A program made the position numbers and the translations under genes. DNA of 64,000 bases, from positions 96,799 through 160,798 of the forward strand of contig JAAQTN010000005.1 of assembly GCA_011742915.1 (NCBI GenBank), given 5' to 3'. Origin of the DNA: Billgrantia desiderata (GTDB lineage: Bacteria; Pseudomonadota; Gammaproteobacteria; Pseudomonadales; Halomonadaceae). Numbering within the stretch: position 1 is the first letter of the stretch; each line of letters starts with the position of its first letter. Positions 1 through 64,000 of the stretch are shown in pieces. Below the pieces are notes generated by a model. The model worked only from the letters and a program-made list of their open reading frames with translations. It made no database searches and was not told the origin of the DNA.

Positions 1-149
1 AGCACGGCATCGCCATAATCCAGGAACACATCGAAGTCGGGCAGGGTGCCCAGCGCCGCGCCGATCAGCACCGCCTTGCGCCCCAGCCTGCGTCCCAGTA
101 CGGTGCCGCCCACGGCCGCACCCAGTGCGGCCTGCGTCAGGGTATCCAT
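1..149 (-). CDS. Partial metal-dependent hydrolase, YdjM/DUF457-like membrane protein (N-terminus only)
   Basis: Only the first 49 codons are present; the gene runs off the left edge. The reading starts MDTLTQAALGAAVGG and continues through a basic stretch to GTLPDFDVF. This opening (MDxxTQAxLGAAVG, then a PDxD motif after the first hydrophobic segment) is what I know from the YdjM/DUF457 family of inner-membrane putative metal-dependent hydrolases, where the PDxD aspartates belong to the presumed metal site. The substrate is unknown for the family. The start at 149 is the only ATG that keeps the MDTLTQAALG signature at the extreme N-terminus. The family call rests on a short stretch. Confidence 0.6.
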   Translation of the reverse strand, partial: MDTLTQAALGAAVGGTVLGRRLGRKAVLIGAALGTLPDFDVFLDYGDAV

Positions 150-178
150 CCGTTTGGACTCCTCGTCTTTCCTTGAAG

Positions 179-733
179 CTAGTCTGGCCCTGGCCCTTGG
201 CGCGTGTACCATGCTGGGCCGCAGGCCAGGATATGCCGATGCACCGGGCACTCGACATGATGGGCTCCCGGCAGATAGCCGGTGCTCATCAGGAACTCAC
301 CGACGATCTCGGGGCCGGTGAAGCGAAAGGTGCGGCGAAACAGCTTGACCCACTCCGCTTTCGTCAGCGGATGGTGATGGTCGAGCCAGGCCGCAAAGCT
401 GCCGTGGGTGTCGCGCAGTGCCAGGATGACGCCGGCGTTGTGGATCGCCGCCTCCACCTTGAGTCGATTGCGGATGATGCCGGCGTCGCCGAGCAGGCGT
501 TCGCGTTCACCGCTGCCGTAGGCTGCAACCTTGGCAATGTCGAAGTTGTCGAAGGCACGACGAAACGCTTCGCGCTTCTTGAGCACCGTCAGCCATGACA
601 GGCCGGCCTGGTTGATCTCCAGTACCAGGCGTTCGAACAGCGCCGTGTCGTCCCTGACGGGAAAGCCGTACTCCTTCTCGTGGTAAGGGCCGTGCCATGG
701 ATGACCTGGTGCCAGATCACAATAGTGCGACAT
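179..733 (-). CDS. tag: DNA-3-methyladenine glycosylase I
   Basis: Base-excision repair enzyme that removes 3-methyladenine from alkylated DNA in the cytoplasm. The 184-residue product has the Tag layout: an N-terminal Cys followed by a His in YHEKEYGFP, the aromatic segment LSWLTVLKKREAFR that shapes the base pocket, the helix-hairpin-helix region GIIRNRLKVEAAI, and a C-terminal HHVECPVHRH that supplies the remaining ligands of the Tag zinc snap. Length matches the usual 185-190 residues. I chose the start at 733, at MSHYCDLAPG, because the Cys must sit near the N-terminus as in other Tag proteins; an in-frame ATG at 766 would add 11 unusual residues. Confidence 0.93.
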   Translation of the reverse strand: MSHYCDLAPGHPWHGPYHEKEYGFPVRDDTALFERLVLEINQAGLSWLTVLKKREAFRRAFDNFDIAKVAAYGSGERERLLGDAGIIRNRLKVEAAIHNAGVILALRDTHGSFAAWLDHHHPLTKAEWVKLFRRTFRFTGPEIVGEFLMSTGYLPGAHHVECPVHRHILACGPAWYTRQGPGPD

Positions 734-826
734 TTCCGCTCTCTTTCCCTTAGTGGGTATTGGCAAGCCATCGGCGGCTTGTCACGATTCCATTATCCGG
801 CGTCAACGCTTCAGGAGCCACCCAGC

Positions 827-1318
827 ATGAAAAGCCTACCCATGAACCGCAAGACGAAAAAGGTGACCGCGCTCTCCCTGCTGGGCGGTGGTGCCCTGGC
901 CCTCTACCTTGCCTTCACCCCCGGCACCAGCACCCAGGCCGGCTCGGTGGTGGAGATGTACCAGGATCCCAATTGCGGCTGCTGCACCGACTGGGCCGAT
1001 CACCTCCGGGAGGCGGGATTCGAGGTGAATCAGCACAAGACCCGCGACATGCGCTCGATCAAGATCGAGCATGGCGTCACGCCCGAGCTTGCCTCCTGCC
1101 ACACGGCGCTGATCGACGGCTACGTGATCGAGGGCCACGTGCCGGCCGCCGACATCAAGCGTCTGCTCGAGGAGCGGCCCGACGTGGTAGGGCTGACGGT
1201 GCCGGGCATGCCGCACGGCTCGCCCGGCATGGAAACAGGCCGCTACGACGACTATGCCGTACTGACCTGGCAGCATGAGGATCGGACGCCGGCCATCTTC
1301 AGCGAGTATACTCACTGA
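827..1318 (+). CDS. DUF411 family periplasmic metal-binding protein
   Basis: A 163-residue protein with a basic N-terminus, one hydrophobic segment (about residues 15-30) acting as signal peptide or anchor, then a DUF411 domain. The domain shows the family's DPNCGCC motif (C50, C52, C53) and a later Cys in ELASCHTALI. DUF411 proteins are often found beside copper or silver resistance genes and are presumed to bind such metals; the exact role is not established. There are no copper genes next to it here, so it seems to stand alone. The start at 827 is supported by AGGAG nine bases upstream; upstream in-frame ATGs lack this and would overlap the divergent tag gene. Confidence 0.85.
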   Translation: MKSLPMNRKTKKVTALSLLGGGALALYLAFTPGTSTQAGSVVEMYQDPNCGCCTDWADHLREAGFEVNQHKTRDMRSIKIEHGVTPELASCHTALIDGYVIEGHVPAADIKRLLEERPDVVGLTVPGMPHGSPGMETGRYDDYAVLTWQHEDRTPAIFSEYTH

Positions 1319-1347
1319 ATTGAGTTTTTGATTGGCTAGGAGGGCTC

Positions 1348-1788
1348 ATGCAGTACCTGCACACCATGGTTCGAGTCAGCGACCTGGATGCGTCGCTGCG
1401 CTTCTACTGCGACCTGCTGGGGTTGAAGGAGGTGCGGCGCAAGGAGAACGAGAAGGGGCGCTTCACGCTGGTATTCCTGGCGGCTCCCGAGGACGAGTCG
1501 CGCTCCGCCGAACTCAAGGCGCCGGAGCTGGAGCTGACCTACAACTGGGACCCGGAAGAGTACGGCGGCGGGCGCAACTTCGGCCACCTGGCCTATCGGG
1601 TCGACGACATCTACGCCCTGTGCGAACGGCTGCAGAATGCCGGCGTGACCATCAACCGTCCGCCCCGCGACGGCCACATGGCCTTCGTGCGCAGCCCCGA
1701 CGGCATCTCCATCGAGCTGCTGCAGAAGGGCGATGCGCTGCCGGCCAAGGAGCCCTGGGCCTCGATGCCGAATACCGGCTCCTGGTAA
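1348..1788 (+). CDS. gloA: Lactoylglutathione lyase (glyoxalase I)
   Basis: Isomerises the hemithioacetal of methylglyoxal and glutathione to S-lactoylglutathione, the first step of methylglyoxal detoxification. The 146-residue product has the two beta-alpha-beta-beta-beta modules of the VOC fold. The four metal ligands of E. coli GlxI have clear counterparts: H5 (in MQYLH), E62 (in LELTYNW), H80 (in FGHLAYRV) and E123 (in SIELL). No extra loop typical of zinc-type enzymes is visible, so a nickel/cobalt-type enzyme is likely. AGGAGG (1339-1344) lies just upstream of the ATG. The stop codon is followed at once by intergenic repeat A. Confidence 0.93.
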
Positions 1789-1790
1789 GG

Positions 1791-1943
1791 GGAAACACTC
1801 CCCAAATGCCTGCGCGAGCGAATCGCTGCGTTGCTCGGTGCTCGGAATCCTCACATATACCCCATATGCTCCGGTTCCTGTGCTCCGTGCGCCTTGCGCT
1901 TCATCTCGCTCGTCTATTTGTGCAGCGCTTCCCAGATTGTTAA
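1791..1943 (+). repeat. Intergenic repeat family A, copy 1
   Basis: About 150 bp directly after the gloA stop codon. It recurs in inverted orientation at 3417-3574 directly after the bdhA stop. The shared core includes GGAATCCTCACATATACCC, ATGCTCCGGTTCCTGTGCTC and GCGCTTCATCTCGCTCGT and is nearly identical over about 80 bp, with weaker similarity on both sides. No transposase or terminal repeat is associated. Translations across it are spurious. Confidence 0.85.
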
Positions 1944-1966
1944 AGCAATAAGGAACGAATCTCTCG

Positions 1967-2422
1967 ATGATCAAGACTCTGCCTGGCCGAGCGCTGCTGC
2001 TGGCGCTCGTGGCCATGTCCCTGGCCGCGTGCGGCGGCAAGCCCACCGAGCCCGCTCGACAAGACCAGCCCCGTGTCTCCAGCGACCATCCGGTGGTGGG
2101 GCAGCGCTGGAACCTGCTGCTGATCGGCACCAACGAACGTCTCTCCATGCCCGAGACGCCCCATTTCATCGTTTCACCCGACGGTCGCGTCACCGGCAGC
2201 GATGGCTGCAACGAGATCAATGGGCGGGTGAATCTCGACGGGGGCAACCGCATCCAGTTCGGCGAGCTGGGCACCACGCGGCGCGGCTGCCCTCAGCTCG
2301 ACGACGCCAAGCGCGTCACCGGGATGATGGAGAACGCCTACCGCTTCCTCATCGACCACGACCGGCTGGTGTTCTTCGGCCGCGATCAGCGGGTACTGGG
2401 TGGCTGGCGCAAAGCCAATTGA
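1967..2422 (+). CDS. META-domain (HslJ-like) lipoprotein
   Basis: A 151-residue predicted lipoprotein: a short basic N-terminus, a hydrophobic stretch and a lipobox LAAC with lipidated Cys at residue 22, then a linker and a META domain. The domain is marked by the pattern of E. coli HslJ: GQRWNLLLI, the conserved SDGCNEINGRV and the second Cys in TTRRGCP, which probably forms a disulfide with the first, then a hydrophobic end. META/HslJ proteins sit in the cell envelope and have been linked to stress and novobiocin tolerance; no enzyme activity is known. It stands alone between two repeat copies and is convergent with the PAP2 gene. Confidence 0.85.
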   Translation: MIKTLPGRALLLALVAMSLAACGGKPTEPARQDQPRVSSDHPVVGQRWNLLLIGTNERLSMPETPHFIVSPDGRVTGSDGCNEINGRVNLDGGNRIQFGELGTTRRGCPQLDDAKRVTGMMENAYRFLIDHDRLVFFGRDQRVLGGWRKAN

Positions 2423-2437
2423 CGAAGGGCGGATTTG

Positions 2438-2548
2438 CTACTGCGCTCGATATCCTGGCCGCCGGCGGTACTCGCAATCCTCATTGAGCAACCAGTCAAC
2501 TCCGGTTGCTCCGTGCCGGCGGCGGCCAGCCTCTCTTCGCTCGTAACG
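2438..2548 (+). repeat. Intergenic repeat family B, copy 1, with nested hairpin
   Basis: About 110 bp lying between the convergent stop codons of the HslJ-like gene (2422) and the PAP2 gene (2595). It recurs inverted at 13288-13400. It can fold as two nested arms: an outer arm CTGGCCGCCGGC pairing with GCCGGCGGCGGCCAG, and an inner arm GAGCAACC pairing with GGTTGCTC. The location between convergent genes and the foldback suggest a REP-like element or a transcript end, but there is no T-run. Confidence 0.8.
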
Positions 2549-2594
2549 CAACTCCACCTCTTCGTAGTGGGGAAAATCAACGTGAGGCGTGAGG

Positions 2595-3329
2595 TCAGCG
2601 GCCTGACAGGGCATTGCGCACCTTGATCATGCCCCCGGTGATGGCACGGGAAAGCCCGGGGGCCACCGGCGTCAGCAAAATCCAGGGCGTGACGATCAGG
2701 TTGATCATCAGCGCCGCGAAGAAGACATCACTGAACCAGTGGGCGCCGCTGAGAATGCGCGGGGCGCTGAGCAGCACGGCGAAAACGGCGCTGACCAGCA
2801 TCACCCGGAGGCCGGCGAAGCGCCACATGAAGGCGGTGAAGAGGAACAGATTCACGCCATGATCGCCGGGGAAGCTGCTGCCCGAGCTGTCCTTGGTCGA
2901 GAAGTCGACCATTTCCGTGATCAGGTTGACGTTGTCGTACACCAGCGTAGGGCTGGGGTGCGTGTAGGGCACCACCATGCGGAAGCCCTGGGCGATGAAC
3001 ACCGCGGTCAACAGCATGGTGACGCCGATGCCGCCCCAGCGCAGCATACGATGGGTGGGGTCGGGGTCGCGGCTGATGGCCCACAGGTAAATTGCCAGCA
3101 GGATCATCAGGCTGACCACGTCGAACAGGCGGTTGTTCACCGCCGCCACGAACAGCACCCAGGTCTCGTTGTCCTCGGTCAGCCAGGCGTTGGTGGCGAA
3201 GAATACTGCATCGTCGAGCTCGGTCCAGAACATCAGGCCGGGAGATAGCCAGGACCACACCAGCAGTGCACCCAGCAGGTTGAAGACGAGAATGCGGCCA
3301 GGCGCGAAGGTCGGTTCGGTATGAGGCAT
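2595..3329 (-). CDS. PAP2-family membrane phosphatase
   Basis: An integral membrane phosphatase of the PAP2/phosphatidic acid phosphatase family, 244 residues with about six hydrophobic segments. The C-terminal catalytic motifs are visible: SSFPGDHG (family PSGH-type, with an aspartate replacing the usual Gly-His spacing) and SGAHWFSDV with the second catalytic His. The first motif (KxxxxxxRP) is not clear; GFRMVVPYTHP occupies its place, so the enzyme belongs to a divergent branch. Members act on lipid phosphates, undecaprenyl diphosphate or phosphoethanolamine donors; the substrate here cannot be told. The start at 3329 places the first membrane segment near the N-terminus; ATG 3365 is an alternative and neither has a clear ribosome binding site. 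Confidence 0.75.
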   Translation of the reverse strand: MPHTEPTFAPGRILVFNLLGALLVWSWLSPGLMFWTELDDAVFFATNAWLTEDNETWVLFVAAVNNRLFDVVSLMILLAIYLWAISRDPDPTHRMLRWGGIGVTMLLTAVFIAQGFRMVVPYTHPSPTLVYDNVNLITEMVDFSTKDSSGSSFPGDHGVNLFLFTAFMWRFAGLRVMLVSAVFAVLLSAPRILSGAHWFSDVFFAALMINLIVTPWILLTPVAPGLSRAITGGMIKVRNALSGR

Positions 3330-3416
3330 GAGGGCATCGGCACGGTTGATGGTCGATGCCCCCATTCTAGGGGAAAGCTGCGTTGCAGAACAGCGTTCCC
3401 TAATGCTCACGGTATT

Positions 3417-3574
3417 TGAGGAAATGCTGCACAAATTGACGAGCGAGATGAAGCGCAAGGCGCACGGAGCACAGGAACCGGAGCATATGGGGTATATGTG
3501 AGGATTCCGACGGTCCGACGCTTCGGCACCGCGCAACGCAGCGATTCGCTCGCGCAGGTATTTGTGCTGTGTTT
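3417..3574 (-). repeat. Intergenic repeat family A, copy 2
   Basis: Inverted copy of the element at 1791-1943, again directly beyond a stop codon (bdhA, 3577). The near-identical core spans roughly 3428-3510. This copy has a small insertion relative to copy 1 around 3511-3530. The pair brackets the HslJ-like and PAP2 genes. Confidence 0.85.
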
Positions 3575-3576
3575 CC

Positions 3577-4359
3577 CTATTGCATGTACCAGCCGTGGCT
3601 GGCCACCACCGACTGCCCGGTCAGCGCCGCGCTGGGGAAGGCGGCCAGGTGCAGCGCCAACTCGGCGATGTCCTCCAGGGTGGTGAATTCGCCGTCGACG
3701 GTATCCTTGAGCATCACGTCGCGTATCACCGCCTCTTCTGAAATGCCCAGTACGGCGGCCTGCTCGGGAATCTGGCGCTCCACCAAGGGCGTGCGCACGA
3801 AGCCGGGGCAGATCATGTTGGCCCGCACCCGGTGCTTCGCGCCCTCCTTGGCCACGGTACGGCAAAGCCCCAGCAGACCGTGCTTGGCTGCCACGTAGGG
3901 CGCCTTCAGCGGCGAGGCCAGCTTGCTGTGCACCGAGCCCATGTAGATCAGACAGCCGCCGCTCTCCTGACGGTACATCTGACGCAGGGCCGCGCTGGTC
4001 ACCAGGAAGGCGCCGTCCAGATGCACCGCCAGCACCTTGCGCCAGTCGGCGAAGCTCAGGCTGTGCAACGGGGCGATGTGCTGAATGCCGGCGTTTGCGA
4101 TGGCGATGTCCAGGCGACCCCACTCGGCGACGATTCGCTCGACGCCGGCGTCGACCGCTGCCTCGTCGGTCACATCCATGGCCAGCGCCATGGCCTGCCC
4201 GCCGCTGGCACGGATCTGTGCGACCGTGGCTTCGGCAGCAGCCAGGTCGAGATCGGCCACCGCGACCCTGGCCCCCTCGCGGGCATAGCGCTCGGCAATG
4301 GCGCGGCCGATGCCGCCGGCGGCACCCGTGATCAGTGCCGTCTTGTCAATGAGTTGCAT
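3577..4359 (-). CDS. bdhA: D-3-hydroxybutyrate dehydrogenase (SDR family)
   Basis: Oxidises D-3-hydroxybutyrate to acetoacetate with NAD+. It is a classical 260-residue short-chain dehydrogenase: TGAAGGIG cofactor loop, ANAG, and catalytic S142, Y155 and K159. The substrate pocket of bacterial 3-hydroxybutyrate dehydrogenases (Q94, H144, K152, Q196 and W257 in the Pseudomonas fragi enzyme, from memory) is matched residue for residue at the same numbers, so the substrate call is strong. It is the last gene of the dctP-dctQ-dctM-bdhA run, 36 bp after dctM, with GGGAG upstream of the ATG. Regulation is probably by the sigma-54 promoter upstream of dctP. Confidence 0.95.
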
Positions 4360-4395
4360 AGTTCATCTCCCTGTCGAGAAACCCCTACCGAAAAG

Positions 4396-5766
4396 TCAGC
4401 GACCGCCATAGATCTCGCTGGGCAGCCAGGTCGCCAGCGGGGCGAAGAAGAACACCAGCAACAGTCCGGTCAACTGGATGGCCACGAAAGGCGCGACGCC
4501 CAGATAGATGTCACGAGTGGTGATGCCCGGCGGACAGACCCCCTTGATGTAGAACAGCGCAAAGCCCACCGGTGGCGTCAGGAACGAAGTCTGCAGACAG
4601 ATGGCGAACAGCATGGCGAACCACAGCGGGTCGACCCCCAGGCTGAAGACCACCGGCGCCACCAGCGGCAGGATGATCAGCGTGATCTCCACCCAGTCGA
4701 GGAAGAAGCCGAGCAGGAACACCACCAGCAGGATGGTCAGCACGATGCCGGTCTCGCTGAAGGGCAACCCGGTGAGGGCCATGCGCACCACGTCGTCGCC
4801 GCCCAGCCCGCGCAGCACCGCGGCAAAGACGGTGGCGCCGATGAAGATGGCGAAGATGAAGGCGGTGGTGCGGCTGGTCTGGTAGAGCGCATGGCGCAGG
4901 GTTGCCAGGTTGAGCCGACGATTTAGCAGGGCCAGCAGCATGGCGCCCAGCGCGCCCACTGCCGACGCCTCGGTGGTGGTGGCGAAGCCGGTGAAGATCG
5001 AGCCGAGCACGGCGAGTATCAGCCCCAGCGGCGGCAGCACGGCGATGAACACCTGCATGAATGCGCGGGCATTCAGCGGCTCGCGATCCTTGGGCGCGGG
5101 CGCCAGGTCCTTCTTAAGGTAGGCGGCGATCAGAATGAAGGCGATGTACATCACCCCCAGCATCACGCCGGGCACCAGTGCGGCCATGAACAGGCGCCCG
5201 ACGGAGGCGTCGGAAGTGCCCATGCGGTCGGCCATCAGCACCAGCATGATGCTGGGCGGCACCAGAATGCCGAGGGTGCCCACCGAGCAGGCGGTGCCCA
5301 CCGCCAGCGACTTGTTGTACTGGGCGCGCATCATCGGCCCCAGCGAAAGCATGCCGAGCAGCACCACCGAGGCGCCGACGATGCCAGTGGAGGCGGCCAG
5401 CAGCACGCCGACGATGACCACCGTCACGGCGTAGCCGCCGCGCAGTCCGCCCAGCACGCGTACCAGGGAGTTCATCAGCCGCTCGGCGATGCCGGAGCGG
5501 TCGAGCATGATGCCCATGAAGATGAACAGCGGCAGGGCCACCATCAGCTCGTTGGCGACGATACCGTAGATGCGCCGGTCGAGTACGCCGATGGTGCCGC
5601 CCCAGGAGAACCAGAGGTCGGCGGCCATGTACTCCACCAGCACGTGGCCGACCACGGCGAAGGCGAAGCCCACGCCGGCCAGCGACCAGGCCACCGGGAA
5701 GCCCAGCAGCAGCAGGCTCATGAAGCTGGCGAACATCGCCAGCACGAGAAATTGTTCCAGTCCCAT
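4396..5766 (-). CDS. dctM: TRAP transporter large permease (DctM)
   Basis: The 12-helix ion-coupled transport subunit of a tripartite ATP-independent periplasmic transporter in the inner membrane; 456 residues, typical for DctM. Diagnostic stretches include GRIYGIVANELMVALPLFIFMG after the second helix region, the glycine-rich segment ASTGIVGASVVLLGMLSLGPMM that lines the elevator domain, and LTPPVGFALFYIKGV near the C-terminus. It follows dctQ by 48 bp and precedes bdhA. Together with the adjacent dehydrogenase this suggests import of 3-hydroxybutyrate or a similar hydroxyacid, which is inference from neighbourhood rather than from the permease itself. Confidence 0.93.
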   Translation of the reverse strand: MGLEQFLVLAMFASFMSLLLLGFPVAWSLAGVGFAFAVVGHVLVEYMAADLWFSWGGTIGVLDRRIYGIVANELMVALPLFIFMGIMLDRSGIAERLMNSLVRVLGGLRGGYAVTVVIVGVLLAASTGIVGASVVLLGMLSLGPMMRAQYNKSLAVGTACSVGTLGILVPPSIMLVLMADRMGTSDASVGRLFMAALVPGVMLGVMYIAFILIAAYLKKDLAPAPKDREPLNARAFMQVFIAVLPPLGLILAVLGSIFTGFATTTEASAVGALGAMLLALLNRRLNLATLRHALYQTSRTTAFIFAIFIGATVFAAVLRGLGGDDVVRMALTGLPFSETGIVLTILLVVFLLGFFLDWVEITLIILPLVAPVVFSLGVDPLWFAMLFAICLQTSFLTPPVGFALFYIKGVCPPGITTRDIYLGVAPFVAIQLTGLLLVFFFAPLATWLPSEIYGGR

Positions 5767-5814
5767 AGTCGATCTCTTCTGGTGAACGTGGCGTCTTTCA
5801 GCTCGGCGCGGCGG

Positions 5815-6408
5815 CTATTGCCGCGGAGTCGTCTTGTGAATGCGCCGGGGGAAGCCGAACAGCAGCGTGCTGCATCGCAGAACGCGCGAGAACAGCGCCA
5901 CCGCCACCAGCGTCAGGCCGATGGGAATCAGGGTCTTGATGATGAAGCGATAGGGCAGGCCGCTGGGGGCCTGGGAGCGTTCGCCACGCAGGTAGGAGCG
6001 GTAACCGTACTGGTACAGCTGCTCCACCATCAGATAGAGGATCGGCAGGGCCAGCAGCACGATGGCCAGCAGTTCGATCCAGGCCTGGGTGCGCAGCGAA
6101 AACTTCTCGCGGATCACGTCGACGCGCACGTGATCGTCGCTGACCACGGCATAGGCCAGGGTCAGAATCATGGTGGCGCCGAACAGATGCCAGGAGAGCT
6201 CCTCCACGGCGATGGAGCCGCGGCCGAGAATGAATCGATTGACCACATTGGTCAGCACCACCGCCAGGGTGACCAGCCACAGCCAGGAGATGGCCCGGCC
6301 GAACAGCAGGATGGTCATGTCGAGACGATAGCTCAGGCGGTTGGTGGGCAGCTCAGGCGGCGCGGAGTGCCCCTCCGGCGCCGGGGTCGCCGAGTCATGC
6401 ATGCTCAT
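5815..6408 (-). CDS. dctQ: TRAP transporter small permease (DctQ)
   Basis: The four-helix small membrane subunit that packs against DctM. 197 residues with an N-terminal cytoplasmic tail of about 25 residues, then hydrophobic segments separated by loops. The family pattern is seen in NRFILGRGSIAVEELSWHLF (the W/E motif after helix 2) and DHVRVDVIREKF. The start at 6408 has GGAG six bases upstream; a second ATG two codons later is possible. It lies between dctP and dctM, the usual P-Q-M order. The 133 bp gap to dctP contains no gene. Confidence 0.9.
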   Translation of the reverse strand: MSMHDSATPAPEGHSAPPELPTNRLSYRLDMTILLFGRAISWLWLVTLAVVLTNVVNRFILGRGSIAVEELSWHLFGATMILTLAYAVVSDDHVRVDVIREKFSLRTQAWIELLAIVLLALPILYLMVEQLYQYGYRSYLRGERSQAPSGLPYRFIIKTLIPIGLTLVAVALFSRVLRCSTLLFGFPRRIHKTTPRQ

Positions 6409-6541
6409 GGGTAACTCCGAGACAAGGAGATGGAAGCCAGCCGCCGCCAGTAGGCGACGGCCGGTACTGCGTGAGGACGGGAGACGTCACGCGGGCCGAA
6501 TCGGTAGGCGACAGGCGCATTCCCATTCGGGCCGGGCGTTC

Positions 6542-7651
6542 TTAGTCCTCGAGATTTTCCGGCGCGTAGTAGGAGCGCGGCAGGTGACCTTTCACATGCC
6601 AGTTGCCGTGCACCTTCATGAACTCGCGCTGGCTCTCGAGCACGCGGCGGAACATGTCGTTCTCGGCGGCGATCTCGGCCTGCACCTCGTTGGTCACCCG
6701 GCGCAGCTCGCCGAGGATCTCGTCGGAGAGCACCTGGGCGTTGACGCCCTCTTCCTCGAAGTCACGCAGCGCCTTGGGATTCTCCATCTCGCTCTCGGAG
6801 TAGCCGAAGAGGGTGGCGGCCCGGCAGCCCATGTCGATCATGGCGCGGGTCTGGGGCTCCAGCGATTCCCAGCTGTCCTTGTTGATCAGCAGGTGGGCAG
6901 TGGTGAAGGTCTGGTGCCAGCCCGGCAGCACGTAGTTCTGCACGATCTCCTGCATGCCCAGAATGCGGTCCACCGCCGGGGCGGAGAACTCCATGGCATC
7001 GATGGTGCCGCGCTCCATGGCCTGGTAGAGCTCGCCGCCGGGGATCATGGTCACGGAGGCGCCCAGGCGCTCCATCACGCGTCCGCCGATACCGGCAAAA
7101 CGAATGCGCAGGCCGTCGATCTGATCGAGGTCTTCCAGCGGCTCGGCGAACCAGCCCGCGGCTTCCGGGCCGATCATGCTGCACAGCAGTGGCTGGACGT
7201 TGTAGTCCTCGTAGATCTCCTCGAGCAGCTCGGCGCCGCCGCCAAAGTAGTGCCAGGCCAGGTAGGCGGGCGGCTCCATGCCGAACGGTGCGCCGGCGAA
7301 CAGCGGCAGCGCGGGAATGCTGCCCTGATCGTAGCCGACCCAGGTGAAACCGGCGTCGTAGCGACCCTCGGAAACGGCATCGAGAATCTCGAACGGCGGA
7401 ATCAGCTCACCCGGCTCGTAGTAGCGCAGGTTGATGTTGCCGCCGGATGCTTGATCCAGGGATTCGCTGAGGAAACGCACAGGCGTGCTCAGACCGACCA
7501 AGTGGGACGGAAAGGCGATGGGCACCTGCCAACGCACCCGCTCCTGAGCCTCGGCGGTCGTGGTGCCTGCGGCACCGACCATCAAGGTGGCGGCGGTTAC
7601 TCCGAGGGTGAGCGGGCGAAGGCGAGTGGCGAGAGACGGAATGAACGACAT
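6542..7651 (-). CDS. dctP: TRAP transporter substrate-binding protein (DctP)
   Basis: Periplasmic solute receptor of the TRAP system, 369 residues with a signal peptide ending near AEA at about residue 34. The DctP fold is supported by the N-terminal beta-strand RWQVPIAFPS, the ligand-binding segment GLRIRFAGIGGRVMERLGAS with the conserved arginine that holds the carboxylate, and GGELYQAMERGTIDAMEFSAP with the usual ELY and G-x-I-D-A-x-E motif. The sequence is of the longer branch related to mannitol/chloroaromatic and lactate-type receptors. The start at 7651 is set by AAGGAG eight bases upstream; the longer open frame to 7756 lacks a signal sequence. It is the first gene after the sigma-54 promoter at 7777-7792. 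Confidence 0.93.
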   Translation of the reverse strand: MSFIPSLATRLRPLTLGVTAATLMVGAAGTTTAEAQERVRWQVPIAFPSHLVGLSTPVRFLSESLDQASGGNINLRYYEPGELIPPFEILDAVSEGRYDAGFTWVGYDQGSIPALPLFAGAPFGMEPPAYLAWHYFGGGAELLEEIYEDYNVQPLLCSMIGPEAAGWFAEPLEDLDQIDGLRIRFAGIGGRVMERLGASVTMIPGGELYQAMERGTIDAMEFSAPAVDRILGMQEIVQNYVLPGWHQTFTTAHLLINKDSWESLEPQTRAMIDMGCRAATLFGYSESEMENPKALRDFEEEGVNAQVLSDEILGELRRVTNEVQAEIAAENDMFRRVLESQREFMKVHGNWHVKGHLPRSYYAPENLED

Positions 7652-7776
7652 GAAGGCTCCTTGTGCTTTGTTGTCGTCGCAGCGCCTATGGTTGGCGCTG
7701 TCGTTGCAGCCATGTGACTCGATGTGCCGCGGCTGGCCGCGACGTCGCGTCAACACATGACGCGTGACTAAGTCAT

Positions 7777-7792
7777 TGCAGGCTTCATGCCA
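7777..7792 (-). promoter_or_regulatory. Sigma-54 (-24/-12) promoter for dctPQM-bdhA
   Basis: On the minus strand the bases read TGGCATGAAGCCTGCA. This matches the consensus TGGCACG-N4-TTGCW at 14 positions counted with the free bases, with the essential GG and GC separated by exactly 10 bases. Transcription would start near 7765, giving a leader of about 115 bases before dctP. The gene immediately upstream encodes a sigma-54 activator, and candidate activator sites lie 65-165 bp further upstream. Confidence 0.75.
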
Positions 7793-7856
7793 CTTCGGAG
7801 AAGTCTTTTTATTTCAGCTGGTTATGTGTTCGTCGGGGTGAGGGAAATAGCGGGAG

Positions 7857-7874
7857 TGTCCGAAATTACGGACA
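7857..7874. promoter_or_regulatory. Activator operator 1, perfect TGTCCG-N6-CGGACA palindrome
   Basis: The bases TGTCCGAAATTACGGACA form a perfect 6-6-6 inverted repeat. The site lies about 75 bp upstream of the -24 element, within the usual range for enhancer-type sites of sigma-54 activators. Two related sites follow at 7902 and 7922. Confidence 0.7.
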
Positions 7875-7901
7875 TTATTAGACCTTGGTGGAAAGCGATT
7901 T

Positions 7902-7916
7902 TGTCCGGAAATGCGG

Positions 7917-7919
<3 letters not shown>
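7902..7919. promoter_or_regulatory. Activator operator 2, TGTCCG-N6-CGGTCA
   Basis: Same 6-6-6 architecture as the site at 7857, with one mismatch in the right arm. Its centre is 45 bp from operator 1. It overlaps the stop codon of the activator gene. Confidence 0.6.
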
Positions 7920-9350
<1,431 letters not shown>

Positions 9351-9406
9351 TGGCGTCATCTCCGGGCCGCTGAAAAGTCACCGCGCGGCGGTTTCGGGCC
9401 GCTGGA

Positions 9407-12382
<2,976 letters not shown>

Positions 12383-12519
12383 GGGGCGTTCCGGGTCCAG
12401 AAATGATCGCCGCCGGGTCGTGGGGCCGGGCGGCGGGAAGTCATCGAAAGCGTGCGAAAAATGGGCTCGATTATAGCGCGATGGGGGAGTGGGCGTCAGC
12501 CAGGTGTGTTAACACTTCA

Positions 12520-12632
12520 GAGGGGCGCCGGGGGCAGGACGAAGAGGAGGTCTTTTGCCATGGATGGCAAAAGTAGCGCCCAGGGATGGGTTCACAGCGC
12601 CTCCTCGCAGCCCTGCCGCCGGATCAGCCCCG
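12520..12632 (+). repeat. Intergenic repeat family C, copy 1
   Basis: About 110 bp between valS and holC. It recurs inverted at 13136-13246 on the other side of holC. The central 60 bp are almost identical and include the hairpin TTTTGCCAT-GG-ATGGCAAAA, GTAGCGCCCAGGGATGGG and TTCACAGCGCCTCCTCG. The remaining part of the valS-holC gap (12383-12519) shows nothing else I can name. Confidence 0.85.
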
Positions 12633-12666
12633 GTCCCGGCAGCCTCCCGCAACCTTGAAGCGGGGT

Positions 12667-13107
12667 TCACCCCTTGAGTTGATGTGCCTTGACGGGATAA
12701 CCGCGCTGCTTGTAGGTCTGCCAGCACTCGCGCTTGGCGACGAGCACCTGCTGGTGCTGGTTGATGATCTCGGCGACCCGCTCGAAGCGCGAGAACCACT
12801 CAGGGATGCCCGGGTCGAGGTTGAGCAGCGCCATGGGCGCTTCGGCGCTTGGCTCGGGCGGCTGCTCCCAGCCGATGGTCACCGCCACGCTCTCGGCCAT
12901 CTCGCTGCCGAGCAGGGCGTGGGGCAGGTAGGCCTCGGGGCGGAAGGTCCACAGCCGCTCGTCGAGATCGCTGGCCATGGCCTCGTCCTCGGCGTGCAGG
13001 TGCAGCCGGTAGCCCTTGCCGGCGATGGTCTCGGCCAGCCGGCAGGCGAAGTCGAGCCGCGCTTCCAGCGTGGTGTCGGGGAGAATGTAGAAGTCGACCT
13101 GGGTCAT
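12667..13107 (-). CDS. holC: DNA polymerase III subunit chi
   Basis: The chi subunit of the clamp-loader complex; it pairs with psi (HolD) and contacts single-strand binding protein during replication. The 146-residue product opens with MTQVDFYILP and has LDFACRLAETIAGKGYRLHLHAED, the typical HolC start (VDFY and the C/A-x-L-x-K-A-x-x-x-G region), followed by LLGSEMAESVAVTIGW and LLNLDPGIPEWFSRFERVAEI. The C-terminus (WQTYKQRGYPVKAHQL) is typical of the family. It sits between inverted copies of repeat C, and between pepA/ilvE and valS. Confidence 0.93.
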   Translation of the reverse strand: MTQVDFYILPDTTLEARLDFACRLAETIAGKGYRLHLHAEDEAMASDLDERLWTFRPEAYLPHALLGSEMAESVAVTIGWEQPPEPSAEAPMALLNLDPGIPEWFSRFERVAEIINQHQQVLVAKRECWQTYKQRGYPVKAHQLKG

Positions 13108-13135
13108 GGAAGGCTCTCTGACCTCGGTGGCAGAG

Positions 13136-13246
13136 GGGCTTTGCCGGCGACAGGGTTACGAGGAGGCGCTGTGAACCCATCCCTGGGCGCTACTTTTGCC
13201 ATCCATGGCAAAAGACCTCCTCTTCACCCTGTCCCCGACGCCCCTC
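13136..13246 (-). repeat. Intergenic repeat family C, copy 2
   Basis: Inverted partner of 12520-12632, immediately upstream of the holC start. It carries the same TTTTGCCAT/ATGGCAAAA hairpin. Confidence 0.85.
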
Positions 13247-13287
13247 GTCTAGGTAGCAGACTCAAATGTCATTAACGAAGCGTGGAT

Positions 13288-13400
13288 TCCCGTCGCGAGC
13301 GATGAGAGGCTGGCCGCCGCCGGAGCGGAGCGACCGGAGTTGACTGTTGCTCAATGAGGATCGTGAGCACCGCCGGCGGCCAGGATCTCGAGCGCAGCAG
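13288..13400 (-). repeat. Intergenic repeat family B, copy 2
   Basis: Inverted partner of 2438-2548, lying directly beyond the ilvE stop codon. It keeps the outer GGCCGCCGGC arm. Copy 2 is slightly diverged in the inner arm (AGCAACAGTC rather than AGCAACCAGTC). Confidence 0.8.
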
Positions 13401-13410
13401 GGAATCCTTG

Positions 13411-14508
13411 TCAGATCAGCTTGGTCAACCAGCCATGCTTGTCTTCGGCCCGGCCGTACTGCAGATCGAGCAGCTTGCCGCGCAGGCGCTTGGCGATCTC
13501 GTTGCCGGCGTCGGGCATCTGCACGGTGCCCTCTTCGGTGACCAACTGGCCCACCGGGGTGATCACCGCCGCGGTACCGCAGGCGAAGACTTCGGCGATA
13601 TCGCCGGAGGCCACGCCGTCGCGCCACTCGTCGATGCTGATGGCACGCTCTTCCGGGGTCAGGCCTTCATCGCGGCCGAGGGTCAGCACCGAGTCGCGGG
13701 TCACGCCCTCGAGAATGGTGTCGGTCAGGCGCGGGGTGACCAGGCGCCCGTCCTTGTAGACGAAGAACAGGTTCATGCCGCCCAGCTCCTCGATCCACTT
13801 GTTCTCGGCGGCATCGAGGAAGGCGACCTGGCTGCAGCCGTGCTTCTCGGCTTCCTTCTGGGCGGCCAGCGAGGCGGCGTAGTTGCCGCCGCACTTGGCG
13901 AAGCCGGTGCCGCCGGGGGCGGCGCGCTTGTAGTGCGAGGAGAGCCAGATCGACACCGGGGCGATGCCGCCCTTGAAGTAGGCCCCGGCGGGGGAGGCGA
14001 TCACGTAGTAGTCGACTTCCTTGGCCGGGCGCACGCCGAGGAATTTCTCGCTGGCGATCATGAACGGGCGCAGGTAGAGGCTCGATTCGTCGCCCGCGTT
14101 CTTGGGCGTGGGCACCCAGCCCTGGTCGAGCTGCATCAGCGCGCGCAGCGACTCGACGAAGGTTTCGTCGTCGAGCTCCGGCAGCGCCAGGCGACGTGCG
14201 CTGCGACGAAAGCGCTCGGCGTTCTTCTCCGGGCGAAACGACCACACCGAGCCGTCGGCATGGCGGTAGGCCTTGATGCCCTCGAAGATCTCCTGGCCGT
14301 AGTGCAGCACGGCGGCCGCCGGGTCGAGGGTCAGCGGGCCGTAGGGACGCACTTCGTGGCCGTGCCAGCCGGCGTCGGCCGTCCAGCGCACGTGGGCCAT
14401 GTGATCGGTGAAGTGCAGGCCGAAACCGGGGTTGGCGAGAATGTCGGCGCGAATGTTGGCTGCCGTGGGCGTCGCGGTGGGCAGCATGTCGAAAGTGGCG
14501 TTGGGCAC
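13411..14508 (-). CDS. ilvE: Branched-chain amino acid aminotransferase
   Basis: PLP enzyme that performs the last step of valine, isoleucine and leucine synthesis. The 365-residue length, the start with a long N-terminal arm, and motifs such as LHYGQEIFEGIKAYRHADG and SSLYLRPFMIA place it in the longer BCAT type II group rather than the ~310-residue E. coli type. The PLP lysine is K205 in GFAKCGGNYAASL. Further PLP-pocket motifs are EELGGMNLFFV and AEVFACGTAAVITPVG. It lies between pepA and holC, an insertion relative to the E. coli gene order. A perfect 12 bp stem-loop without T-run (14560-14588) separates it from pepA. Confidence 0.95.
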   Translation of the reverse strand: MPNATFDMLPTATPTAANIRADILANPGFGLHFTDHMAHVRWTADAGWHGHEVRPYGPLTLDPAAAVLHYGQEIFEGIKAYRHADGSVWSFRPEKNAERFRRSARRLALPELDDETFVESLRALMQLDQGWVPTPKNAGDESSLYLRPFMIASEKFLGVRPAKEVDYYVIASPAGAYFKGGIAPVSIWLSSHYKRAAPGGTGFAKCGGNYAASLAAQKEAEKHGCSQVAFLDAAENKWIEELGGMNLFFVYKDGRLVTPRLTDTILEGVTRDSVLTLGRDEGLTPEERAISIDEWRDGVASGDIAEVFACGTAAVITPVGQLVTEEGTVQMPDAGNEIAKRLRGKLLDLQYGRAEDKHGWLTKLI

Positions 14509-14559
14509 GGCAAATGGGTCTCCGCTATGCCGGGATTCCGGCGATTTATTGAGCTTTTC

Positions 14560-14588
14560 GGCGCTCCGGCGTATGCCGCCGGAGCGCC
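14560..14588 (-). other. Strong stem-loop between pepA and ilvE
   Basis: GGCGCTCCGGCG pairs perfectly with CGCCGGAGCGCC around a five-base loop. On the minus strand it follows pepA by about 50 bases. No run of T follows on either strand, so it may protect the pepA transcript end rather than terminate transcription. Confidence 0.5.
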
Positions 14589-14637
14589 TGATGCGACAGA
14601 TGTAACGGTTGGCGCCCGGGATGGCAACCTTGGCGCG

Positions 14638-16158
14638 TCAGCTTCCGTTCTCGACCTGGCGCGCCTCTTCCTCGCGGTCGAGCAGGTATTGGGTCAACAG
14701 CCCTACCGGGCGGCCGCTGGCGCCCTTCTGCTTGCCCGAGGTCCAGGCGGTGCCGGCGATGTCCAGGTGCGCCCAGGGGAACTTGTCGGCGAAGCGCGAG
14801 AGGAAGCAGGCCGCGGTGATGGTGCCGGCCGGGCGACCGCCGATGTTGGCCATGTCGGCGAAGTTGGAGTCGAGCTGCTCCTTGTACTCGTCCCACAGCG
14901 GCAGGTGCCAGGCGCGGTCCCAGGCCGCCTCGCCGGCGTCGAGCAGGTCCAGCGCCAGGTCGTCGTCGTTGGAGAGCAGGCCGGTGGCGTGGTGGCCCAG
15001 GGCGATGATCGCCGCGCCGGTGAGGGTGGCGATGTCGACCACGCTGGCAGGCTCGAAGCGCTCGGCGTAGGTCAGCGCGTCGCACAGCACCAGGCGCCCC
15101 TCGGCGTCGGTGTTGAGCACTTCCACGGTGAGGCCTTTCAGCGTCTTGATGATGTCGCCGGGCTTGGTGGCGCGACCGTCGGGCATGTTCTCGGCGGCGG
15201 CGACGATGAACACCAGGTTGAGCTTGGGGCGGATGCCGAGTACCGCCTTGGCGGTGCCGAACACGCTGGCCGCGCCGCACATGTCGAACTTCATCTCGTC
15301 CATGGCCTCGCCGGGCTTGAGCGAGATGCCGCCGGTATCGAAGGTGATGCCTTTGCCGACCAGTACGTGAGGGGCCTCGTCGGCGTTCTCGGCGCCCTGG
15401 TACTTCATCACGATCAGCCGTGAGGGCTGCTCGCTGCCGCGGCCCACCGAGAGCAGGCTGTGAGCGCCGAGCTCCTCCAGCGCCGCCTCGTCGAGGATCT
15501 CGACCTCGAGGGCGCCGCCCGATTCGCGGCCGAGCTGCTCGGCCTGATCGGCCAGGTAGCTCGGCGTGCAGACGTTGCCCGGCAGGTTGCCCAGGGTGCG
15601 GGTATAGGCCACGCCCTGGCCCACGGCATTGCCGATACGGGCGCCTTCGCGGGCTTCGTCGGCGGCCTCGCTGTCGCTGAGCAGCAGGGCGACCTTGTCG
15701 AGTCGGGGGCGCGGGGCCTTCTCCGATTTGAACTCGTCGAAGCGGTAGACCGCACGCTGTGCCGCCTCGGCGGTCATGCGTGCCTTCCAGGCAATGCTAC
15801 GCTCAGGCACGGGGACGTCGGTGAAGGCCACGGCGACGTCTTCCACCGGCAGGCCGGCGACGGCGGTGAAGGCGGCATCCAGCGCCTTGATGAAGGCCCG
15901 CTCCTGGCACTTGCCGCGCTCGCCCAGCCCCACCAGCATCAGGCGGTCGGCGCTGAGGCCGGGGGCGAAGGGGAGCAGTTGCACGTTGCCCAGCTTGGCA
16001 TCGAAGTCGCCGCGCTCGATCAACTGGCCGATCAGCCGCTCGCTGGCGTCGTCGAGCTTGGCGGCGGCAGGCAGCAGATCGCCATCCTTGAAAACCGGGA
16101 CCACGAGACAGGCCGCTTCGGCCTTGGCGGGATTGGCCGTCTGAACTGGGAATTCCAT
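14638..16158 (-). CDS. pepA: Cytosol (leucyl) aminopeptidase
   Basis: Two-metal M17 aminopeptidase that trims N-terminal residues from peptides; in E. coli it also binds DNA at cer/Xer sites and the carAB promoter. 506 residues. The C-terminal catalytic domain shows VGKGITFDTGGISLKPG (metal-binding Lys and Asp) and the M17 signature NTDAEGRL. The start at 16158 (MEFPVQTANP) matches the length and N-terminus of E. coli PepA. It is divergent from lptF with about 116 bp between starts, the conserved gammaproteobacterial arrangement. Confidence 0.96.
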   Translation of the reverse strand: MEFPVQTANPAKAEAACLVVPVFKDGDLLPAAAKLDDASERLIGQLIERGDFDAKLGNVQLLPFAPGLSADRLMLVGLGERGKCQERAFIKALDAAFTAVAGLPVEDVAVAFTDVPVPERSIAWKARMTAEAAQRAVYRFDEFKSEKAPRPRLDKVALLLSDSEAADEAREGARIGNAVGQGVAYTRTLGNLPGNVCTPSYLADQAEQLGRESGGALEVEILDEAALEELGAHSLLSVGRGSEQPSRLIVMKYQGAENADEAPHVLVGKGITFDTGGISLKPGEAMDEMKFDMCGAASVFGTAKAVLGIRPKLNLVFIVAAAENMPDGRATKPGDIIKTLKGLTVEVLNTDAEGRLVLCDALTYAERFEPASVVDIATLTGAAIIALGHHATGLLSNDDDLALDLLDAGEAAWDRAWHLPLWDEYKEQLDSNFADMANIGGRPAGTITAACFLSRFADKFPWAHLDIAGTAWTSGKQKGASGRPVGLLTQYLLDREEEARQVENGS

Positions 16159-16274
16159 GGTGACTCCACAAGACAAGCGATGGGGGATTCTGGATAATGC
16201 CGGCACGGCTCCGGGGCCTGCCGAATCACCCCAGTGTACTCAAGGCATGGCGCCATTGCATGGAAGACCGCTGC

Positions 16275-17354
16275 ATGATCATTTTTCGATACCTGACCCG
16301 CGAGATCCTGCTCACCATGGCCGCCGTTGCCGGCGTGCTGTTGCTGGTCATCATGGGCAGCCGGTTCATCCGCTACTTCACCGATGCGGCGGAGGGCGAC
16401 ATTCCTGCCACCATCCTCGGCAACCTGATGCTGTTCCACCTGCCTGGCTTTCTCGAGCTGATTCTGCCGCTGGCCTTCTTTCTCGGCATTCTGCTGGCCT
16501 ATGGGCAGCTCTATCTGAACAGTGAGATCACCGTGCTGGTGGCCTGCGGCACCAGCCCCATTCGGCTGTTCCAGATCAGCCTGGTGCCGGCCACCCTGGT
16601 GGCGGTACTGGTCGGGCTGTGCAGCATGTGGCTGACCCCCGCGGGCGCGCTGCACAATGCCGTGATGCTGGAGGAGCAGCGTAGCCGGCTCGACTTCTCC
16701 GCCCTGGCGCCGGGGCGTTTCCAGGACTTCGGCGGCGGCCGCACCGCCTACACCGAGTCGTTCAGCGATGATGGCAGTCGCATGCTAGAGGTGTTCATCA
16801 GCGAGCGGCAGCGACGCCGCGACGGCACGCCGGAAACCGCCGTGACCCGCGCCGGCAGCGGCTACCAGACCGTCGACCCCGACACCGGCAGCCGCTTCCT
16901 GGTGCTGGCCGACGGCGAGCGCTACAGCGTCGACCCGGGGCGCTTCGAGGCCGAGCGGCTGGAGTTCGAGACCTATGCCGTACGCCTCTCGCTCGGCGGT
17001 GAGCGGCGCGAACTGGAGTCGGCGGAGTACGCCACCACGGCCGCGCTGCTGCGCGACGACTCGAGCCGTGCGCAGGCCCAGTTGCAGTGGCGCCTGTCAT
17101 TGCCGCTGATGGTCTTCATCTTGACCCTGATGGCCATGCCGCTCTCGAGGGTCAACCCGCGTCAGGGACGCTTCGCCAAGCTGCTGCCGGCGATTTTCCT
17201 GCACGTCTGTTATCTCAGCCTGCTGCTGGCAGCGCTGGACGCCATCGGCCGCGGTACTCTGCCGGCGGCAATCGGCATGTGGCCGATTCACCTCGTGTTC
17301 CTGGCGCTCGGCCTGGGCCTGATGATGCACCACCAGCGCAGGGGGATGCGTTGA
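16275..17354 (+). CDS. lptF: LPS export ABC transporter permease LptF
   Basis: One of two membrane subunits of the LptB2FG complex that extracts lipopolysaccharide from the inner membrane and passes it to LptC. 359 residues: YjgP/YjgQ fold with three N-terminal and three C-terminal membrane segments flanking a periplasmic beta-jellyroll (about residues 130-270). The opening IIFRYLTREILLTM and the coupling segment ACGTSPIRLFQISL are typical. It overlaps lptG by one base (TGATG), so the pair is translationally coupled. The gene is divergent from pepA. Confidence 0.95.
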   Translation: MIIFRYLTREILLTMAAVAGVLLLVIMGSRFIRYFTDAAEGDIPATILGNLMLFHLPGFLELILPLAFFLGILLAYGQLYLNSEITVLVACGTSPIRLFQISLVPATLVAVLVGLCSMWLTPAGALHNAVMLEEQRSRLDFSALAPGRFQDFGGGRTAYTESFSDDGSRMLEVFISERQRRRDGTPETAVTRAGSGYQTVDPDTGSRFLVLADGERYSVDPGRFEAERLEFETYAVRLSLGGERRELESAEYATTAALLRDDSSRAQAQLQWRLSLPLMVFILTLMAMPLSRVNPRQGRFAKLLPAIFLHVCYLSLLLAALDAIGRGTLPAAIGMWPIHLVFLALGLGLMMHHQRRGMR

Positions 17355-18418
17355 TGCTGACGGATCGTCTCGATCGCTATATCGCCCGCAATGTGCTGGG
17401 GGCGATCATCGTCGTCCAGGTGGTGCTGCTGGGCCTCGACCTGGTGATCTCCTACATCAATGACCTGGACGATGTGGAGGGCGACTACGGCGCCTTCCAG
17501 GTGCTGCTCTATCTGCTGATGCGGGTGCCATGGCGCTTCTATCAATACGCTCCAGTGGCGGTACTGATCGGCGCGCTGATCGGCCTGGGCAGCATGGCGT
17601 CGAGCAACGAGCTGACGGTGATGCGCGCGGCGGGGCGCTCCCTGGCGCGCATCCTGTGGGGGGTGATGAAGCCCATCATCCTGGTGGTGGTCGTGGTGCT
17701 GCTGACCGCCGAGTACGTCAGCCCGCGTACCGAGCAGTTCGCCAGTGCCTGGCGTCTGGAACAGATGCAGGGCGAGGGCGCGGTGCTGGTCCAGCGCGGC
17801 GGCTGGCAGCGTGAGGGCGACAGCGTCTACCGCTTCGGCGCCATACGCGCCGACGACACCGTGCTCGACCTGACCCGCTACCGCTTCGAGGGGCGCGAGC
17901 TGCGCGAGGCCACGGTAGCCGAGCGTGCGGTATGGCGCGACGGGAGCTGGCAGCTCGAGGAGGTGGGCATCACGCGCTTCTTCGACGACCGCACCGAGGC
18001 GGAGCATCACGCTCAGCACCCCTGGCAGACCAACCTGACGCCGGCCCAGCTCAATCGACTGCTGCTGCCGATTAACAGCCAGGCGCCCAGCGAGCTGTGG
18101 GCCTACTCCCGCTTCCTGCGGGATCAGGGCCTGCAGGCGACCCAGCCGCTGCTCTACTTCTGGCAGAAGATGCTGATGCCCTTGACCATGGCCTCGCTGG
18201 TACTGGTGGCGGCCTCGTTCGTGTTCGGCCCGCTGCGTACCGTGGCGGCCGGTACGCGGGTGTTCTATGGGGTTATCGTCGGGCTGACGTTCAAGTACCT
18301 GCAGGACCTGCTGGCACCGGCCTCGACGGTGTTCGGCTTTTCACCGGTATGGGCGGTGCTGACCCCGATTCTGGTCAGTGCCGGGCTGGGGTTTTACCTG
18401 CTGCGCCGTACCGGCTGA
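17354..18418 (+). CDS. lptG: LPS export ABC transporter permease LptG
   Basis: Partner of LptF in the LPS extractor. 354 residues with the same architecture: DRYIARNVLGAIIVVQ at the start, the coupling helix VMRAAGRSLARILWG, a periplasmic jellyroll domain, and a C-terminal membrane block (FWQKMLMPLTMASLVLVAASFVFGP) characteristic of LptG. The start ATG at 17354 shares a base with the lptF stop. The ATPase LptB is not in this window. Confidence 0.95.
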   Translation: MLTDRLDRYIARNVLGAIIVVQVVLLGLDLVISYINDLDDVEGDYGAFQVLLYLLMRVPWRFYQYAPVAVLIGALIGLGSMASSNELTVMRAAGRSLARILWGVMKPIILVVVVVLLTAEYVSPRTEQFASAWRLEQMQGEGAVLVQRGGWQREGDSVYRFGAIRADDTVLDLTRYRFEGRELREATVAERAVWRDGSWQLEEVGITRFFDDRTEAEHHAQHPWQTNLTPAQLNRLLLPINSQAPSELWAYSRFLRDQGLQATQPLLYFWQKMLMPLTMASLVLVAASFVFGPLRTVAAGTRVFYGVIVGLTFKYLQDLLAPASTVFGFSPVWAVLTPILVSAGLGFYLLRRTG

Positions 18419-18481
18419 GGGGCGCTGGCCGCACTGCCTAGGGCGATCGAGCCCACGTATACGCTAGGAAAAGAGACCGCA

Positions 18482-18961
18482 ATGCAACGACGTTTCGATC
18501 AGCTCGACGATGTATGGCCGGCCGGCCTCGGTCGGCGCCTGGGCGCCATGCTCTACGACGCCTTTCTGGTGGCGGCGATCTGGATCGCCATCGCCGTGCT
18601 GCACGTGGCGTTCGTGCGCTACGTGCTGGGCCTGGGCCCGGAGGATGTCGGCGCAGGGGAGCCCCAGCGCCTGACGCTGCAACTGCTGCTGCTGGCTGGC
18701 GCCTTCGTCTTCTTCGCCTTCTCCTGGATGCGCGGCGGCATGACGCTCGGCATGCAGGCCTGGCGCCTGCGTGTGCAGACCCCCGATGGCCGCTCGATCA
18801 CGCTGATGCAGAGCCTGCTGCGCTATGTAGTGGCCTGGCTCTCCCTGGCCGCCTTCGGCCTGGGCTATCTGTGGGTACTGTTCGACCGCCAGCGCCGCAG
18901 CTGGCCGGATATCGTCTCCGGTACGCAGGTGGTGGTGCTGCCCAAGGCGACGCGACGATAA
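18482..18961 (+). CDS. RDD-family inner-membrane protein
   Basis: A 159-residue membrane protein with the RDD domain: the name-giving arginine and aspartate appear in GLGRRLGAMLYDAFLVAAIW, and the second conserved part is GMTLGMQAWRLRVQTPDG near the third hydrophobic segment. Three to four membrane segments are predicted. RDD proteins are small envelope proteins, some implicated in sodium/proton exchange in halophiles, but most have no known role. It lies 63 bp after lptG in the same direction, and may be cotranscribed. Confidence 0.85.
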   Translation: MQRRFDQLDDVWPAGLGRRLGAMLYDAFLVAAIWIAIAVLHVAFVRYVLGLGPEDVGAGEPQRLTLQLLLLAGAFVFFAFSWMRGGMTLGMQAWRLRVQTPDGRSITLMQSLLRYVVAWLSLAAFGLGYLWVLFDRQRRSWPDIVSGTQVVVLPKATRR

Positions 18962-19002
18962 TGTGACACCGATCAAAAAATGTTCGATTTGCCCTTGCGA
19001 TA

Positions 19003-19021
19003 GTCTATGCGAATCATTTAC
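19003..19021 (+). promoter_or_regulatory. Fur box upstream of bfd
   Basis: The 19-mer beginning GTCTATGCGAATCATTTAC matches 12 of 19 positions of the Fur consensus GATAATGATAATCATTATC, including the whole AATCATT core. It lies 34 bp before the bfd start codon. Iron repression of bfd is well known in enteric bacteria and pseudomonads, which fits. Confidence 0.6.
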
Positions 19022-19054
19022 ATTAATCCTTGTAAGCACAGCGAGGTGATGTCG

Positions 19055-19261
19055 ATGTACGTATGTCTCTGCAAGGGCGTATCAGACCGCAAGATCCGCG
19101 AGACCGTGGCGGACGGTGCGCGCAGCTGGCGTGAAGTCCAGCAGGAAACGGGCTGCGGCACCCAGTGCGGCAAGTGCGCTTCTGTGGGCAAGACCATCAC
19201 CCGCGACGCCGTCACCGCTGAAGTCATGGCTTCCGCCAGCGACCTGGCTTACGCCGTATAG
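19055..19261 (+). CDS. bfd: Bacterioferritin-associated ferredoxin
   Basis: A 68-residue [2Fe-2S] protein that reduces ferric iron inside bacterioferritin so iron can be released. The cluster ligands of Bfd are in place: C4 and C6 in MYVCLC, and C38 and C41 in GCGTQCGKC (C34 is an extra Cys). The start at 19055 is chosen because it gives the canonical MYVCLC N-terminus and GAGGTG lies nine bases upstream; the ATG at 19049 is too close to that site. It precedes bfr in the same direction and has a Fur box and its own terminator. Confidence 0.95.
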   Translation: MYVCLCKGVSDRKIRETVADGARSWREVQQETGCGTQCGKCASVGKTITRDAVTAEVMASASDLAYAV

Positions 19262-19331
19262 CGGCTCTCTTCTTCCCTCGCAGGCATCAGCCTGCCAGTG
19301 ACGCCAATCTTTCTCATTCTTGTTGTCATTG

Positions 19332-19361
19332 ATCCAACCTGCTGCTCCGGTTGGATTTTTT
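19332..19361 (+). terminator. Rho-independent terminator after bfd
   Basis: ATCCAACC pairs with GGTTGGAT around a nine-base loop and is followed by a run of T. It lies about 70 bp after the bfd stop and 95 bp before bfr, so bfr is expected to have its own promoter. Confidence 0.7.
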
Positions 19362-19455
19362 GCGTGGTTGGCCGGATACTGCCTATCCTTAATGGATGAG
19401 CGTCACGTAACGACAAGGCAAGGCCCCAAGACCGACCGGAGAAGGGAGAAAGGCA

Positions 19456-19938
19456 ATGAAAGGCGATGCCAAGGTCATCGAGCACCTGAACAAGGCCCTC
19501 GGCAACGAGCTAGTGGCCATCAATCAGTACTTCCTGCATGCCAAGATGTACAAGGACTGGGGCCTCAAGGCGCTGGCCAAGTGGGAGTACGACGAATCCA
19601 TCGACGAAATGAAGCATGCCGACAAGCTGATCGAGCGTATCCTGTTCCTCGAGGGCGTGCCCAACCTGCAGGATCTCGGCAAGCTGCACATCGGCGAGAA
19701 CGTGCGCGAGATGCTCGAGAGCGATCTCAAGATCGAGCATGAAGGTCGTAACGATTACATCGAGGCCATCGCCTACTGCGAGCAGGTCAAGGACTACGTC
19801 TCCCGTGACCTGTTCCGCGAGATCCTGGCCGACGAAGAAGAGCACATCGACCATATCGAGACCGAGCTTGGCCTGATCGACAAGGTCGGCATCGAGAACT
19901 ACCTGCTGAAGCAGATGCAGGAAGCCGGCGACGAGTAA
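19456..19938 (+). CDS. bfr: Bacterioferritin
   Basis: Haem-containing 24-mer iron storage protein that oxidises Fe(II) and stores it as ferric mineral. 160 residues. Ferroxidase ligands E18, E51 and H54 are visible at canonical numbers, with the later pair in the [10 protein letters not shown] segment, and the haem-axial M52 is present in DEMKHADKL, so this is a true Bfr rather than a plain ferritin. It is preceded by bfd. An AGGGAGAAAGGC segment upstream provides the ribosome binding site. Confidence 0.97.
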
Positions 19939-19959
19939 CGACGGCTCCGCAAGGCTCCC

Positions 19960-19990
19960 ACGGCACCGACCCTCGTCGGTGCCGTTTTCT
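19960..19990 (+). terminator. Rho-independent terminator after bfr
   Basis: A perfect 11 bp stem, ACGGCACCGAC with GTCGGTGCCGT, with a four-base loop, followed by TTTTCT. It lies 22 bp after the bfr stop. Confidence 0.9.
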
Positions 19991-20246
19991 ATTGGCTCCC
20001 ATGGGCCATTTCCCCTCCCCTGCGTTTACGCTGCGTTACCTGGCCTGTGCTGTTGCCGTTACCGATGAACTAAGCTGGTGCAAACGGTCCGCTTTGGTGC
20101 CAGCGCATGCCTCTGCCTGGTGCCATGACGGAGAGCCATGCCCCGACATGGCTCGCTGACCCCCAAAGCCGAAGTGGATTTGATGGCTTTGGCAGGCCGA
20201 TTGCATAGAACAAGCACAACCAGAACGCATCGCGAGGGTGGCATTC

Positions 20247-21290
20247 ATGAGTCGTCAACTTACCGCCGGCCTGTTGGCCGGTGCATTGGGCCTGTCTCTG
20301 CTCGGCACCGCCGTGGCCCAGGCGGATGAAACCCGTATTCGCTTCCAGCTCGACTGGCGCTTCGAAGGGCCTTCGGCACCCTTCCTGATGGCGGTGGAGC
20401 GCGGCTATTTCGCCGCCGAGGGGCTCAACGTGCAGATCGACTCCGGCAGCGGCTCCGCCGGCGCCATCAACCGGGTCGCCTCGGGGGCCTACGAGATGGG
20501 CTTCGGCGATCTCAATGCATTGGTGGAGTTTCTTGCCGAGAACCCAGACGGCCCGGGCATCCAGGGGGTCTACGTGGTCTACGACGGCACGCCGGCCTCG
20601 GTGCTGGCGCGCAAGGATCGCGGCATCGAGTCGCCGGCGGACCTGGCCGGCAAGGCGCTCGCCGCCCCGGCCTTCGATACCGGCTACCGGGCCTGGGGCA
20701 TCTTCGCCGCCGCCAACGACCTCGAGGCCGGGGCCGTCGAATGGCAGAACGTCGACCCCGCGCTGCGCGAGACGCTGCTGGTCCGCGGCGACGTGGATGC
20801 CATCACCGGCTTCTACTTCACCAGCCTGCTCAATCTGGAAGGCCGTGGCATGAGCGAGGAGCAGCTCACCATCATGCCGTTCCCGGACTACGGCGTGCCG
20901 CTCTACGGCAACGCCATCATTGCCAGTGAAGCGTTCTCCGAGGCCAACCCCGAGGCAGTAGAGGGTTTCCTGCGCGCCTTCAACCGCGCCCTGGCGGAGA
21001 CCCTGGCCGACCCCGAGGGGGCCATCGAGTACGTGCGTAACCGCGACGCGCTGATCGACGTGGAGATGGAGACGCGTCGGCTCAAGCTTGCCATCGACAG
21101 CGTCATCGACACCGAAGAGGCACGCGCCAACGGCGCCGGCGACGTGGACGAGCAGCGCCTGCGCGAGGCCATCCAACTGGTGGCGGACGCCTACGACCTG
21201 CCTTCGGTGCCCGAGCCCGAGCGGGTCTTCACCTCGCGCTTCCTGCCGCCGCAGGAGGAGCGCATGATCTTCCCCGAACGCGCGGAGTGA
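20247..21290 (+). CDS. ABC transporter substrate-binding protein, NMT1/THI5-like
   Basis: Periplasmic receptor of a TauT/SsuT/ThiY-type importer; 347 residues with a signal peptide ending around AVAQA. The NMT1 fold is shown by RFQLDWRFEGPSAPFLMAVERGYF, the strand-loop GSGSAGAINRVASGAYEMGFGD, and later DAITGFYFTSLLNLEG. Such receptors bind thiamine precursors, taurine, sulfonates, riboflavin or nitrate; the ligand cannot be assigned from motifs. No TPP or FMN riboswitch is visible in the 256 bp upstream. ATG 20247 is favoured over the in-frame GTG at 20238 because GAGGG lies eight bases before it. First gene of a three-gene operon. Confidence 0.9.
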   Translation: MSRQLTAGLLAGALGLSLLGTAVAQADETRIRFQLDWRFEGPSAPFLMAVERGYFAAEGLNVQIDSGSGSAGAINRVASGAYEMGFGDLNALVEFLAENPDGPGIQGVYVVYDGTPASVLARKDRGIESPADLAGKALAAPAFDTGYRAWGIFAAANDLEAGAVEWQNVDPALRETLLVRGDVDAITGFYFTSLLNLEGRGMSEEQLTIMPFPDYGVPLYGNAIIASEAFSEANPEAVEGFLRAFNRALAETLADPEGAIEYVRNRDALIDVEMETRRLKLAIDSVIDTEEARANGAGDVDEQRLREAIQLVADAYDLPSVPEPERVFTSRFLPPQEERMIFPERAE

Positions 21291-22084
21291 CGGCTTTGGC
21301 AGACTCCACGCCCTTCGTCGACTTCGACCGGGTCAGCCTGGCTTACGACGACTCCGGCAATGCCATCGAGGACATCTCGCTCTCCATCCGGGAGGGCGAG
21401 TTCGTTGCCTTCGTCGGCCCCTCCGGCTGCGGCAAGTCGACCTTCATGAAGCTGTGTACCGGGCTGCATGCGCCCACCGCCGGCAGCGTGCAGGTGGACG
21501 GCGCCGCGGTGGGCGGGCCGCTGAAGATCTGCGGTATGGCGTTCCAGAGCGCCAATCTGCTGCCCTGGCGTACCACGCTGGACAACGTGCTGCTGCCGCT
21601 GGAGATCGTCAAACCCTATCGCTCGCAGTTTCGCAAGCGACGCGCGGAGTTCGTCGGTTGGGCCCGCGACCTGCTGTGCACGGTGGGGCTCGAGGGCTAC
21701 GAGGACCAGTACCCCTGGCAGCTCTCCGGTGGCATGCAGCAGCGCGCCTCGATCTGCCGCGCGCTGATCCACCGTCCGCGCCTGCTGATGCTTGACGAGC
21801 CCTTCGGCGCGCTGGACGCCTTCACCCGCGAGGAGCTGTGGTGCGTGCTGCGCGATCTGTGGGAGGCCCAGCGCTTCACCGTGGTGCTGGTGACCCACGA
21901 CCTGCGCGAGGCGGCGTTCCTGGCCGACACCGTCTACGTCATGAGCCGGCGCCCGGGGCGCATCATCGAACGCCGCGAGATCGATCTGCCGCGCCCCCGC
22001 GAGCTGGCGGTCACCTACGAGAAGCCCTTCATCGATCTGGTGCAGCAGCTGCGCAACCTGATCGGCGACATCCGCAGTGCCTGA
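21287..22084 (+). CDS. ABC transporter ATP-binding protein (TauB/SsuB type)
   Basis: ATPase of the importer, 265 residues. Walker [11 protein letters not shown]-loop FQSANLLPWRT, signature LSGGMQQRASICRALI, Walker B RLLMLDEPFGALD and H-loop LVTHDLREA are all intact; the MQQR variant of the signature and the LPWRT after the Q-loop are typical of the nitrate/sulfonate/taurine group. It begins with GTG inside the preceding stop codon (four-base overlap), indicating translational coupling with the receptor gene. Confidence 0.93.
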   Translation: MTALADSTPFVDFDRVSLAYDDSGNAIEDISLSIREGEFVAFVGPSGCGKSTFMKLCTGLHAPTAGSVQVDGAAVGGPLKICGMAFQSANLLPWRTTLDNVLLPLEIVKPYRSQFRKRRAEFVGWARDLLCTVGLEGYEDQYPWQLSGGMQQRASICRALIHRPRLLMLDEPFGALDAFTREELWCVLRDLWEAQRFTVVLVTHDLREAAFLADTVYVMSRRPGRIIERREIDLPRPRELAVTYEKPFIDLVQQLRNLIGDIRSA

Positions 22085-22093
22085 GGAGCGAGC

Positions 22094-22861
22094 ATGAACA
22101 ACAACGACAAGCTGCGCGAGCGGCTGGCGCCCTGGGTCGCGGTGCTGGCGCTGGTGGCGATCTGGGAGGTCAGCGTGCGCCTGCTGCAGGTGCCGGAGTT
22201 CATCTTTCCCAGCGCCTCGGCCACCGCCCAGGCGCTGGTGACCTTTGCCGGGCCCATCGGCATGCACTCCTGGCAGACCCTGTGGACCACCTTGGCGGGG
22301 TTCGCTTTGGGCGTGGCGGTGGGGCTGGCGCTGGGCTTCGTCATCGGCTCCTCGCGCTTTCTCTACCACGCCTGCTATCCACTGCTGGTGGGCTTCAATG
22401 CCATTCCCAAGGTGGCCTTCGTGCCGATCCTGGTGGTGTGGTTCGGCATCGGCTCGGTGCCGGCGATCCTCACCGCCTTTCTGATCTGCTTCTTTCCCAT
22501 CGTAGTCAACGTGGCCACCGGGCTCGCCACCCTGGAGCCGGAAATGGAGGATGTGCTGCGGGTACTCGGCGCAAGGCGCATCGACGTGCTGCTCAAGGTG
22601 GGGCTGCCGCGCTCGTTGCCCTACTTCTTCGCCTCGCTGAAGATCGCCATCACTCTGGCCTTCGTCGGCACCGTGGTCTCCGAGACGGTGGCGTCGAACC
22701 AGGGCATCGGCTACCTGATGATGAGCGCCGGCTCGCAGATGCGCATGGCGCTGGTGTTCGCCGGCCTGATCGTGATCAGCGCCATGGCCATGGTCATGTA
22801 CGAGCTGTTTGCGTTACTGGAGAAGCGGATGACGGGGTGGGCGCATCGAGGCCAGCGCTAG
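22094..22861 (+). CDS. ABC transporter permease (TauC/SsuC type)
   Basis: Membrane subunit of the importer, 255 residues with six hydrophobic segments. The EAA loop that contacts the ATPase is seen in DVLRVLGARRIDVLLKVGLPRSLPYFFASLK. The segment FNAIPKVAFVPILVVWFGIG is characteristic of the nitrate/taurine family. It follows the ATPase by nine bases, with GAGGAGCGAGC upstream of the ATG. Its last four bases overlap the convergent DUF1653 gene. Confidence 0.93.
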   Translation: MNNNDKLRERLAPWVAVLALVAIWEVSVRLLQVPEFIFPSASATAQALVTFAGPIGMHSWQTLWTTLAGFALGVAVGLALGFVIGSSRFLYHACYPLLVGFNAIPKVAFVPILVVWFGIGSVPAILTAFLICFFPIVVNVATGLATLEPEMEDVLRVLGARRIDVLLKVGLPRSLPYFFASLKIAITLAFVGTVVSETVASNQGIGYLMMSAGSQMRMALVFAGLIVISAMAMVMYELFALLEKRMTGWAHRGQR

Positions 22862-23082
22862 AACGCTTTCTCCAGGTCGAAGCGCGGCACCGGTTCGCCG
22901 CGCACCTCGACGGTCTCGGTGAACATGGCGAGCGGGCGGACCCACAGGCCGTAGTCGCCGTACAGCGCGCGATACACTACCAGGGGCTCTTCGGTTTCGC
23001 TGTGATGAGCGACGCCGATCACCTCGTAGCGGTTGCCCTTGTAGTGACTGTAGATGCCGGGAACGGGGTGGGGGTGGGTCAT
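22858..23082 (-). CDS. DUF1653 domain protein
   Basis: A 74-residue soluble protein made almost entirely of a DUF1653 domain: PGIYSHYKGNRYEVIGVAHHSETEEPLVVYRALYG, then WVRPLAMFTETVEV. The family is widespread and small, resembles an SH3-like barrel, and has no known function. I chose the start MTHPHPVPG (23082) because the domain begins right there; a longer frame to 23211 would run into tcdA. It lies 31 bp downstream of tcdA in the same direction, so the two are probably cotranscribed. Confidence 0.85.
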   Translation of the reverse strand: MTHPHPVPGIYSHYKGNRYEVIGVAHHSETEEPLVVYRALYGDYGLWVRPLAMFTETVEVRGEPVPRFDLEKAF

Positions 23083-23113
23083 CGCGCAGGGCTCCAGTTC
23101 AGGGTCGTTATCG

Positions 23114-23950
23114 TTATCGGTCGCCGCTTTCGGCAGCGCGCTTTGCCAGGCGGGCCAGCACCCGTGAGGCGGCCACGAAGCCGAAGCCGCCGGTGACGAA
23201 GGTGGCCGCACCCACGCCGGAGGCGCAGTCGAGGCGGGTCGATTCCCCGGCGCCGGGTTTCTGCAGGCAGACCTCGCCGTCGGCGCCGGGGTAGATCAGC
23301 TGTTCGTCAGAATAGACGCATTCCACCGAGAAGCGACGCTTGGGGTTGCGTGAGAAGCCGTAATCCCGGCGCAGCCGGGCGCGCACCTTGGCCAGCAGCG
23401 GGTCGTGCTCGGTGCGCGCCAGGTCCGCCACCTTGATGCGGGTGGGGTCTTGCTGCCCGCCGGCGGCACCGGCCACGACGATGGGCAGCTTGCGCCGCTT
23501 GCACCAGGCGATCAGCGCGGCCTTGGCCACCACGCTGTCGATGGCGTCGACCACGTAGTCGGCATCCTCGGGAATGCGCTGGGCCAGGTTGCCCGGCGTG
23601 ACGAAGGCCGTGTCGGCGACGACCTGAATGCTGGGCTGGATCGCCCGGCAGCGCTCGGCCAGCACATCGACCTTGGGCCGGCCGATGTTGCCATCCAGGG
23701 CGGGAAGTTGGCGGTTGACGTTGGACACGCAGACGTCGTCGAGATCGATCAGGGTGAGGCGGCCGATTCCCGAGCGCGCCAGTGCTTCTACCGTCCAACT
23801 GCCGACACCACCCACGCCGACCACGACGACGTGGGCCTGACGAAAGTAGTCGAGCGCACGGGCGCCGTAGAGTCGCCGAATTCCACCGAAGCGGAAATCG
23901 TAGTCGTCCTGGGCCGGGGCGGCTTCCTGCGGTGGCAATGGGGCGGTCAT
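23114..23950 (-). CDS. tcdA: tRNA threonylcarbamoyladenosine dehydratase
   Basis: E1-like enzyme that cyclises t6A37 to ct6A in ANN-decoding tRNAs using ATP. 278 residues. The ubiquitin-activating-type nucleotide site is VVVVGVGGVGSWTVEALARSGIG, followed by LIDLDDVCVSNVNRQ and the DAIDSVVAKAAL motif; the C-terminal Cys in CASGVGAATFVTG occupies the usual place. Length agrees with E. coli TcdA (268). The N-terminus (DYDFRFGGIRRLYG) is typical. Upstream neighbour is truC, another tRNA modification gene, in the same direction. Confidence 0.95.
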   Translation of the reverse strand: MTAPLPPQEAAPAQDDYDFRFGGIRRLYGARALDYFRQAHVVVVGVGGVGSWTVEALARSGIGRLTLIDLDDVCVSNVNRQLPALDGNIGRPKVDVLAERCRAIQPSIQVVADTAFVTPGNLAQRIPEDADYVVDAIDSVVAKAALIAWCKRRKLPIVVAGAAGGQQDPTRIKVADLARTEHDPLLAKVRARLRRDYGFSRNPKRRFSVECVYSDEQLIYPGADGEVCLQKPGAGESTRLDCASGVGAATFVTGGFGFVAASRVLARLAKRAAESGDR

Positions 23951-23986
23951 GTCGGCGTCTTGAAACTCCGGTTGGTGGCGGTGGTG

Positions 23987-24751
23987 TCAGGCTAGGGAGA
24001 GCGGCGCTTCGGAGCAACCTGCCTGGTCGGTAGGCAGGTGGCCAGCCCAGCCGAAATGCTGGAACAGGGTCGTCATGGCGGCGTCCAGGCTACAGCTCAA
24101 GGTCAGGCAGCGCCCCGTGACGGGATGTTCAAAGCTCAAGCCGACGGCCGCCAGCAGCAGCCGCGGGCAGCCCAGGCGCTCGGCGAAGAAGCGGTTGTGG
24201 TTGCCCTTGCCGTGCTTGGCGTCGCCGATGATTGGGTAGCCGCGCCGTGACAGGTGGCGCCGGATCTGGTGGCGGCGGCCGGTCAGCGGGCGCACCTCCA
24301 TCAGGGAGTAGCGGCTGCTGGGATAGCGGTCCACCTGCACCGGCAGCTCGACGCTGTCCAGCCGCTTCACTTCGGTGAGGGCTTCGAGCGCCGGCATCTC
24401 CGCCTTGGGCCGGCTGCCATCCTCCTCGCGCAGGGCGTAATCGAGCCACTCTTGTGCGGGGCCGACGCCGCGCACCACCGCCAGATAGCGCTTGGCGGCC
24501 CGGCGTTCGGTGAAGATCTCGCCCAGGCGTGCAGCGATGTCCGAATTCAGAGCGAACACCATCACGCCCGAGGTGGGGCGATCCAGTCGATGTACCGGAT
24601 AGACGCGCTGGCCGAGCTGATCGCGCAGGCGTTGCAGCAGGAACTCGCGCTCGCCGCCCGCCAGCTTGGAGCGGTGCACCAGCAGGCCCGCCGGCTTGTG
24701 CACCGCGACCAGGTGCTCGTCCCGGTAGAGAAGGCTCAGAGGGTTCGTCAT
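23987..24751 (-). CDS. truC: tRNA pseudouridine(65) synthase TruC
   Basis: RluA-family pseudouridine synthase for U65 of tRNA-Asp/Ile; 254 residues. The catalytic motif HRLDRPTSG contains the essential aspartate. Further family motifs are LLYRDEHLVAVHKPAGLLVHRS at the N-terminus and PLTGRRHQIRRHLSRRGYPIIGD. TruC is favoured over RluA/RluC because of the short length, absence of an S4 domain and HKPAGLLVHRS pattern. The ATG at 24751 gives the usual N-terminus; an upstream ATG at 24769 would add six residues. Confidence 0.93.
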   Translation of the reverse strand: MTNPLSLLYRDEHLVAVHKPAGLLVHRSKLAGGEREFLLQRLRDQLGQRVYPVHRLDRPTSGVMVFALNSDIAARLGEIFTERRAAKRYLAVVRGVGPAQEWLDYALREEDGSRPKAEMPALEALTEVKRLDSVELPVQVDRYPSSRYSLMEVRPLTGRRHQIRRHLSRRGYPIIGDAKHGKGNHNRFFAERLGCPRLLLAAVGLSFEHPVTGRCLTLSCSLDAAMTTLFQHFGWAGHLPTDQAGCSEAPLSLA

Positions 24752-24835
24752 GACGGCCCGGTTCGGCAACGAAAGGCCGCTATTGTCGCCTTGGCCAATG
24801 CCCTTGTCACCCCGAGTTGCGGCTGGCTGCCTCGC

Positions 24836-26134
24836 TCACTCGCTGTCCTGACAGTTGCCGCGCAGCTCGATGGCGTGGGCGATGCGCTCGATGCCTTGGC
24901 GATACGCCGCCCGGCGATAGGAGATCTCCTCCTGTTCGGCGCGCTCGAAGACCAGTTCGCTCTGGCGTTCGAGGTGCTCGGCCAGCCGCCGATTGATCTC
25001 CTCCTCCGGCCAGCGCTCGCCGCTACGATTCTGCACCCACTCGTAGTAGCTGACGATGACGCCGCCAGTGTTGGCCAGCACGTCGGGCAGTACCGGCACG
25101 CCGCGCTCCTCGAGCCGTTCGTCGGCACGGCTACTGACCGGCCCGTTGGCGATCTCGAGCAGCGCGCCGGCCTTGACCTGATCGACGTTGTCTTCATGCA
25201 CCTGATTCTCCAGTGCCGCCAGCGCCAGGACGTCTACCTCCAGGGTGAGCAGCTCGTCGCGATCGAGCTTCTCAACGTCCTCGGCAATGCACACAGAATC
25301 GTCGCAGTAAACCATCTCGTGCAGCCGCATATTGCGCTGCTTCTGCTCCATGATGGCGTCAGGATCGAGGCCTTCCTCGCTGTAGATGGCGCCTTTGGAG
25401 TCGGACACCGCAACGATGCGATAGCCCTGATCGTGGGCCAGACGGGCAAAGTGATAGGCGGCATTGCCGAAACCCTGAATGGCCACCGTGGTCTCCTCGG
25501 GCTTGCGCTTCTCGCGCGCTGCCCACAGGTCGAGCACGTGCAGGGCGCCGCGTCCGGTGGCGGCCACACGACCCAGCGACCCGCCCAGCTCGGGAGGCTT
25601 GCCGGTAATCGCGGCGGGCACCTTGCCGCGGGCCAAATGATCGAACTCGTCGGCCATCCAGCCCATCACCGTGGCGTTGGTGTTTACGTCCGGTGCGGGA
25701 ATGTCGCGGTCGGGTCCCATGATGTCGGCGATGGCGCGAACGTAGCCCCGGGCCAGTCGTTCCAGCTCCAGCTTCGACAGCTGCTTGGGGTCCACCTTCA
25801 CGCCGCCCTTGCCGCCGCCGTAGGGCAGGTCGACCACGGCGCACTTCACCGCCATCCAGAAGCTGAGGGTGGTCACTTCCTCCTGATTGACGTCGGGATG
25901 AAAGCGAATGCCGCCCTTGGCCGGCCCCAGCGTCGTGTTGTACTGCACCCGCCAGCCGGGAAAGACCTTGAGACTGCCATCGTCCATGCGCACCGGTACG
26001 CTGACCTGCAGCGAGAGGGTGGGTTGCATCAGCCGCTCCCTGGCATCGCCCTGGATGTCGATGGCTTGGCACACTTCCTCGAGGCGCGAACGCGCATCGT
26101 CGAACAGGTTGGCATGCTCCGTTTGCCCGGACAT
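24836..26134 (-). CDS. gdhA: Glutamate dehydrogenase (hexameric)
   Basis: Interconverts glutamate and 2-oxoglutarate plus ammonium. 432 residues, the small hexameric type. The substrate lysine motif PYGGGKGGVKVDPKQLS and GPAKGGIRFHPDVN are conserved, as is PAPDVNTNATVMGWMADEF. The nucleotide-binding segment is VAIQGFGNAAYHFARLAHDQG. Coenzyme preference is uncertain; an acidic residue is not obvious at the end of the second strand (IVAVSDSKG), so NAD or NADP use is left open. The start at 26134 has a full AGGAGG seven bases upstream. It is divergent from the ferric-reductase-like gene at 26286. Confidence 0.93.
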   Translation of the reverse strand: MSGQTEHANLFDDARSRLEEVCQAIDIQGDARERLMQPTLSLQVSVPVRMDDGSLKVFPGWRVQYNTTLGPAKGGIRFHPDVNQEEVTTLSFWMAVKCAVVDLPYGGGKGGVKVDPKQLSKLELERLARGYVRAIADIMGPDRDIPAPDVNTNATVMGWMADEFDHLARGKVPAAITGKPPELGGSLGRVAATGRGALHVLDLWAAREKRKPEETTVAIQGFGNAAYHFARLAHDQGYRIVAVSDSKGAIYSEEGLDPDAIMEQKQRNMRLHEMVYCDDSVCIAEDVEKLDRDELLTLEVDVLALAALENQVHEDNVDQVKAGALLEIANGPVSSRADERLEERGVPVLPDVLANTGGVIVSYYEWVQNRSGERWPEEEINRRLAEHLERQSELVFERAEQEEISYRRAAYRQGIERIAHAIELRGNCQDSE

Positions 26135-26285
26135 CGGCTTCCTCCTGATGATGTGACCTGTCGTTGCCTGATTCAGCGTAGCAGCATCGGCTGGGATGTG
26201 AGCCAAGGACGCCAGAACATAAAGCTTCAAACGGTTACATGCTGAAGCACTATCTTGAGCAGGAGATTCGGACAAGGAGGTTGGT

Positions 26286-27605
26286 GTGAGTCGATTGGCC
26301 CGAAGCGCGCTGCTCTGGTGCGGTGGCTATCTGCTGTTGGTTCTGCTGCCCCTCGGTATCGCCGTTGTCGTCCGGCCCGACGAAACGCGGGAATTCGGTG
26401 CCGAGTTCGGTGCCCTGCTGGGACTGCTGGCGCTCGGAGTGCTGGCCGGTCAGGCGGTGATCTCGGGGCGGCATCGCTGGTTCGCCGAAGCGGTCGGCCA
26501 CGACAACATCCTGCAATTCCACCGCCAGACCGGCATCTTTGCGCTGCTGCTGGTGCTGGCCCATCCGCTGGCGATGATCGCCACCCGCCCCGGCTGGATC
26601 GAGTATCTCGACCCCCGCGAGGAGACCCTGCGCGCCATCACCCTGATACTGTTGGTGCTGGCCACGCTTTTGCTGGTGGCAAGCTCGCTGTGGCGAACGC
26701 GGTTCGGGCTCTCCTACGAGTGGTGGCGGGCTCTGCACGGCGGGCTGTCGCTTTTCGTCGTCGCCGGTGGCCTGGGCCATGCGGTCATGGTGCAGCACTA
26801 CACGGAAGGCATCTTCACGACGCTGCTGCTGGGCGCGGTGGTGGGGCTTGCGCTGCTGCTGGTGGTCGAATCGCGCCTGCTGAGGCCGTGGCGGCTACGC
26901 AAGCGCCCCTGGACGGTGGTGGACAACCAGCAGGAGCGTGGCGATGCGGCGACCCTGACGCTGCAGGCCGAAGGAGACCATCGGCTCGATTTCGCCCCGG
27001 GGCAGTTCTTCTGGATCACCCTGGGCGAGACGCCGTTCTCGCTGCAGCAGCACCCCTTCTCGGTGGCCTCGTCCAGCGCAGACGGCAAGCGCTTCGCGTT
27101 CACGGCCAAGCGCCTGGGCGACTTCACCAATACGCTCCCCGAGGTACCGCCGGGCACGCGTGTCTTCGTCGAAGGCCCCTATGGCGCCTTCATACCCGAA
27201 CCGGACAATGCCTCCGGTGCGGTACTCATCGCCGGAGGCATCGGCGTCACGCCGATCATGAGCATCCTGCGCTCGCTGCGTGACCAGGGCGACACCCGGC
27301 CGCTGTGGCTGCTCTATGCCAACAAGACCTGGGAGGACGCCACCTTTCGCGACGAACTGGCCGAGCTGGAGCAGGTTCTCGATCTCGACGTAATTCATGT
27401 CATCAGCGATCCCGAACCCGAATGGAAAGGGGAGCGCGGCAAGATCGACGAAGCGCTGGTGAGGCGCCGCCTGCCCCCGGACGACGGCCGCCGCGAGTAC
27501 TTCATCTGCGGCCCCGAACCGCTGATGAATGCCGCGGAGAAAGCGTTGCTCGCGCAAGGCGCGGCGGCCACGCGGATCTATTCCGACCGCTTCGACATCG
27601 TCTAG
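26286..27605 (+). CDS. Ferric-reductase-like membrane flavocytochrome / ferredoxin reductase-type oxidoreductase
   Basis: A 439-residue two-part protein. The N-terminal half has about six hydrophobic segments with paired histidines (HRQTGIFALLLVLAHPLAM and ALHGG to GLGHAVMVQHY), the bis-haem arrangement of ferric reductase/NOX-type domains. The C-terminal half is an FNR-type module: FAD motif QHPFSVAS, NAD(P)-binding IAGGIGVTPIMSIL and terminal FICGPEPLM. Likely moves electrons from cytosolic NAD(P)H across the membrane to ferric iron or another acceptor. It begins with GTG, with GGAGG upstream. It is probably cotranscribed with the 32-residue membrane peptide at 27632. Confidence 0.85.
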   Translation: MSRLARSALLWCGGYLLLVLLPLGIAVVVRPDETREFGAEFGALLGLLALGVLAGQAVISGRHRWFAEAVGHDNILQFHRQTGIFALLLVLAHPLAMIATRPGWIEYLDPREETLRAITLILLVLATLLLVASSLWRTRFGLSYEWWRALHGGLSLFVVAGGLGHAVMVQHYTEGIFTTLLLGAVVGLALLLVVESRLLRPWRLRKRPWTVVDNQQERGDAATLTLQAEGDHRLDFAPGQFFWITLGETPFSLQQHPFSVASSSADGKRFAFTAKRLGDFTNTLPEVPPGTRVFVEGPYGAFIPEPDNASGAVLIAGGIGVTPIMSILRSLRDQGDTRPLWLLYANKTWEDATFRDELAELEQVLDLDVIHVISDPEPEWKGERGKIDEALVRRRLPPDDGRREYFICGPEPLMNAAEKALLAQGAAATRIYSDRFDIV

Positions 27606-27631
27606 CAGAGCGCATCGTTGAGGAGGGAAGC

Positions 27632-27730
27632 ATGCTGCATGTCATCGCCAAATGGGCCGGCAGCGTAGTCAGCGGGCTGCTGTTGCTGATCGTGGTGCTG
27701 CTGGCGCTATGGTTGGCAGGTCGGCTCTGA
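27632..27730 (+). CDS. Small single-pass membrane protein (32 aa)
   Basis: A short frame beginning MLHVIAKWAGSVV and continuing as one hydrophobic helix (about residues 9-29) ending AGRL. It has a very strong ribosome binding site, AGGAGGG, at proper distance, and starts 27 bp after the ferric-reductase-like gene. The combination of strong initiation signal, a single membrane helix and operon position argues for a real small membrane protein, possibly a partner of the reductase. No homologue is known to me. Confidence 0.6.
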   Translation: MLHVIAKWAGSVVSGLLLLIVVLLALWLAGRL

Positions 27731-27839
27731 GGGAGTGAGCTTGATGGGCCGAGCAGGGCCTGGCGCGTGACGATGGGGGCTGGCCATGAAGCATGGTGCT
27801 CGGGCATGATCGGATTTTCTCCCTGACCGTGAGGCTCCC

Positions 27840-28457
27840 ATGTCTCCTGAAAGCGCCTTGCTCTACTTCCTGGCCATCTTCGTCTTCGCCGTCACCCCCG
27901 GCCCCGGGATCTTCGCCATCCTGGCCCGCGGCATGTCCGCCGGGGCGCGTGCCTGCTGGCCCCTGGCGCTGGGCATGACGGTCAGCGACCTGCTGTACCT
28001 CATGCTGGCCTTTCACGGGCTGGCGGTGCTGGCCGAGCATTGGGGCGAGGCGTTCACCCTGATTCGCTATCTCGGTGCCGGCTACCTCTTCTACCTGGCC
28101 TGGAAACTGTGGACCTCGCCCGTCGGTGACGCCGACCTGTCGGCAGGTTCTCGGCGCGTCGACATCGTAAAGGGGTTTCTGCAGGGCTTTCTCATCTCCG
28201 CTTCCAACCCCAAGGTCATCCTGTTCTACATCGCCTTCTTGCCGACCTTCGTCGATCTCGCTGCGCTGGCCTCGGGCGACATGCTGTTGACCGTGTCGCT
28301 CACGTTCGTCGGACTCATGCTGGGGCTGATGTTGGTTGCCATGGGGGCCGCCAGCGCCCGCCGGTGGCTGCAGAGCGAGCGGGCCATGAAGGGAGCCAAC
28401 CGCTCCGCGGGTGCGCTGATGGTGGCGGCAGGCGCCTTTCTGGTGGCCAAGGGCTGA
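27840..28457 (+). CDS. LysE/RhtB-family amino acid exporter
   Basis: Six-helix inner-membrane exporter of the LysE superfamily, 205 residues. The N-terminal family motif AVTPGPGIFAILARGMSAGARA is clear (TPGP is diagnostic), followed by GAGYLFYLAWKLW and the mid-protein GFLISASNPKVILFYIAFLPTF. Members export lysine, threonine, homoserine lactone or other amino acids; the substrate is not determinable. No LysR-type regulator is beside it. Confidence 0.9.
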   Translation: MSPESALLYFLAIFVFAVTPGPGIFAILARGMSAGARACWPLALGMTVSDLLYLMLAFHGLAVLAEHWGEAFTLIRYLGAGYLFYLAWKLWTSPVGDADLSAGSRRVDIVKGFLQGFLISASNPKVILFYIAFLPTFVDLAALASGDMLLTVSLTFVGLMLGLMLVAMGAASARRWLQSERAMKGANRSAGALMVAAGAFLVAKG

Positions 28458-28493
28458 GCGTCGCGAGGGCTGCGCCGCGGCGTACCGACGACC

Positions 28494-29093
28494 TCAGGCC
28501 AGCCAGTCGCTACGCTCGAGGCGGTAGATGCAGCAGAGGTCGTTGCCCAGGTGGCGCCGTTCGACGAAGCGGAAGCCCAGCCGCTCGTAGAAGCGCTGGG
28601 CACGCCGGTTGTCGGCGAGCGGGTCGATCAGCACGGCGGAAACCTGCGGGTCGGCGAAGCAGTGCGCCAGGGCCAGCTGCATCATGGTGGTGCCGTATCC
28701 CTTGCCCAGCTCGTCGGGTTCGCCGATCCAGATGTCGATGGCTCGCAGGCCGTCGCCCACCTCCCCCCAGTAGCCGCTCTCGTCACGGGCGGGGTCGAGT
28801 ATCTGGATGAAGCCGATGGCGCGTCCTTCGCGCTCGGCGATGAACTGCTGACGCCAGTCGGTCGGCTGGGCCAGCTCGGTCTGCCACTCCCATTTGTCGT
28901 TGGGGTTGGCGGCAACGACATGGGGCTCGGCGTCCCAGCGTTCGAGCAGGACACGGTCTTCGGGTGTCGCGGGGCGCAGGCGCAGCCGCCGCTTGGCATT
29001 CACGTCCCTGAGAGAGTCAGTTTCCACCAGCGTCTCATTCCATCGAAATAGCCTAGCTAAAGCATAGCAGCTGCCATCCCGAACAGCGGTCAT
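28494..29093 (-). CDS. GNAT-family N-acetyltransferase
   Basis: 199-residue acetyltransferase. The core begins at RLRLRPATPEDRVLLERW and shows the AAC(6')-like pattern: WQTELAQPTDWRQQFIAEREGRAIGFIQI, then IDIWIGEPDELGKGYGTTMMQLAL with the acetyl-CoA loop (Q/R-x-x-G-x-G/A form, LGKGYGT), and a C-terminal NRRAQRFYERLGFRFVERR. Similar proteins include aminoglycoside 6'-N-acetyltransferases and siderophore-lysine acetyltransferases; substrate unknown. The start codon overlaps the stop of the small gene upstream by ATGA, which supports the 29093 start and translational coupling even though it lengthens the N-terminus. Confidence 0.85.
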   Translation of the reverse strand: MTAVRDGSCYALARLFRWNETLVETDSLRDVNAKRRLRLRPATPEDRVLLERWDAEPHVVAANPNDKWEWQTELAQPTDWRQQFIAEREGRAIGFIQILDPARDESGYWGEVGDGLRAIDIWIGEPDELGKGYGTTMMQLALAHCFADPQVSAVLIDPLADNRRAQRFYERLGFRFVERRHLGNDLCCIYRLERSDWLA

Positions 29094-29242
29094 TCGGCGG
29101 TTCGGTCCGGGGGTGGGGCTCCAGTCCGGCGCCGCCGCTCGCGCTCACGGCGGCGGTGGTGGGCCAGGGCATTGCCATTTGCCAGTTGGACCAGGAAATC
29201 GATCTCCTCGTCACTGAGCGGTTCGCGCTGGCGCCGTGGCAT
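29090..29242 (-). CDS. Small basic protein (50 aa), translationally coupled to the GNAT gene
   Basis: The frame begins MPRRQREPLSDEEIDFLVQL, continues ANGNALAHH and ends in an arginine-rich tail. It has AGGAG eight bases before the ATG and its stop codon overlaps the start of the acetyltransferase (ATGA). The N-terminal half looks like an amphipathic helix; the tail has about nine arginines in a dozen residues. I do not recognise the family. The start signal and overlap make it a credible gene. Confidence 0.6.
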   Translation of the reverse strand: MPRRQREPLSDEEIDFLVQLANGNALAHHRRRERERRRRTGAPPPDRTAE

Positions 29243-29336
29243 AGGGCTTCTCCTGTCGAAGCGCTAGGTCTCTCCGACGCTAACGACGGATGGTGACAGA
29301 GTGGTGACGATCCGAGCCGGGTGAACACGAAGCTGG

Positions 29337-30143
29337 TCAGCCTGCTTGCCGCAAGGCGTCTAGCAGCTCATCGTGCCGCTCGGCACGGGCTACCAGCAGG
29401 CTGTGCCATTCGGCAGGGTTGGTGTTGCCCTCGAGGTCAGTCACGACAAGACCCGCCTCCCGGGCGAAGACGATGCCGGCGGCCACGTCCCACAGGTCGA
29501 GCCTGGCGCCTTGAGACCAGAAGGCATCGAAGCGGCCAAGGCCGGTGTAGGCGATCTCCAGTGCTGCCGAGCCGGGGGTCCGAATCCCGGCCACGGCCGG
29601 CATCATTGCCGTGAGCTGGCGCAGGCTGGTAGGGCAGTCGCCCTTGGCATGATAGGGCAGGCAGGTGGCGAGGAGCATTTCCGGCATGGGGCGGGCCGGA
29701 GAGGCGACGACACGGCGGCTGCCCAGGTAAGCGCCTTGCCCATGAACCGCCCACAGCATCTCGTCGAGCAGCGGTTGGTAGACCACCCCGTGGGTCAGTT
29801 GGTCGCCCTGGCGCACGGCGATGGATACCGAGAAGTGGGGCACTCGGTGCAGGAAGTTGTTGGTGCCGTCCAGCGGGTCGATGACCACCACGACGTTGTT
29901 GTCTTGAGCCGGCGTTGCGCCCGTTTCCTCACCCAGGAAACCGACCTTGGGATGAACGTTTCGCACGCTGTTGATGATGGCGTGTTCTGCCGCCCGGTCG
30001 TAGTCGGTCACGAAGTCCGAGGCGCCCTTGCACTGGAAGTCGATCGTGCCGGCGGCGCGGTAGCCCTCGCGCAGGATTTCGCCCGCTGCCTGAGCGGCTT
30101 GCTTGAGCGTATCGATCAGAGTGGGTGAGGTAACGTTTGTCAT
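29337..30143 (-). CDS. Inositol-monophosphatase-family phosphatase (SuhB/CysQ-like)
   Basis: A 268-residue Mg-dependent, lithium-sensitive-type phosphatase. All metal-binding motifs are present: GEETG, DPLDGTNNF and LDLWDVAAG. Length and general sequence match SuhB/inositol-1-phosphatase; CysQ (bisphosphate nucleotidase) and histidinol-phosphatase members share the fold, so the substrate is uncertain. GFLGEE rather than CysQ-type spacing and FSVSIAVRQGDQLTHGVVYQP favour the inositol/SuhB side. It lies downstream of the glycosyltransferase at 30221 in the same direction with a 77 bp gap. Confidence 0.85.
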   Translation of the reverse strand: MTNVTSPTLIDTLKQAAQAAGEILREGYRAAGTIDFQCKGASDFVTDYDRAAEHAIINSVRNVHPKVGFLGEETGATPAQDNNVVVVIDPLDGTNNFLHRVPHFSVSIAVRQGDQLTHGVVYQPLLDEMLWAVHGQGAYLGSRRVVASPARPMPEMLLATCLPYHAKGDCPTSLRQLTAMMPAVAGIRTPGSAALEIAYTGLGRFDAFWSQGARLDLWDVAAGIVFAREAGLVVTDLEGNTNPAEWHSLLVARAERHDELLDALRQAG

Positions 30144-30220
30144 GCCGAGCCTCTTGGATCATGGCCAAAACCACTATGTTACTGCCTGCAGATGTCGGGA
30201 AATTGACACCTGCCGGTGTC

Positions 30221-31510
30221 TCACATGACTGGCGTCTGCTCCTTTTCATTGGCTTCGGGGGGTAATACCTCTGTCGCAGACGATACCGTCTGTTGGGTAC
30301 TGGAGGCCGTCAGCGTGGTGAGTGGCACCGCTCTGGCGTTACCGCTCCCTGCTATTTGCATCCCTGCTATTCGAGCATAAAGCCCGGCCAGTTCGGCGGC
30401 CTTGGCGTCCTCGTGCCAGCCTGCCGCATGGGTCATGGCACGCTGCGCCAGTTCGCCGCGCAGCGCGTCATCGTCGAGCAGTCGGTTCACCTTGGCGGCG
30501 AAGTCGTCGAGATCCTCGTCGGCAATCAGGCAACCCGCACCGTCCACCAGCACGTCGCGGGTGCCCATCATGGCGGTGGAGACGACTGGGGTACCCAGCG
30601 CCATGGCCTCCAGCAGCACCAACCCCTGGGTTTCGGTGCGTGAGGCGAAGATGAAGGCATCGGCCGCACGGTAGGCGGTCTGCAGCGGGCCGTTGCGCCC
30701 CAGGTAGCCAAGAAAGTGCACGGCGTACTCCATGCCGATCTGCCGAGCCCGGCGTGCCAAGGCCGCTCGGGCCGGTCCTTCGCCAGTAATGATCAGGCGC
30801 GTATCGGGATGCTCGGCCAGCACCCGGGGCAGCAGGTCGATCAGAAAGGCGATGTTTTTCTCGAAGGCGAGGCGTCCGACGAACAACAGCAGCCGGGCGT
30901 TTTTCGGCAGATGGTAGCGGTCGCGGAAGTCATCGTCCTCGACGGAATGACGGAAGCGCTCCAGCGCCAATCCGGTGGGGATGACTGCCACGGGAGTTTT
31001 GACGCCATAGCGCAGGAGTGTGTCGTGCATGGCATGCGACGGTGCCACCAGCGCTGCCAGCCGGCGGCACTGCCACACCGAGAGGCGCCGGGCGAGGAAG
31101 CGCAGCCAACGGCTGGGTACGCCGCGAACATAGAGGGGGAGATACTCCTCGAACAGCGTGTGGTAGGTGGCCAGGGCCGGAATGCCCAGCCGCCTTGCCA
31201 GCGCCACGCCGGCATAGTGGGCGACGAAGGGTGTGTGAATGTGTACCAGATCGAAGTGCTCTGCGGCGAGCCGCGGCGCCAGCTTCATCACCTCGCGATA
31301 GTGCATCATGCGATCTTCGGGGGAGCCAGGAACGCCGCGCGAGGAGATCCTCAGTACGTCCGGTTCATCCACTTGCCCCACGGGATAGCCGGGGCAGACC
31401 AGGGTGACGGAATGGCCGAGCCTTTGTAGCGCATCGCGGAAACTGGCAATCGAGGTGGCGACACCGTTGATGCGGGGAAAGTAGACGTCAGAAAGCATCA
31501 ATATGTTCAT
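30221..31510 (-). CDS. Family 4 glycosyltransferase, possibly glycolipid-forming
   Basis: A 429-residue GT-B glycosyltransferase. N-terminal domain opens MNILMLSDVYFPRINGVATS, with VHIHTPFVAHYAGVALARRLGIPALATYHT; the C-terminal donor domain shows LLFVGRLAFEKN, the E-x7-E motif in FASRTETQGLVLLEAMALGTPVV. This architecture matches the group containing GDP-mannose- or UDP-sugar-dependent alpha-glycosyltransferases that sugar diacylglycerol. The last 50 residues are a Ser/Thr-rich extension. A Pho-box-like element lies 47 bp upstream (31558-31575), suggesting phosphate control. Start at 31510 follows the family N-terminus; 31525, with GAGG nine bases upstream, is an alternative. Confidence 0.85.
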   Translation of the reverse strand: MNILMLSDVYFPRINGVATSIASFRDALQRLGHSVTLVCPGYPVGQVDEPDVLRISSRGVPGSPEDRMMHYREVMKLAPRLAAEHFDLVHIHTPFVAHYAGVALARRLGIPALATYHTLFEEYLPLYVRGVPSRWLRFLARRLSVWQCRRLAALVAPSHAMHDTLLRYGVKTPVAVIPTGLALERFRHSVEDDDFRDRYHLPKNARLLLFVGRLAFEKNIAFLIDLLPRVLAEHPDTRLIITGEGPARAALARRARQIGMEYAVHFLGYLGRNGPLQTAYRAADAFIFASRTETQGLVLLEAMALGTPVVSTAMMGTRDVLVDGAGCLIADEDLDDFAAKVNRLLDDDALRGELAQRAMTHAAGWHEDAKAAELAGLYARIAGMQIAGSGNARAVPLTTLTASSTQQTVSSATEVLPPEANEKEQTPVM

Positions 31511-31557
31511 GGTTCGGCTCGGCATGGCAGGATGCCTCACCATCCTGCGTCGTCCGA

Positions 31558-31575
31558 GTGACGCCATGGTGACAG
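31558..31575 (-). promoter_or_regulatory. Pho-box-like element upstream of the glycosyltransferase
   Basis: Minus strand reads CTGTCACCATGGCGTCAC: two heptamers separated by four bases, the first a full match to CTGTCAY and the second matching 5 of 7. It is oriented toward the gene and lies 47 bp from its start. A CAGGAT hexamer ten bases further could serve as -10. Confidence 0.45.
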
Positions 31576-31724
31576 TGTGATTCTCTTCCTGTCACGGTGA
31601 GAGCGGGCGCTTTTGCTCTCCCGCTCGGCTACCCCTTGGGGTATCGGCGTGTTATCCCCTTGTCACTTCGATGAGCCAAACTGGCACACTTCATTTTCAT
31701 GTATCCACAAGGCTGCGAAGTGTC

Positions 31725-32318
31725 ATGAGGGAAATGGAACAGTACGTCTATCAAAGTCTGAACGAAGCACGGGCGGCACTGGATGCCTTGCTAGATGATG
31801 GAGAGACCCTACGCACACTTGCAGCAGCTGGGCGGCAGCTCAGTAATACGTTTCGTCATGGTGGACGTGTATTCAGTTGCGGCAACGGCGGATCCATGTG
31901 CGATGCCATGCACTTCGCCGAAGAGCTGTCGGGCCGTTACCGGTTGCATCGCAAGGGGTTGCCAGCGGCTTCCATCAGTGACCCGAGTCACCTGAGTTGT
32001 GTCGGTAATGATTATGGCTATGATCGGGTGTTCGCTCGCTACTTGGAGGCTCATGGCCGTGAGGGCGATTGCCTGTTGGCCATCAGTACCAGCGGTACGA
32101 GTACCAATGTGCTCGCCGCGGCGGATTACGCAAGCCGCCATGGGATCCATATCATCGCGTTGACCGGTCGCCCCGGCTCTACGCTTAGCGAGCTGTCGGA
32201 CACTGAGATTTGTACTCCAGCAGGGCAATATGCCGATCGAGTTCAGGAGTTGCATATCAAGGTCATTCACATTCTGATCGAGCTGGTGGAGCGGGAGCTG
32301 TTTCCTGAAAACTACTGA
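31725..32318 (+). CDS. gmhA: Sedoheptulose-7-phosphate isomerase
   Basis: First enzyme of ADP-heptose synthesis for the LPS inner core. 197 residues, SIS domain. Near-identical blocks to E. coli GmhA are visible: SCGNGGSMCDAMHFAEELSGRYR, SCVGNDYGYDRVFARYLEAHGREGD, ISTSGTSTNV and YADRVQELHIKVIHILIELVE. The sugar-phosphate loop and catalytic Glu/His are within these blocks. Start: E. coli GmhA aligns to 31734 or 31725; I list 31725, which is the first ATG of that pair. It stands alone between two genes of different function; other heptose genes are not in this window. Confidence 0.92.
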   Translation: MREMEQYVYQSLNEARAALDALLDDGETLRTLAAAGRQLSNTFRHGGRVFSCGNGGSMCDAMHFAEELSGRYRLHRKGLPAASISDPSHLSCVGNDYGYDRVFARYLEAHGREGDCLLAISTSGTSTNVLAAADYASRHGIHIIALTGRPGSTLSELSDTEICTPAGQYADRVQELHIKVIHILIELVERELFPENY

Positions 32319-32466
32319 CTGCTCGCCTGTTCACTTCTATGGCCATTTATCGGGTCCATCGAGATGGGCACAGCCGCTCTTGGTAACGCAACCGGTGTCA
32401 TTGCCCTTGTCACTGGACTGACGCAGGCTATGGGGCGTCTTGAAACCCAGGCTTGTGGAGGATGCC

Positions 32467-33141
32467 ATGCACCTTGCCCTGTTCGACCTTGACGATACCC
32501 TGCTGGATGGCGACTGCAGCGCGCTCTGGAATGGCTGGATGGTAGAGCGTGGCTGGGTTGATGCCCCGGGCGAGTTTCTGGCCCATGCACAGGCCATGGA
32601 TGCGGCCTACCATACTGGCCGGTTGCGTCTGGAGAAGTATCTGTCTTTGACCTTGGCTCCCTTGGCCGGGCGCCATGTGAATGAGGTTGACGCCGAGGTG
32701 GCGGACTTCGTCGCGGCGCGCATCCTGCCGCGGCTGTTTGCTCAAGGGCGGGCGCGCATCGCCGAGCACTGCGCTCGGGGTGAGACGCCGATGATCATTT
32801 CCGCTTCGTCGCGGCATCTCGTGGCACCGATTGCTGCCGAGCTGGGTATCGAGGCGGTGATCGCCGTGGAGCCGGCGCTGGAGAGTGGGTACTTCACCGG
32901 TGGCACTACCGGGATACTCTCCTACCGGGATGGCAAGATCGCTCGCCTCGAGCAGTGGCTGGCGGAAAAGGGCGCTGTCAGCCATCTGACGTTCTATTCC
33001 GATTCTCAGAACGACTTGCCGCTACTTGGCCGGGTGGACCGCCCGGTGGCGGTGAACCCCGATGCGGTACTTGCCGAAGTGGCTCGGGTAGAGGGCTGGG
33101 AGCGGCTGGACTGGCGACCGTGTGCGGCGCTGGTCGGCTGA
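32467..33141 (+). CDS. HAD-IB phosphatase (SerB/PGP-like)
   Basis: A 224-residue cytoplasmic HAD hydrolase of subfamily IB. Motif I is LFDLDDTLLDGDC (D7 and D9), motif II the serine in MIISASSRH, motif IV YSDSQNDLPLL with the metal-binding aspartates. A four-helix cap lies between motifs I and II. The family includes phosphoserine phosphatase and lysophosphatidic/phosphatidylglycerolphosphate phosphatases; this subgroup is usually listed only as HAD-IB hydrolase. The start at 32467 has GGAGG six bases upstream and is preferred to the ATG at 32440. Confidence 0.88.
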   Translation: MHLALFDLDDTLLDGDCSALWNGWMVERGWVDAPGEFLAHAQAMDAAYHTGRLRLEKYLSLTLAPLAGRHVNEVDAEVADFVAARILPRLFAQGRARIAEHCARGETPMIISASSRHLVAPIAAELGIEAVIAVEPALESGYFTGGTTGILSYRDGKIARLEQWLAEKGAVSHLTFYSDSQNDLPLLGRVDRPVAVNPDAVLAEVARVEGWERLDWRPCAALVG

Positions 33142-33267
33142 CTCTGCGTCTCGCTCAGGCTCGAACATTCCGCAGAGCCAACCAATGTTGCACTCTTGAT
33201 CTCGTACTCCCTGGGCACGTTCTCTATAGTCGATCATTGTTGCCTGCTGGCTGACAGGGAGTGTTAC

Positions 33268-33495
33268 ATGAGTGATGCCTACTATCTGCGCCTCACCGAT
33301 CATCTGCGTGAGCTGCTCAGCAACCCGGAGGCCTTCGAGGCGGGCCGCCTGCCCGCCGAGCGGACCCTGGCGGAACGCTTTCGAACCACTCGGGTTACTT
33401 TGCGCCAGGCTTTGGCTCACCAGCCGTCTCCCCCCTACACCGTACGTTTGCCGCTCTTGCGGTTGAAGGGATGCAGCGCTTCGCGGCGTACGTAA
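33268..33495 (+). pseudogene. Truncated GntR-family regulator (PhnF/UTRA type), N-terminal fragment
   Basis: A good ribosome binding site (GGGAG) and ATG begin MSDAYYLRLTDHLRELL, leading into a GntR winged-helix with recognition segment LPAERTLAERF and RVTLRQALAH (about residues 28-51). There the homology stops and about two dozen unrelated residues follow before a stop. A complete UTRA-type regulator is about 240 residues; the wing and the whole effector domain are missing. The break (about 33424-33434) lies at the very end of the convergent ugpC gene, so the junction looks like a deletion that joined the two. By its YYLRLTDHL opening it resembles regulators of phosphonate or organophosphate genes. 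Confidence 0.8.
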
Positions 33496-34484
33496 AAGCG
33501 CAGGGTCTCGCCTTCCGCCACCGGAGGCTGGCCGGCGGTGCGAATCACGCTGGGCTGGTCGCTGCCGGCCAGGCGTACGTAGAGGTGGCTCTCGGCGCCG
33601 GCGGCCTCGAACAGCTCCAAGGTGGAGTCCACCACCAGGTGTGGGCCACTCGGGGCTTGCATGTGTAGGTCGTCGGGGCGAATGCCGACGATATCGGTAC
33701 TCTTGGGCAGGTCCCCGAGTAAGCCATTGCCCCTCTCTCGCAGGTAGTCTAGCGGAATCAGGTTCATGGCCGGTGAGCCGATGAAGGTCGCCACGAAGAT
33801 CGAGGCTGGGCGCGCATAGATCTCCATGGGGGTGCCGACCTGCTCGATGCGCCCGCCGTTGAGCACCACCAGGCGGTCGCCCAGGGTCATGGCTTCGAGC
33901 TGATCGTGGGTGACATAAAGGCTGGTGGTCTTCAGACGACGCTGGAGCTGCTTGATCTCCACGCGCATCTGCACCCGCAGCTTGGCATCGAGGTTGGAGA
34001 GCGGCTCGTCGAACAGAAAGGCGGCAGGCTCGCGCACCAAAGCCCGGCCCATGGCCACCCGCTGACGCTGGCCGCCCGAGAGCTGGCGCGGCTTGCGCGG
34101 CAGGAAGTCCTCGATTTCCAGCATGCGTGCCGCTTCCTGTACTCGTCGTTCGATCTCGCTGCGCTTAAAACCGCGATTCTTGAGGCCATAGGCCAGGTTG
34201 TCGAACACCGTCATATGGGGGTAGAGCGCGTAGTTCTGGAACACCATGGCGATGTCGCGCTGAGCGGGCTCCAGGTCGTTGACTACACTGTCGCCGATCT
34301 CCAGGCGTCCCTCGCTGATCGTCTCCAACCCCGCCACCATGCGCAGCAGGGTCGACTTGCCGCAGCCCGATGGGCCTACAAGGACCACGAATTCACCATC
34401 CGCCACTTCCAGGTCGATGCCCTTTACCGCCTGGACGCCGCCAGCATAGGTCTTCTTCAGGCCTTCCAATTTGATGCGTGCCAT
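33435..34484 (-). CDS. ugpC: sn-Glycerol-3-phosphate ABC transporter ATP-binding protein
   Basis: ATPase of the glycerol-3-phosphate and glycerophosphodiester importer, 349 residues (E. coli UgpC 356). Walker [10 protein letters not shown], signature [16 protein letters not shown], Walker [14 protein letters not shown] and H-loop YVTHDQLEA are intact, and a C-terminal OB-type (MalK-like) regulatory domain follows (residues about 235-349, [10 protein letters not shown]). Last gene of ugpBAEC, one base after ugpE. Its stop codon abuts the truncated GntR gene with no terminator between. Confidence 0.94.
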
Positions 34485-34485
34485 C

Positions 34486-35334
34486 TCACTTCTCCGTCTC
34501 GGTCAGGCCTTTCACGAACAGTCGCTGCATGAACAGGATCACCAGCACCGGGGGCAGCGCGGCCATGACCACCGCGGCCATCACCAGGTGCCATTGTGGG
34601 TCGCCGTCGGCAGCGGTGGTCATGCGCTGCAGGCCCATGACGATGGTGTAGTAGTCGGGGTCGGTGGTGATCAGAAGGGGCCAGAGGTACTGGTTCCAGC
34701 CGTAGATGAACATGATCACGAACAGCGCGGCGATGTTGGTCACCGACAGCGGCAGCAGGATGTCCTTGAAGAACTTCAGCGGCCCGGCGCCATCGACGCG
34801 GGCGGCTTCCAGCAGCTCTTCCGGCACCGTCATGAAGAACTGGCGGAACAGGAAAGTGGCGGTCGCCGAGGCGATCAACGGGATGGAGAGGCCGGCGAAG
34901 CTGTTGAGCATCCCGAGATCCGCCACCACGCGGAAGGTCGGGATGATGCGTACCTCCACCGGCAGCATCAGCGTGATGAAGATGATCCAGAAGAAGAACA
35001 GCCGGAACGGAAAGCGAAAATAGACGATGGCAAAAGCCGACAGCAGCGAGATGGACAGCTTGCCAAAGGTGATGGCCAGCGCCATCACCAGGCTGTTCCA
35101 CAGCATCTGGCCTGCCGGGGGCGCCCCGGCGCGAGAGAGTCCGGTCTCCCACATGGCACGGTAATTGTCGAGGGCATGACTGCCCGGCACCAACGGCAGG
35201 GTGCCGCGCAGGAACTCGCCAGGCCCCTGGGTGGAGGCGACGATGGCAATGTAGACCGGGAACAGTACCAGGGCCACGCCAAGGATCAGAATGGAGTGGG
35301 CGAAAAGATTCCCCCAGGGTCGATGTTCGACCAT
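34486..35334 (-). CDS. ugpE: sn-Glycerol-3-phosphate ABC transporter permease UgpE
   Basis: Second membrane subunit of the Ugp importer, 282 residues with six membrane segments. The EAA loop is [25 protein letters not shown]. The N-terminal [28 protein letters not shown] and C-terminal [13 protein letters not shown] are close to E. coli UgpE as I remember it. It lies 21 bp after ugpA and directly before ugpC. Confidence 0.94.
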
Positions 35335-35355
35335 AACGTTGTGTGCCTCTTGGGA

Positions 35356-36240
35356 TCAGTAGTTGACGCGCCGCTCGATGAAGCGGAACTGGATGACGGT
35401 CAGCGCGATGACGATGGCCATCAGGATCACCGACTGTGCAGCTGAACTGCCGATGTTCATGCCCACGAAACCATCGGCGTAGACCTTGTAGACCAAGATG
35501 TTGGTCGCCTGGGCCGGACCCCCTTGGGTGGTGGCGTGAATGACGCCGAAAGTGTCGAACATGGCATAGACCACGTTGACCACCAGCAGGAAGAACGTAG
35601 TGGGCGTCAGCAATGGGAATACGATAGTCCAGAAGCGCTTGACCGGTCCGGCTCCGTCGATGGCGGCGGCTTCGATCAGTGATTGCGGGATCGACTGCAG
35701 TCCAGCCAGGAAGAACAGGAAGTTGTAGGCGATCTGCTTCCATGCTGCAGCAATGATCACCAGCAGCATCGCATCCGTTCCAGAGGTGCGGTGGTTCCAG
35801 CGGTAGCCCAGCATGTCGAGAACGTAGGGCACGATGCCGATGGATGGGTTGAAAATGAACCACCACAGCACGCCAGCAATGGCAGGGGCGATGGCATAGG
35901 GCCATACCAGCAACGTGGTATAAGCGTCGCGAGAGCGAAGCAGTCGGTTGACGGTTGCCGCCAGCAGCAGTGCCGCGCTCATCGAAAGCAGAGTCGTGCC
36001 GATGGCGAACACGGCGGTAACCGACAGGGAATTGAGGTAGTAGGCGTCGTCGAAGAGTCGGGAAAAGTTGGCAAGACCCACGAAACTGGAGCTCAGGCCA
36101 AAGGCGTCCTCACGCAGCAGCGACTGATAGAGCGCCTGACTCGCCGGCCAGATGAAAAAGACCAATGTGACGATGACCTGAGGGGCCAGTAGCGCGTAGG
36201 GCAGCCAGCGCCCGGGGAACGTCATGCGTTTGGTTTGCAT
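35356..36240 (-). CDS. ugpA: sn-Glycerol-3-phosphate ABC transporter permease UgpA
   Basis: First membrane subunit, 294 residues with six segments. The EAA loop is [25 protein letters not shown], and [32 protein letters not shown] is the usual UgpA N-terminus. The start at 36240 ([12 protein letters not shown]) leaves a short cytoplasmic tail; an in-frame ATG at 36282 would run over the hairpin after ugpB. The gene is separated from ugpB by 68 bp containing a hairpin with T-run. Confidence 0.94.
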
Positions 36241-36263
36241 GGTATTGCTCGGCAAGGCGAAGG

Positions 36264-36297
36264 AAAAAGGCGCCCCCACCACTGGGGCGGAGGCGCC
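36264..36297 (-). terminator. Intercistronic hairpin with T-run between ugpB and ugpA
   Basis: On the minus strand a GC-rich foldback (CGCCCC pairing with GGGGCG, extendable through GGCGCC arms) is followed by TTTTT. A partial terminator here would lower permease and ATPase expression relative to the abundant periplasmic receptor, a common pattern in receptor-first ABC operons. Confidence 0.65.
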
Positions 36298-36308
36298 ATG
36301 GCTGTTTC

Positions 36309-37625
36309 TTATTGATTGGCCTGTTCGAAGTCGCGAAGGAGAGCGTTGCCGCGGCGAGCCGCATCGGCACTGGCCTGTTCCCCGCTCTTGCTGCTTGTCA
36401 TTACCGCTTCCATCTCCTCGGAGATGATGTCGCGGATCTGCACGAAGTTGCCGAAGCGCAGCCCCTTGGAATTTTCGGTGGGCTCGTTGAGGGTCATTTG
36501 TTCGATGGAGATTTCGGTGCCCGGGTTTTCGGTATAGAAACCCTGTGACTCGCTCAACTCCCAGGCGGCATGAGTGATCGGCAGGTAGCCGGTTTTCTGA
36601 TGCCAGTCGGCTTGCACTTCAGGCTGGGAGAGGTAATCGAAGAAGGCTGCTACGGCTGCGTACTCTTCTTCGCTGTGACCTTGAAGCGTCCACAGGGTGG
36701 CGCCACCGATGATCGAGTTCTGCGGGGCACCATCGACATCTTCGTAGTAGGGCAGCATGCCGTAGCCGATCGAGAAATCGGCGTTGGCCAGCACGCCGGC
36801 ACGGGCTGCCGAGGAGCCGAAGAACATGGCGCATTCACCGGAATAGAACATCGGTGCTGCGTCGTTGCCCGGCCCCGGTCCACCCCAGCGGAATACGCCC
36901 TCGTCCTGCCACGCCTTCAGGTTGTCCCAGTGGCGGGCGACCAAGTCATTGTCGAAGACGAATTCGGTTTCAAGACCACCGAAGCCGTTCTCCAACGTTC
37001 CCAGCGGAGAGTCATGCATGGCGGAAAAATTCTCCAGCATGACCCAACTTGGCCAGGAGGTCGTGAAACCGCAGTTGGCGGCATCCTGTTCGCGCAACTG
37101 GCGCGAATAAGCTTCGATCTCTTCCCAAGTCTGCGGTGCGCCCTCGAGACCCGCCGCCTCGAAGGCGTCGCGGTTGTAATAGAGAATCGGGGTGGAAGAG
37201 TTGAAGGGGAAGGAGAGCATGTTGCCGCGGGTATCGGTGTAATAACCCACCACCGCCGGCAGGAAGGCCTCCCGATCGAAGGTGCGGCCATGGTCTTCCA
37301 TCAACTGGTAGATAGGATAGACCGCGCCTTCCGCTGCCATCATGGTGCCGGTACCCACCTCGAATACCTGCAGGATATGCGGATGCTGGCCCGCGCGGAA
37401 GGCAGCAATGGCGCCAGTCATGGTCTCGGTGTAGTTGCCACGATAGCTGGGACGAACTCGATAGTCGTCCTGAGAGGCATTGAACTCTTCTGTAACGGCT
37501 TCGAGCATCTCTCCCAGCTCGCCGCCCATGGCGTGCCACCATTGAACTTCGGTAGCGGCATGAACGGAAAAGGACAGTGACGCTACGAGTGCACCTGACA
37601 TGAAAGCGGTAGAGCGAGGCGACAT
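36309..37625 (-). CDS. ugpB: sn-Glycerol-3-phosphate-binding periplasmic protein UgpB
   Basis: Receptor for glycerol-3-phosphate and glycerophosphocholine, 438 residues, the same as E. coli UgpB. Signal peptide ends near VHAA (about residue 24). The mature part starts [25 protein letters not shown] and continues [37 protein letters not shown], essentially the UgpB signature including the residues that hold the phosphate. First gene of ugpBAEC and divergent from the c-di-GMP gene at 37775; a perfect Pho box lies between the two (37714-37731). Confidence 0.95.
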
Positions 37626-37713
37626 GAGACTCTCCTTGGGTGATGTCGCCGATAACGCTAGGCTCGTAGCGTGTCAATCAGGTTTCACGAATATGAATAA
37701 GCATTGCATAGCG

Positions 37714-37731
37714 CTGTCATGGTGCTGTCAT
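37714..37731 (+). promoter_or_regulatory. Perfect Pho box between ugpB and the EAL-CBS-GGDEF gene
   Basis: CTGTCATGGTGCTGTCAT: two exact CTGTCAT heptamers with four bases between (11 bp period), the PhoB consensus. It points toward the EAL-CBS-GGDEF gene with 43 bp to its ATG. It could also influence the divergent ugpBAEC operon, whose start codon is 88 bp away on the other side. A chance perfect match in 64 kb is expected about 0.0005 times with equal base use. Confidence 0.85.
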
Positions 37732-37774
37732 CTAAACGTTGCAATCTCGCCCTGACACCATTTCAGGGCTGACC

Positions 37775-39514
37775 ATGACGACCTCCGACACCGAGGAGAG
37801 CGAGCTCAGAGCGATCATAGAGGGCGAGCGGCTCACGCCATGCTTCCAACCCATCGTCGATGTCGCCAGGCAGTGCGTGCATGGCTACGAGGCGCTGATT
37901 CGTGGCCCCGAAGGCTCCAGGCTGCACTCTCCGTTGGCCCTGTTCGAGGTGGCCATTCAGTCGGGCCTGCTGGTAGAGCTCGATCTGCTGTGCCGCCGCC
38001 TGGCGATTGCCGCCTTCGTGCGGCTAGGCTTGCCCGGTAGGCTGTTCCTCAACGTGATGCCGTTGACCATCGTCGAGCGGGACTTCAGCGAGGGGTTGAC
38101 CCTGGGCTATCTGAGCGACCATGGGCTGGCTCCCAATCGTGTCGTCATCGAACTCACCGAACATCTGCCGATCACCGATTACGTGCTGATGCGCCAGGCG
38201 GTGGAGCACTATCGCGACATGGGCTTTCAGGTTGCGCTGGACGACCTGGGGGCCGGCCATTCGAGTCTGCGCCACTGGGCCGAGCTGCGCCCCGACTTCG
38301 TCAAGCTCGACCGCCACTTCATCACCGGCATCGATCAGGACCCCGACAAGCGGCAGTTCCTGCGCTCGATTCTCGATGTATCGCGCAGCCTCGGTTGCCA
38401 GCTGATAGCGGAAGGCGTGGAAACCGCCGAGGAGTACCGCTCGCTGTGGGAGCTGGATCGCAGCCTGTCGCTGCTGCAAGGCTACTACTTTGCCCGTCCC
38501 AGCCAGACCCCGTCGCGGGATATCGGCGGCGCACTGCCGGGCGGGGCCTCGCCCCGCCATGGATTGATACGCAGCGCCCACACCATCATGAAGTCGCTGG
38601 CACCGATCGAACCGCGGATGCCGGTACTGGAGCTGAGCGGACGATTTCGTGGCGAGCCGAGCCTGCGCTGTGTGGCGGTGGTGGAAAACGACAGGCCGGT
38701 CGGTGTGGTGCGGCGCAACGAATTACTTACCCTGTTCACCAACCCCTACAGTCATGCCCTGTTCGCCAAGCGTCTGGTGCGGGACATTTGCGACTCGCGC
38801 TTCGCCGTGGCCGTCGATGAAACGTCGCTGACCCTGCTCAGCCAGCAGATCACCGACAGTGCGGATGTGCCCCAGGAGGATTTCGTCATCGTCGACGGCG
38901 AGGGCTGTTATCGCGACATGGGTAATATCGTCGACTTGCTGCGTGAGATCACTGCCATTCAGGTGCGTCAGGCGCGCCATGCCAATCCGCTCACCGGCCT
39001 ACCCGGGAACCTGATGATCAACGAGACGCTGAGCGAATGGCTGGAGCATGGCAAGGTCTTCACTGCCGTCTACTGCGATCTCGACAACTTCAAGGCCTAT
39101 AACGACGCCTACGGCTATGCGCGGGGCGACCGAGTGATCCTGGCGCTGGCTCAACTGCTCGATGAGCAGGTCGGCAAGGCGGGGTTCATCGGTCACATCG
39201 GCGGTGACGACTTCATGCTGCTGCTGGACGATGCCGGTTGGGAGGCGCGTTGCCACCGTATTCTGACAGCATTCGGCGCCATGGCGCCGGACTTCTACGA
39301 TGCGGAGGATCGCCGAGCCGGCGGGGTACGGGTCGAGAATCGGCAGGGCAGCGTGACGTTCTATCCCTTCGTCAGTCTGTCGCTGGCGGCAAGGCCGGTA
39401 CGTGATGGTCGCGGCTGCGATGTCCTGGCGATTTCCGAAGACCTTTCGGAACTCAAGCAGCAGGCCAAGCGGCAAGCCGGTAACAGCCTTTTCATTGAAC
39501 GGCGCGTCAGGTGA
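37775..39514 (+). CDS. c-di-GMP signalling protein, EAL-CBS-GGDEF
   Basis: A 579-residue cytoplasmic protein without membrane segments. Residues about 10-245 form an EAL phosphodiesterase domain with the catalytic set visible: EAL at 39-41, ELTEH, DDLGAGHSS (loop 6), VKLDR and AEGVETAEE. A CBS pair follows (about 270-400; VAVVENDRPVGVVRRNELL and DFVIVDGEGCYRDMG), then a GGDEF domain with the site GGDDF at 476-480. The EAL domain looks active; GGDDF may cyclise or only bind GTP. The perfect Pho box upstream suggests induction in phosphate starvation, as for the PhoB-controlled phosphodiesterase RapA of Pseudomonas fluorescens, which lowers c-di-GMP and triggers biofilm dispersal. Confidence 0.92.
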   Translation: MTTSDTEESELRAIIEGERLTPCFQPIVDVARQCVHGYEALIRGPEGSRLHSPLALFEVAIQSGLLVELDLLCRRLAIAAFVRLGLPGRLFLNVMPLTIVERDFSEGLTLGYLSDHGLAPNRVVIELTEHLPITDYVLMRQAVEHYRDMGFQVALDDLGAGHSSLRHWAELRPDFVKLDRHFITGIDQDPDKRQFLRSILDVSRSLGCQLIAEGVETAEEYRSLWELDRSLSLLQGYYFARPSQTPSRDIGGALPGGASPRHGLIRSAHTIMKSLAPIEPRMPVLELSGRFRGEPSLRCVAVVENDRPVGVVRRNELLTLFTNPYSHALFAKRLVRDICDSRFAVAVDETSLTLLSQQITDSADVPQEDFVIVDGEGCYRDMGNIVDLLREITAIQVRQARHANPLTGLPGNLMINETLSEWLEHGKVFTAVYCDLDNFKAYNDAYGYARGDRVILALAQLLDEQVGKAGFIGHIGGDDFMLLLDDAGWEARCHRILTAFGAMAPDFYDAEDRRAGGVRVENRQGSVTFYPFVSLSLAARPVRDGRGCDVLAISEDLSELKQQAKRQAGNSLFIERRVR

Positions 39515-39515
39515 G

Positions 39516-39544
39516 AGCCGGCCCCACGACACGCGAGGCCGGCT
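39516..39544. other. Stem-loop between convergent genes
   Basis: AGCCGGCC pairs with GGCCGGCT around a 13-base loop, directly after the EAL-CBS-GGDEF stop and just before the stop of the convergent PPC-repeat gene. Neither side has a clear T-run; it may serve as a bidirectional transcript end. Confidence 0.45.
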
Positions 39545-39550
39545 GTTGCG

Positions 39551-40972
39551 TTATTCAGCGCTGAGCGAGAGGGTGAAGCTTCCGCTCTCGCTGTTGCCGT
39601 AGGAACGGGCGGTGGCGCGGTAGGTGCCCGCCTCAAGGTGCGTGACGATGCGCGAGTTCATTCCCTCGCCGCCGTCATCGTCGCTGAGGAAAAGCCCTTC
39701 TCCTTCGAGTTCGAGATAGGCGTCGAAGTCGTCGGAAAGCAGGTCCAGGCGATACTGGCCGGCTTCCTCGATCACGATTTCATAGACGTTGCGCGCCCCC
39801 GGCTCCAGCCAGGCCTGCAGTGCACGGCCACTCTCCAGTTGCCCTTCGCTGGCGAGTTCGTCGAGGGCGATGGCGGCGGCACGCAGCTCGAACAGGCCGC
39901 TGCCCTGGCCGCTGTGGCTGCGAGCCAGTACGGTGTACTCGCCGGCTTCCAGCGAGCGGACCAGGCGCGCGTTCAGCCCTTCGCCGCCATCGTCGTCGCT
40001 GGCGGAGACCCCTTCGCCATACAGCTCCAGAAAGGCATCGAAGTCGGCGGAGAGCATGTCCAACGTCACCATGGCGGGAGCCTCGAGCGTAAGCCGGTAC
40101 TCCAGGCCGTTACCGCTGAACCAGCCAAACAGCGGCTCGCCGATCGCCAGCGCGCCGCTGTTGCGCAGGGTCTCGTCGCTGGCCAGCTCATGAAGGCCCA
40201 GCTCCAGGGTGTAGAGGCCGCTGTCCTGGCCGTAGGCGCTGCGGGCGGTGAGACGATACTCCCCGGGCTCGAGGAAGTCGGCAATGCGGGCATCCAGGTT
40301 GCCGGCGCTGTCGTCGTCCTCGCGGCGATAACCATTGGGACCTTCGAGCACCAGGTAGGCATCAACGTCGCTGGAGCGCATCTCGAACTGATAGAGGCCG
40401 CTCTCCTCGATGGTCACGCTGTAGGTATCTCCGCCGTCCTGCAGCCAGCCGTCGGCGCGGGTGGGCATGGCCAGCGTGTCGCTGGTCGTCAGCTCCATCT
40501 CCCGAGTGGTGAGGGTGAAGGGGCCGTAGCTGTGCATGTCCTGACCGCTGACCACCACCACGTATTCGCCGCCCTCGTCGATCCGACGTCGCAGGGAAGC
40601 GGCCGTCGAGGCGTCGTAATACATGGGGCCCGCACTGCTGGTAAGCAACTGCAGCTCGGCATCATAGAGCGTGAGCGTGCCGTGCAGAGGGCCACCCAGC
40701 TCGATCTCGATCAGGGTTCCCTCTTCGAGCGGCAGGTGGAAACGCTCGAAGCGGCTGCCATCCTTGCCGTTCAGTTCGCTGGACGAAGTGATCTCGCTGC
40801 GCAGCCGTTCGCCAAGCTGCAAGGTCGGCGTGGAAACGGTAGCGTCCGCTACGGCCTGTTCGATGGCCGGAACGGGAGCGGTCGAACTACTCGGTACTTG
40901 CCAGCCGACGATCAAGCCGATGGCGGCGCCGCCCAGGGCGGCAAGAGAGGTGGAGGAGGCGCGATTGGCCAT
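39551..40972 (-). CDS. Exported protein with four tandem PPC-like beta-sandwich repeats
   Basis: A 473-residue protein with an N-terminal hydrophobic segment (AALGGAAIGLIVGWQV, about residues 12-27) and no cytoplasmic motifs after it. The rest is four repeats of roughly 90 residues resembling the bacterial pre-peptidase C-terminal (PPC) domain. The last three share a motif: DAYLVLEGPNG with DDDSAGNLDARI, DAFLELYGEG with SDDDGGEGLNARL, DAYLELEGEG with SDDDGGEGMNSRI, each followed by LEAGEY/TY and a small aromatic end. The acidic loops could bind calcium. There is no protease domain, which is where PPC domains are usually found. AAGGA lies eight bases before ATG 40972. Confidence 0.75.
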   Translation of the reverse strand: MANRASSTSLAALGGAAIGLIVGWQVPSSSTAPVPAIEQAVADATVSTPTLQLGERLRSEITSSSELNGKDGSRFERFHLPLEEGTLIEIELGGPLHGTLTLYDAELQLLTSSAGPMYYDASTAASLRRRIDEGGEYVVVVSGQDMHSYGPFTLTTREMELTTSDTLAMPTRADGWLQDGGDTYSVTIEESGLYQFEMRSSDVDAYLVLEGPNGYRREDDDSAGNLDARIADFLEPGEYRLTARSAYGQDSGLYTLELGLHELASDETLRNSGALAIGEPLFGWFSGNGLEYRLTLEAPAMVTLDMLSADFDAFLELYGEGVSASDDDGGEGLNARLVRSLEAGEYTVLARSHSGQGSGLFELRAAAIALDELASEGQLESGRALQAWLEPGARNVYEIVIEEAGQYRLDLLSDDFDAYLELEGEGLFLSDDDGGEGMNSRIVTHLEAGTYRATARSYGNSESGSFTLSLSAE

Positions 40973-41148
40973 GAAAGCGTCCTTGTTCGATGGCAAGCAT
41001 CGGTGAGAGGGCCCGCCAGGGGTTACATTGCGTAACCATTATATGTCGGGTCTGCGTTGAGGGATATGTGCCGAATCGGCGCTTGCACTTCGCCAGGCGG
41101 CGACCACACTGGTGGCGTTATCACAGCATGCAACGAAGAGGAGTCGGG

Positions 41149-41814
41149 ATGTCTTCCACGGTTCTGATTACCGGTGCCAATCGCGGCATTGGCCTGGCGC
41201 TGGCGCGCCATTACAAGAAGGCGGGCTGGCGAGTGTACGGCGTCTGCCGCGGCACCTCGCCGGAGCTCGATGAGGTGGCCGATCGGGTCATCGATGGGGT
41301 AGACGTGACCCGCACCGAGGACGTCGCACGGCTGGCCGAGGCGCTGGCGGGACAGCGTCTGGACCTGCTGATCAACAACGCCGGCCTGCTGTGCGACGAG
41401 TCGCTGGGCTCGCTCGATTTCGACACCATTCGCCAGCAGATGGAAGTCAACGCCTACGCTCCGCTGCGGGTGACCGAAGCGCTGCTCGACAATCTCGGTG
41501 CGGGCAGCAAGGTGGCCAACGTCACCAGTCGCATGGGCTCGATCGCCGACAATGACTCCGGCGGTCGCTACGGCTACCGGGCTTCCAAGGCGGCGCTCAA
41601 CGCCTTCGGCAAGTCGCTGGCCATGGATCTCAAACCCCGCGGCATTGCCGTGGCTCAGCTGCACCCGGGCTACGTGCAGACCCGCATGGTCAATTTCGGC
41701 GGGCTGATAACTCCCGAGGAGGCGGCAGCCGGTATCGCCGCGCGCATCGAGGCCTTGACGCTGGAGAACAGCGGCGGTTTCTGGCACAGCAACGGCGAGG
41801 CGCTGCCCTGGTAG
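41149..41814 (+). CDS. Short-chain dehydrogenase/reductase
   Basis: A 221-residue SDR of the classical type: TGANRGIG cofactor loop (residues 8-15), NNAG, catalytic Ser in VTSRMGS, and YGYRASKAALN with the Tyr-Lys pair. It is at the short end of the family and resembles the carbonyl-reductase-like/C-factor (CsgA-like) group, which often acts on small carbonyls; the substrate is unknown. GAGGAG lies seven bases before ATG 41149. A 7 bp hairpin (41837-41855) follows the gene. Confidence 0.88.
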   Translation: MSSTVLITGANRGIGLALARHYKKAGWRVYGVCRGTSPELDEVADRVIDGVDVTRTEDVARLAEALAGQRLDLLINNAGLLCDESLGSLDFDTIRQQMEVNAYAPLRVTEALLDNLGAGSKVANVTSRMGSIADNDSGGRYGYRASKAALNAFGKSLAMDLKPRGIAVAQLHPGYVQTRMVNFGGLITPEEAAAGIAARIEALTLENSGGFWHSNGEALPW

Positions 41815-41926
41815 TCGGGCGTCGAACGGTTGGCACGACGAAGGCAGTCTTCGTCAATAACGTTGGCTAAAGTGGAAAATTTGTGTGTAGGCTAACGGTT
41901 TTCCATGCCGCTGCCGGAGCCGTTCC

Positions 41927-43159
41927 ATGCCAACCCCGCCATCCACAGCGATGCCTGTCACTTCCCGAGCGGAGGGCTGGTGGGTGCTGGCGGCAACGAC
42001 CTGGGTACAGGTGCTGTGCAGTGGCGGCATGCTGCTGGTGCCTACCCTGGCGCCCCAGATCGCGGCAGCTTTTGGGGTAGCCACCAATCTGGTCGGGCTT
42101 CAGGTCAGCCTGCTGTATGGCGTGGCGATGCTGGCCTCGCTGCAGTCGGCGGTGGTGGCGCGGCGCCTGGGCGGCTGCCGGGCCAGCCAACTGGCGATGG
42201 CGCTGGTGATGGCGGGCTGCCTGATGGCGCTGCTCGGCACGCCGCTGGCGCTGCTGGCCACGACGCTGCTGCTAGGCCTGGCCTATGGCCTGACCAGTCC
42301 CGCGGCGGCGGAGCTGTTGACCCGCTTCACCCCCGCCGAGCGACGCAACCTGGTCTACTCCATCAAGCAGACCGGCGTGCCCTTGGGCGGTGTGCTGGCC
42401 GGCCTGATGGCACCGCCGCTGGCGGCCATCTGGAACTGGCAGGCGGCCTTCCTGGCGGTGGGCACCGCCTGCCTTTTCACCTTGTTGCTGCTGCAGCTGC
42501 GGCGCGCCTTCTGGGACGCGACGCGGGATGCCAGCGTGCGCATGCAGGGCGGCGGAAGCCTGACCGTGCTTCACCGCTCCCGGGCCATGCTGTGGCTGGG
42601 TGCCGCTGGCTTCTGCCTGTCGGCGGCACAGCTCTCGCTGCTCAGCTTTGCGGTGGCCTACATGGTGGAGGAGCTGTTGCTGACCCTGGTGGCTGCGGGT
42701 GCCGTCGTCTCGATGGTGCACGTGGCCGGGGTAACCGGACGCCTGGCCTGGGGCGCCCTGGCGGATCGGCTGGGCGCCAGCCTGCCCGTGCTGTTCGGCC
42801 TGGCGGGTGTCATCGCTCTGGTGTTTCTGCTGCTGGCGCTATTGAGCGGTGGGTTGCCTACTTGGCTGACCGTTGCCCTGTTGGTGATTGCCGGTGCCAC
42901 CGCCGTGGGCTGGAACGGGGTCTACCTGGCCGAGGTGGCGCGGCGCTGCGAGCCGGGAGAGGTGGGCGAGGCCACCGCCGCGGTTCTGGTGCTGACCTAC
43001 ATGGGAGTGCTGGTGGGCCCGGCACTGTTCAGCCTGATCGTCTGGCTGAGCGACAGTTACGCCGTCGGGTTCCTGCTGCCGACGGTGACAGGCGCGCTGG
43101 CGGTGTTCTGTCTGCTGCGCTGCGTGCGCAGCAGCAGGGAGGTGTCCGGCGATGGCTGA
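41927..43159 (+). CDS. MFS transporter
   Basis: Twelve-helix major facilitator permease of 410 residues. The typical loop 2-3 pattern is degraded, but RRLGGCRASQLAMALVMAGC and the mid-protein GRLAWGALADRLGA (a repeat of the MFS GxxxDRxGRR motif) are visible. TRFTPAERRNLVYSIKQTGVPLGGVLAGL is typical of the CynX/NimT-like and related sugar-acid branch. No cotranscribed enzyme indicates the substrate. It is convergent with the histidine phosphatase gene with only 6 bp between stops. GGAG lies seven bases before the ATG. Confidence 0.85.
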   Translation: MPTPPSTAMPVTSRAEGWWVLAATTWVQVLCSGGMLLVPTLAPQIAAAFGVATNLVGLQVSLLYGVAMLASLQSAVVARRLGGCRASQLAMALVMAGCLMALLGTPLALLATTLLLGLAYGLTSPAAAELLTRFTPAERRNLVYSIKQTGVPLGGVLAGLMAPPLAAIWNWQAAFLAVGTACLFTLLLLQLRRAFWDATRDASVRMQGGGSLTVLHRSRAMLWLGAAGFCLSAAQLSLLSFAVAYMVEELLLTLVAAGAVVSMVHVAGVTGRLAWGALADRLGASLPVLFGLAGVIALVFLLLALLSGGLPTWLTVALLVIAGATAVGWNGVYLAEVARRCEPGEVGEATAAVLVLTYMGVLVGPALFSLIVWLSDSYAVGFLLPTVTGALAVFCLLRCVRSSREVSGDG

Positions 43160-43165
43160 CGAGCG

Positions 43166-43798
43166 TTACCGCCCGATCCACTCCACCAGGCTGGTCTCAC
43201 CCAGCGCATGGCGCTCATGGCGGATGCGGCAGGTCGCGGCATAGGGCAAGTCGAAGGCCAGGATGCGCGAGAGCGGCTGCTCGAGTACCTGGCGCAGCAC
43301 GGCATTGGTCACGAACAGATGGCAGACTACCAGCAAGTGGCTGCCGGATGGCGCTTCCAGCAGCCCCTGCCAGGCCGCGCCCACGCGCTTGTCGAAAGCT
43401 TCGACGTTCTCTCCGCCGGGCGGCGACGTTCGGCTGGGGTCGGTCCACAGGGCGGCCTGGCGATCCGTGTCCTTTTCAAAGGCGCGCACTTCGGCGTGGG
43501 TCTTACCCTCCCAAGCTCCAAGGTTCATCTCAGCGAGTGCTGGCTCTATCGTCACCGGCAGGTCGTGTTGCTCACCCAGCCATAGGGAGAACTCACGACA
43601 GCGCGAGAGCGGCGAGCTAACGATGGCGTCCCACGGCGGATTTCCATCAATCAGCAGGTCGTTGATGGCGGTCTGCATCTGCTGCCAGCCCAGTTCGCTC
43701 AACGGATGGTCGGTAGTGCCGCGCAGCATGCGGCCACCCACCGGCTCACCGTGACGGATCAGGTCGAGGATGATCACCTCGGCATTGGTAAAGCGCAT
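43166..43798 (-). CDS. Histidine phosphatase (CobC/PhoE-type) at the end of the phn operon
   Basis: A 210-residue phosphatase of the phosphoglycerate mutase-like superfamily. The phospho-accepting histidine is in LIRHGEP, the arginine in SSPLSRC, the acid in LAEMNLGAWEGKTHAEV, and the second histidine in VVCHLFV. The sequence is of the alpha-ribazole phosphatase (CobC) type, but no cobalamin gene is near; instead it follows the phosphonate importer phnDCEE by 22 bp. It may release phosphate from an imported or intermediate ester. That role is inference from position. Confidence 0.85.
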   Translation of the reverse strand: MRFTNAEVIILDLIRHGEPVGGRMLRGTTDHPLSELGWQQMQTAINDLLIDGNPPWDAIVSSPLSRCREFSLWLGEQHDLPVTIEPALAEMNLGAWEGKTHAEVRAFEKDTDRQAALWTDPSRTSPPGGENVEAFDKRVGAAWQGLLEAPSGSHLLVVCHLFVTNAVLRQVLEQPLSRILAFDLPYAATCRIRHERHALGETSLVEWIGR

Positions 43799-43820
43799 GG
43801 TCGGTTTCCTGTCGCGGCGG

Positions 43821-44636
43821 TCAGATGATGGCGTGGCGCACCCGGGCGGAGATCCACTCCGAGGCTAGCACGGTGACGAAGATCATCACGAAGATGACGC
43901 TGACCTGATTCCAGGCCAGGCTGTTGATCGCGGCGTTGAGTTGCAGGCCGATGCCGCCTGCGCCCACCAGCCCCAGTACCGTGGATTCCCGGATGTTGAT
44001 GTCCCAACGATAGACACTGATGCCGGCAAAGGCGGGCATGACCTGGGGCAGCACGCCGTAGCCCATCACCTGCATGCGCCCGGCGCCGGTAGCGCTGATC
44101 GCCTCGACCGGGGTGGGGTGGATCTCCTCGATGGCCTCGTAAAGCAGCTTGCCGATGAAACCGATGGAGCGCAGAGCGATGGCGATGATGCCGGCCAGCA
44201 CGCCCGGGCCGAGGATGGTCACCAGCAACATGGCCCAGATCAGCGAGTTGATGGAGCGCGACGAGACGATGATCAGCAAGGCGGCGCTGCGCACCAGCGG
44301 GTGCGGCGAGGTGTTACGGGCCGCCAGGAAGGCCACCGGGAAGGCCATGGCGATACCCAGCAGCGTACCCAGGGTGGCGATGTTGAGGGTATCCCACATC
44401 GGCCCCCACAGCCGGTGGGCGTAGCTCCACTGAGGCGGCAGCATGCGGCTGATGAGATCGCTGCCCTGACGGCCGGCGTCCTCGACGAAGACCCACATGG
44501 TGTTGTCGGAGATCACCTTCCAGCACAGCAGGAAGAGGCAGGCGCCGGCCAGCCAGCCGAGATATTGTAGCCATTGGGTGCGGGTGGTGTGCAGGCGCCA
44601 GCTCGGCGTGCCCTGCGGAGTCGTCGAAACGGGCAT
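43821..44636 (-). CDS. phnE: Phosphonate ABC transporter permease PhnE (second copy)
   Basis: 271 residues, six membrane segments, PhnE family: GFIGKLLYEAIEEIHPTPVEAISATGAGRMQVMGYGVLPQVMP contains the EAA-type loop, and WDINIRESTVLGLVGAGGIG is the PhnE signature near the C-terminus. AAGGA precedes the ATG. It lies 52 bp after the other phnE gene. Paired PhnE permeases are usual in organisms where the channel is a heterodimer. The importer may carry phosphonates, phosphite or related compounds. Confidence 0.92.
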   Translation of the reverse strand: MPVSTTPQGTPSWRLHTTRTQWLQYLGWLAGACLFLLCWKVISDNTMWVFVEDAGRQGSDLISRMLPPQWSYAHRLWGPMWDTLNIATLGTLLGIAMAFPVAFLAARNTSPHPLVRSAALLIIVSSRSINSLIWAMLLVTILGPGVLAGIIAIALRSIGFIGKLLYEAIEEIHPTPVEAISATGAGRMQVMGYGVLPQVMPAFAGISVYRWDINIRESTVLGLVGAGGIGLQLNAAINSLAWNQVSVIFVMIFVTVLASEWISARVRHAII

Positions 44637-44688
44637 GTGTCAATCCTTTCAGACAAAGACAATGGGCGGCGCGCACACCGCCATCGCA

Positions 44689-45498
44689 TCATTGGGTCCA
44701 GCGGCGGATATGGCTCGAGGAGTACTCACACAGCAGCACGATGGCGATGATGATCAAGAGTATTGCCGCCGAGGTGTCGTACTCGTAGCGGCTGATCGAG
44801 GTGTTGAGGGTGGCGCCGATGCCGCCCGCCCCGACGATGCCGATCACCGCCGATTCGCGGAAGTTGATGTCCAGGCGGTACATCGAGAGCCCGATCAAGC
44901 GCGGCATCACCTGGGGCTGTACGGCGTGGTTCATGGTTTGCCACCAGTTGGCCCCGGTGGCGCGGACCGCCTCGACCTGACGCCAGTCCAGATCCTCGAT
45001 GTCCTCGGCCAGTAGCTTGGCCATGAAACCGATGGTGGCGAAGGCCAGCGTGATCATGCCGGCCAGGGGGCCGAAGCCGAACATCACCACGAACAGAATG
45101 GCGATGATGATCTCCTGGAAGGTACGCGACACGGTGATGATGCCGCGGCACAGGTAGTAGATGGGCCAGGGTGCGATGTTGCGCGCTGCGCCCAGCCCCA
45201 CCGGGATCGACAGGGCCACGCCGATCACCGTCGAGGTGACGGTCATGGTCAGGCTCTCGAGAATGCCATTGATGATGTCGCCGCGGCGGCTGACGAAATC
45301 AGGCTGGGTGAAAGCGGCCAGGAAGTTCAGCCCGCGACCGGCGCCCTCGGCGACCCGAGTCCAGTTGACCTCCACCGAGGCCAACGCGAGCACCAGGTAA
45401 ACGGCGAGACCGAGAACCAGCCCCCAGCGCAGTCTGGGATTTTCGATCAGCGGCAGCCGTCGCCACTGGCCTGCCTGGGCCTTTGCCTGGCGGCTCAT
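44689..45498 (-). CDS. phnE: Phosphonate ABC transporter permease PhnE (first copy)
   Basis: 269 residues, PhnE family, with [38 protein letters not shown] as coupling loop and [20 protein letters not shown] as C-terminal signature. Its start overlaps the phnC stop by four bases (ATGA), so translation is coupled. It is about one-third identical by eye to the neighbouring permease, as expected for a heterodimer pair. Confidence 0.92.
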
Positions 45499-46328
45499 GA
45501 GGCGCCACCACTGGCCAGCATGAGTCGGGAAGCCGGTACCTCACGCGGTGACGTGCTCTCGCCGATGTCGTCCTGAACTCGGGTATCCCACTCCTCCTCG
45601 CCATAGATGGTGGTGAGGGTGTCGGCATCCAGTTCGCCGGGCTTGCCGTCGAAGACGATCTGGCCGGCGCGCAGGCCGACGATGCGGTCGGCGAACTGCT
45701 GGGCCAGAGCCACATCGTGGATGTTGATGATGGCGGCCAGCTCACGCTCGGCGCACAGTTCGCGGATCAGGCGCATGATCTGACGTGAGGTCTTGGGGTC
45801 GAGGCTCGCAGTGGGCTCGTCCACCAGCAGCAGGCGCGGGCTCTGTATCAATGCCCGGGCGATGCCCACCCGCTGGCGCTGGCCGCCGGAGAGCGCGTCG
45901 GCACGCTTGTCCATGGCATGCGGCAGGCCGACCCGGTCGAGCAGGCGGAAGGCTTCGGCAATGTCTTCCTGCGGGTAGCGACGCGTGAAGCTGCGCCAGA
46001 AGCCGACGTAGCCGAGCCGTCCCGAGAGTACGTTCTCCATCACCGTGAGGCGATCCACCAGAGCGTACTCCTGGAAGATCATGGCCATGGAACGTCGTGC
46101 TCGGCGCAGCGCCGCGCCGGAGAGGCGGGTCAGTTCGGTGTCTTCCAGGCGGATGCTGCCGCTGGTGGGCTCCACCAGACGGTTGACGCAGCGAATCAGC
46201 GTACTCTTGCCGGCCCCGGAGGGGCCGATCAGTGCCATGACCTGACCGCGCGGCAGGTTCAGGTCGATGTCGGTCAGAGCACGGTCCCCGGTGGGGTAGC
46301 GCTTGGTGACCTGGGATAGAGTCAGCAT
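45495..46328 (-). CDS. phnC: Phosphonate ABC transporter ATP-binding protein
   Basis: 277 residues. Walker [10 protein letters not shown], signature [16 protein letters not shown], Walker [14 protein letters not shown] and H-loop [16 protein letters not shown] are intact; the [17 protein letters not shown] segment after the Q-loop is characteristic of PhnC. The C-terminal 35 residues extend beyond the ABC domain. GGGAG lies nine bases before the ATG. Order in the operon is phnD-phnC-phnE-phnE. Confidence 0.94.
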
Positions 46329-46355
46329 GGTTGCAGCTCCCTTCTTGCATGCACG

Positions 46356-46384
46356 GAGCAGCCGGGGCGTTTCCCCGGCTGCTC
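46356..46384 (-). other. Perfect 12 bp stem-loop between phnD and phnC
   Basis: GAGCAGCCGGGG pairs perfectly with CCCCGGCTGCTC around a five-base loop. On the transcribed strand no T-run follows, so it more likely stabilises the phnD part of the message than ends transcription, giving more receptor than permease. Confidence 0.6.
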
Positions 46385-46421
46385 TTGTGGTGTCAGGCTG
46401 CGGTTCGCAGCCGTTCCCGCA

Positions 46422-47387
46422 TCAGTCGCAGTCGTAAGTGACGCCATTGGCGTCGGCGATGGTGCGGATCACCGACCAGTGCTCTTCATAGGTAATGGGA
46501 ATGAACTGGGCTTCCCCGGAGTTGGCGAACTCGGCCTCCAGCGGCGTGCCGGACCAGTCGTAGCTGAAGAAGGCTTCCTGGATCTGCTCCTGGAGTTCCG
46601 GCTTCAGGTTGTGGGCAATGCCGTAGGCGGTGGTGGGGAAGGTCTCGGAGGTGTAGATGACCTCGTAGTCGCCTTCGTTGATCACGCCGCGGGCCAGCAT
46701 TCGGTGAGCCACCGAGTTGGCGATGGCGGCGGCATCGTAGTCACGGTTGATCACGCCGAGGATGGAGTTGTCATGCGAGCCGGAGAAGGCGGTTTCGAAG
46801 TCTTCGTCGGCTTCCAGTCCGTACTCGCTGCGCAGCAGCGCCGAGGGGGCGCGGAAGCCGGAATTGGAGGTGGGCGAGGTGAACGCCAACTGGCGACCGG
46901 CCAGATCCTCCATGCTTTCGATGCCGCTGTCCGGGTGGGTGATGATCTCCATCTCGTAGCCGTAGCTACCGTCCTCGGCGGCCATGATGGCGAAGGGGCG
47001 GAAGCCGCCGCAGTTCACCGCCACCGGCACGCCGCCAGTGTTGAAGCCGGCCACGTGTAGACGGCCGGCACGCAGTGCCTCCTGCTGGGCGGCGTTGGAC
47101 TGCACCGGGAAGAACTGCACCCGCTTGCCGGTCGCTTCGCCCAGGTGGTCGAGGAAGTCGGCCCAGACGTCGGCATAGACGGCCGGGTCTTCCACCGGGG
47201 TGTAGGCGAACACCAGCGTGCTGGGATCGACCCAGCGGGACTCATCGCTGGGGATATCGGCGACCATGTCGCCATCGGCATCGGTGTAGCGCGAGGAGAG
47301 GTCGGCGCTGGCCTGAAACGCCATGGTGGTCAGGACGCCGGCAACGGCGGTACGCAGCAGCAGAGGGGAGAAACGTTGGGACAGCAT
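46422..47387 (-). CDS. phnD: Phosphonate ABC transporter substrate-binding protein
   Basis: Periplasmic receptor, 321 residues, signal peptide to about residue 29 (ASA). PhnD hallmarks: STLVFAYTPVEDPAVYADVWADFLDHLGEATGKRVQFFPV, the ligand loop LAFTSPTSNSGFRAPSALL, and SGSHDNSILGVINRDYDAAAIANS. The TSNSG turn and following dipoles hold the phosphonate in characterised members. Binding could equally be for phosphite or methylphosphonate; no C-P lyase or ptxD gene is in this window to decide. First gene of the phn operon. Confidence 0.92.
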   Translation of the reverse strand: MLSQRFSPLLLRTAVAGVLTTMAFQASADLSSRYTDADGDMVADIPSDESRWVDPSTLVFAYTPVEDPAVYADVWADFLDHLGEATGKRVQFFPVQSNAAQQEALRAGRLHVAGFNTGGVPVAVNCGGFRPFAIMAAEDGSYGYEMEIITHPDSGIESMEDLAGRQLAFTSPTSNSGFRAPSALLRSEYGLEADEDFETAFSGSHDNSILGVINRDYDAAAIANSVAHRMLARGVINEGDYEVIYTSETFPTTAYGIAHNLKPELQEQIQEAFFSYDWSGTPLEAEFANSGEAQFIPITYEEHWSVIRTIADANGVTYDCD

Positions 47388-47429
47388 TGTCGATCACCTG
47401 TTTTGCGGAAAGGTAGCGAACTGTTACGG

Positions 47430-47447
47430 CTGCCATCCTGCTGTCTT
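47430..47447 (+). promoter_or_regulatory. Possible Pho box upstream of phnD (reversed orientation)
   Basis: CTGCCATCCTGCTGTCTT has two heptamers with 11 bp period, each matching CTGTCAT at 6 of 7. It lies 42 bp before phnD, the same distance as the other Pho-like boxes in this window, but it reads on the strand opposite to transcription, which is unusual for PhoB sites. Treat as tentative. Confidence 0.3.
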
Positions 47448-47505
47448 GGCATTACGACTTGCGGTCCATCGCGTTACGGTTGGGTGACGTCCTCATGAAT
47501 GCGGC

Positions 47506-48048
47506 TCAACCCGCCAGATAGAGACTCGTCAGGCCGAAGGCATAGCCAATGGCAGCGCCGGCGGCGACATCGCTGAAGTAGTGCAGGCCCAGGCCGACCC
47601 GCGAGAGGGCGATCAGTGCCGCCAGCGGTACCAGCAATGGCAGCAGCCAGGGCGCATGGGCCGCCGTCATCACGCAGAACATCACCGCGTGCATGGTGTG
47701 CCCGCTGGGAAAGCTGTAGCGGTCGCGGGCCGGTTCGCCGCACTGGATCAGGTTGACGAAGGTGATGAAGGGGCGCTCCCGGCAGAGGCGCGTCTTGATC
47801 AGGCGATAGATCAGGATGGCGACGAGCCCGGTCACGGCGTACTGCAGGAAGAAGGCGAGCCCCGCCTCGGGCTGGAGCCACGGCTGGGCGGCGATCAATG
47901 CCACCCACAGTGGCCAGTCGCCCAGGCGGCTGGCCAGGCGCAGGGTGGCCAGCCAAGGCGTGTACAGGCTGAGGTTGGCGAAGCGCTGGCACAGCCGCCA
48001 CTCCAACAGGTCGAGGCGATCAAATACGGCAGGGGCGCGTGGTCTCAT
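47506..48048 (-). CDS. PAP2-family phosphatase
   Basis: A 180-residue membrane phosphatase with all three PAP2 motifs intact: KTRLCRERPF, YSFPSGHTMHAV and SRVGLGLHYFSDV. Five to six hydrophobic segments. It closely resembles small PgpB/undecaprenyl-pyrophosphatase-like enzymes that act on phosphatidate, phosphatidylglycerol phosphate or lipid diphosphates. The start lies inside the 3' end of the glycosyltransferase gene (29 bp overlap), so the two are cotranscribed and coupled. A phosphatidate phosphatase supplying diacylglycerol to the glycosyltransferase would explain the pairing; this is inference. Confidence 0.9.
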   Translation of the reverse strand: MRPRAPAVFDRLDLLEWRLCQRFANLSLYTPWLATLRLASRLGDWPLWVALIAAQPWLQPEAGLAFFLQYAVTGLVAILIYRLIKTRLCRERPFITFVNLIQCGEPARDRYSFPSGHTMHAVMFCVMTAAHAPWLLPLLVPLAALIALSRVGLGLHYFSDVAAGAAIGYAFGLTSLYLAG

Positions 48049-49183
48049 GGTCTATCTCCCGGACCTGTTGTAAGACGGACAAGAACTTGTCGGTAATGGC
48101 GGGCCAGCGGCAGGTCTGGCTGCGCAATTGCGCAGCACGGCCCATCTGAGCGTAGCGGGCGGGTTGCTGGCACAGCGCCACAGCAGCGTCGCGAAACGCC
48201 TCGGCGTCGCCGGCGGTCACCGTCACGCCATTAACGCCGCTGTCGATCAGCTCGGCGGCGGCAGCGTGGCGATAGGCCACCACTGCCAGGCCGCTGGCCA
48301 TGGCTTCCGGTACCACGTTGCCCCAGGTCTCGGAGAGCGAGGGGAACAGGAACATGTCGGCGCTGGCGTAGTGACGAGCCAGGTCTTCGGGTGAGATGAA
48401 GCCGGTGAAATGCGCCTCCGGCAACGCCTTCTCCAGGGAGCGCCGTGCCGGGCCGTCGCCGACGATTACCTGCGCCATGTCGGGGCGGGCGCTGCGCATG
48501 ACGTGCAGCGTCTCGCGCAGCAGGGTGAGGTTCTTCTCGGCCGCAAGGCGGCCGACGTGCAACGCCACCGGGCTGTGCTCGTCGACCCCCCAACTGCGAC
48601 GCAGCTCGGCGCAGCGTAGCCCTGGTGAGAAGCGCTCCTGGTCGATGCCGCGCCCCATCACTTCCAGACGCTCGAAGCCATGGCCGGCCAAGTCATTAGC
48701 CTGCTGTCGGGTGGGTACCAGGTTGGCCTGGCAGCCGTTGTGAAAGTGGCGCAGCCCACGCATCAGCAGCGGGGCGAGCCAGGGTACGCCGTAATCGCCG
48801 CAGTAATGATCGAAATTCGTATGCCAGCCGGCCACCAGCGGGATACCCAGGCGTCTGGCCGCACGCCGTGCCGACCAGCCCAGCGGCCCTTGCGTGGCCA
48901 GGTACACCACGTCGGGGCGCTGAACCTGCCACAGGCGCTGGATGCGGCGGCCGGCCGGCATGCCGATACGCACGGCACGGTAGCCGGGAATCGCCATGCC
49001 AGGCACTCGCAGCTCGGCCTGCATGCCCGGGGTGGGTTCTGAAGCGCTACCGTTTGCCGGCTGCGGGCGGATGAGCTGCAGCGCCATGCCGCGCGCCTGC
49101 AGTTCGAGACTCAGCTGCGCCAGGGTGTGGGCGACGCCGTTGATCTCCGGTGCCCAGGTCTCGCTGACAAGACAGATACGCAT
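48020..49183 (-). CDS. Family 4 glycosyltransferase coupled to PAP2 phosphatase
   Basis: A 387-residue GT-B enzyme opening MRICLVSETWAPEINGVAHTLAQL, with VVYLATQGPLGWSARRAARRLGIPLVAGWHTNFDHYC, and C-terminal donor domain VALHVGRLAAEKNLTLL, VIVGDGPARRSLE and the E-x7-E site in LSETWGNVVPEAMASGLAVVAY. It belongs to the same broad group as the enzyme at 30221 (GDP-mannose-dependent mannosyltransferase/SQDG synthase-like), members of which glycosylate diacylglycerol. Two CTGTCAT heptamers lie upstream on its strand (49205-49211 and 49263-49269), hinting at phosphate control. Confidence 0.88.
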   Translation of the reverse strand: MRICLVSETWAPEINGVAHTLAQLSLELQARGMALQLIRPQPANGSASEPTPGMQAELRVPGMAIPGYRAVRIGMPAGRRIQRLWQVQRPDVVYLATQGPLGWSARRAARRLGIPLVAGWHTNFDHYCGDYGVPWLAPLLMRGLRHFHNGCQANLVPTRQQANDLAGHGFERLEVMGRGIDQERFSPGLRCAELRRSWGVDEHSPVALHVGRLAAEKNLTLLRETLHVMRSARPDMAQVIVGDGPARRSLEKALPEAHFTGFISPEDLARHYASADMFLFPSLSETWGNVVPEAMASGLAVVAYRHAAAAELIDSGVNGVTVTAGDAEAFRDAAVALCQQPARYAQMGRAAQLRSQTCRWPAITDKFLSVLQQVREIDHETTRPCRI

Positions 49184-49648
49184 GGCATCCTCGCCGTGGT
49201 GAGCATGACAGTGAGGATGTCAGGCGCGTATGACGAACAGGGGTCTTGGACATGATGAAAGCATGACAGCGGCAGAAGGCAGGCCCTTATTGTCGTTAAG
49301 CCGGCAAGCCGGTCGGTGCCAGCAAAAACTCAGTCCGCCAAGAGCAAGTGGCGCCGGAGGCCATACCGTCTGCGTCGAAGGGTTCATGACAAGGCGGCAC
49401 TGCTTGGCATCGCCGTGTAGGGAAAAGGCAAATTTTTGCATTGGGGATACTTTGCCGAATTTTCTTTAGGTAATTATTTTTTATACGAGTGGCTAAGAAA
49501 GTAAGAATTCTGTCACCTGTTTGCCATGCGGTAACGGTAATTTCCCTGCACAACAAAAATAAACATTTCATCCGGTGGCTTAGAAAATGCCCTTTAAAGG
49601 GCTGTGAGTCCGCCTTGTCAATTATCCCAAGATCATCAAGGAACCTTC
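49184..49648. other. 465 bp AT-richer gap upstream of the porin
   Basis: No credible gene is visible. The left end carries upstream signals for the leftward glycosyltransferase (CTGTCAT heptamers at 49205 and 49263 on the minus strand). The right half is markedly AT-rich and holds a Pho-box-like element (49510-49527) and a 14 bp perfect palindrome GCCCTTTAAAGGGC (49589-49602) in the presumed porin leader. Confidence 0.6.
49510..49527 (+). promoter_or_regulatory. Pho-box-like element upstream of the porin
   Basis: CTGTCACCTGTTTGCCAT: first heptamer fits CTGTCAY fully, the second fits 5 of 7, with the 11 bp period. TAATTT lies exactly ten bases further and could be the -10, the spacing seen at E. 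coli Pho promoters. Transcription would start near 49550, leaving a leader of about 100 bases. Confidence 0.45.
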
Positions 49649-50704
49649 ATGTTCAAGAAAACACTCCTCGCTACCTCTGTGGTTGGCGCTTTGGCGGTGT
49701 CTGCCATTACCCAGGCGGCAACGGTCTACGACCAAGACGGCACCAAGGTGGATGTCTATGGCCGTATCAACTATATGATCACGAGCGGAGGAAATCAGGA
49801 CCTCTCGCCAGGTGCGGAGAAAGTCAGCGGTAGCGAGTTTCAGAATAACGGCTCTCGTTTCGGCTTCCGTGCCAACCATGAATTGAACAGTGACCTCAGC
49901 GTCTTCGCGCGTATGGAGTTCCGCTTCAATGCGGACGCTCAGAACACTTCCCCCATGACCATCCGCAACAGCTTCCTGGGCCTGAGAAGCCAGCAGCTGG
50001 GAACCGTGACCATCGGGAACTTCGATAGCGTCTACTTCCAGGCGGTTTCCAGCCTGTTCGATGTCTACGAGAATGAAGGATTCATCAGCCTTGACAGCGG
50101 CTCGGTGGGCTCGCGTGGCGACACCCTGGCCTACTCCTCGCCGGTGTTCAACGGCCTTCAGGGCCACGTTCAGGTCAAGCACCTGAGCGGCAATGACGCT
50201 GTGATTGGTGCCCAGGACAATAGCTCGACGACGTCTGCAGCAGCGGCCCTCAGCTACACCTGGAACGATCTCTACCTGGCAGCGGGCTACAACCAGTCCA
50301 AGGATGTCTCCGACCGCGGCGCCCGCTACAATGGCGGCAGTAACAACGCCGCCGGTGAGGACATCTGGGGCATTGCCGCCCAGTATCAGTTCCTGCCCAA
50401 CTTCTCTGCTCGTATCCGCTACGAGGAGCTGGGCTCGGTCAATGACAATGCGTCCGATAGCGCCAGAAAAGAGATTTTCAGTCTAGGCGCAACCTTCAAC
50501 TATGGCCAAGGGAACATCTATGCCGATGTCTATGACATTAGCTATGTCGGGGACGAGGTGAGCAGCAATAATCCTTGGGCAATCGGTGTCGACTATCGCT
50601 TCAGGCCGATGCGTGTCTACGCTGAAATCTTTGATGCAGATGTCAGCGGTGAGAATATCGACGATAGCCTTCTCTACACCGTTGGTATTAGATACGACTT
50701 TTAA
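49649..50704 (+). CDS. General porin (Gram-negative trimeric porin family)
   Basis: Outer-membrane 16-strand beta-barrel, 351 residues. Signal peptide MFKKTLLATSVVGALAVSA ends at QA/A; the mature protein begins with TVYDQDGTKVDVYGRINYM, the usual first strand. SRFGFRANHELNSDLSVFARMEFRF and SFLGLRSQQLGTVTIGNFDSVYF (constriction-loop start) are family marks, and it ends in Phe (VGIRYDF) as required for barrel assembly. It may be a phosphate-starvation (PhoE-like) porin given the upstream element. AAGGA lies seven bases before the ATG. Base composition is lower in GC than its neighbours, common for porins. Confidence 0.92.
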   Translation: MFKKTLLATSVVGALAVSAITQAATVYDQDGTKVDVYGRINYMITSGGNQDLSPGAEKVSGSEFQNNGSRFGFRANHELNSDLSVFARMEFRFNADAQNTSPMTIRNSFLGLRSQQLGTVTIGNFDSVYFQAVSSLFDVYENEGFISLDSGSVGSRGDTLAYSSPVFNGLQGHVQVKHLSGNDAVIGAQDNSSTTSAAAALSYTWNDLYLAAGYNQSKDVSDRGARYNGGSNNAAGEDIWGIAAQYQFLPNFSARIRYEELGSVNDNASDSARKEIFSLGATFNYGQGNIYADVYDISYVGDEVSSNNPWAIGVDYRFRPMRVYAEIFDADVSGENIDDSLLYTVGIRYDF

Positions 50705-50806
50705 GTCGATCTGAAGAGTCCGGCTTTCTCCGCTACCGGACAAAGCCGGATAGGTAAGACTGGCAGTCGTCTTTGATGTTGCTTTTTTAGGTACTGTTTC
50801 TACTTT

Positions 50807-50833
50807 GCCGACAGTGAAACTGTCGGCTTTCTT
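50807..50833. terminator. Terminator between convergent porin and histidine phosphatase
   Basis: GCCGACAGT pairs with ACTGTCGGC around a three-base loop and is followed by TTTCTT on the plus strand. It lies about 100 bp after the porin stop; on the other strand AAAG precedes, giving a weaker T-run for the leftward gene. Confidence 0.75.
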
Positions 50834-50882
50834 CGTTCGGAATCGATTTTTGTAGTGGAAGAGCGTAATGTGTGGTGCTGTT

Positions 50883-51485
50883 TTACTTAATATTGATACC
50901 ATGTTGTTCGATCACGCGTATTCCTTTTTGCCCAACCCATAATTTTATCCGGGCACAGTCGCCGACAGAGGCTTCTCCGAGTCCCAGGATGTCGCGGAGC
51001 AATAGACGAAATACGCCTCCATGAGTCACTAAGGCTATCTCTCCTTTCGCGCCGTCGGTAAATAGTCTTTCGAAAGCAGCCGTCACCCGCTGTCTGAAGT
51101 CGCGATAAGATTCTGCGCCCGTGACAGTCCCCTCCGGGTCTTTTAGCTTGGCGACTTCTTGTGGGTGATGCTGTAGCGCCTCATGCTTGGTCATGCCTGA
51201 CAGGATGCCGTAACGATTGCATTCCCTGAACTCCGGGAGGACACCACGTGGCACGTCAAGACAATCCGCAATGATGTCTGCCGTTTCCAACGCGCGGTTG
51301 AGGGAGCTCGAGTAGACGATCTCCAATGGTGAGTCTTGTAATGCCTGCGCTACGTTGCGGCTCTGCTCTTTACCGAGATCGGTCAGGTAGTCGTCGTAGG
51401 CGCCCCCAAATCTGTTCTCGATGTCTCCTGTCGTTTGGCCGTGACGGATCAGATACACGGTTGAACTGCTCAATGGTTGCGGCAT
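50883..51485 (-). CDS. Histidine phosphatase (phosphoglycerate mutase-like)
   Basis: A 200-residue phosphatase with LIRHGQTTGD (phospho-His), SSSLNRALETA, EFRECNRYGILSGMTKHEAL (acid) and ALVTHGGVFRLL (second His). The motif set is complete. It differs from the enzyme at 43166 in sequence and probably in substrate. The start at 51485 has AGGAG nine bases upstream; the ATG at 51524 has a poorly spaced site. It lies 67 bp downstream of the AfuABC/FbpABC-type importer in the same direction, so it may dephosphorylate what that importer brings in. Confidence 0.85.
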   Translation of the reverse strand: MPQPLSSSTVYLIRHGQTTGDIENRFGGAYDDYLTDLGKEQSRNVAQALQDSPLEIVYSSSLNRALETADIIADCLDVPRGVLPEFRECNRYGILSGMTKHEALQHHPQEVAKLKDPEGTVTGAESYRDFRQRVTAAFERLFTDGAKGEIALVTHGGVFRLLLRDILGLGEASVGDCARIKLWVGQKGIRVIEQHGINIK

Positions 51486-51552
51486 GACCATCCACTCCTG
51501 ATAGCGAATCTTTTCTGTTGCCATGCCTCAGCGACCGGACCTGCCGCTCGCC

Positions 51553-53253
51553 TCAACCGGCAATCGGCAGACGCTTGCGGCTGAATACGGTCAGCGCCAC
51601 CAGCAGCGCCGTGGTGGTGAAGATCGCCACGGCACTCATCGCCATGCCGACTCCAGGAGAGCCCTGCTCGAACTGACCGAAGACGAAGGTCGAGACCGTG
51701 CGCATGCCGGCGGGGGCTACCATCAGTGATGCGACCAGTTCGCGTGACGCAATGGCGAAGACCAGTAGCATGGAGACGATCAAACTCGGTGCCAGGGCGG
51801 GCAGCAGGATGCGTCGGAAGGCGGTAAAGAAACCAGCGCCGCAGACACGCGCGGCGGCTTCCAGACTTTCGCCCATCTGGCGGAAGGCCGCCGAGGCGTA
51901 GCGCACCGGATAGGGAAGCAACAGGCAGGCGTAGGCGAGTAGCAGCATGGCACCGGTATTGTAGATCTGAATCGGCCACCAGGCTTGGTTCCAGGCCAGG
52001 ATCAAGCCCACCGCGACCACGATGCCGGGCATGGTATTGGGCAGTAGCGAGAGCAGGTCGAGTAGGCCCTTGCCGCGCAGTTGTGCGCGTACCACCAGAT
52101 AGCCGACGAGAGCCCCTAGTATGCCGGTGAGTACGGCGGCACCGATGGCCAGGCCCAGGCTGGTGGAAAGTGCCTGCAGCGCACCGCCGCGGTTGGCCAG
52201 CAATGCCTCGAAGTGGCGCAGTGAAACGTTCTCCAGGGTCAGCCCGCCGGAGAGGGTGCCGGTGAAGGCGGTGGCCAGCACGGCAAGGATCGGCACGCCC
52301 ACCGAGATCAGTCCGACCAGTCCGAAGAGCGCCAGCACCGGCCAGCGCCAGAGTCCGAGCTCGATGCTCTCCGGGGCGGCAGGCTTGCCTGTCTGGCTGA
52401 CGAAGGAGCGTCGTGTCACCAGCCAGTGCTGCAGGTAGAAGGCGGCCATGGCCAGCATCACTAGAAGCAGCGACAACACTGCCGCCCCTGGGATATCGAT
52501 GGGCCAGTCGGAGAAGCGCTCATGAATGCCGGTGACCAGAACCTTGTAGCCAGCTTGCGCGCCCAGCGTCGCCGGTGTCCCGAATTCCTCGATGGTCAGG
52601 GCGAAAACCAGCAGCAGACTGGCCGCGATGCCAGGGGTGGATAGCGGCAGCGTGATGCGCCAGAAGGCGCGCCAGGGGCCGGCGCCGCTGACCCGGGCCG
52701 CGGCGGCATAGCGACCGCCGACACTCATCATGGTGCGCGACACGGCGAAGTAGACCACCGGAAAGACGTTGAGCACCATCACGAAGACGATGCCGGAAAA
52801 CGAAAACAGAAATGCGCCACCGGAAAGCCCAGTGAGCTGCTCGGCATAGCCCCGAGGCTGCAGCGTCAGCATCCAGGAGAGTGCCGCGATATAGGGTGGG
52901 ATCATGAAAGGAATCAGGAAGATCAGGTCCCAGGCGGCACCCCCGGGTACCCGGGTCAAAGCTCTCAGTGCACCCAGGGGAATGGCCAGCAGGGCACAGA
53001 CGACCACCACGGCTAGACCCAGGCGCAGGGTATTGCCCAGCAGCCCGAGCAGTGCCGGATCGGAGAGCAAGGGAACGAAAAGGGTGAAGGCACCGTTTAG
53101 CTCGCCACGCGACCAGCCGGGGAAGATGGCCTGCAGTAACACGTAGAGGAGCGGCAACCCCACCAGCAGCAACAGGGCCATCGCCGTCAGCAGCATGATG
53201 ACGCCAGCCCCGTTGACCCGGGGCAGGCGCCAGGCAATACGCTCGGACATCAA
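51553..53253 (-). CDS. ABC transporter fused permease (FbpB/AfuB/PhnU2 type)
   Basis: 566 residues with about twelve membrane segments in two homologous halves, each with an EAA loop: GGRYAAAARVSGAGPWRAFWRITLPLS and GESLEAAARVCGAGFFTAFRRILLPALA. Such fused permeases serve ferric iron, hexose phosphate (AfuB) and 2-aminoethylphosphonate (PhnU2) importers. The receptor gene overlaps it by four bases. Substrate choice rests on the receptor and promoter, which point to an organophosphorus compound rather than iron. Confidence 0.9.
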   Translation of the reverse strand: MMSERIAWRLPRVNGAGVIMLLTAMALLLLVGLPLLYVLLQAIFPGWSRGELNGAFTLFVPLLSDPALLGLLGNTLRLGLAVVVVCALLAIPLGALRALTRVPGGAAWDLIFLIPFMIPPYIAALSWMLTLQPRGYAEQLTGLSGGAFLFSFSGIVFVMVLNVFPVVYFAVSRTMMSVGGRYAAAARVSGAGPWRAFWRITLPLSTPGIAASLLLVFALTIEEFGTPATLGAQAGYKVLVTGIHERFSDWPIDIPGAAVLSLLLVMLAMAAFYLQHWLVTRRSFVSQTGKPAAPESIELGLWRWPVLALFGLVGLISVGVPILAVLATAFTGTLSGGLTLENVSLRHFEALLANRGGALQALSTSLGLAIGAAVLTGILGALVGYLVVRAQLRGKGLLDLLSLLPNTMPGIVVAVGLILAWNQAWWPIQIYNTGAMLLLAYACLLLPYPVRYASAAFRQMGESLEAAARVCGAGFFTAFRRILLPALAPSLIVSMLLVFAIASRELVASLMVAPAGMRTVSTFVFGQFEQGSPGVGMAMSAVAIFTTTALLVALTVFSRKRLPIAG

Positions 53254-54215
53254 CTACCCGTGACCTCGCGGAAGCGCTGCAGGATGACGTCGCGCTGAGC
53301 ATTCATCGCCTCGCTGTCCACGTCGATCAGGGTCAATTCCTCGAGCGTCGGACGCAGCGCCTCGATATCGCTGCGGGCCGGCATGAGATAGCTCTCGGCG
53401 ACCCGCGCCTGCCCCTGTTCGGAGAGCACGAAGTCGATGAACCGCTCGGCCTCGTTGGGCATGCGGCTAGACGCGAGAATCATCATCGGTCGAGGGGCGA
53501 TGACCGTGCCGCTGGTCGGAAAGATCACCTCAATGGCCTCACCATCGGCCTGCTGGCCAAGCGAGATGTAGTCTACCGCACCGAACACCACCGACTTGGC
53601 ACCCTGCAGCACCGGATTGAGGGCGCGGGCATTGGGGCCGGGCACGATCATGCCGTTATCGGAGAGTTCTTCGACAAGGGACCAAGTGGCTTCATCGCCC
53701 ATGGCAGTGAGCAGGCCTGTGATCAGTTCGAATGCCGCTCCCGACTGGGCCGGGTCGGGCATGGTGACCTGATCGCGATAGGCTGCATCGGTGAGATCGC
53801 TCCAATCGCCTGGTTGAGGGACATCGCTGTCGCGATTCCACACGAGCGCCAGAGCCGAAACGCCCTGGGCGACGTAGTGTTCGGACTTGAGAAAGTCAGG
53901 TACCGTCTCGGCATTGGGCGAGAGGTAGGGGTGCAACAGGTCCTGTTCATGCAGCGATTTTGCACTGTCCCAGGAGGCGGAGATCACCACGTCCGCCAGC
54001 GGATTGGATTGCTCGGACTCCAGTCGTGCCATGACCTGGCCCGTGGTGCTCTGGAAGACGTTGACCTGGATACCCGTCTCCCTGGTGAAGTCGGCGGCAA
54101 GGTCTTCGATCAGCGCACCGGGCCCGGCGGAGTAGACGGTGAGCGCGCTCGCCGAGGCCAGGCTCGGAATGGCTATTAGGCAGACCCCCAAGGCAAGAGG
54201 TTTCAAAGGAAACAT
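53250..54215 (-). CDS. ABC transporter substrate-binding protein, AfuA/FbpA family
   Basis: Periplasmic receptor, 321 residues with a signal peptide ending near ASA. The mature N-terminus SALTVYSAGPGALIEDLAADFTRETGIQVNVFQSTTGQVMARLESE with its SAGPG and TTGQVMARL segments resembles the AfuA branch. The paired tyrosines that hold ferric iron in FbpA are not seen in the expected region (GAVDYISLGQQ has a single Tyr), so an iron role is doubtful. The start at 54215 has AGGAG ten bases upstream; ATG 54224, which overlaps the ATPase stop, is an alternative. Confidence 0.85.
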   Translation of the reverse strand: MFPLKPLALGVCLIAIPSLASASALTVYSAGPGALIEDLAADFTRETGIQVNVFQSTTGQVMARLESEQSNPLADVVISASWDSAKSLHEQDLLHPYLSPNAETVPDFLKSEHYVAQGVSALALVWNRDSDVPQPGDWSDLTDAAYRDQVTMPDPAQSGAAFELITGLLTAMGDEATWSLVEELSDNGMIVPGPNARALNPVLQGAKSVVFGAVDYISLGQQADGEAIEVIFPTSGTVIAPRPMMILASSRMPNEAERFIDFVLSEQGQARVAESYLMPARSDIEALRPTLEELTLIDVDSEAMNAQRDVILQRFREVTGS

Positions 54216-54220
54216 GGCGG

Positions 54221-55360
54221 TCATTCTCCTGAGTCATCGATTGAGTGGCGTAGGTCGGGTTTAGCCGGTACTGGAGTGGCCACGCCTGTGCGTGGTATGA
54301 GGTCGAGCAGGCTTGCGTTGGCATCCCACGCACGCAAAGCGCTGACATCGATGCCGACCCCTACCAGACAGCCGCGCTCAGGAGCATGAGGTGCATGCAG
54401 TTTGAGCGTGCGGCCGTCGGCCAGGGTGAGCTGAAGCGACAGGTGCTCGCCCTGGAATAGTCGACCGGTAATGCGTGCGCGAAGCAGGCCATCGTCGGGG
54501 GCGCAGAGGTGAAGGGCCCTGCGCGGCAGCAGCAGGCGAATCTCGCCTTGATGGCCGCAGGCCGCAGCGAGTGGCAGCCGGGTATCGGCGATCGCAAGGC
54601 CGTGGGCGTCGAGCCGAGCGTCGAGCAGGGTGCCGGCATCCACGAAATCGGCAATGGCTGGGGTGGCCGGGGTGTGAAAGAGCCTTTCGGGTGAGTCGAC
54701 CTGCTGTAGGCGGCCCTGCTGCAGCACGGCGACCCGGTCGGCCAGAGCAAAAGCTTCGTGTTGATCGTGGGTGACAAAGACGGCGGTCAGGCCGAGCTCC
54801 TCGATCAGGCTGCGGATCTCCAGCGCCAAGCTTTCGCGCAGGCCCTTGTCGAGATTGGAGAGCGGTTCGTCCATCAGCAGCAAGCGCGGTTTGGCCACGA
54901 TGGCCCGGGCCAGCGCGACTCGCTGTTGCTGGCCCCCCGAAAGCGCGCCGGGAGCGCGCTCGGCGAAATCGGCAAGCCCCACCAGCGCGAGCGCCCATTC
55001 CACCTGGGGGCGGCGGGCGTTGGCCTTCACCCCCTGCATTTCGAGCGGAAACGCCACGTTCTGGTACACGCTCATGTGTGGCCAGAGGGCGTAATCCTGA
55101 AACACCATGCCCAGTCGGCGATCATCGGGGCTCAGATGGCGGCCCGGAGCCGCGACGCATTCGCCGTCGAGATGAATCTCGCCTTCATTCGCTTCGGAGA
55201 GGCCGGCGATGCAACGCAGGAGTGTGGTCTTGCCGCAGCCGGAAGGGCCGAGCAGGGCAAGCACCTGGCCTCTGTGCAGCATGAGATCTATGCCATCGAG
55301 CGCCACGACTTGGCCGAAACGCTTATGCAGGCGGTCGATTCGGAGCGCAGGGGTGGGCAT
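54221..55360 (-). CDS. ABC transporter ATP-binding protein, FbpC/PotA type
   Basis: 379 residues. Walker A GPSGCGKTT, Q-loop MVFQDYALWPHMSV, signature LSGGQQQRVALARAIV, Walker [14 protein letters not shown] and H-loop FVTHDQHEA are intact, followed by a TOBE-type C-terminal domain (about residues 245-350). First gene of the operon, order ATPase-receptor-permease, instead of the usual receptor first. A Pho-box-like element lies 42 bp upstream (55403-55420). Confidence 0.92.
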   Translation of the reverse strand: MPTPALRIDRLHKRFGQVVALDGIDLMLHRGQVLALLGPSGCGKTTLLRCIAGLSEANEGEIHLDGECVAAPGRHLSPDDRRLGMVFQDYALWPHMSVYQNVAFPLEMQGVKANARRPQVEWALALVGLADFAERAPGALSGGQQQRVALARAIVAKPRLLLMDEPLSNLDKGLRESLALEIRSLIEELGLTAVFVTHDQHEAFALADRVAVLQQGRLQQVDSPERLFHTPATPAIADFVDAGTLLDARLDAHGLAIADTRLPLAAACGHQGEIRLLLPRRALHLCAPDDGLLRARITGRLFQGEHLSLQLTLADGRTLKLHAPHAPERGCLVGVGIDVSALRAWDANASLLDLIPRTGVATPVPAKPDLRHSIDDSGE

Positions 55361-55402
55361 GACGCAGCCTCTCTGAAGAAAAGCCTAGATTAAGGGGGGG
55401 CG

Positions 55403-55420
55403 ATGTCAGCGAGATGACAA
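55403..55420 (-). promoter_or_regulatory. Pho-box-like element upstream of the AfuABC/FbpABC-type operon
   Basis: Minus strand reads TTGTCATCTCGCTGACAT: two heptamers with 11 bp period matching CTGTCAT at 6 of 7 each. It points toward the ATPase gene, 42 bp from its ATG. TAATCT lies ten bases further and could serve as the -10. No Fur-like sequence is visible in the same region. Confidence 0.6.
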
Positions 55421-55622
55421 TGGCCCTGAGGCCCCTCTTCCAGCAACTCTCTCCAGCAACTCTATCCAGCGACTCCGCGACGGGTTGAGGAAATGACGAT
55501 AAAGGCACCTGCGAGAATGGGCGTTCGGATAGGGTCGCCTGATACAGGCACCACCATGGTCGGCTCGCATCCCGGACGAGAATTGGCGAAGCTGGTGACC
55601 TATGCTGCCCGGAGTCTCCGCC

Positions 55623-57368
55623 ATGAAGCACTCGCCCGCCTATCGCCTCGCCGCGACCATCCTGCACGGCTTCGACGAGTACCGTACCCGCTTCAAGGAG
55701 ATCACTGCCGATGCCAGCCGGCGCTTTCGCGATGCCGCCTGGCGTGAGGCTCAGCAGGCCTCGGCCGAGCGTATCAACCTCTACGAGGAGAAGGTCGGCG
55801 AGACCCTGGGGCGGCTGAAGCGCGCGCTGGACGAGGATGACCTGACCCACTGCGAGTGCTGGCGCGAGGCGCGCACCCACTACGCCGAGATGATCAGCGA
55901 GCGGCTCGACTACGAGCTGGCCGAGACCTACTTCAATTCGCTGTTCTGCTCGATCTTCCATCACCGCCACATCCGCAACGACTGGATGTTCGTCTACAGC
56001 TCGCGGGATGCGGCGGCCCACCACTCGGGGCTGGAGCCGTGTCGTCGCCTGCGGGTGAACGGCGACTGGGCGGCGGCAATCCGCTGGGCGCTCGCCGAAG
56101 CACCGTTCGAGACCCCCTTCGAGGACCTGGAGCGTGACGTGCGCCTGGGAGGCGAGTTCCTGCGCGGGCATCTGCCCCAGGTCCTTCTCGACGCGCCGGA
56201 CGCCGAGATCGAGCTGCTCAAGAGCGTGTTCTATCGCAACAAGGGCGCCTATCTGGTGGGGCGGATTCACGGCGACGGCGCCCAGGTGCCGCTGGTGCTG
56301 CCGATCCTGCACGAGCAGGGGGAAGGGCTGCATCTCGATACCGTGCTGATCGAGCCGGACGAAGTCTCGATCATCTTCTCCTTCACCCGCGCCTACTTCC
56401 AGGTGGAGGTGCAGGTACCGGGGGAGTTCGTCGACTACCTGCAGCAGCTGATGCACGACAAGCCTGCGGGCGAGCTCTATTCCGCCATCGGCTTCTTCAA
56501 GCACGGCAAGACCGAGTTCTTCCGTGCGCTGAACCGCCAGGTGGCCCGGCGCGAGGACCAGTTCATCATCGCGCCGGGCGTACGTGGCATGGTCATGGCG
56601 GTATTCGTGCTGCCCTCGTTTCGTACCGTGTTCAAGATCATCAAGGACCGCTTCGACCCCTCCAAGGAGATGAGCCGCGACACCGTGCGCGAGAAGTACC
56701 GGCTGGTGAAGCGCCACGACCGGGTCGGACGCATGGCCGATACCCAGGAATTCTCCAACTTCATCGCACGCAAGGACCACTTTGCCCCGGAGTGCCTCGA
56801 GCACCTGCTCGAGGTGGCGCCCACCACCGTGCAGCTCAGGGGCGACAAGGTGATCATCAAGCACTGCTACACCGAGCGCATGATGACGCCGCTCAACCTC
56901 TATCTGGAGCAGTGCAGCGAAGCGGAGACCCACGCGGTGCTCAAGGACTACGGCAACGCCATCAAGCAGATGGCGGCGGCCAACATCTTTCCCGGCGACA
57001 TGCTGCTGAAGAACTTCGGCGTCACCCGCCATGGCCGGGTGATCTTCTACGACTACGATGAGGTGTGCTACCTCACCGAATGCAACTTCCGCCACATCCC
57101 CGAGCCGATGTACCCGGAGCAGGAGCTGTCCGGCGAGCCTTGGTACTCGGTGGGGCCGAATGATATTTTCCCCGAGGAGTTCGGACCCTTTCTGTTCGCC
57201 GACCTCAAGCTGCGCAAGCTCTTCTATCAGCTCCACCCCGAGCTGTTCGACGCCGACTACTGGAAGAGCGTGCAGCAGGCAATCCGCGATGGGCGAGTGA
57301 TCGACGTCTACCCCTATCGCAACAAGCAGCGCTTCAGCGCCAGCGAGGGGAACGGCCTGGTCTATTAG
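55623..57368 (+). CDS. aceK: Isocitrate dehydrogenase kinase/phosphatase
   Basis: Bifunctional enzyme that phosphorylates isocitrate dehydrogenase to divert carbon into the glyoxylate shunt, and reverses it. 581 residues (E. coli 578). N-terminal regulatory domain with FNSLFCSIFHHRHIRNDWMFVYSS, kinase-like domain with the AceK P-loop APGVRGMVMAVF, and catalytic segment NIFPGDMLLKNFGVTRHGRVIFYDYDEVCYLTE. C-terminus is typical. It stands alone, away from aceA/aceB, which are not in the window. Start 55623 has GGAG eight bases upstream. Confidence 0.96.
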   Translation: MKHSPAYRLAATILHGFDEYRTRFKEITADASRRFRDAAWREAQQASAERINLYEEKVGETLGRLKRALDEDDLTHCECWREARTHYAEMISERLDYELAETYFNSLFCSIFHHRHIRNDWMFVYSSRDAAAHHSGLEPCRRLRVNGDWAAAIRWALAEAPFETPFEDLERDVRLGGEFLRGHLPQVLLDAPDAEIELLKSVFYRNKGAYLVGRIHGDGAQVPLVLPILHEQGEGLHLDTVLIEPDEVSIIFSFTRAYFQVEVQVPGEFVDYLQQLMHDKPAGELYSAIGFFKHGKTEFFRALNRQVARREDQFIIAPGVRGMVMAVFVLPSFRTVFKIIKDRFDPSKEMSRDTVREKYRLVKRHDRVGRMADTQEFSNFIARKDHFAPECLEHLLEVAPTTVQLRGDKVIIKHCYTERMMTPLNLYLEQCSEAETHAVLKDYGNAIKQMAAANIFPGDMLLKNFGVTRHGRVIFYDYDEVCYLTECNFRHIPEPMYPEQELSGEPWYSVGPNDIFPEEFGPFLFADLKLRKLFYQLHPELFDADYWKSVQQAIRDGRVIDVYPYRNKQRFSASEGNGLVY

Positions 57369-57400
57369 GCCGAGCGCATTTCAACGACATGAGGAGGCTC

Positions 57401-58135
57401 ATGGCTGACGACAGGCGGCCTCATCTGGTGGTCTTCAGCGGCTCGGGCATCAGTGCCGAGAGCGGTATCCAGACCTTTCGCGCCGGCGATGGCCTGTGGG
57501 CCGAACACCCCATCGAGGAGGTCGCCACGCCCCAGGCCTGGCGGCGAGATCCGGCGCGCGTGCTGAACTTCTACAACCTGCGCCGCGAGCAGGTGCGTCG
57601 GGCGCGCCCCAACGCCGCGCACAAGGCGCTGGCGGAGCTGGAGCGCCAGGGCTTTCGCGTCAGCATCATCACCCAGAACATCGACGACCTGCACGAGCGC
57701 GCCGGTTCGCGCAACGTGCTGCACCTGCACGGCGAGATCCTCAAGGCGCGCTCCACGGTGGATGCGCGCATGCAGTATCCGCTGCCCCGCGGCGGGATCG
57801 AGCTGGGCGACATCTGCGACAAGGGCAGCCAGCTGCGCCCCGACGTGGTGTGGTTCGGCGAGAGCGTGCCGCACTTCGGCGAGGCCTGCGAGATCGTCGC
57901 CGAGGCGGACATGCTGTTGGTGGTGGGCACCTCGCTGGCGGTGATGCCGGCAGCCTCGCTGCTCGAACATGCGCCGCTCGACGCGCCCAGCGTGCTGGTC
58001 GACCCCGAGGCCGCGGCGCTGGCGCCACCGGGTGTGTTTCGTATCAGCCAGCCCGCCGGCAAGGGGGTGCCGGAACTGGTACGTCACTGGCGGCGCGAGG
58101 GGCGATTATGGGTGCCGGAAACCCTGCTGGGGTGA
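57401..58135 (+). CDS. SIR2-family NAD-dependent deacylase lacking zinc cysteines
   Basis: A 244-residue sirtuin. NAD-binding GSGISAESGIQTFRAGDGLW, TQNIDDLH (91-98) and catalytic H110 in LHLHGE are present. Y58 and R61 in FYNLRRE match the Tyr-Arg pair that favours succinyl or malonyl lysine. The small domain after H110 has only one Cys (GDICDKGSQLRP) and lacks the two CxxC pairs that bind zinc in ordinary sirtuins. Similar zinc-free forms with GDxCxxGSQLRP are, as I recall, common in Bacteroidetes. GAGGAGG precedes ATG 57401. It follows aceK by 32 bp, so the two may be cotranscribed. Confidence 0.88.
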   Translation: MADDRRPHLVVFSGSGISAESGIQTFRAGDGLWAEHPIEEVATPQAWRRDPARVLNFYNLRREQVRRARPNAAHKALAELERQGFRVSIITQNIDDLHERAGSRNVLHLHGEILKARSTVDARMQYPLPRGGIELGDICDKGSQLRPDVVWFGESVPHFGEACEIVAEADMLLVVGTSLAVMPAASLLEHAPLDAPSVLVDPEAAALAPPGVFRISQPAGKGVPELVRHWRREGRLWVPETLLG

Positions 58136-58181
58136 GCTCAGTGATGCTAGAATGCCGCACCCCGCTGCCCCTGGATACGTG

Positions 58182-58979
58182 ATGATGCTGGATGAGACTG
58201 GCCAGGCCACTCTTGCCGACCCCGATACCGGGCTTGCTCAAGCCCCCGACACCGGGCTGGCGCATGACCCCGCAACCGGTCATCCCCGCCCGCCGCGGCG
58301 TGAGTTCAAGGCGCGCGGCAGCTTCACCGAGCGCTGCCCCGGCTGCAACCTGCCGGTGCTCAATTGTCTCTGTCCTTACCGGGTCAGCGCCGAGAGCGAG
58401 GCGCGGGTCTGGCTGATCACGCATCCGCTGGAGCATCTCAAGCCGACCAATACCGGGCGCCTGATTGGCGATGTGCTGCCGGATACCGAGGTCTTCACCT
58501 GGTATCGCACGGCGCCGAACGAGCGCCTGCTGACGTTGCTCGACGATCCGCGCTTCGCGCCCTTCGTGATCTTCCCCGACGACCAGCCGGACTACGCCGA
58601 TCGCGTGGTGGACATGGGCGCAGTCGGCGAGGTCAAGGCCGGCGGCAAAACGCCGGTTTTCATCCTGCTGGACGGCACCTGGCGTCAGGCGCGGCGGATC
58701 TTCCGCAAGAGCCCCTATCTCGACAACCTGCCGGTGCTGCCCCTGGCGACGACGCGGCTGACGCGCTACCGTTTGCGCAAGCCCGCTTCCCAGGCTCACC
58801 TGTGCACCGCCGAGGTGGCCGCCGAGCTGTTGCGCCAGAGTGGCGATGAGCGCGCAGCCCAGGTGCTGGACGACTATTTCGATGCCTTCAACGTCAGCTA
58901 CGACGCCAGCCGACGCTACGAGAAGCTCGAACAGCCGACTCCGGCCATGCGGCGACTGCTGGCGTGTCGGGGTGAGTGA
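58182..58979 (+). CDS. DTW-domain tRNA-uridine aminocarboxypropyltransferase (TapT-like)
   Basis: A 265-residue protein of the DTW family. In E. coli TapT (YfiP) transfers the aminocarboxypropyl group of SAM to U47 of tRNA, forming acp3U. The DTW motif is in FILLDGTWRQARRIF, and the N-terminal cysteine cluster is CPGCNLPVLNCLCP. The first 40 residues are a low-complexity stretch with a short PDTGLA repeat, outside the family core. Start 58182 is tentative; ATG 58152 is in frame and would add ten residues. It follows the sirtuin by about 46 bp. Confidence 0.88.
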   Translation: MMLDETGQATLADPDTGLAQAPDTGLAHDPATGHPRPPRREFKARGSFTERCPGCNLPVLNCLCPYRVSAESEARVWLITHPLEHLKPTNTGRLIGDVLPDTEVFTWYRTAPNERLLTLLDDPRFAPFVIFPDDQPDYADRVVDMGAVGEVKAGGKTPVFILLDGTWRQARRIFRKSPYLDNLPVLPLATTRLTRYRLRKPASQAHLCTAEVAAELLRQSGDERAAQVLDDYFDAFNVSYDASRRYEKLEQPTPAMRRLLACRGE

Positions 58980-58985
58980 CGCGCA

Positions 58986-60416
58986 TCATTCGTCGAGCTC
59001 CTGGGTCCTGACACAGGCACGCCCCGCCCGTTTGGCGCGGTACATGGCGCGGTCGGCGCGCTGAACCAGCTTGCGCGAGGTGTCGCCGGGCTGGCTGATG
59101 GCAACGCCGAAGCTGGCCGTGACTTGGCCGACCGGTTCGATGGTGGATCCGGCAAGGGCCTGACACAGACGCCAGGCCAGTTCCTGTGCCTGGGCCAGGT
59201 CGCAGCCGGGCACCACGACGATGAACTCCTCGCCGCCCCAGCGGCCCAAGTGATCACTCTTGCGCAGCTGCGTCTGGGCCACCCGTGCTACCTGATGCAA
59301 GACGCGATCGCCCACTTCATGGCCATAGGTGTCGTTGATCGATTTGAAGTGGTCGACATCGAACAGCAGCAGGGTCAGGGAGCTGCCGTTGCGGCTGGAC
59401 GTGGCCAGCTCGGCCTCGAGTACCTGTTCGATGCGATGACGGTTCGCCACCTGGGTCAACGGATCGGTGTAGGCCAGCCACTGAAGCTTGGTATTGCGCT
59501 CGTGCAGCAGGCGGTATCGGTACTTGGTTTCGCGCTGCTCATGCAGCAGCGCTCCGCGTAGCGCGGCCAACTGAACCAGCTGTTGCAGCAGGTGGCGCAG
59601 GGGCGGGGGGAGATGACGGGGGCGCCGGTCGCGGCAGACCACCAGGCTCTGGCCCGGCGACACTCCATGCAGAGCGAGGATGAGTGCCGCACGCGCTTGC
59701 TGGCCTTGCAGCCAGCCTGCCAGCTTTGGCGGCGGCAGGCGCAGCGAGCAGGGCAGCGCAACGGGCAGCGCTGCCGGTGACGCCAGCAGCTCGACCGGTT
59801 TCGCCTGGTTGTCGACCAGCATCAAGGGGGTGTCGATGCGACGCTCCACGGCGCTGGGGAAAGGCTCCAGACGCATGCCTTCCCGGCCCCGCTGCGCGCT
59901 ACCTCCGCCATACTCATGACTATGCAGCGTGCAGGATTCGAAGCCGGTCAGGGCCTGGAGTGCCCGCAGCAAGTGGGCATGCAGTTCATGAAGGCTGCCG
60001 GCGCGGGCGAGGCGGGTGCTCCAGGCATGACCGAGCCCCGGTAGCTCGTGGCTTTCTGCCGCCAGGGGCTCCACTTCCAGGACGACATACCGTCCGGCCA
60101 GACGTGTGGAGACATAGAGATGCCGCGAGGCCACATCCGCTTGGCCCGAAGGGATCGCCATGCCAGGGGCTCCCTCGGCCAAGGTTCGTGCCAGGACCGT
60201 CGCGGTATCGGTCCCCAGCACCTGTTCCGGCCGTCGGCCGAGCGCTTCGCTGGCCGACGAGCCGAAGAAGCGCGAGAGGTTGGCACTCACCAGGTGCACG
60301 CGCTGCCAGTCGCTGTCGAAAGCGATGAGACAACCATGCGGTTGAACCGCCTCCCCGACGACGGGTGCGGATGGGCAGATGCTCGCATCGCGTTCCCTAT
60401 CAAGCGAGTCCGGCAT
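58986..60416 (-). CDS. Diguanylate cyclase with degenerate bacteriophytochrome PAS-GAF sensor
   Basis: 476 residues. The C-terminal GGDEF domain has GGEEF at 394-398 with DPLTQVANRHRIEQ and FDVDHFKSINDTYGHEVGD, so it should make c-di-GMP. The N-terminus matches a phytochrome PAS: EAVQPHGCLIAFD at about 22-34, with C14 in the position of the biliverdin-binding Cys of bacteriophytochromes. A GAF-like domain follows (LLRALQALTGFESC to SLVVCRDRRPRHLPPPLRHLLQQLVQLAAL). The PASDIP motif is missing and the CHH motif of the chromophore pocket reads CRD. There is no PHY domain. Start 60416 has AGGGAA six bases upstream. Confidence 0.88.
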   Translation of the reverse strand: MPDSLDRERDASICPSAPVVGEAVQPHGCLIAFDSDWQRVHLVSANLSRFFGSSASEALGRRPEQVLGTDTATVLARTLAEGAPGMAIPSGQADVASRHLYVSTRLAGRYVVLEVEPLAAESHELPGLGHAWSTRLARAGSLHELHAHLLRALQALTGFESCTLHSHEYGGGSAQRGREGMRLEPFPSAVERRIDTPLMLVDNQAKPVELLASPAALPVALPCSLRLPPPKLAGWLQGQQARAALILALHGVSPGQSLVVCRDRRPRHLPPPLRHLLQQLVQLAALRGALLHEQRETKYRYRLLHERNTKLQWLAYTDPLTQVANRHRIEQVLEAELATSSRNGSSLTLLLFDVDHFKSINDTYGHEVGDRVLHQVARVAQTQLRKSDHLGRWGGEEFIVVVPGCDLAQAQELAWRLCQALAGSTIEPVGQVTASFGVAISQPGDTSRKLVQRADRAMYRAKRAGRACVRTQELDE

Positions 60417-60599
60417 GAAGGTTCCCTGTGGTATCGCCGGCAGCGGATGGCTGCCGTCCTCCCTGCGGTGCGCCAGGCCATCCGGGATGGTTGGCGGGCG
60501 TACGAGGGCCTCTGACATGAAGAAAGTAAACCATTTGTTGTTGGAGTGCATCAACCATTAGTTCAACTGCGGACCCGACGAGCGCGGCACATTCCCCCG

Positions 60600-61055
60600 A
60601 TGAATGAAAAGACCGCCTTTGCCGAGCGTCTGGCCGCCGCCATGCGCTCCGCCGGCTACGAACCGCGCCCAGCCGTGCTCGAACGAGAGTTCAATCTGCG
60701 CTACTGGGGCAAGCCCGTCACGCTACAAGGCGTGCGGCGTTGGCTGTGCGGCGAAACCCTGCCTCAGCAGGAAAAGCTGCAGGTGCTGGCCGAGTGGCTG
60801 GGGGTCGAACCGCAGACGCTGCGCTTCGGCGAGCGTGGCGGCTATCAGGTGAGCGAGCCCCGCGGCGCCTGGGAGGCGTCGGTCGGCGCCGAAGAGCGTC
60901 GTGTGCTGCAGCGCTACCTGGCGCTGCCGGTGGAGCAGCGCAAGGTGGTGGCTCAGGTCATCGAGGCTTTCGCCCGTGCCGACGAAGCCGGCTCGGGCGA
61001 AGAGGGGACTGAGGGAGGGCGGGAGCGAAAGCCCGGCGAAGGCGACGCCGGCTAG
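60600..61055 (+). CDS. Small helix-turn-helix protein
   Basis: A 151-residue protein. Residues about 5-80 resemble a lambda-repressor-like HTH: AFAERLAAAMRSAGYEPRPAVLEREFNLRYWGKPVTLQGVRRWLCGETLPQQEKLQVLAEWLGV, in which the QGVRRWLCG segment is the probable recognition helix. The rest is a helical tail and a Gly/Glu/Arg-rich end. Such proteins are common in gammaproteobacteria as regulators without assigned targets. It is divergent from the diguanylate cyclase and its last four bases overlap the convergent TraB-family gene. Confidence 0.75.
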   Translation: MNEKTAFAERLAAAMRSAGYEPRPAVLEREFNLRYWGKPVTLQGVRRWLCGETLPQQEKLQVLAEWLGVEPQTLRFGERGGYQVSEPRGAWEASVGAEERRVLQRYLALPVEQRKVVAQVIEAFARADEAGSGEEGTEGGRERKPGEGDAG

Positions 61056-62296
61056 GCCGGCCCGCCCATCAAGGCGCCAGCGATGCGGAAGCCCGCCACC
61101 CAGGTGCCGGCGGCGGAGCCCAGCGTGGCGAAGAGGAACACCAGCAGGGTGCGCGAAACGCGGTTGCGCCACCAGCCCTTGAGCTCGGTGACGTCGTGGC
61201 GCAGGGTCGAGAAGTCCTGCACCTTGGGCTTGCGCAGCCACAGCTCGACCCCGGCGGCGACGAAGCCGGCGCCAATGGTGGGGTTGAGCGAGGTCAGCGG
61301 GGCGGCGAACATGGTGGCCACCACCGTGACCGGGTGGGCCAGGGCGATCAGTGTGGCGAGCCCCGAGAGCACGCCGTTGATCAGGAACCATTCACCGACC
61401 AGCTGCCAGCCGAGCTCGGTGTTGCGCGAGAAGCCGATGGCGAAGCCGGTCAGCACCAGCGCCGTGATCAGCCAGGGCAGGGCGCGCCAGATCTTCGACG
61501 GCGGCGGGGTGACTTCCAGGCTTTCGCGTTCCGCCTGCGGCGCCTCGGGCAGCGGGGCCTCGAGATGTTCGACCATGCCCTTCATGTGCCCGGCGCCGAT
61601 CACCACCAGCACGTTGCGGTAGCGCCCGGGCGGGGCCTGCTCGGCCAGGCGCAGCACCATGTAGCGGTCGCGCTCGGTGATCAGCGGGGTGTAGAGCGCT
61701 TCCGATTCGGTGGCGAACTCGCTGAAGGTGGACTCCAGCACGTCGCCCTCCTTCAGCCTCTCGATCTCCTCCGGCTTGACCTCCTGACGCGACATCACGC
61801 TGCCGAGCAGGCCGGTGAGCAGCGACATGCGCTGCCACCAGGGGACGTTGTGATAGATGCGCTTGAGCGTCACGCCCACGTCGCGGTCGACCAGCAGCAG
61901 CGGCAGGTCGAGAGCGCGGGCCTCATCCAGGGCGGCGCGCATCTCGGCGCCCGGCTCGATGCCGGACTGCTCGGCCACGCGCTGCTGGAAGGCGCCCAGC
62001 GCCAGATTGGCAGCCACCATGCCCGCCTTGCCCTGACGGAAGATCTCGAACAGGTCCTGTTGGGCCAGCGCATCCGGATTGCTGAGGTTGTGGTGGCGGG
62101 CGTCGCACAGCTCGATGGCCACGGCGTCGAACTCGCCGGAGCGGATCATGCGGCGCACGTCTTCGGCACTCTCGGCGGAGACGTGTGCAGTCCCCAGCAG
62201 GGTATAGCGGGTGCCTCCCACCTCGACGACGCGATGGGGACCGCTGAAGGCGCCTTCCTGGCGGGGGTCGGTCACGGAATCCTGGGAGTCGGTCAT
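61052..62296 (-). CDS. TraB/PrgY-family membrane protein
   Basis: A 414-residue protein: a cytosolic or periplasmic TraB/TIKI-like domain (about 1-270) with the metallo-motifs GTAHVS, ELCDARHHNL and GAGHMKGMVEHL, followed by four or five membrane segments (KIWRALPWLITALVLTGFAIGF to the end). Related proteins include PrgY/TraB of Enterococcus, which limit peptide pheromone activity, and the animal protease TIKI; function in gammaproteobacteria is not known. Start 62296 begins MTDSQDSVTDP. It lies 75 bp downstream of trkH in the same direction. Confidence 0.85.
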   Translation of the reverse strand: MTDSQDSVTDPRQEGAFSGPHRVVEVGGTRYTLLGTAHVSAESAEDVRRMIRSGEFDAVAIELCDARHHNLSNPDALAQQDLFEIFRQGKAGMVAANLALGAFQQRVAEQSGIEPGAEMRAALDEARALDLPLLLVDRDVGVTLKRIYHNVPWWQRMSLLTGLLGSVMSRQEVKPEEIERLKEGDVLESTFSEFATESEALYTPLITERDRYMVLRLAEQAPPGRYRNVLVVIGAGHMKGMVEHLEAPLPEAPQAERESLEVTPPPSKIWRALPWLITALVLTGFAIGFSRNTELGWQLVGEWFLINGVLSGLATLIALAHPVTVVATMFAAPLTSLNPTIGAGFVAAGVELWLRKPKVQDFSTLRHDVTELKGWWRNRVSRTLLVFLFATLGSAAGTWVAGFRIAGALMGGPA

Positions 62297-62370
62297 GAAC
62301 GCTCGGGTTGCAGGGAGTGAAGCCCCGATTATCCACGAAGCCGAGCCCCGAACCAAACCCGGCGCCGGGT

Positions 62371-63819
62371 CTACCTGCGCCAGAAGGCGGGGGTGAACAG
62401 CACCAGCACGGTGAAGATCTCCAGGCGGCCGAGCAGCATCGCCACCACCAGGATCCATTTGGCCGCGGTGGGCAGGTCGCCGTAGTGAGCGGCCGCCTCA
62501 CCCAGCGCGGGGCCCAGGTTGTTCAGGCATGAGGCCACCGTCGACCAGGCGGTGACCTGGTCGACGCCGGTGGCCATCACCCCCACCAGCATCAGGAAGA
62601 ACAGCATCAGGTAGGCCGAGAAGAAACCCCACACCGCCTGGGCGATGCCGTCGGGCACGCTGACCTTGCCTACCTTTACCGCGATCACCGCGCTGGGGTG
62701 GATCAGGCGCATCACCTCGCGCATGCCCTGCTTCAGGATCAGGATGATACGGATCACCTTCATGCCGCCGCCGGTGGAGCCGGAGCAGCCGCCGACGAAG
62801 GCGGCCATGAACAGCAAAAACGGCAGCGCCCCCGGCCAGGCGGCGAAATCGGCCACGCCGAAGCCGGCGGTGGTGGCGATGGAGACTGCCTGGAACAGGC
62901 CGTGACGCAGGCCGCGCTCGGTGTCATAGGTGCCGGTCAGCCACAGCGACACCACGGCGATGACGATCAGCCCGGACAGGAACAGCAGCAGGAAGCGCGC
63001 CTCGGGGTCGTGCAGGTAGTGGCTGAGCTGCCTGCCGCGCCAGGCCAGGAAGTGCAGGCTGAAGCTCATCGCCGAAACGATCAGGAAGGAGACGCAGATC
63101 AGCTCGATCAGCGCGCTGTCGAAATATCCGATGCTGGCGTCGTAGGTGGAGAAACCGCCGATGGCCACGGTGGAGAAGCTGTGGCCCAGGGCATCGAACC
63201 AGTTCATGCCGGCGGCCATGTAGGCCAGGAAGCAGGTCAGCGTCAGCGCCGCGTAGATGTACCACAGCGCCTTGGCCGTTTCGGTGATGCGCGGGGTCAG
63301 CTTGGAGTCCTTCAGCGGTCCCGGGATCTCGGTACGGTAGAGTGCCATGCCGCCGACCCCCAGCGTGGGCAGGATCGCCACCGCGAGAACCACGATCCCC
63401 ATGCCGCCCAGCCACTGCAGCTGCTGGCGGTAGTAGAGTACCGACTCGGGCAGGAACTCGATGCCGGTGATCACCGTGGCGCCGGTGGTGGTCAGCCCCG
63501 AGAAGGATTCGAACACGGCGTCGGTGGGGGCGAGAGCAGCGTCGCCGGTGAGCATCAGCGGCAGCGAGCCGAACAGCCCCAGCACGCTCCAGAACAGCGC
63601 CGCGATCAGGAAGCCGTCGCGGATGCGCAGCTCCTTGCGCGCGCTGCGATTGGGCAGGTACATCACCAGGCCGGTCATCACCGTGATCAGGATGGCGATG
63701 ATGAAGGCGTCCCACTGGCCGTCGCCGAACAGCAGCGAGATCAGGATCGGCGGCAGCATGGTCAGGCTGAACATCATCAGCAGCAGACCGAGAATACGAA
63801 GAATGACTCGCAGGCTCAT
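62371..63819 (-). CDS. trkH: Trk potassium uptake system membrane protein TrkH
   Basis: Potassium-translocating subunit of the Trk system, 482 residues (E. coli TrkH 483). Four pore loops of the KcsA-like type are visible: SGLTTTGATVITG, SFSTVAIGGFSTYDASIG, VSIATTAGFGVADF and ASCLNNLGPALGEAAAHY. Potassium uptake is a primary response to osmotic stress in halophiles such as Halomonas (TrkH/TrkI). It is preceded by trkA, with which it forms an operon. Confidence 0.96.
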   Translation of the reverse strand: MSLRVILRILGLLLMMFSLTMLPPILISLLFGDGQWDAFIIAILITVMTGLVMYLPNRSARKELRIRDGFLIAALFWSVLGLFGSLPLMLTGDAALAPTDAVFESFSGLTTTGATVITGIEFLPESVLYYRQQLQWLGGMGIVVLAVAILPTLGVGGMALYRTEIPGPLKDSKLTPRITETAKALWYIYAALTLTCFLAYMAAGMNWFDALGHSFSTVAIGGFSTYDASIGYFDSALIELICVSFLIVSAMSFSLHFLAWRGRQLSHYLHDPEARFLLLFLSGLIVIAVVSLWLTGTYDTERGLRHGLFQAVSIATTAGFGVADFAAWPGALPFLLFMAAFVGGCSGSTGGGMKVIRIILILKQGMREVMRLIHPSAVIAVKVGKVSVPDGIAQAVWGFFSAYLMLFFLMLVGVMATGVDQVTAWSTVASCLNNLGPALGEAAAHYGDLPTAAKWILVVAMLLGRLEIFTVLVLFTPAFWRR

Positions 63820-63862
63820 CGGGCGGCGTTCCCTGCGTCGCGGGGTGTCATCGGGCCAGCCA

Positions 63863-64000
63863 TCAGAAGAACGTCAGCCCGACCTGGAACAGCCGCTCGA
63901 CGTCGCGGATGCGGCGCTTGTCGATCACGAACAGGATCAGGTGGTCGCCGGACTCCACCACCACGTCGTCGTGGGCGATCAGCACCTCCTTGCCGCGCAC
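63863..64000 (-). CDS. trkA: Partial trkA, C-terminal end
   Basis: The last 45 codons of a gene entering from the right edge. The reading VRGKEVLIAHDDVVVESGDH, then LILFVIDKRRIRDVERLFQVG and a short aromatic end, is the C-terminal TrkA_C domain of the peripheral NAD/ATP-binding subunit of the Trk system. It ends 43 bp before trkH. Confidence 0.9.
   Translation of the reverse strand: MRGKEVLIAHDDVVVESGDHLILFVIDKRRIRDVERLFQVGLTFF

Follow-up and report, generated by a model that had tools for sequence, protein, structure and literature searches.

In Pseudomonas fluorescens Pf0-1, low phosphate leads to cleavage of LapA: PhoB acts at a Pho box upstream of rapA, the c-di-GMP phosphodiesterase RapA is expressed in low phosphate and depletes c-di-GMP, and LapD and LapG relay the loss to LapA (available text of PMC3032545). 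A related protein of Pseudomonas aeruginosa, PA3258, is called a RapA homologue with the domains EAL-CBS-GGDEF in the accessible portions of PMC12900916 and a putative RapA orthologue, for which cyclase activity is considered possible, in those of PMC9394441. In a Salmonella host, wild-type PA3258 behaves as a phosphodiesterase and an EAL-dead form behaves as if it were cyclase active; earlier screens gave no phenotype (PMC12900916). Deletion of PA3258 disrupts mushroom-like biofilm structures (PMC9355167), which is a misfit with the simple view that less phosphodiesterase means more biofilm. These statements come from excerpts of the three papers, and phosphate control of PA3258 goes unmentioned in those excerpts. 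Our literature search, whose scope did not extend to the work of Monds and colleagues (2006, 2007), returned no title or abstract on Pho control of RapA across the order.

Here, we describe a RapA-like gene in a 64,000-nucleotide stretch of Billgrantia desiderata DNA (the window). Like rapA of Pf0-1, the gene has a Pho box upstream, and its product resembles PA3258 in being an EAL-CBS-GGDEF protein. In contrast to rapA, it lies in a phosphorus-uptake neighborhood (ugp and phn genes) and is divergent from ugpB. EAL and GGDEF domains are shared with LapD as well; however, LapD is a receptor, and the LapD-like copy of the same genome has a HAMP domain and a LapD/MoxY periplasmic domain, whereas EAL, CBS, and GGDEF are the only domains that Pfam finds in the window protein. 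The features discussed below are collected in Table 1. Judged from sequence comparison, the gene is quite probably a RapA orthologue by which low phosphate would, through PhoB, lower c-di-GMP and favor detachment.

Table 1. Features of the rapA-like locus, in window coordinates
Feature	Coordinates	Strand	Evidence and remarks
rapA-like gene, 579 aa, EAL-CBS-CBS-GGDEF putative c-di-GMP phosphodiesterase	37775..39514	+	ORF, Pfam, alignment
EAL domain, residues 11-242	37805..38500	+	Pfam, 179 bits; motif residues intact
CBS pair	38591..38950	+	First unit, residues 273-320, Pfam sub-threshold; second unit, residues ~340-392, fold only
GGDEF domain, residues 405-490	38987..39244	+	Pfam, 59.5 bits; signature GGDDF at residues 476-480
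Pho box, exact	37714..37731	+	Pattern scan of window and genome
Third half-site, ATTGCAT, weaker	37703..37709		11 bp upstream of Pho box
Predicted -10 hexamer, CAATCT	37742..37747	+	10-nt gap after box, the family's common register
ugpB, divergent neighbor	36309..37625	-	NCBIfam NF008211, 500.6 bits (cut-off, 411)
ugpA, ugpE, and ugpC, rest of glycerol-3-phosphate transporter	33435..36282	-	ugpC, NCBIfam 520.4 bits (cut-off, 432); ugpA, ugpE, and UgpC named on similar plasmid DNA
phnC and two phnE-like permease genes, phosphonate transporter	43821..46328	-	phnC and outer phnE over cut-offs

Domain architecture of the RapA-like protein

The window protein carries the EAL domain, the CBS pair, and the GGDEF domain in this order in one chain, the second CBS unit being recognized by fold only. 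The first CBS unit scores 19.4 bits against a Pfam cut-off of 24 bits, and CBS is matched at E values up to 0.1 in all 22 aligned proteins (the window protein and 21 Pseudomonas relatives), with a best E value of 1.2e-8. The full-length AlphaFold model has a mean pLDDT of 69, and a model of the segment from residue 250 to 410 has a mean pLDDT of 59, which is low confidence. The segment model gave 92 PDB matches at an E value of 0.001 or better; among the 50 matches listed, many titles name CBS domains, and the remaining ones (such as IMP dehydrogenase, MgtE, and OpuCA) are proteins that we take to carry CBS domains. A second CBS unit is thus plausible from the fold of this low-confidence model. 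Presumably, only this second unit keeps the aspartate of the usual CBS ribose-binding motif.

Each of 12 EAL motif residues is found in 108 or 109 of 109 aligned rows, and the window protein has all 12, as expected from the original prediction of intact EAL motifs. That prediction also drew a parallel with RapA, and rightly so, but held that the domain order differs from that of RapA. The supposed contrast was mistaken because PA3258, the RapA homologue in print, is itself EAL-CBS-GGDEF (PMC12900916, in the portions available), and relatives from the P. fluorescens group share this domain content and order. The 21 named relatives from this group are 40 to 42% identical to the window protein over the full length. 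Named loci were collected with a profile of family f21; Pf0-1 RapA is absent from the best 80 of the 563 relatives found, all 80 titled Pseudomonas, and the orthology rests on close relatives and on the cited papers. In two of the named records (P. aeruginosa plasmid pPALO11 and P. fluorescens PfAR1), the rapA-like gene follows a gene encoding a carboxy-terminal-processing peptidase. The pPALO11 protein is 42.5% identical to the window protein, and its gene has a 2-mismatch Pho box at -73. Taking prc to be PA3257, we assume that the pPALO11 gene corresponds to PA3258.

A Pho-type promoter before the rapA-like gene

All scans used the pattern CTGTCATNNNNCTGTCAT, with mismatches counted over the 14 half-site positions. 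The box upstream of the rapA-like gene (CTGTCATGGTGCTGTCAT; CTGTCAT-GGTG-CTGTCAT) is exact and is separated by 43 bp from the ATG at 37775, in agreement with what had been predicted, and it is the only site without a mismatch both in the window and in the whole 4.89-Mb genome. With up to 3 mismatches allowed, 10 sites were observed in the window versus 3.7 expected from shuffles, and 100 + 101 sites in the genome versus 44 + 38 for the pattern read backwards. A Pho box, a 10-nucleotide gap, and a hexamer make up the spacing of a PhoB-activated promoter, and the predicted -10 hexamer stands at this distance. The exact box, together with the full set of EAL motif residues, supports the earlier view that a Pho-type promoter precedes an intact EAL phosphodiesterase. 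A leader hairpin between promoter and gene (GCCCTGA/TCAGGGC, positions 37749 to 37769) was considered as a conserved element and set aside as weak; it is found in the window and in the same-genus locus L039 and is missing from L040.

Elsewhere in the genome, there are four 1-mismatch sites. Three of them precede genes for a UgpC-like ABC ATPase (409 bits; cut-off, 432), a PstC-like permease (172.5 bits; cut-off, 196), and an Na/Pi cotransporter (PF02690, over its cut-off), while no clear target was found for the fourth, on contig C24. The phoB gene (contig C28, positions 32571 to 33242; above the NCBIfam cut-off) has a 2-mismatch site 58 bp upstream (positions 33300 to 33317). Given these targets (PstC-like, Na/Pi cotransporter, UgpC-like, and phoB), the best consensus sites mark mostly phosphate genes.

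Conservation of the box among relatives

Genome searches returned matches in 53 of 97 genomes at an E value of 1e-30, many of them to the EAL domain only; a search across the order at 1e-60 was positive for 95 of 390 genomes. A tree of 109 rows was built by a quick method with one support value and no outgroup; the border of the RapA family is therefore not tested by it. Five named strains fall within f21. A clade of 25 rows (support, 100) unites 24 rows of the window's family, f1, with L078 of f20, and the f1 rows L136 and L143 lie outside it. Boxes were counted over 104 rows, which include the window and the EAL-only relative L063 (left out of the tree) and omit L044, L045, and L082, in which the aligned start is late or upstream DNA is missing; the EAL-only matches of genomes G257, G297, and G337 and a second copy in G144 lie outside the sample.

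A forward box with at most 3 of 14 mismatches is present in 66 of the 104 rows (65 of 103 without L063) in a stretch from 300 bases upstream to 30 bases downstream of the aligned start, and the other 38 have none there. On the same rows, the controls gave 11 (reversed pattern), 10 (opposite strand), about 1.3 (shuffles), and 0 (a stretch inside the gene). Since the reversed pattern shares part of the motif, it serves poorly as a control; the shuffles and the intragenic stretch are better ones. The sites are spread over 15 of the 18 sampled families, and the window's own family has the box in 12 of 25 rows. Most lie between -61 and -129, with a few farther away (e.g., -297 in L078 and -202 in L055). 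Where a box lies at -135 to -50 (62 rows), the hexamer after the 10-nucleotide gap has A at the second place in 74% and T at the sixth in 81%. Among the 80 named Pseudomonas loci (the best 80 of the 563 relatives), the closest match to the pattern differs at 2 positions in 37 loci, at 3 in 9, and at 4 in 34. Same-genus loci that are at least 64% identical and have readable upstream DNA all carry a site with up to 3 mismatches, except L043 (4 mismatches); in L044, outside the 104 rows, such a site sits at -197.

Some relatives have an unusual organization. In L063 (genome G096) and in G257, G297, and G337, the match is limited to the EAL domain (46 to 49% identity); in L063, a Pho box with 1 mismatch stands at -129, as though the box had been retained without the CBS-GGDEF part. 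The relative on the Marinobacter salarius conjugative plasmid pHL2708Z5 (L257) is annotated as separate EAL and GGDEF genes; it lies near an IS66-type element and a chemoreceptor gene of opposite orientation, and its best upstream site has 4 mismatches. Six Pseudomonas loci (L240, L161, L200, L218, L238, and L256) have an intrinsic-terminator-like hairpin between the Pho box and the start codon, and in L240 and L256 it is preceded by a carboxy-terminal-processing peptidase gene. We rejected this hairpin as a conserved leader element, as it resembles a terminator belonging to the preceding peptidase gene; the rapA transcript of these hairpin-bearing loci may start inside it.

A chemoreceptor gene ahead of rapA in a sister clade

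The box is largely missing from a sister clade of nine rows (L048 to L054, L076, and L078; support, 99), eight of which have no site with up to 4 mismatches before the rapA-like gene; the ninth, L078, has the 3-mismatch site mentioned above. Seven of the nine rows (not L051 and L078) have a methyl-accepting chemoreceptor gene (TarH-HAMP) directly upstream on the same strand. The same arrangement is found in one unrelated row, L138, and the chemoreceptor match of L055 is on the other strand. Overall, 8 of 105 loci have the chemoreceptor gene before rapA, and none of the 8 has a site with up to 4 mismatches at rapA; as seven of these loci are related, the cases are not independent.

Upstream of the chemoreceptor gene, the sequence ATGTCAT followed, after ten bases, by TATAAC or TATAAG occurs in five of the six readable loci of the clade (L049, L050, L052, L053, and L054, not L048); L076, a truncated row, and L138, aligned only from residue 193, were not counted. 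The 18-base sites here have 3 to 5 mismatches, and the first half-site varies. Going by its sequence, this element could represent a Pho promoter that has been moved or weakened. A tentative extension, toward which we are mildly disinclined, is that Pho control of RapA is ancestral in the Pho regulon of the order rather than peculiar to Pseudomonas and that one clade near that of the window has placed a TarH-type chemoreceptor gene between a Pho-like promoter and rapA.

Proposed pathway and output

By analogy with Pf0-1, a fall in phosphate would let PhoR/PhoB turn on the rapA-like gene along with phosphorus-uptake genes, and the EAL domain would then hydrolyze c-di-GMP to pGpG. LapD, emptied of c-di-GMP, would free LapG, which would cut a LapA-type adhesin so that the cell detaches from the surface. 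Regulation of the EAL domain probably falls to the CBS pair and the GGDDF domain, with a nucleotide (adenine nucleotide and/or GTP) as the signal; nucleotide sensing by the CBS pair, as put forward in the original prediction, may be part of this.

Candidate components of the last steps are present in the genome. A LapD-like gene scores 452 bits against an NCBIfam equivalog cut-off of 1020, and the adjoining LapG-like gene scores 223 bits against 320; the pair lies at positions 1555 to 4423 of contig C43 (L159). No ORF of more than 962 aa was found in the first 20 kb of that contig and hence no giant adhesin gene beside the pair there. One LapA retention module (retention_LapA) reaches 98.7 bits (cut-off, 50), but the open frame that holds it is just 436 aa long. 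On these matches, a LapD-LapG-LapA adhesin route is plausible in this bacterium.

Alternatively, the gene may be under Pho control and have an output other than adhesin release by LapD and LapG, acting instead on motility, exopolysaccharide, or a different local target. The 21 EAL matches of the genome, along with 49 to the LapD model (mostly to its GGDEF or EAL parts), leave room for local pools; with so many EAL matches, one enzyme need not move the c-di-GMP pool. The LapD and LapG scores under cut-off, the short LapA-type frame, and the mixed phenotypes of PA3258 (PMC9394441, PMC12900916, and PMC9355167, as excerpted) also fit such an output. Nevertheless, LapD-like, LapG-like, and LapA-module genes do exist in the genome, and RapA acts via the LapD-LapG route (PMC3032545, available text), so we regard a different output as rather unlikely.

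Less probable again is that the protein works as a net diguanylate cyclase, or as a GTP-gated switch, in some nucleotide states, in which case starvation need not lower c-di-GMP. The signature GGDDF, in place of GGDEF, shows no variation across the 109 rows, the window included, and the same holds for seven more positions of the GGDEF domain, though in 45 of the 109 rows N replaces the second D of the DxD motif. In the parts of the papers at hand, PMC9394441 suggests cyclase activity of PA3258, the EAL-inactivated protein behaves consistently with a cyclase (PMC12900916), and biofilm structures are lost in the deletion mutant (PMC9355167). However, the EAL residues are almost equally invariant, wild-type PA3258 behaves as a phosphodiesterase in the heterologous host (PMC12900916), and RapA lowers c-di-GMP (PMC3032545). 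A phosphodiesterase of the RapA type is thus the reading that we prefer, and we consider a net cyclase or switch improbable.

The ugp and phn neighborhood

Five of 16 same-genus loci (L039, L040, L041, L042, and L046) have relatives of phnC and phnE no more than about 8 kb away from the rapA-like gene, and ugpBAEC adjoins this gene in two of the five (L040 and L041); L044 and L047 have weaker transporter matches only, and L042 and L045 are short loci. On its other side, the rapA-like gene is convergent with a gene for a PPC-domain (pre-peptidase C-terminal) protein (positions 39551 to 40996), a relative of which stands behind rapA in L039 to L045.

The original prediction had one box in the shared region coordinating ugpB and the phosphodiesterase gene, which our results do not support. 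The box points toward the phosphodiesterase gene, on the side where the -10 hexamer sits in the common register, and in each of the three loci sampled with a divergent ugpB (the window, G036, and G050) the best forward box facing ugpB has at least 5 mismatches. Where ugpB stands elsewhere, it has its own forward box with 1 to 3 mismatches in 9 of 11 loci. From these sites, the divergent ugpB could either have lost Pho control or have been taken over by the shared box. That the box serves mainly ugpB, or both genes, and fits the phosphodiesterase gene by accident is very improbable: a shared box might indeed substitute for the one that divergent ugpB genes lack, but its orientation and register favor rapA, it recurs before rapA-like genes across the order, and boxes with 0 to 2 mismatches precede rapA-like genes without an adjacent ugp (L039, L042, and L046).

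Implications

The phosphate-starvation switch before a RapA-type enzyme is sound and mostly already understood; the features that deserve closer attention are the order-wide conservation of the box and the placement of the chemoreceptor gene. The former suggests that the link from phosphate to c-di-GMP, known from one Pseudomonas, is a common rule across a large order, one that would include bacteria with the rapA-like gene inside a phosphorus-uptake cluster. The sister clade represents a possible rewiring, with a chemoreceptor gene ahead of the enzyme. If this is true, release from a surface and steering away from it would be encoded in a single phosphate-starvation operon.
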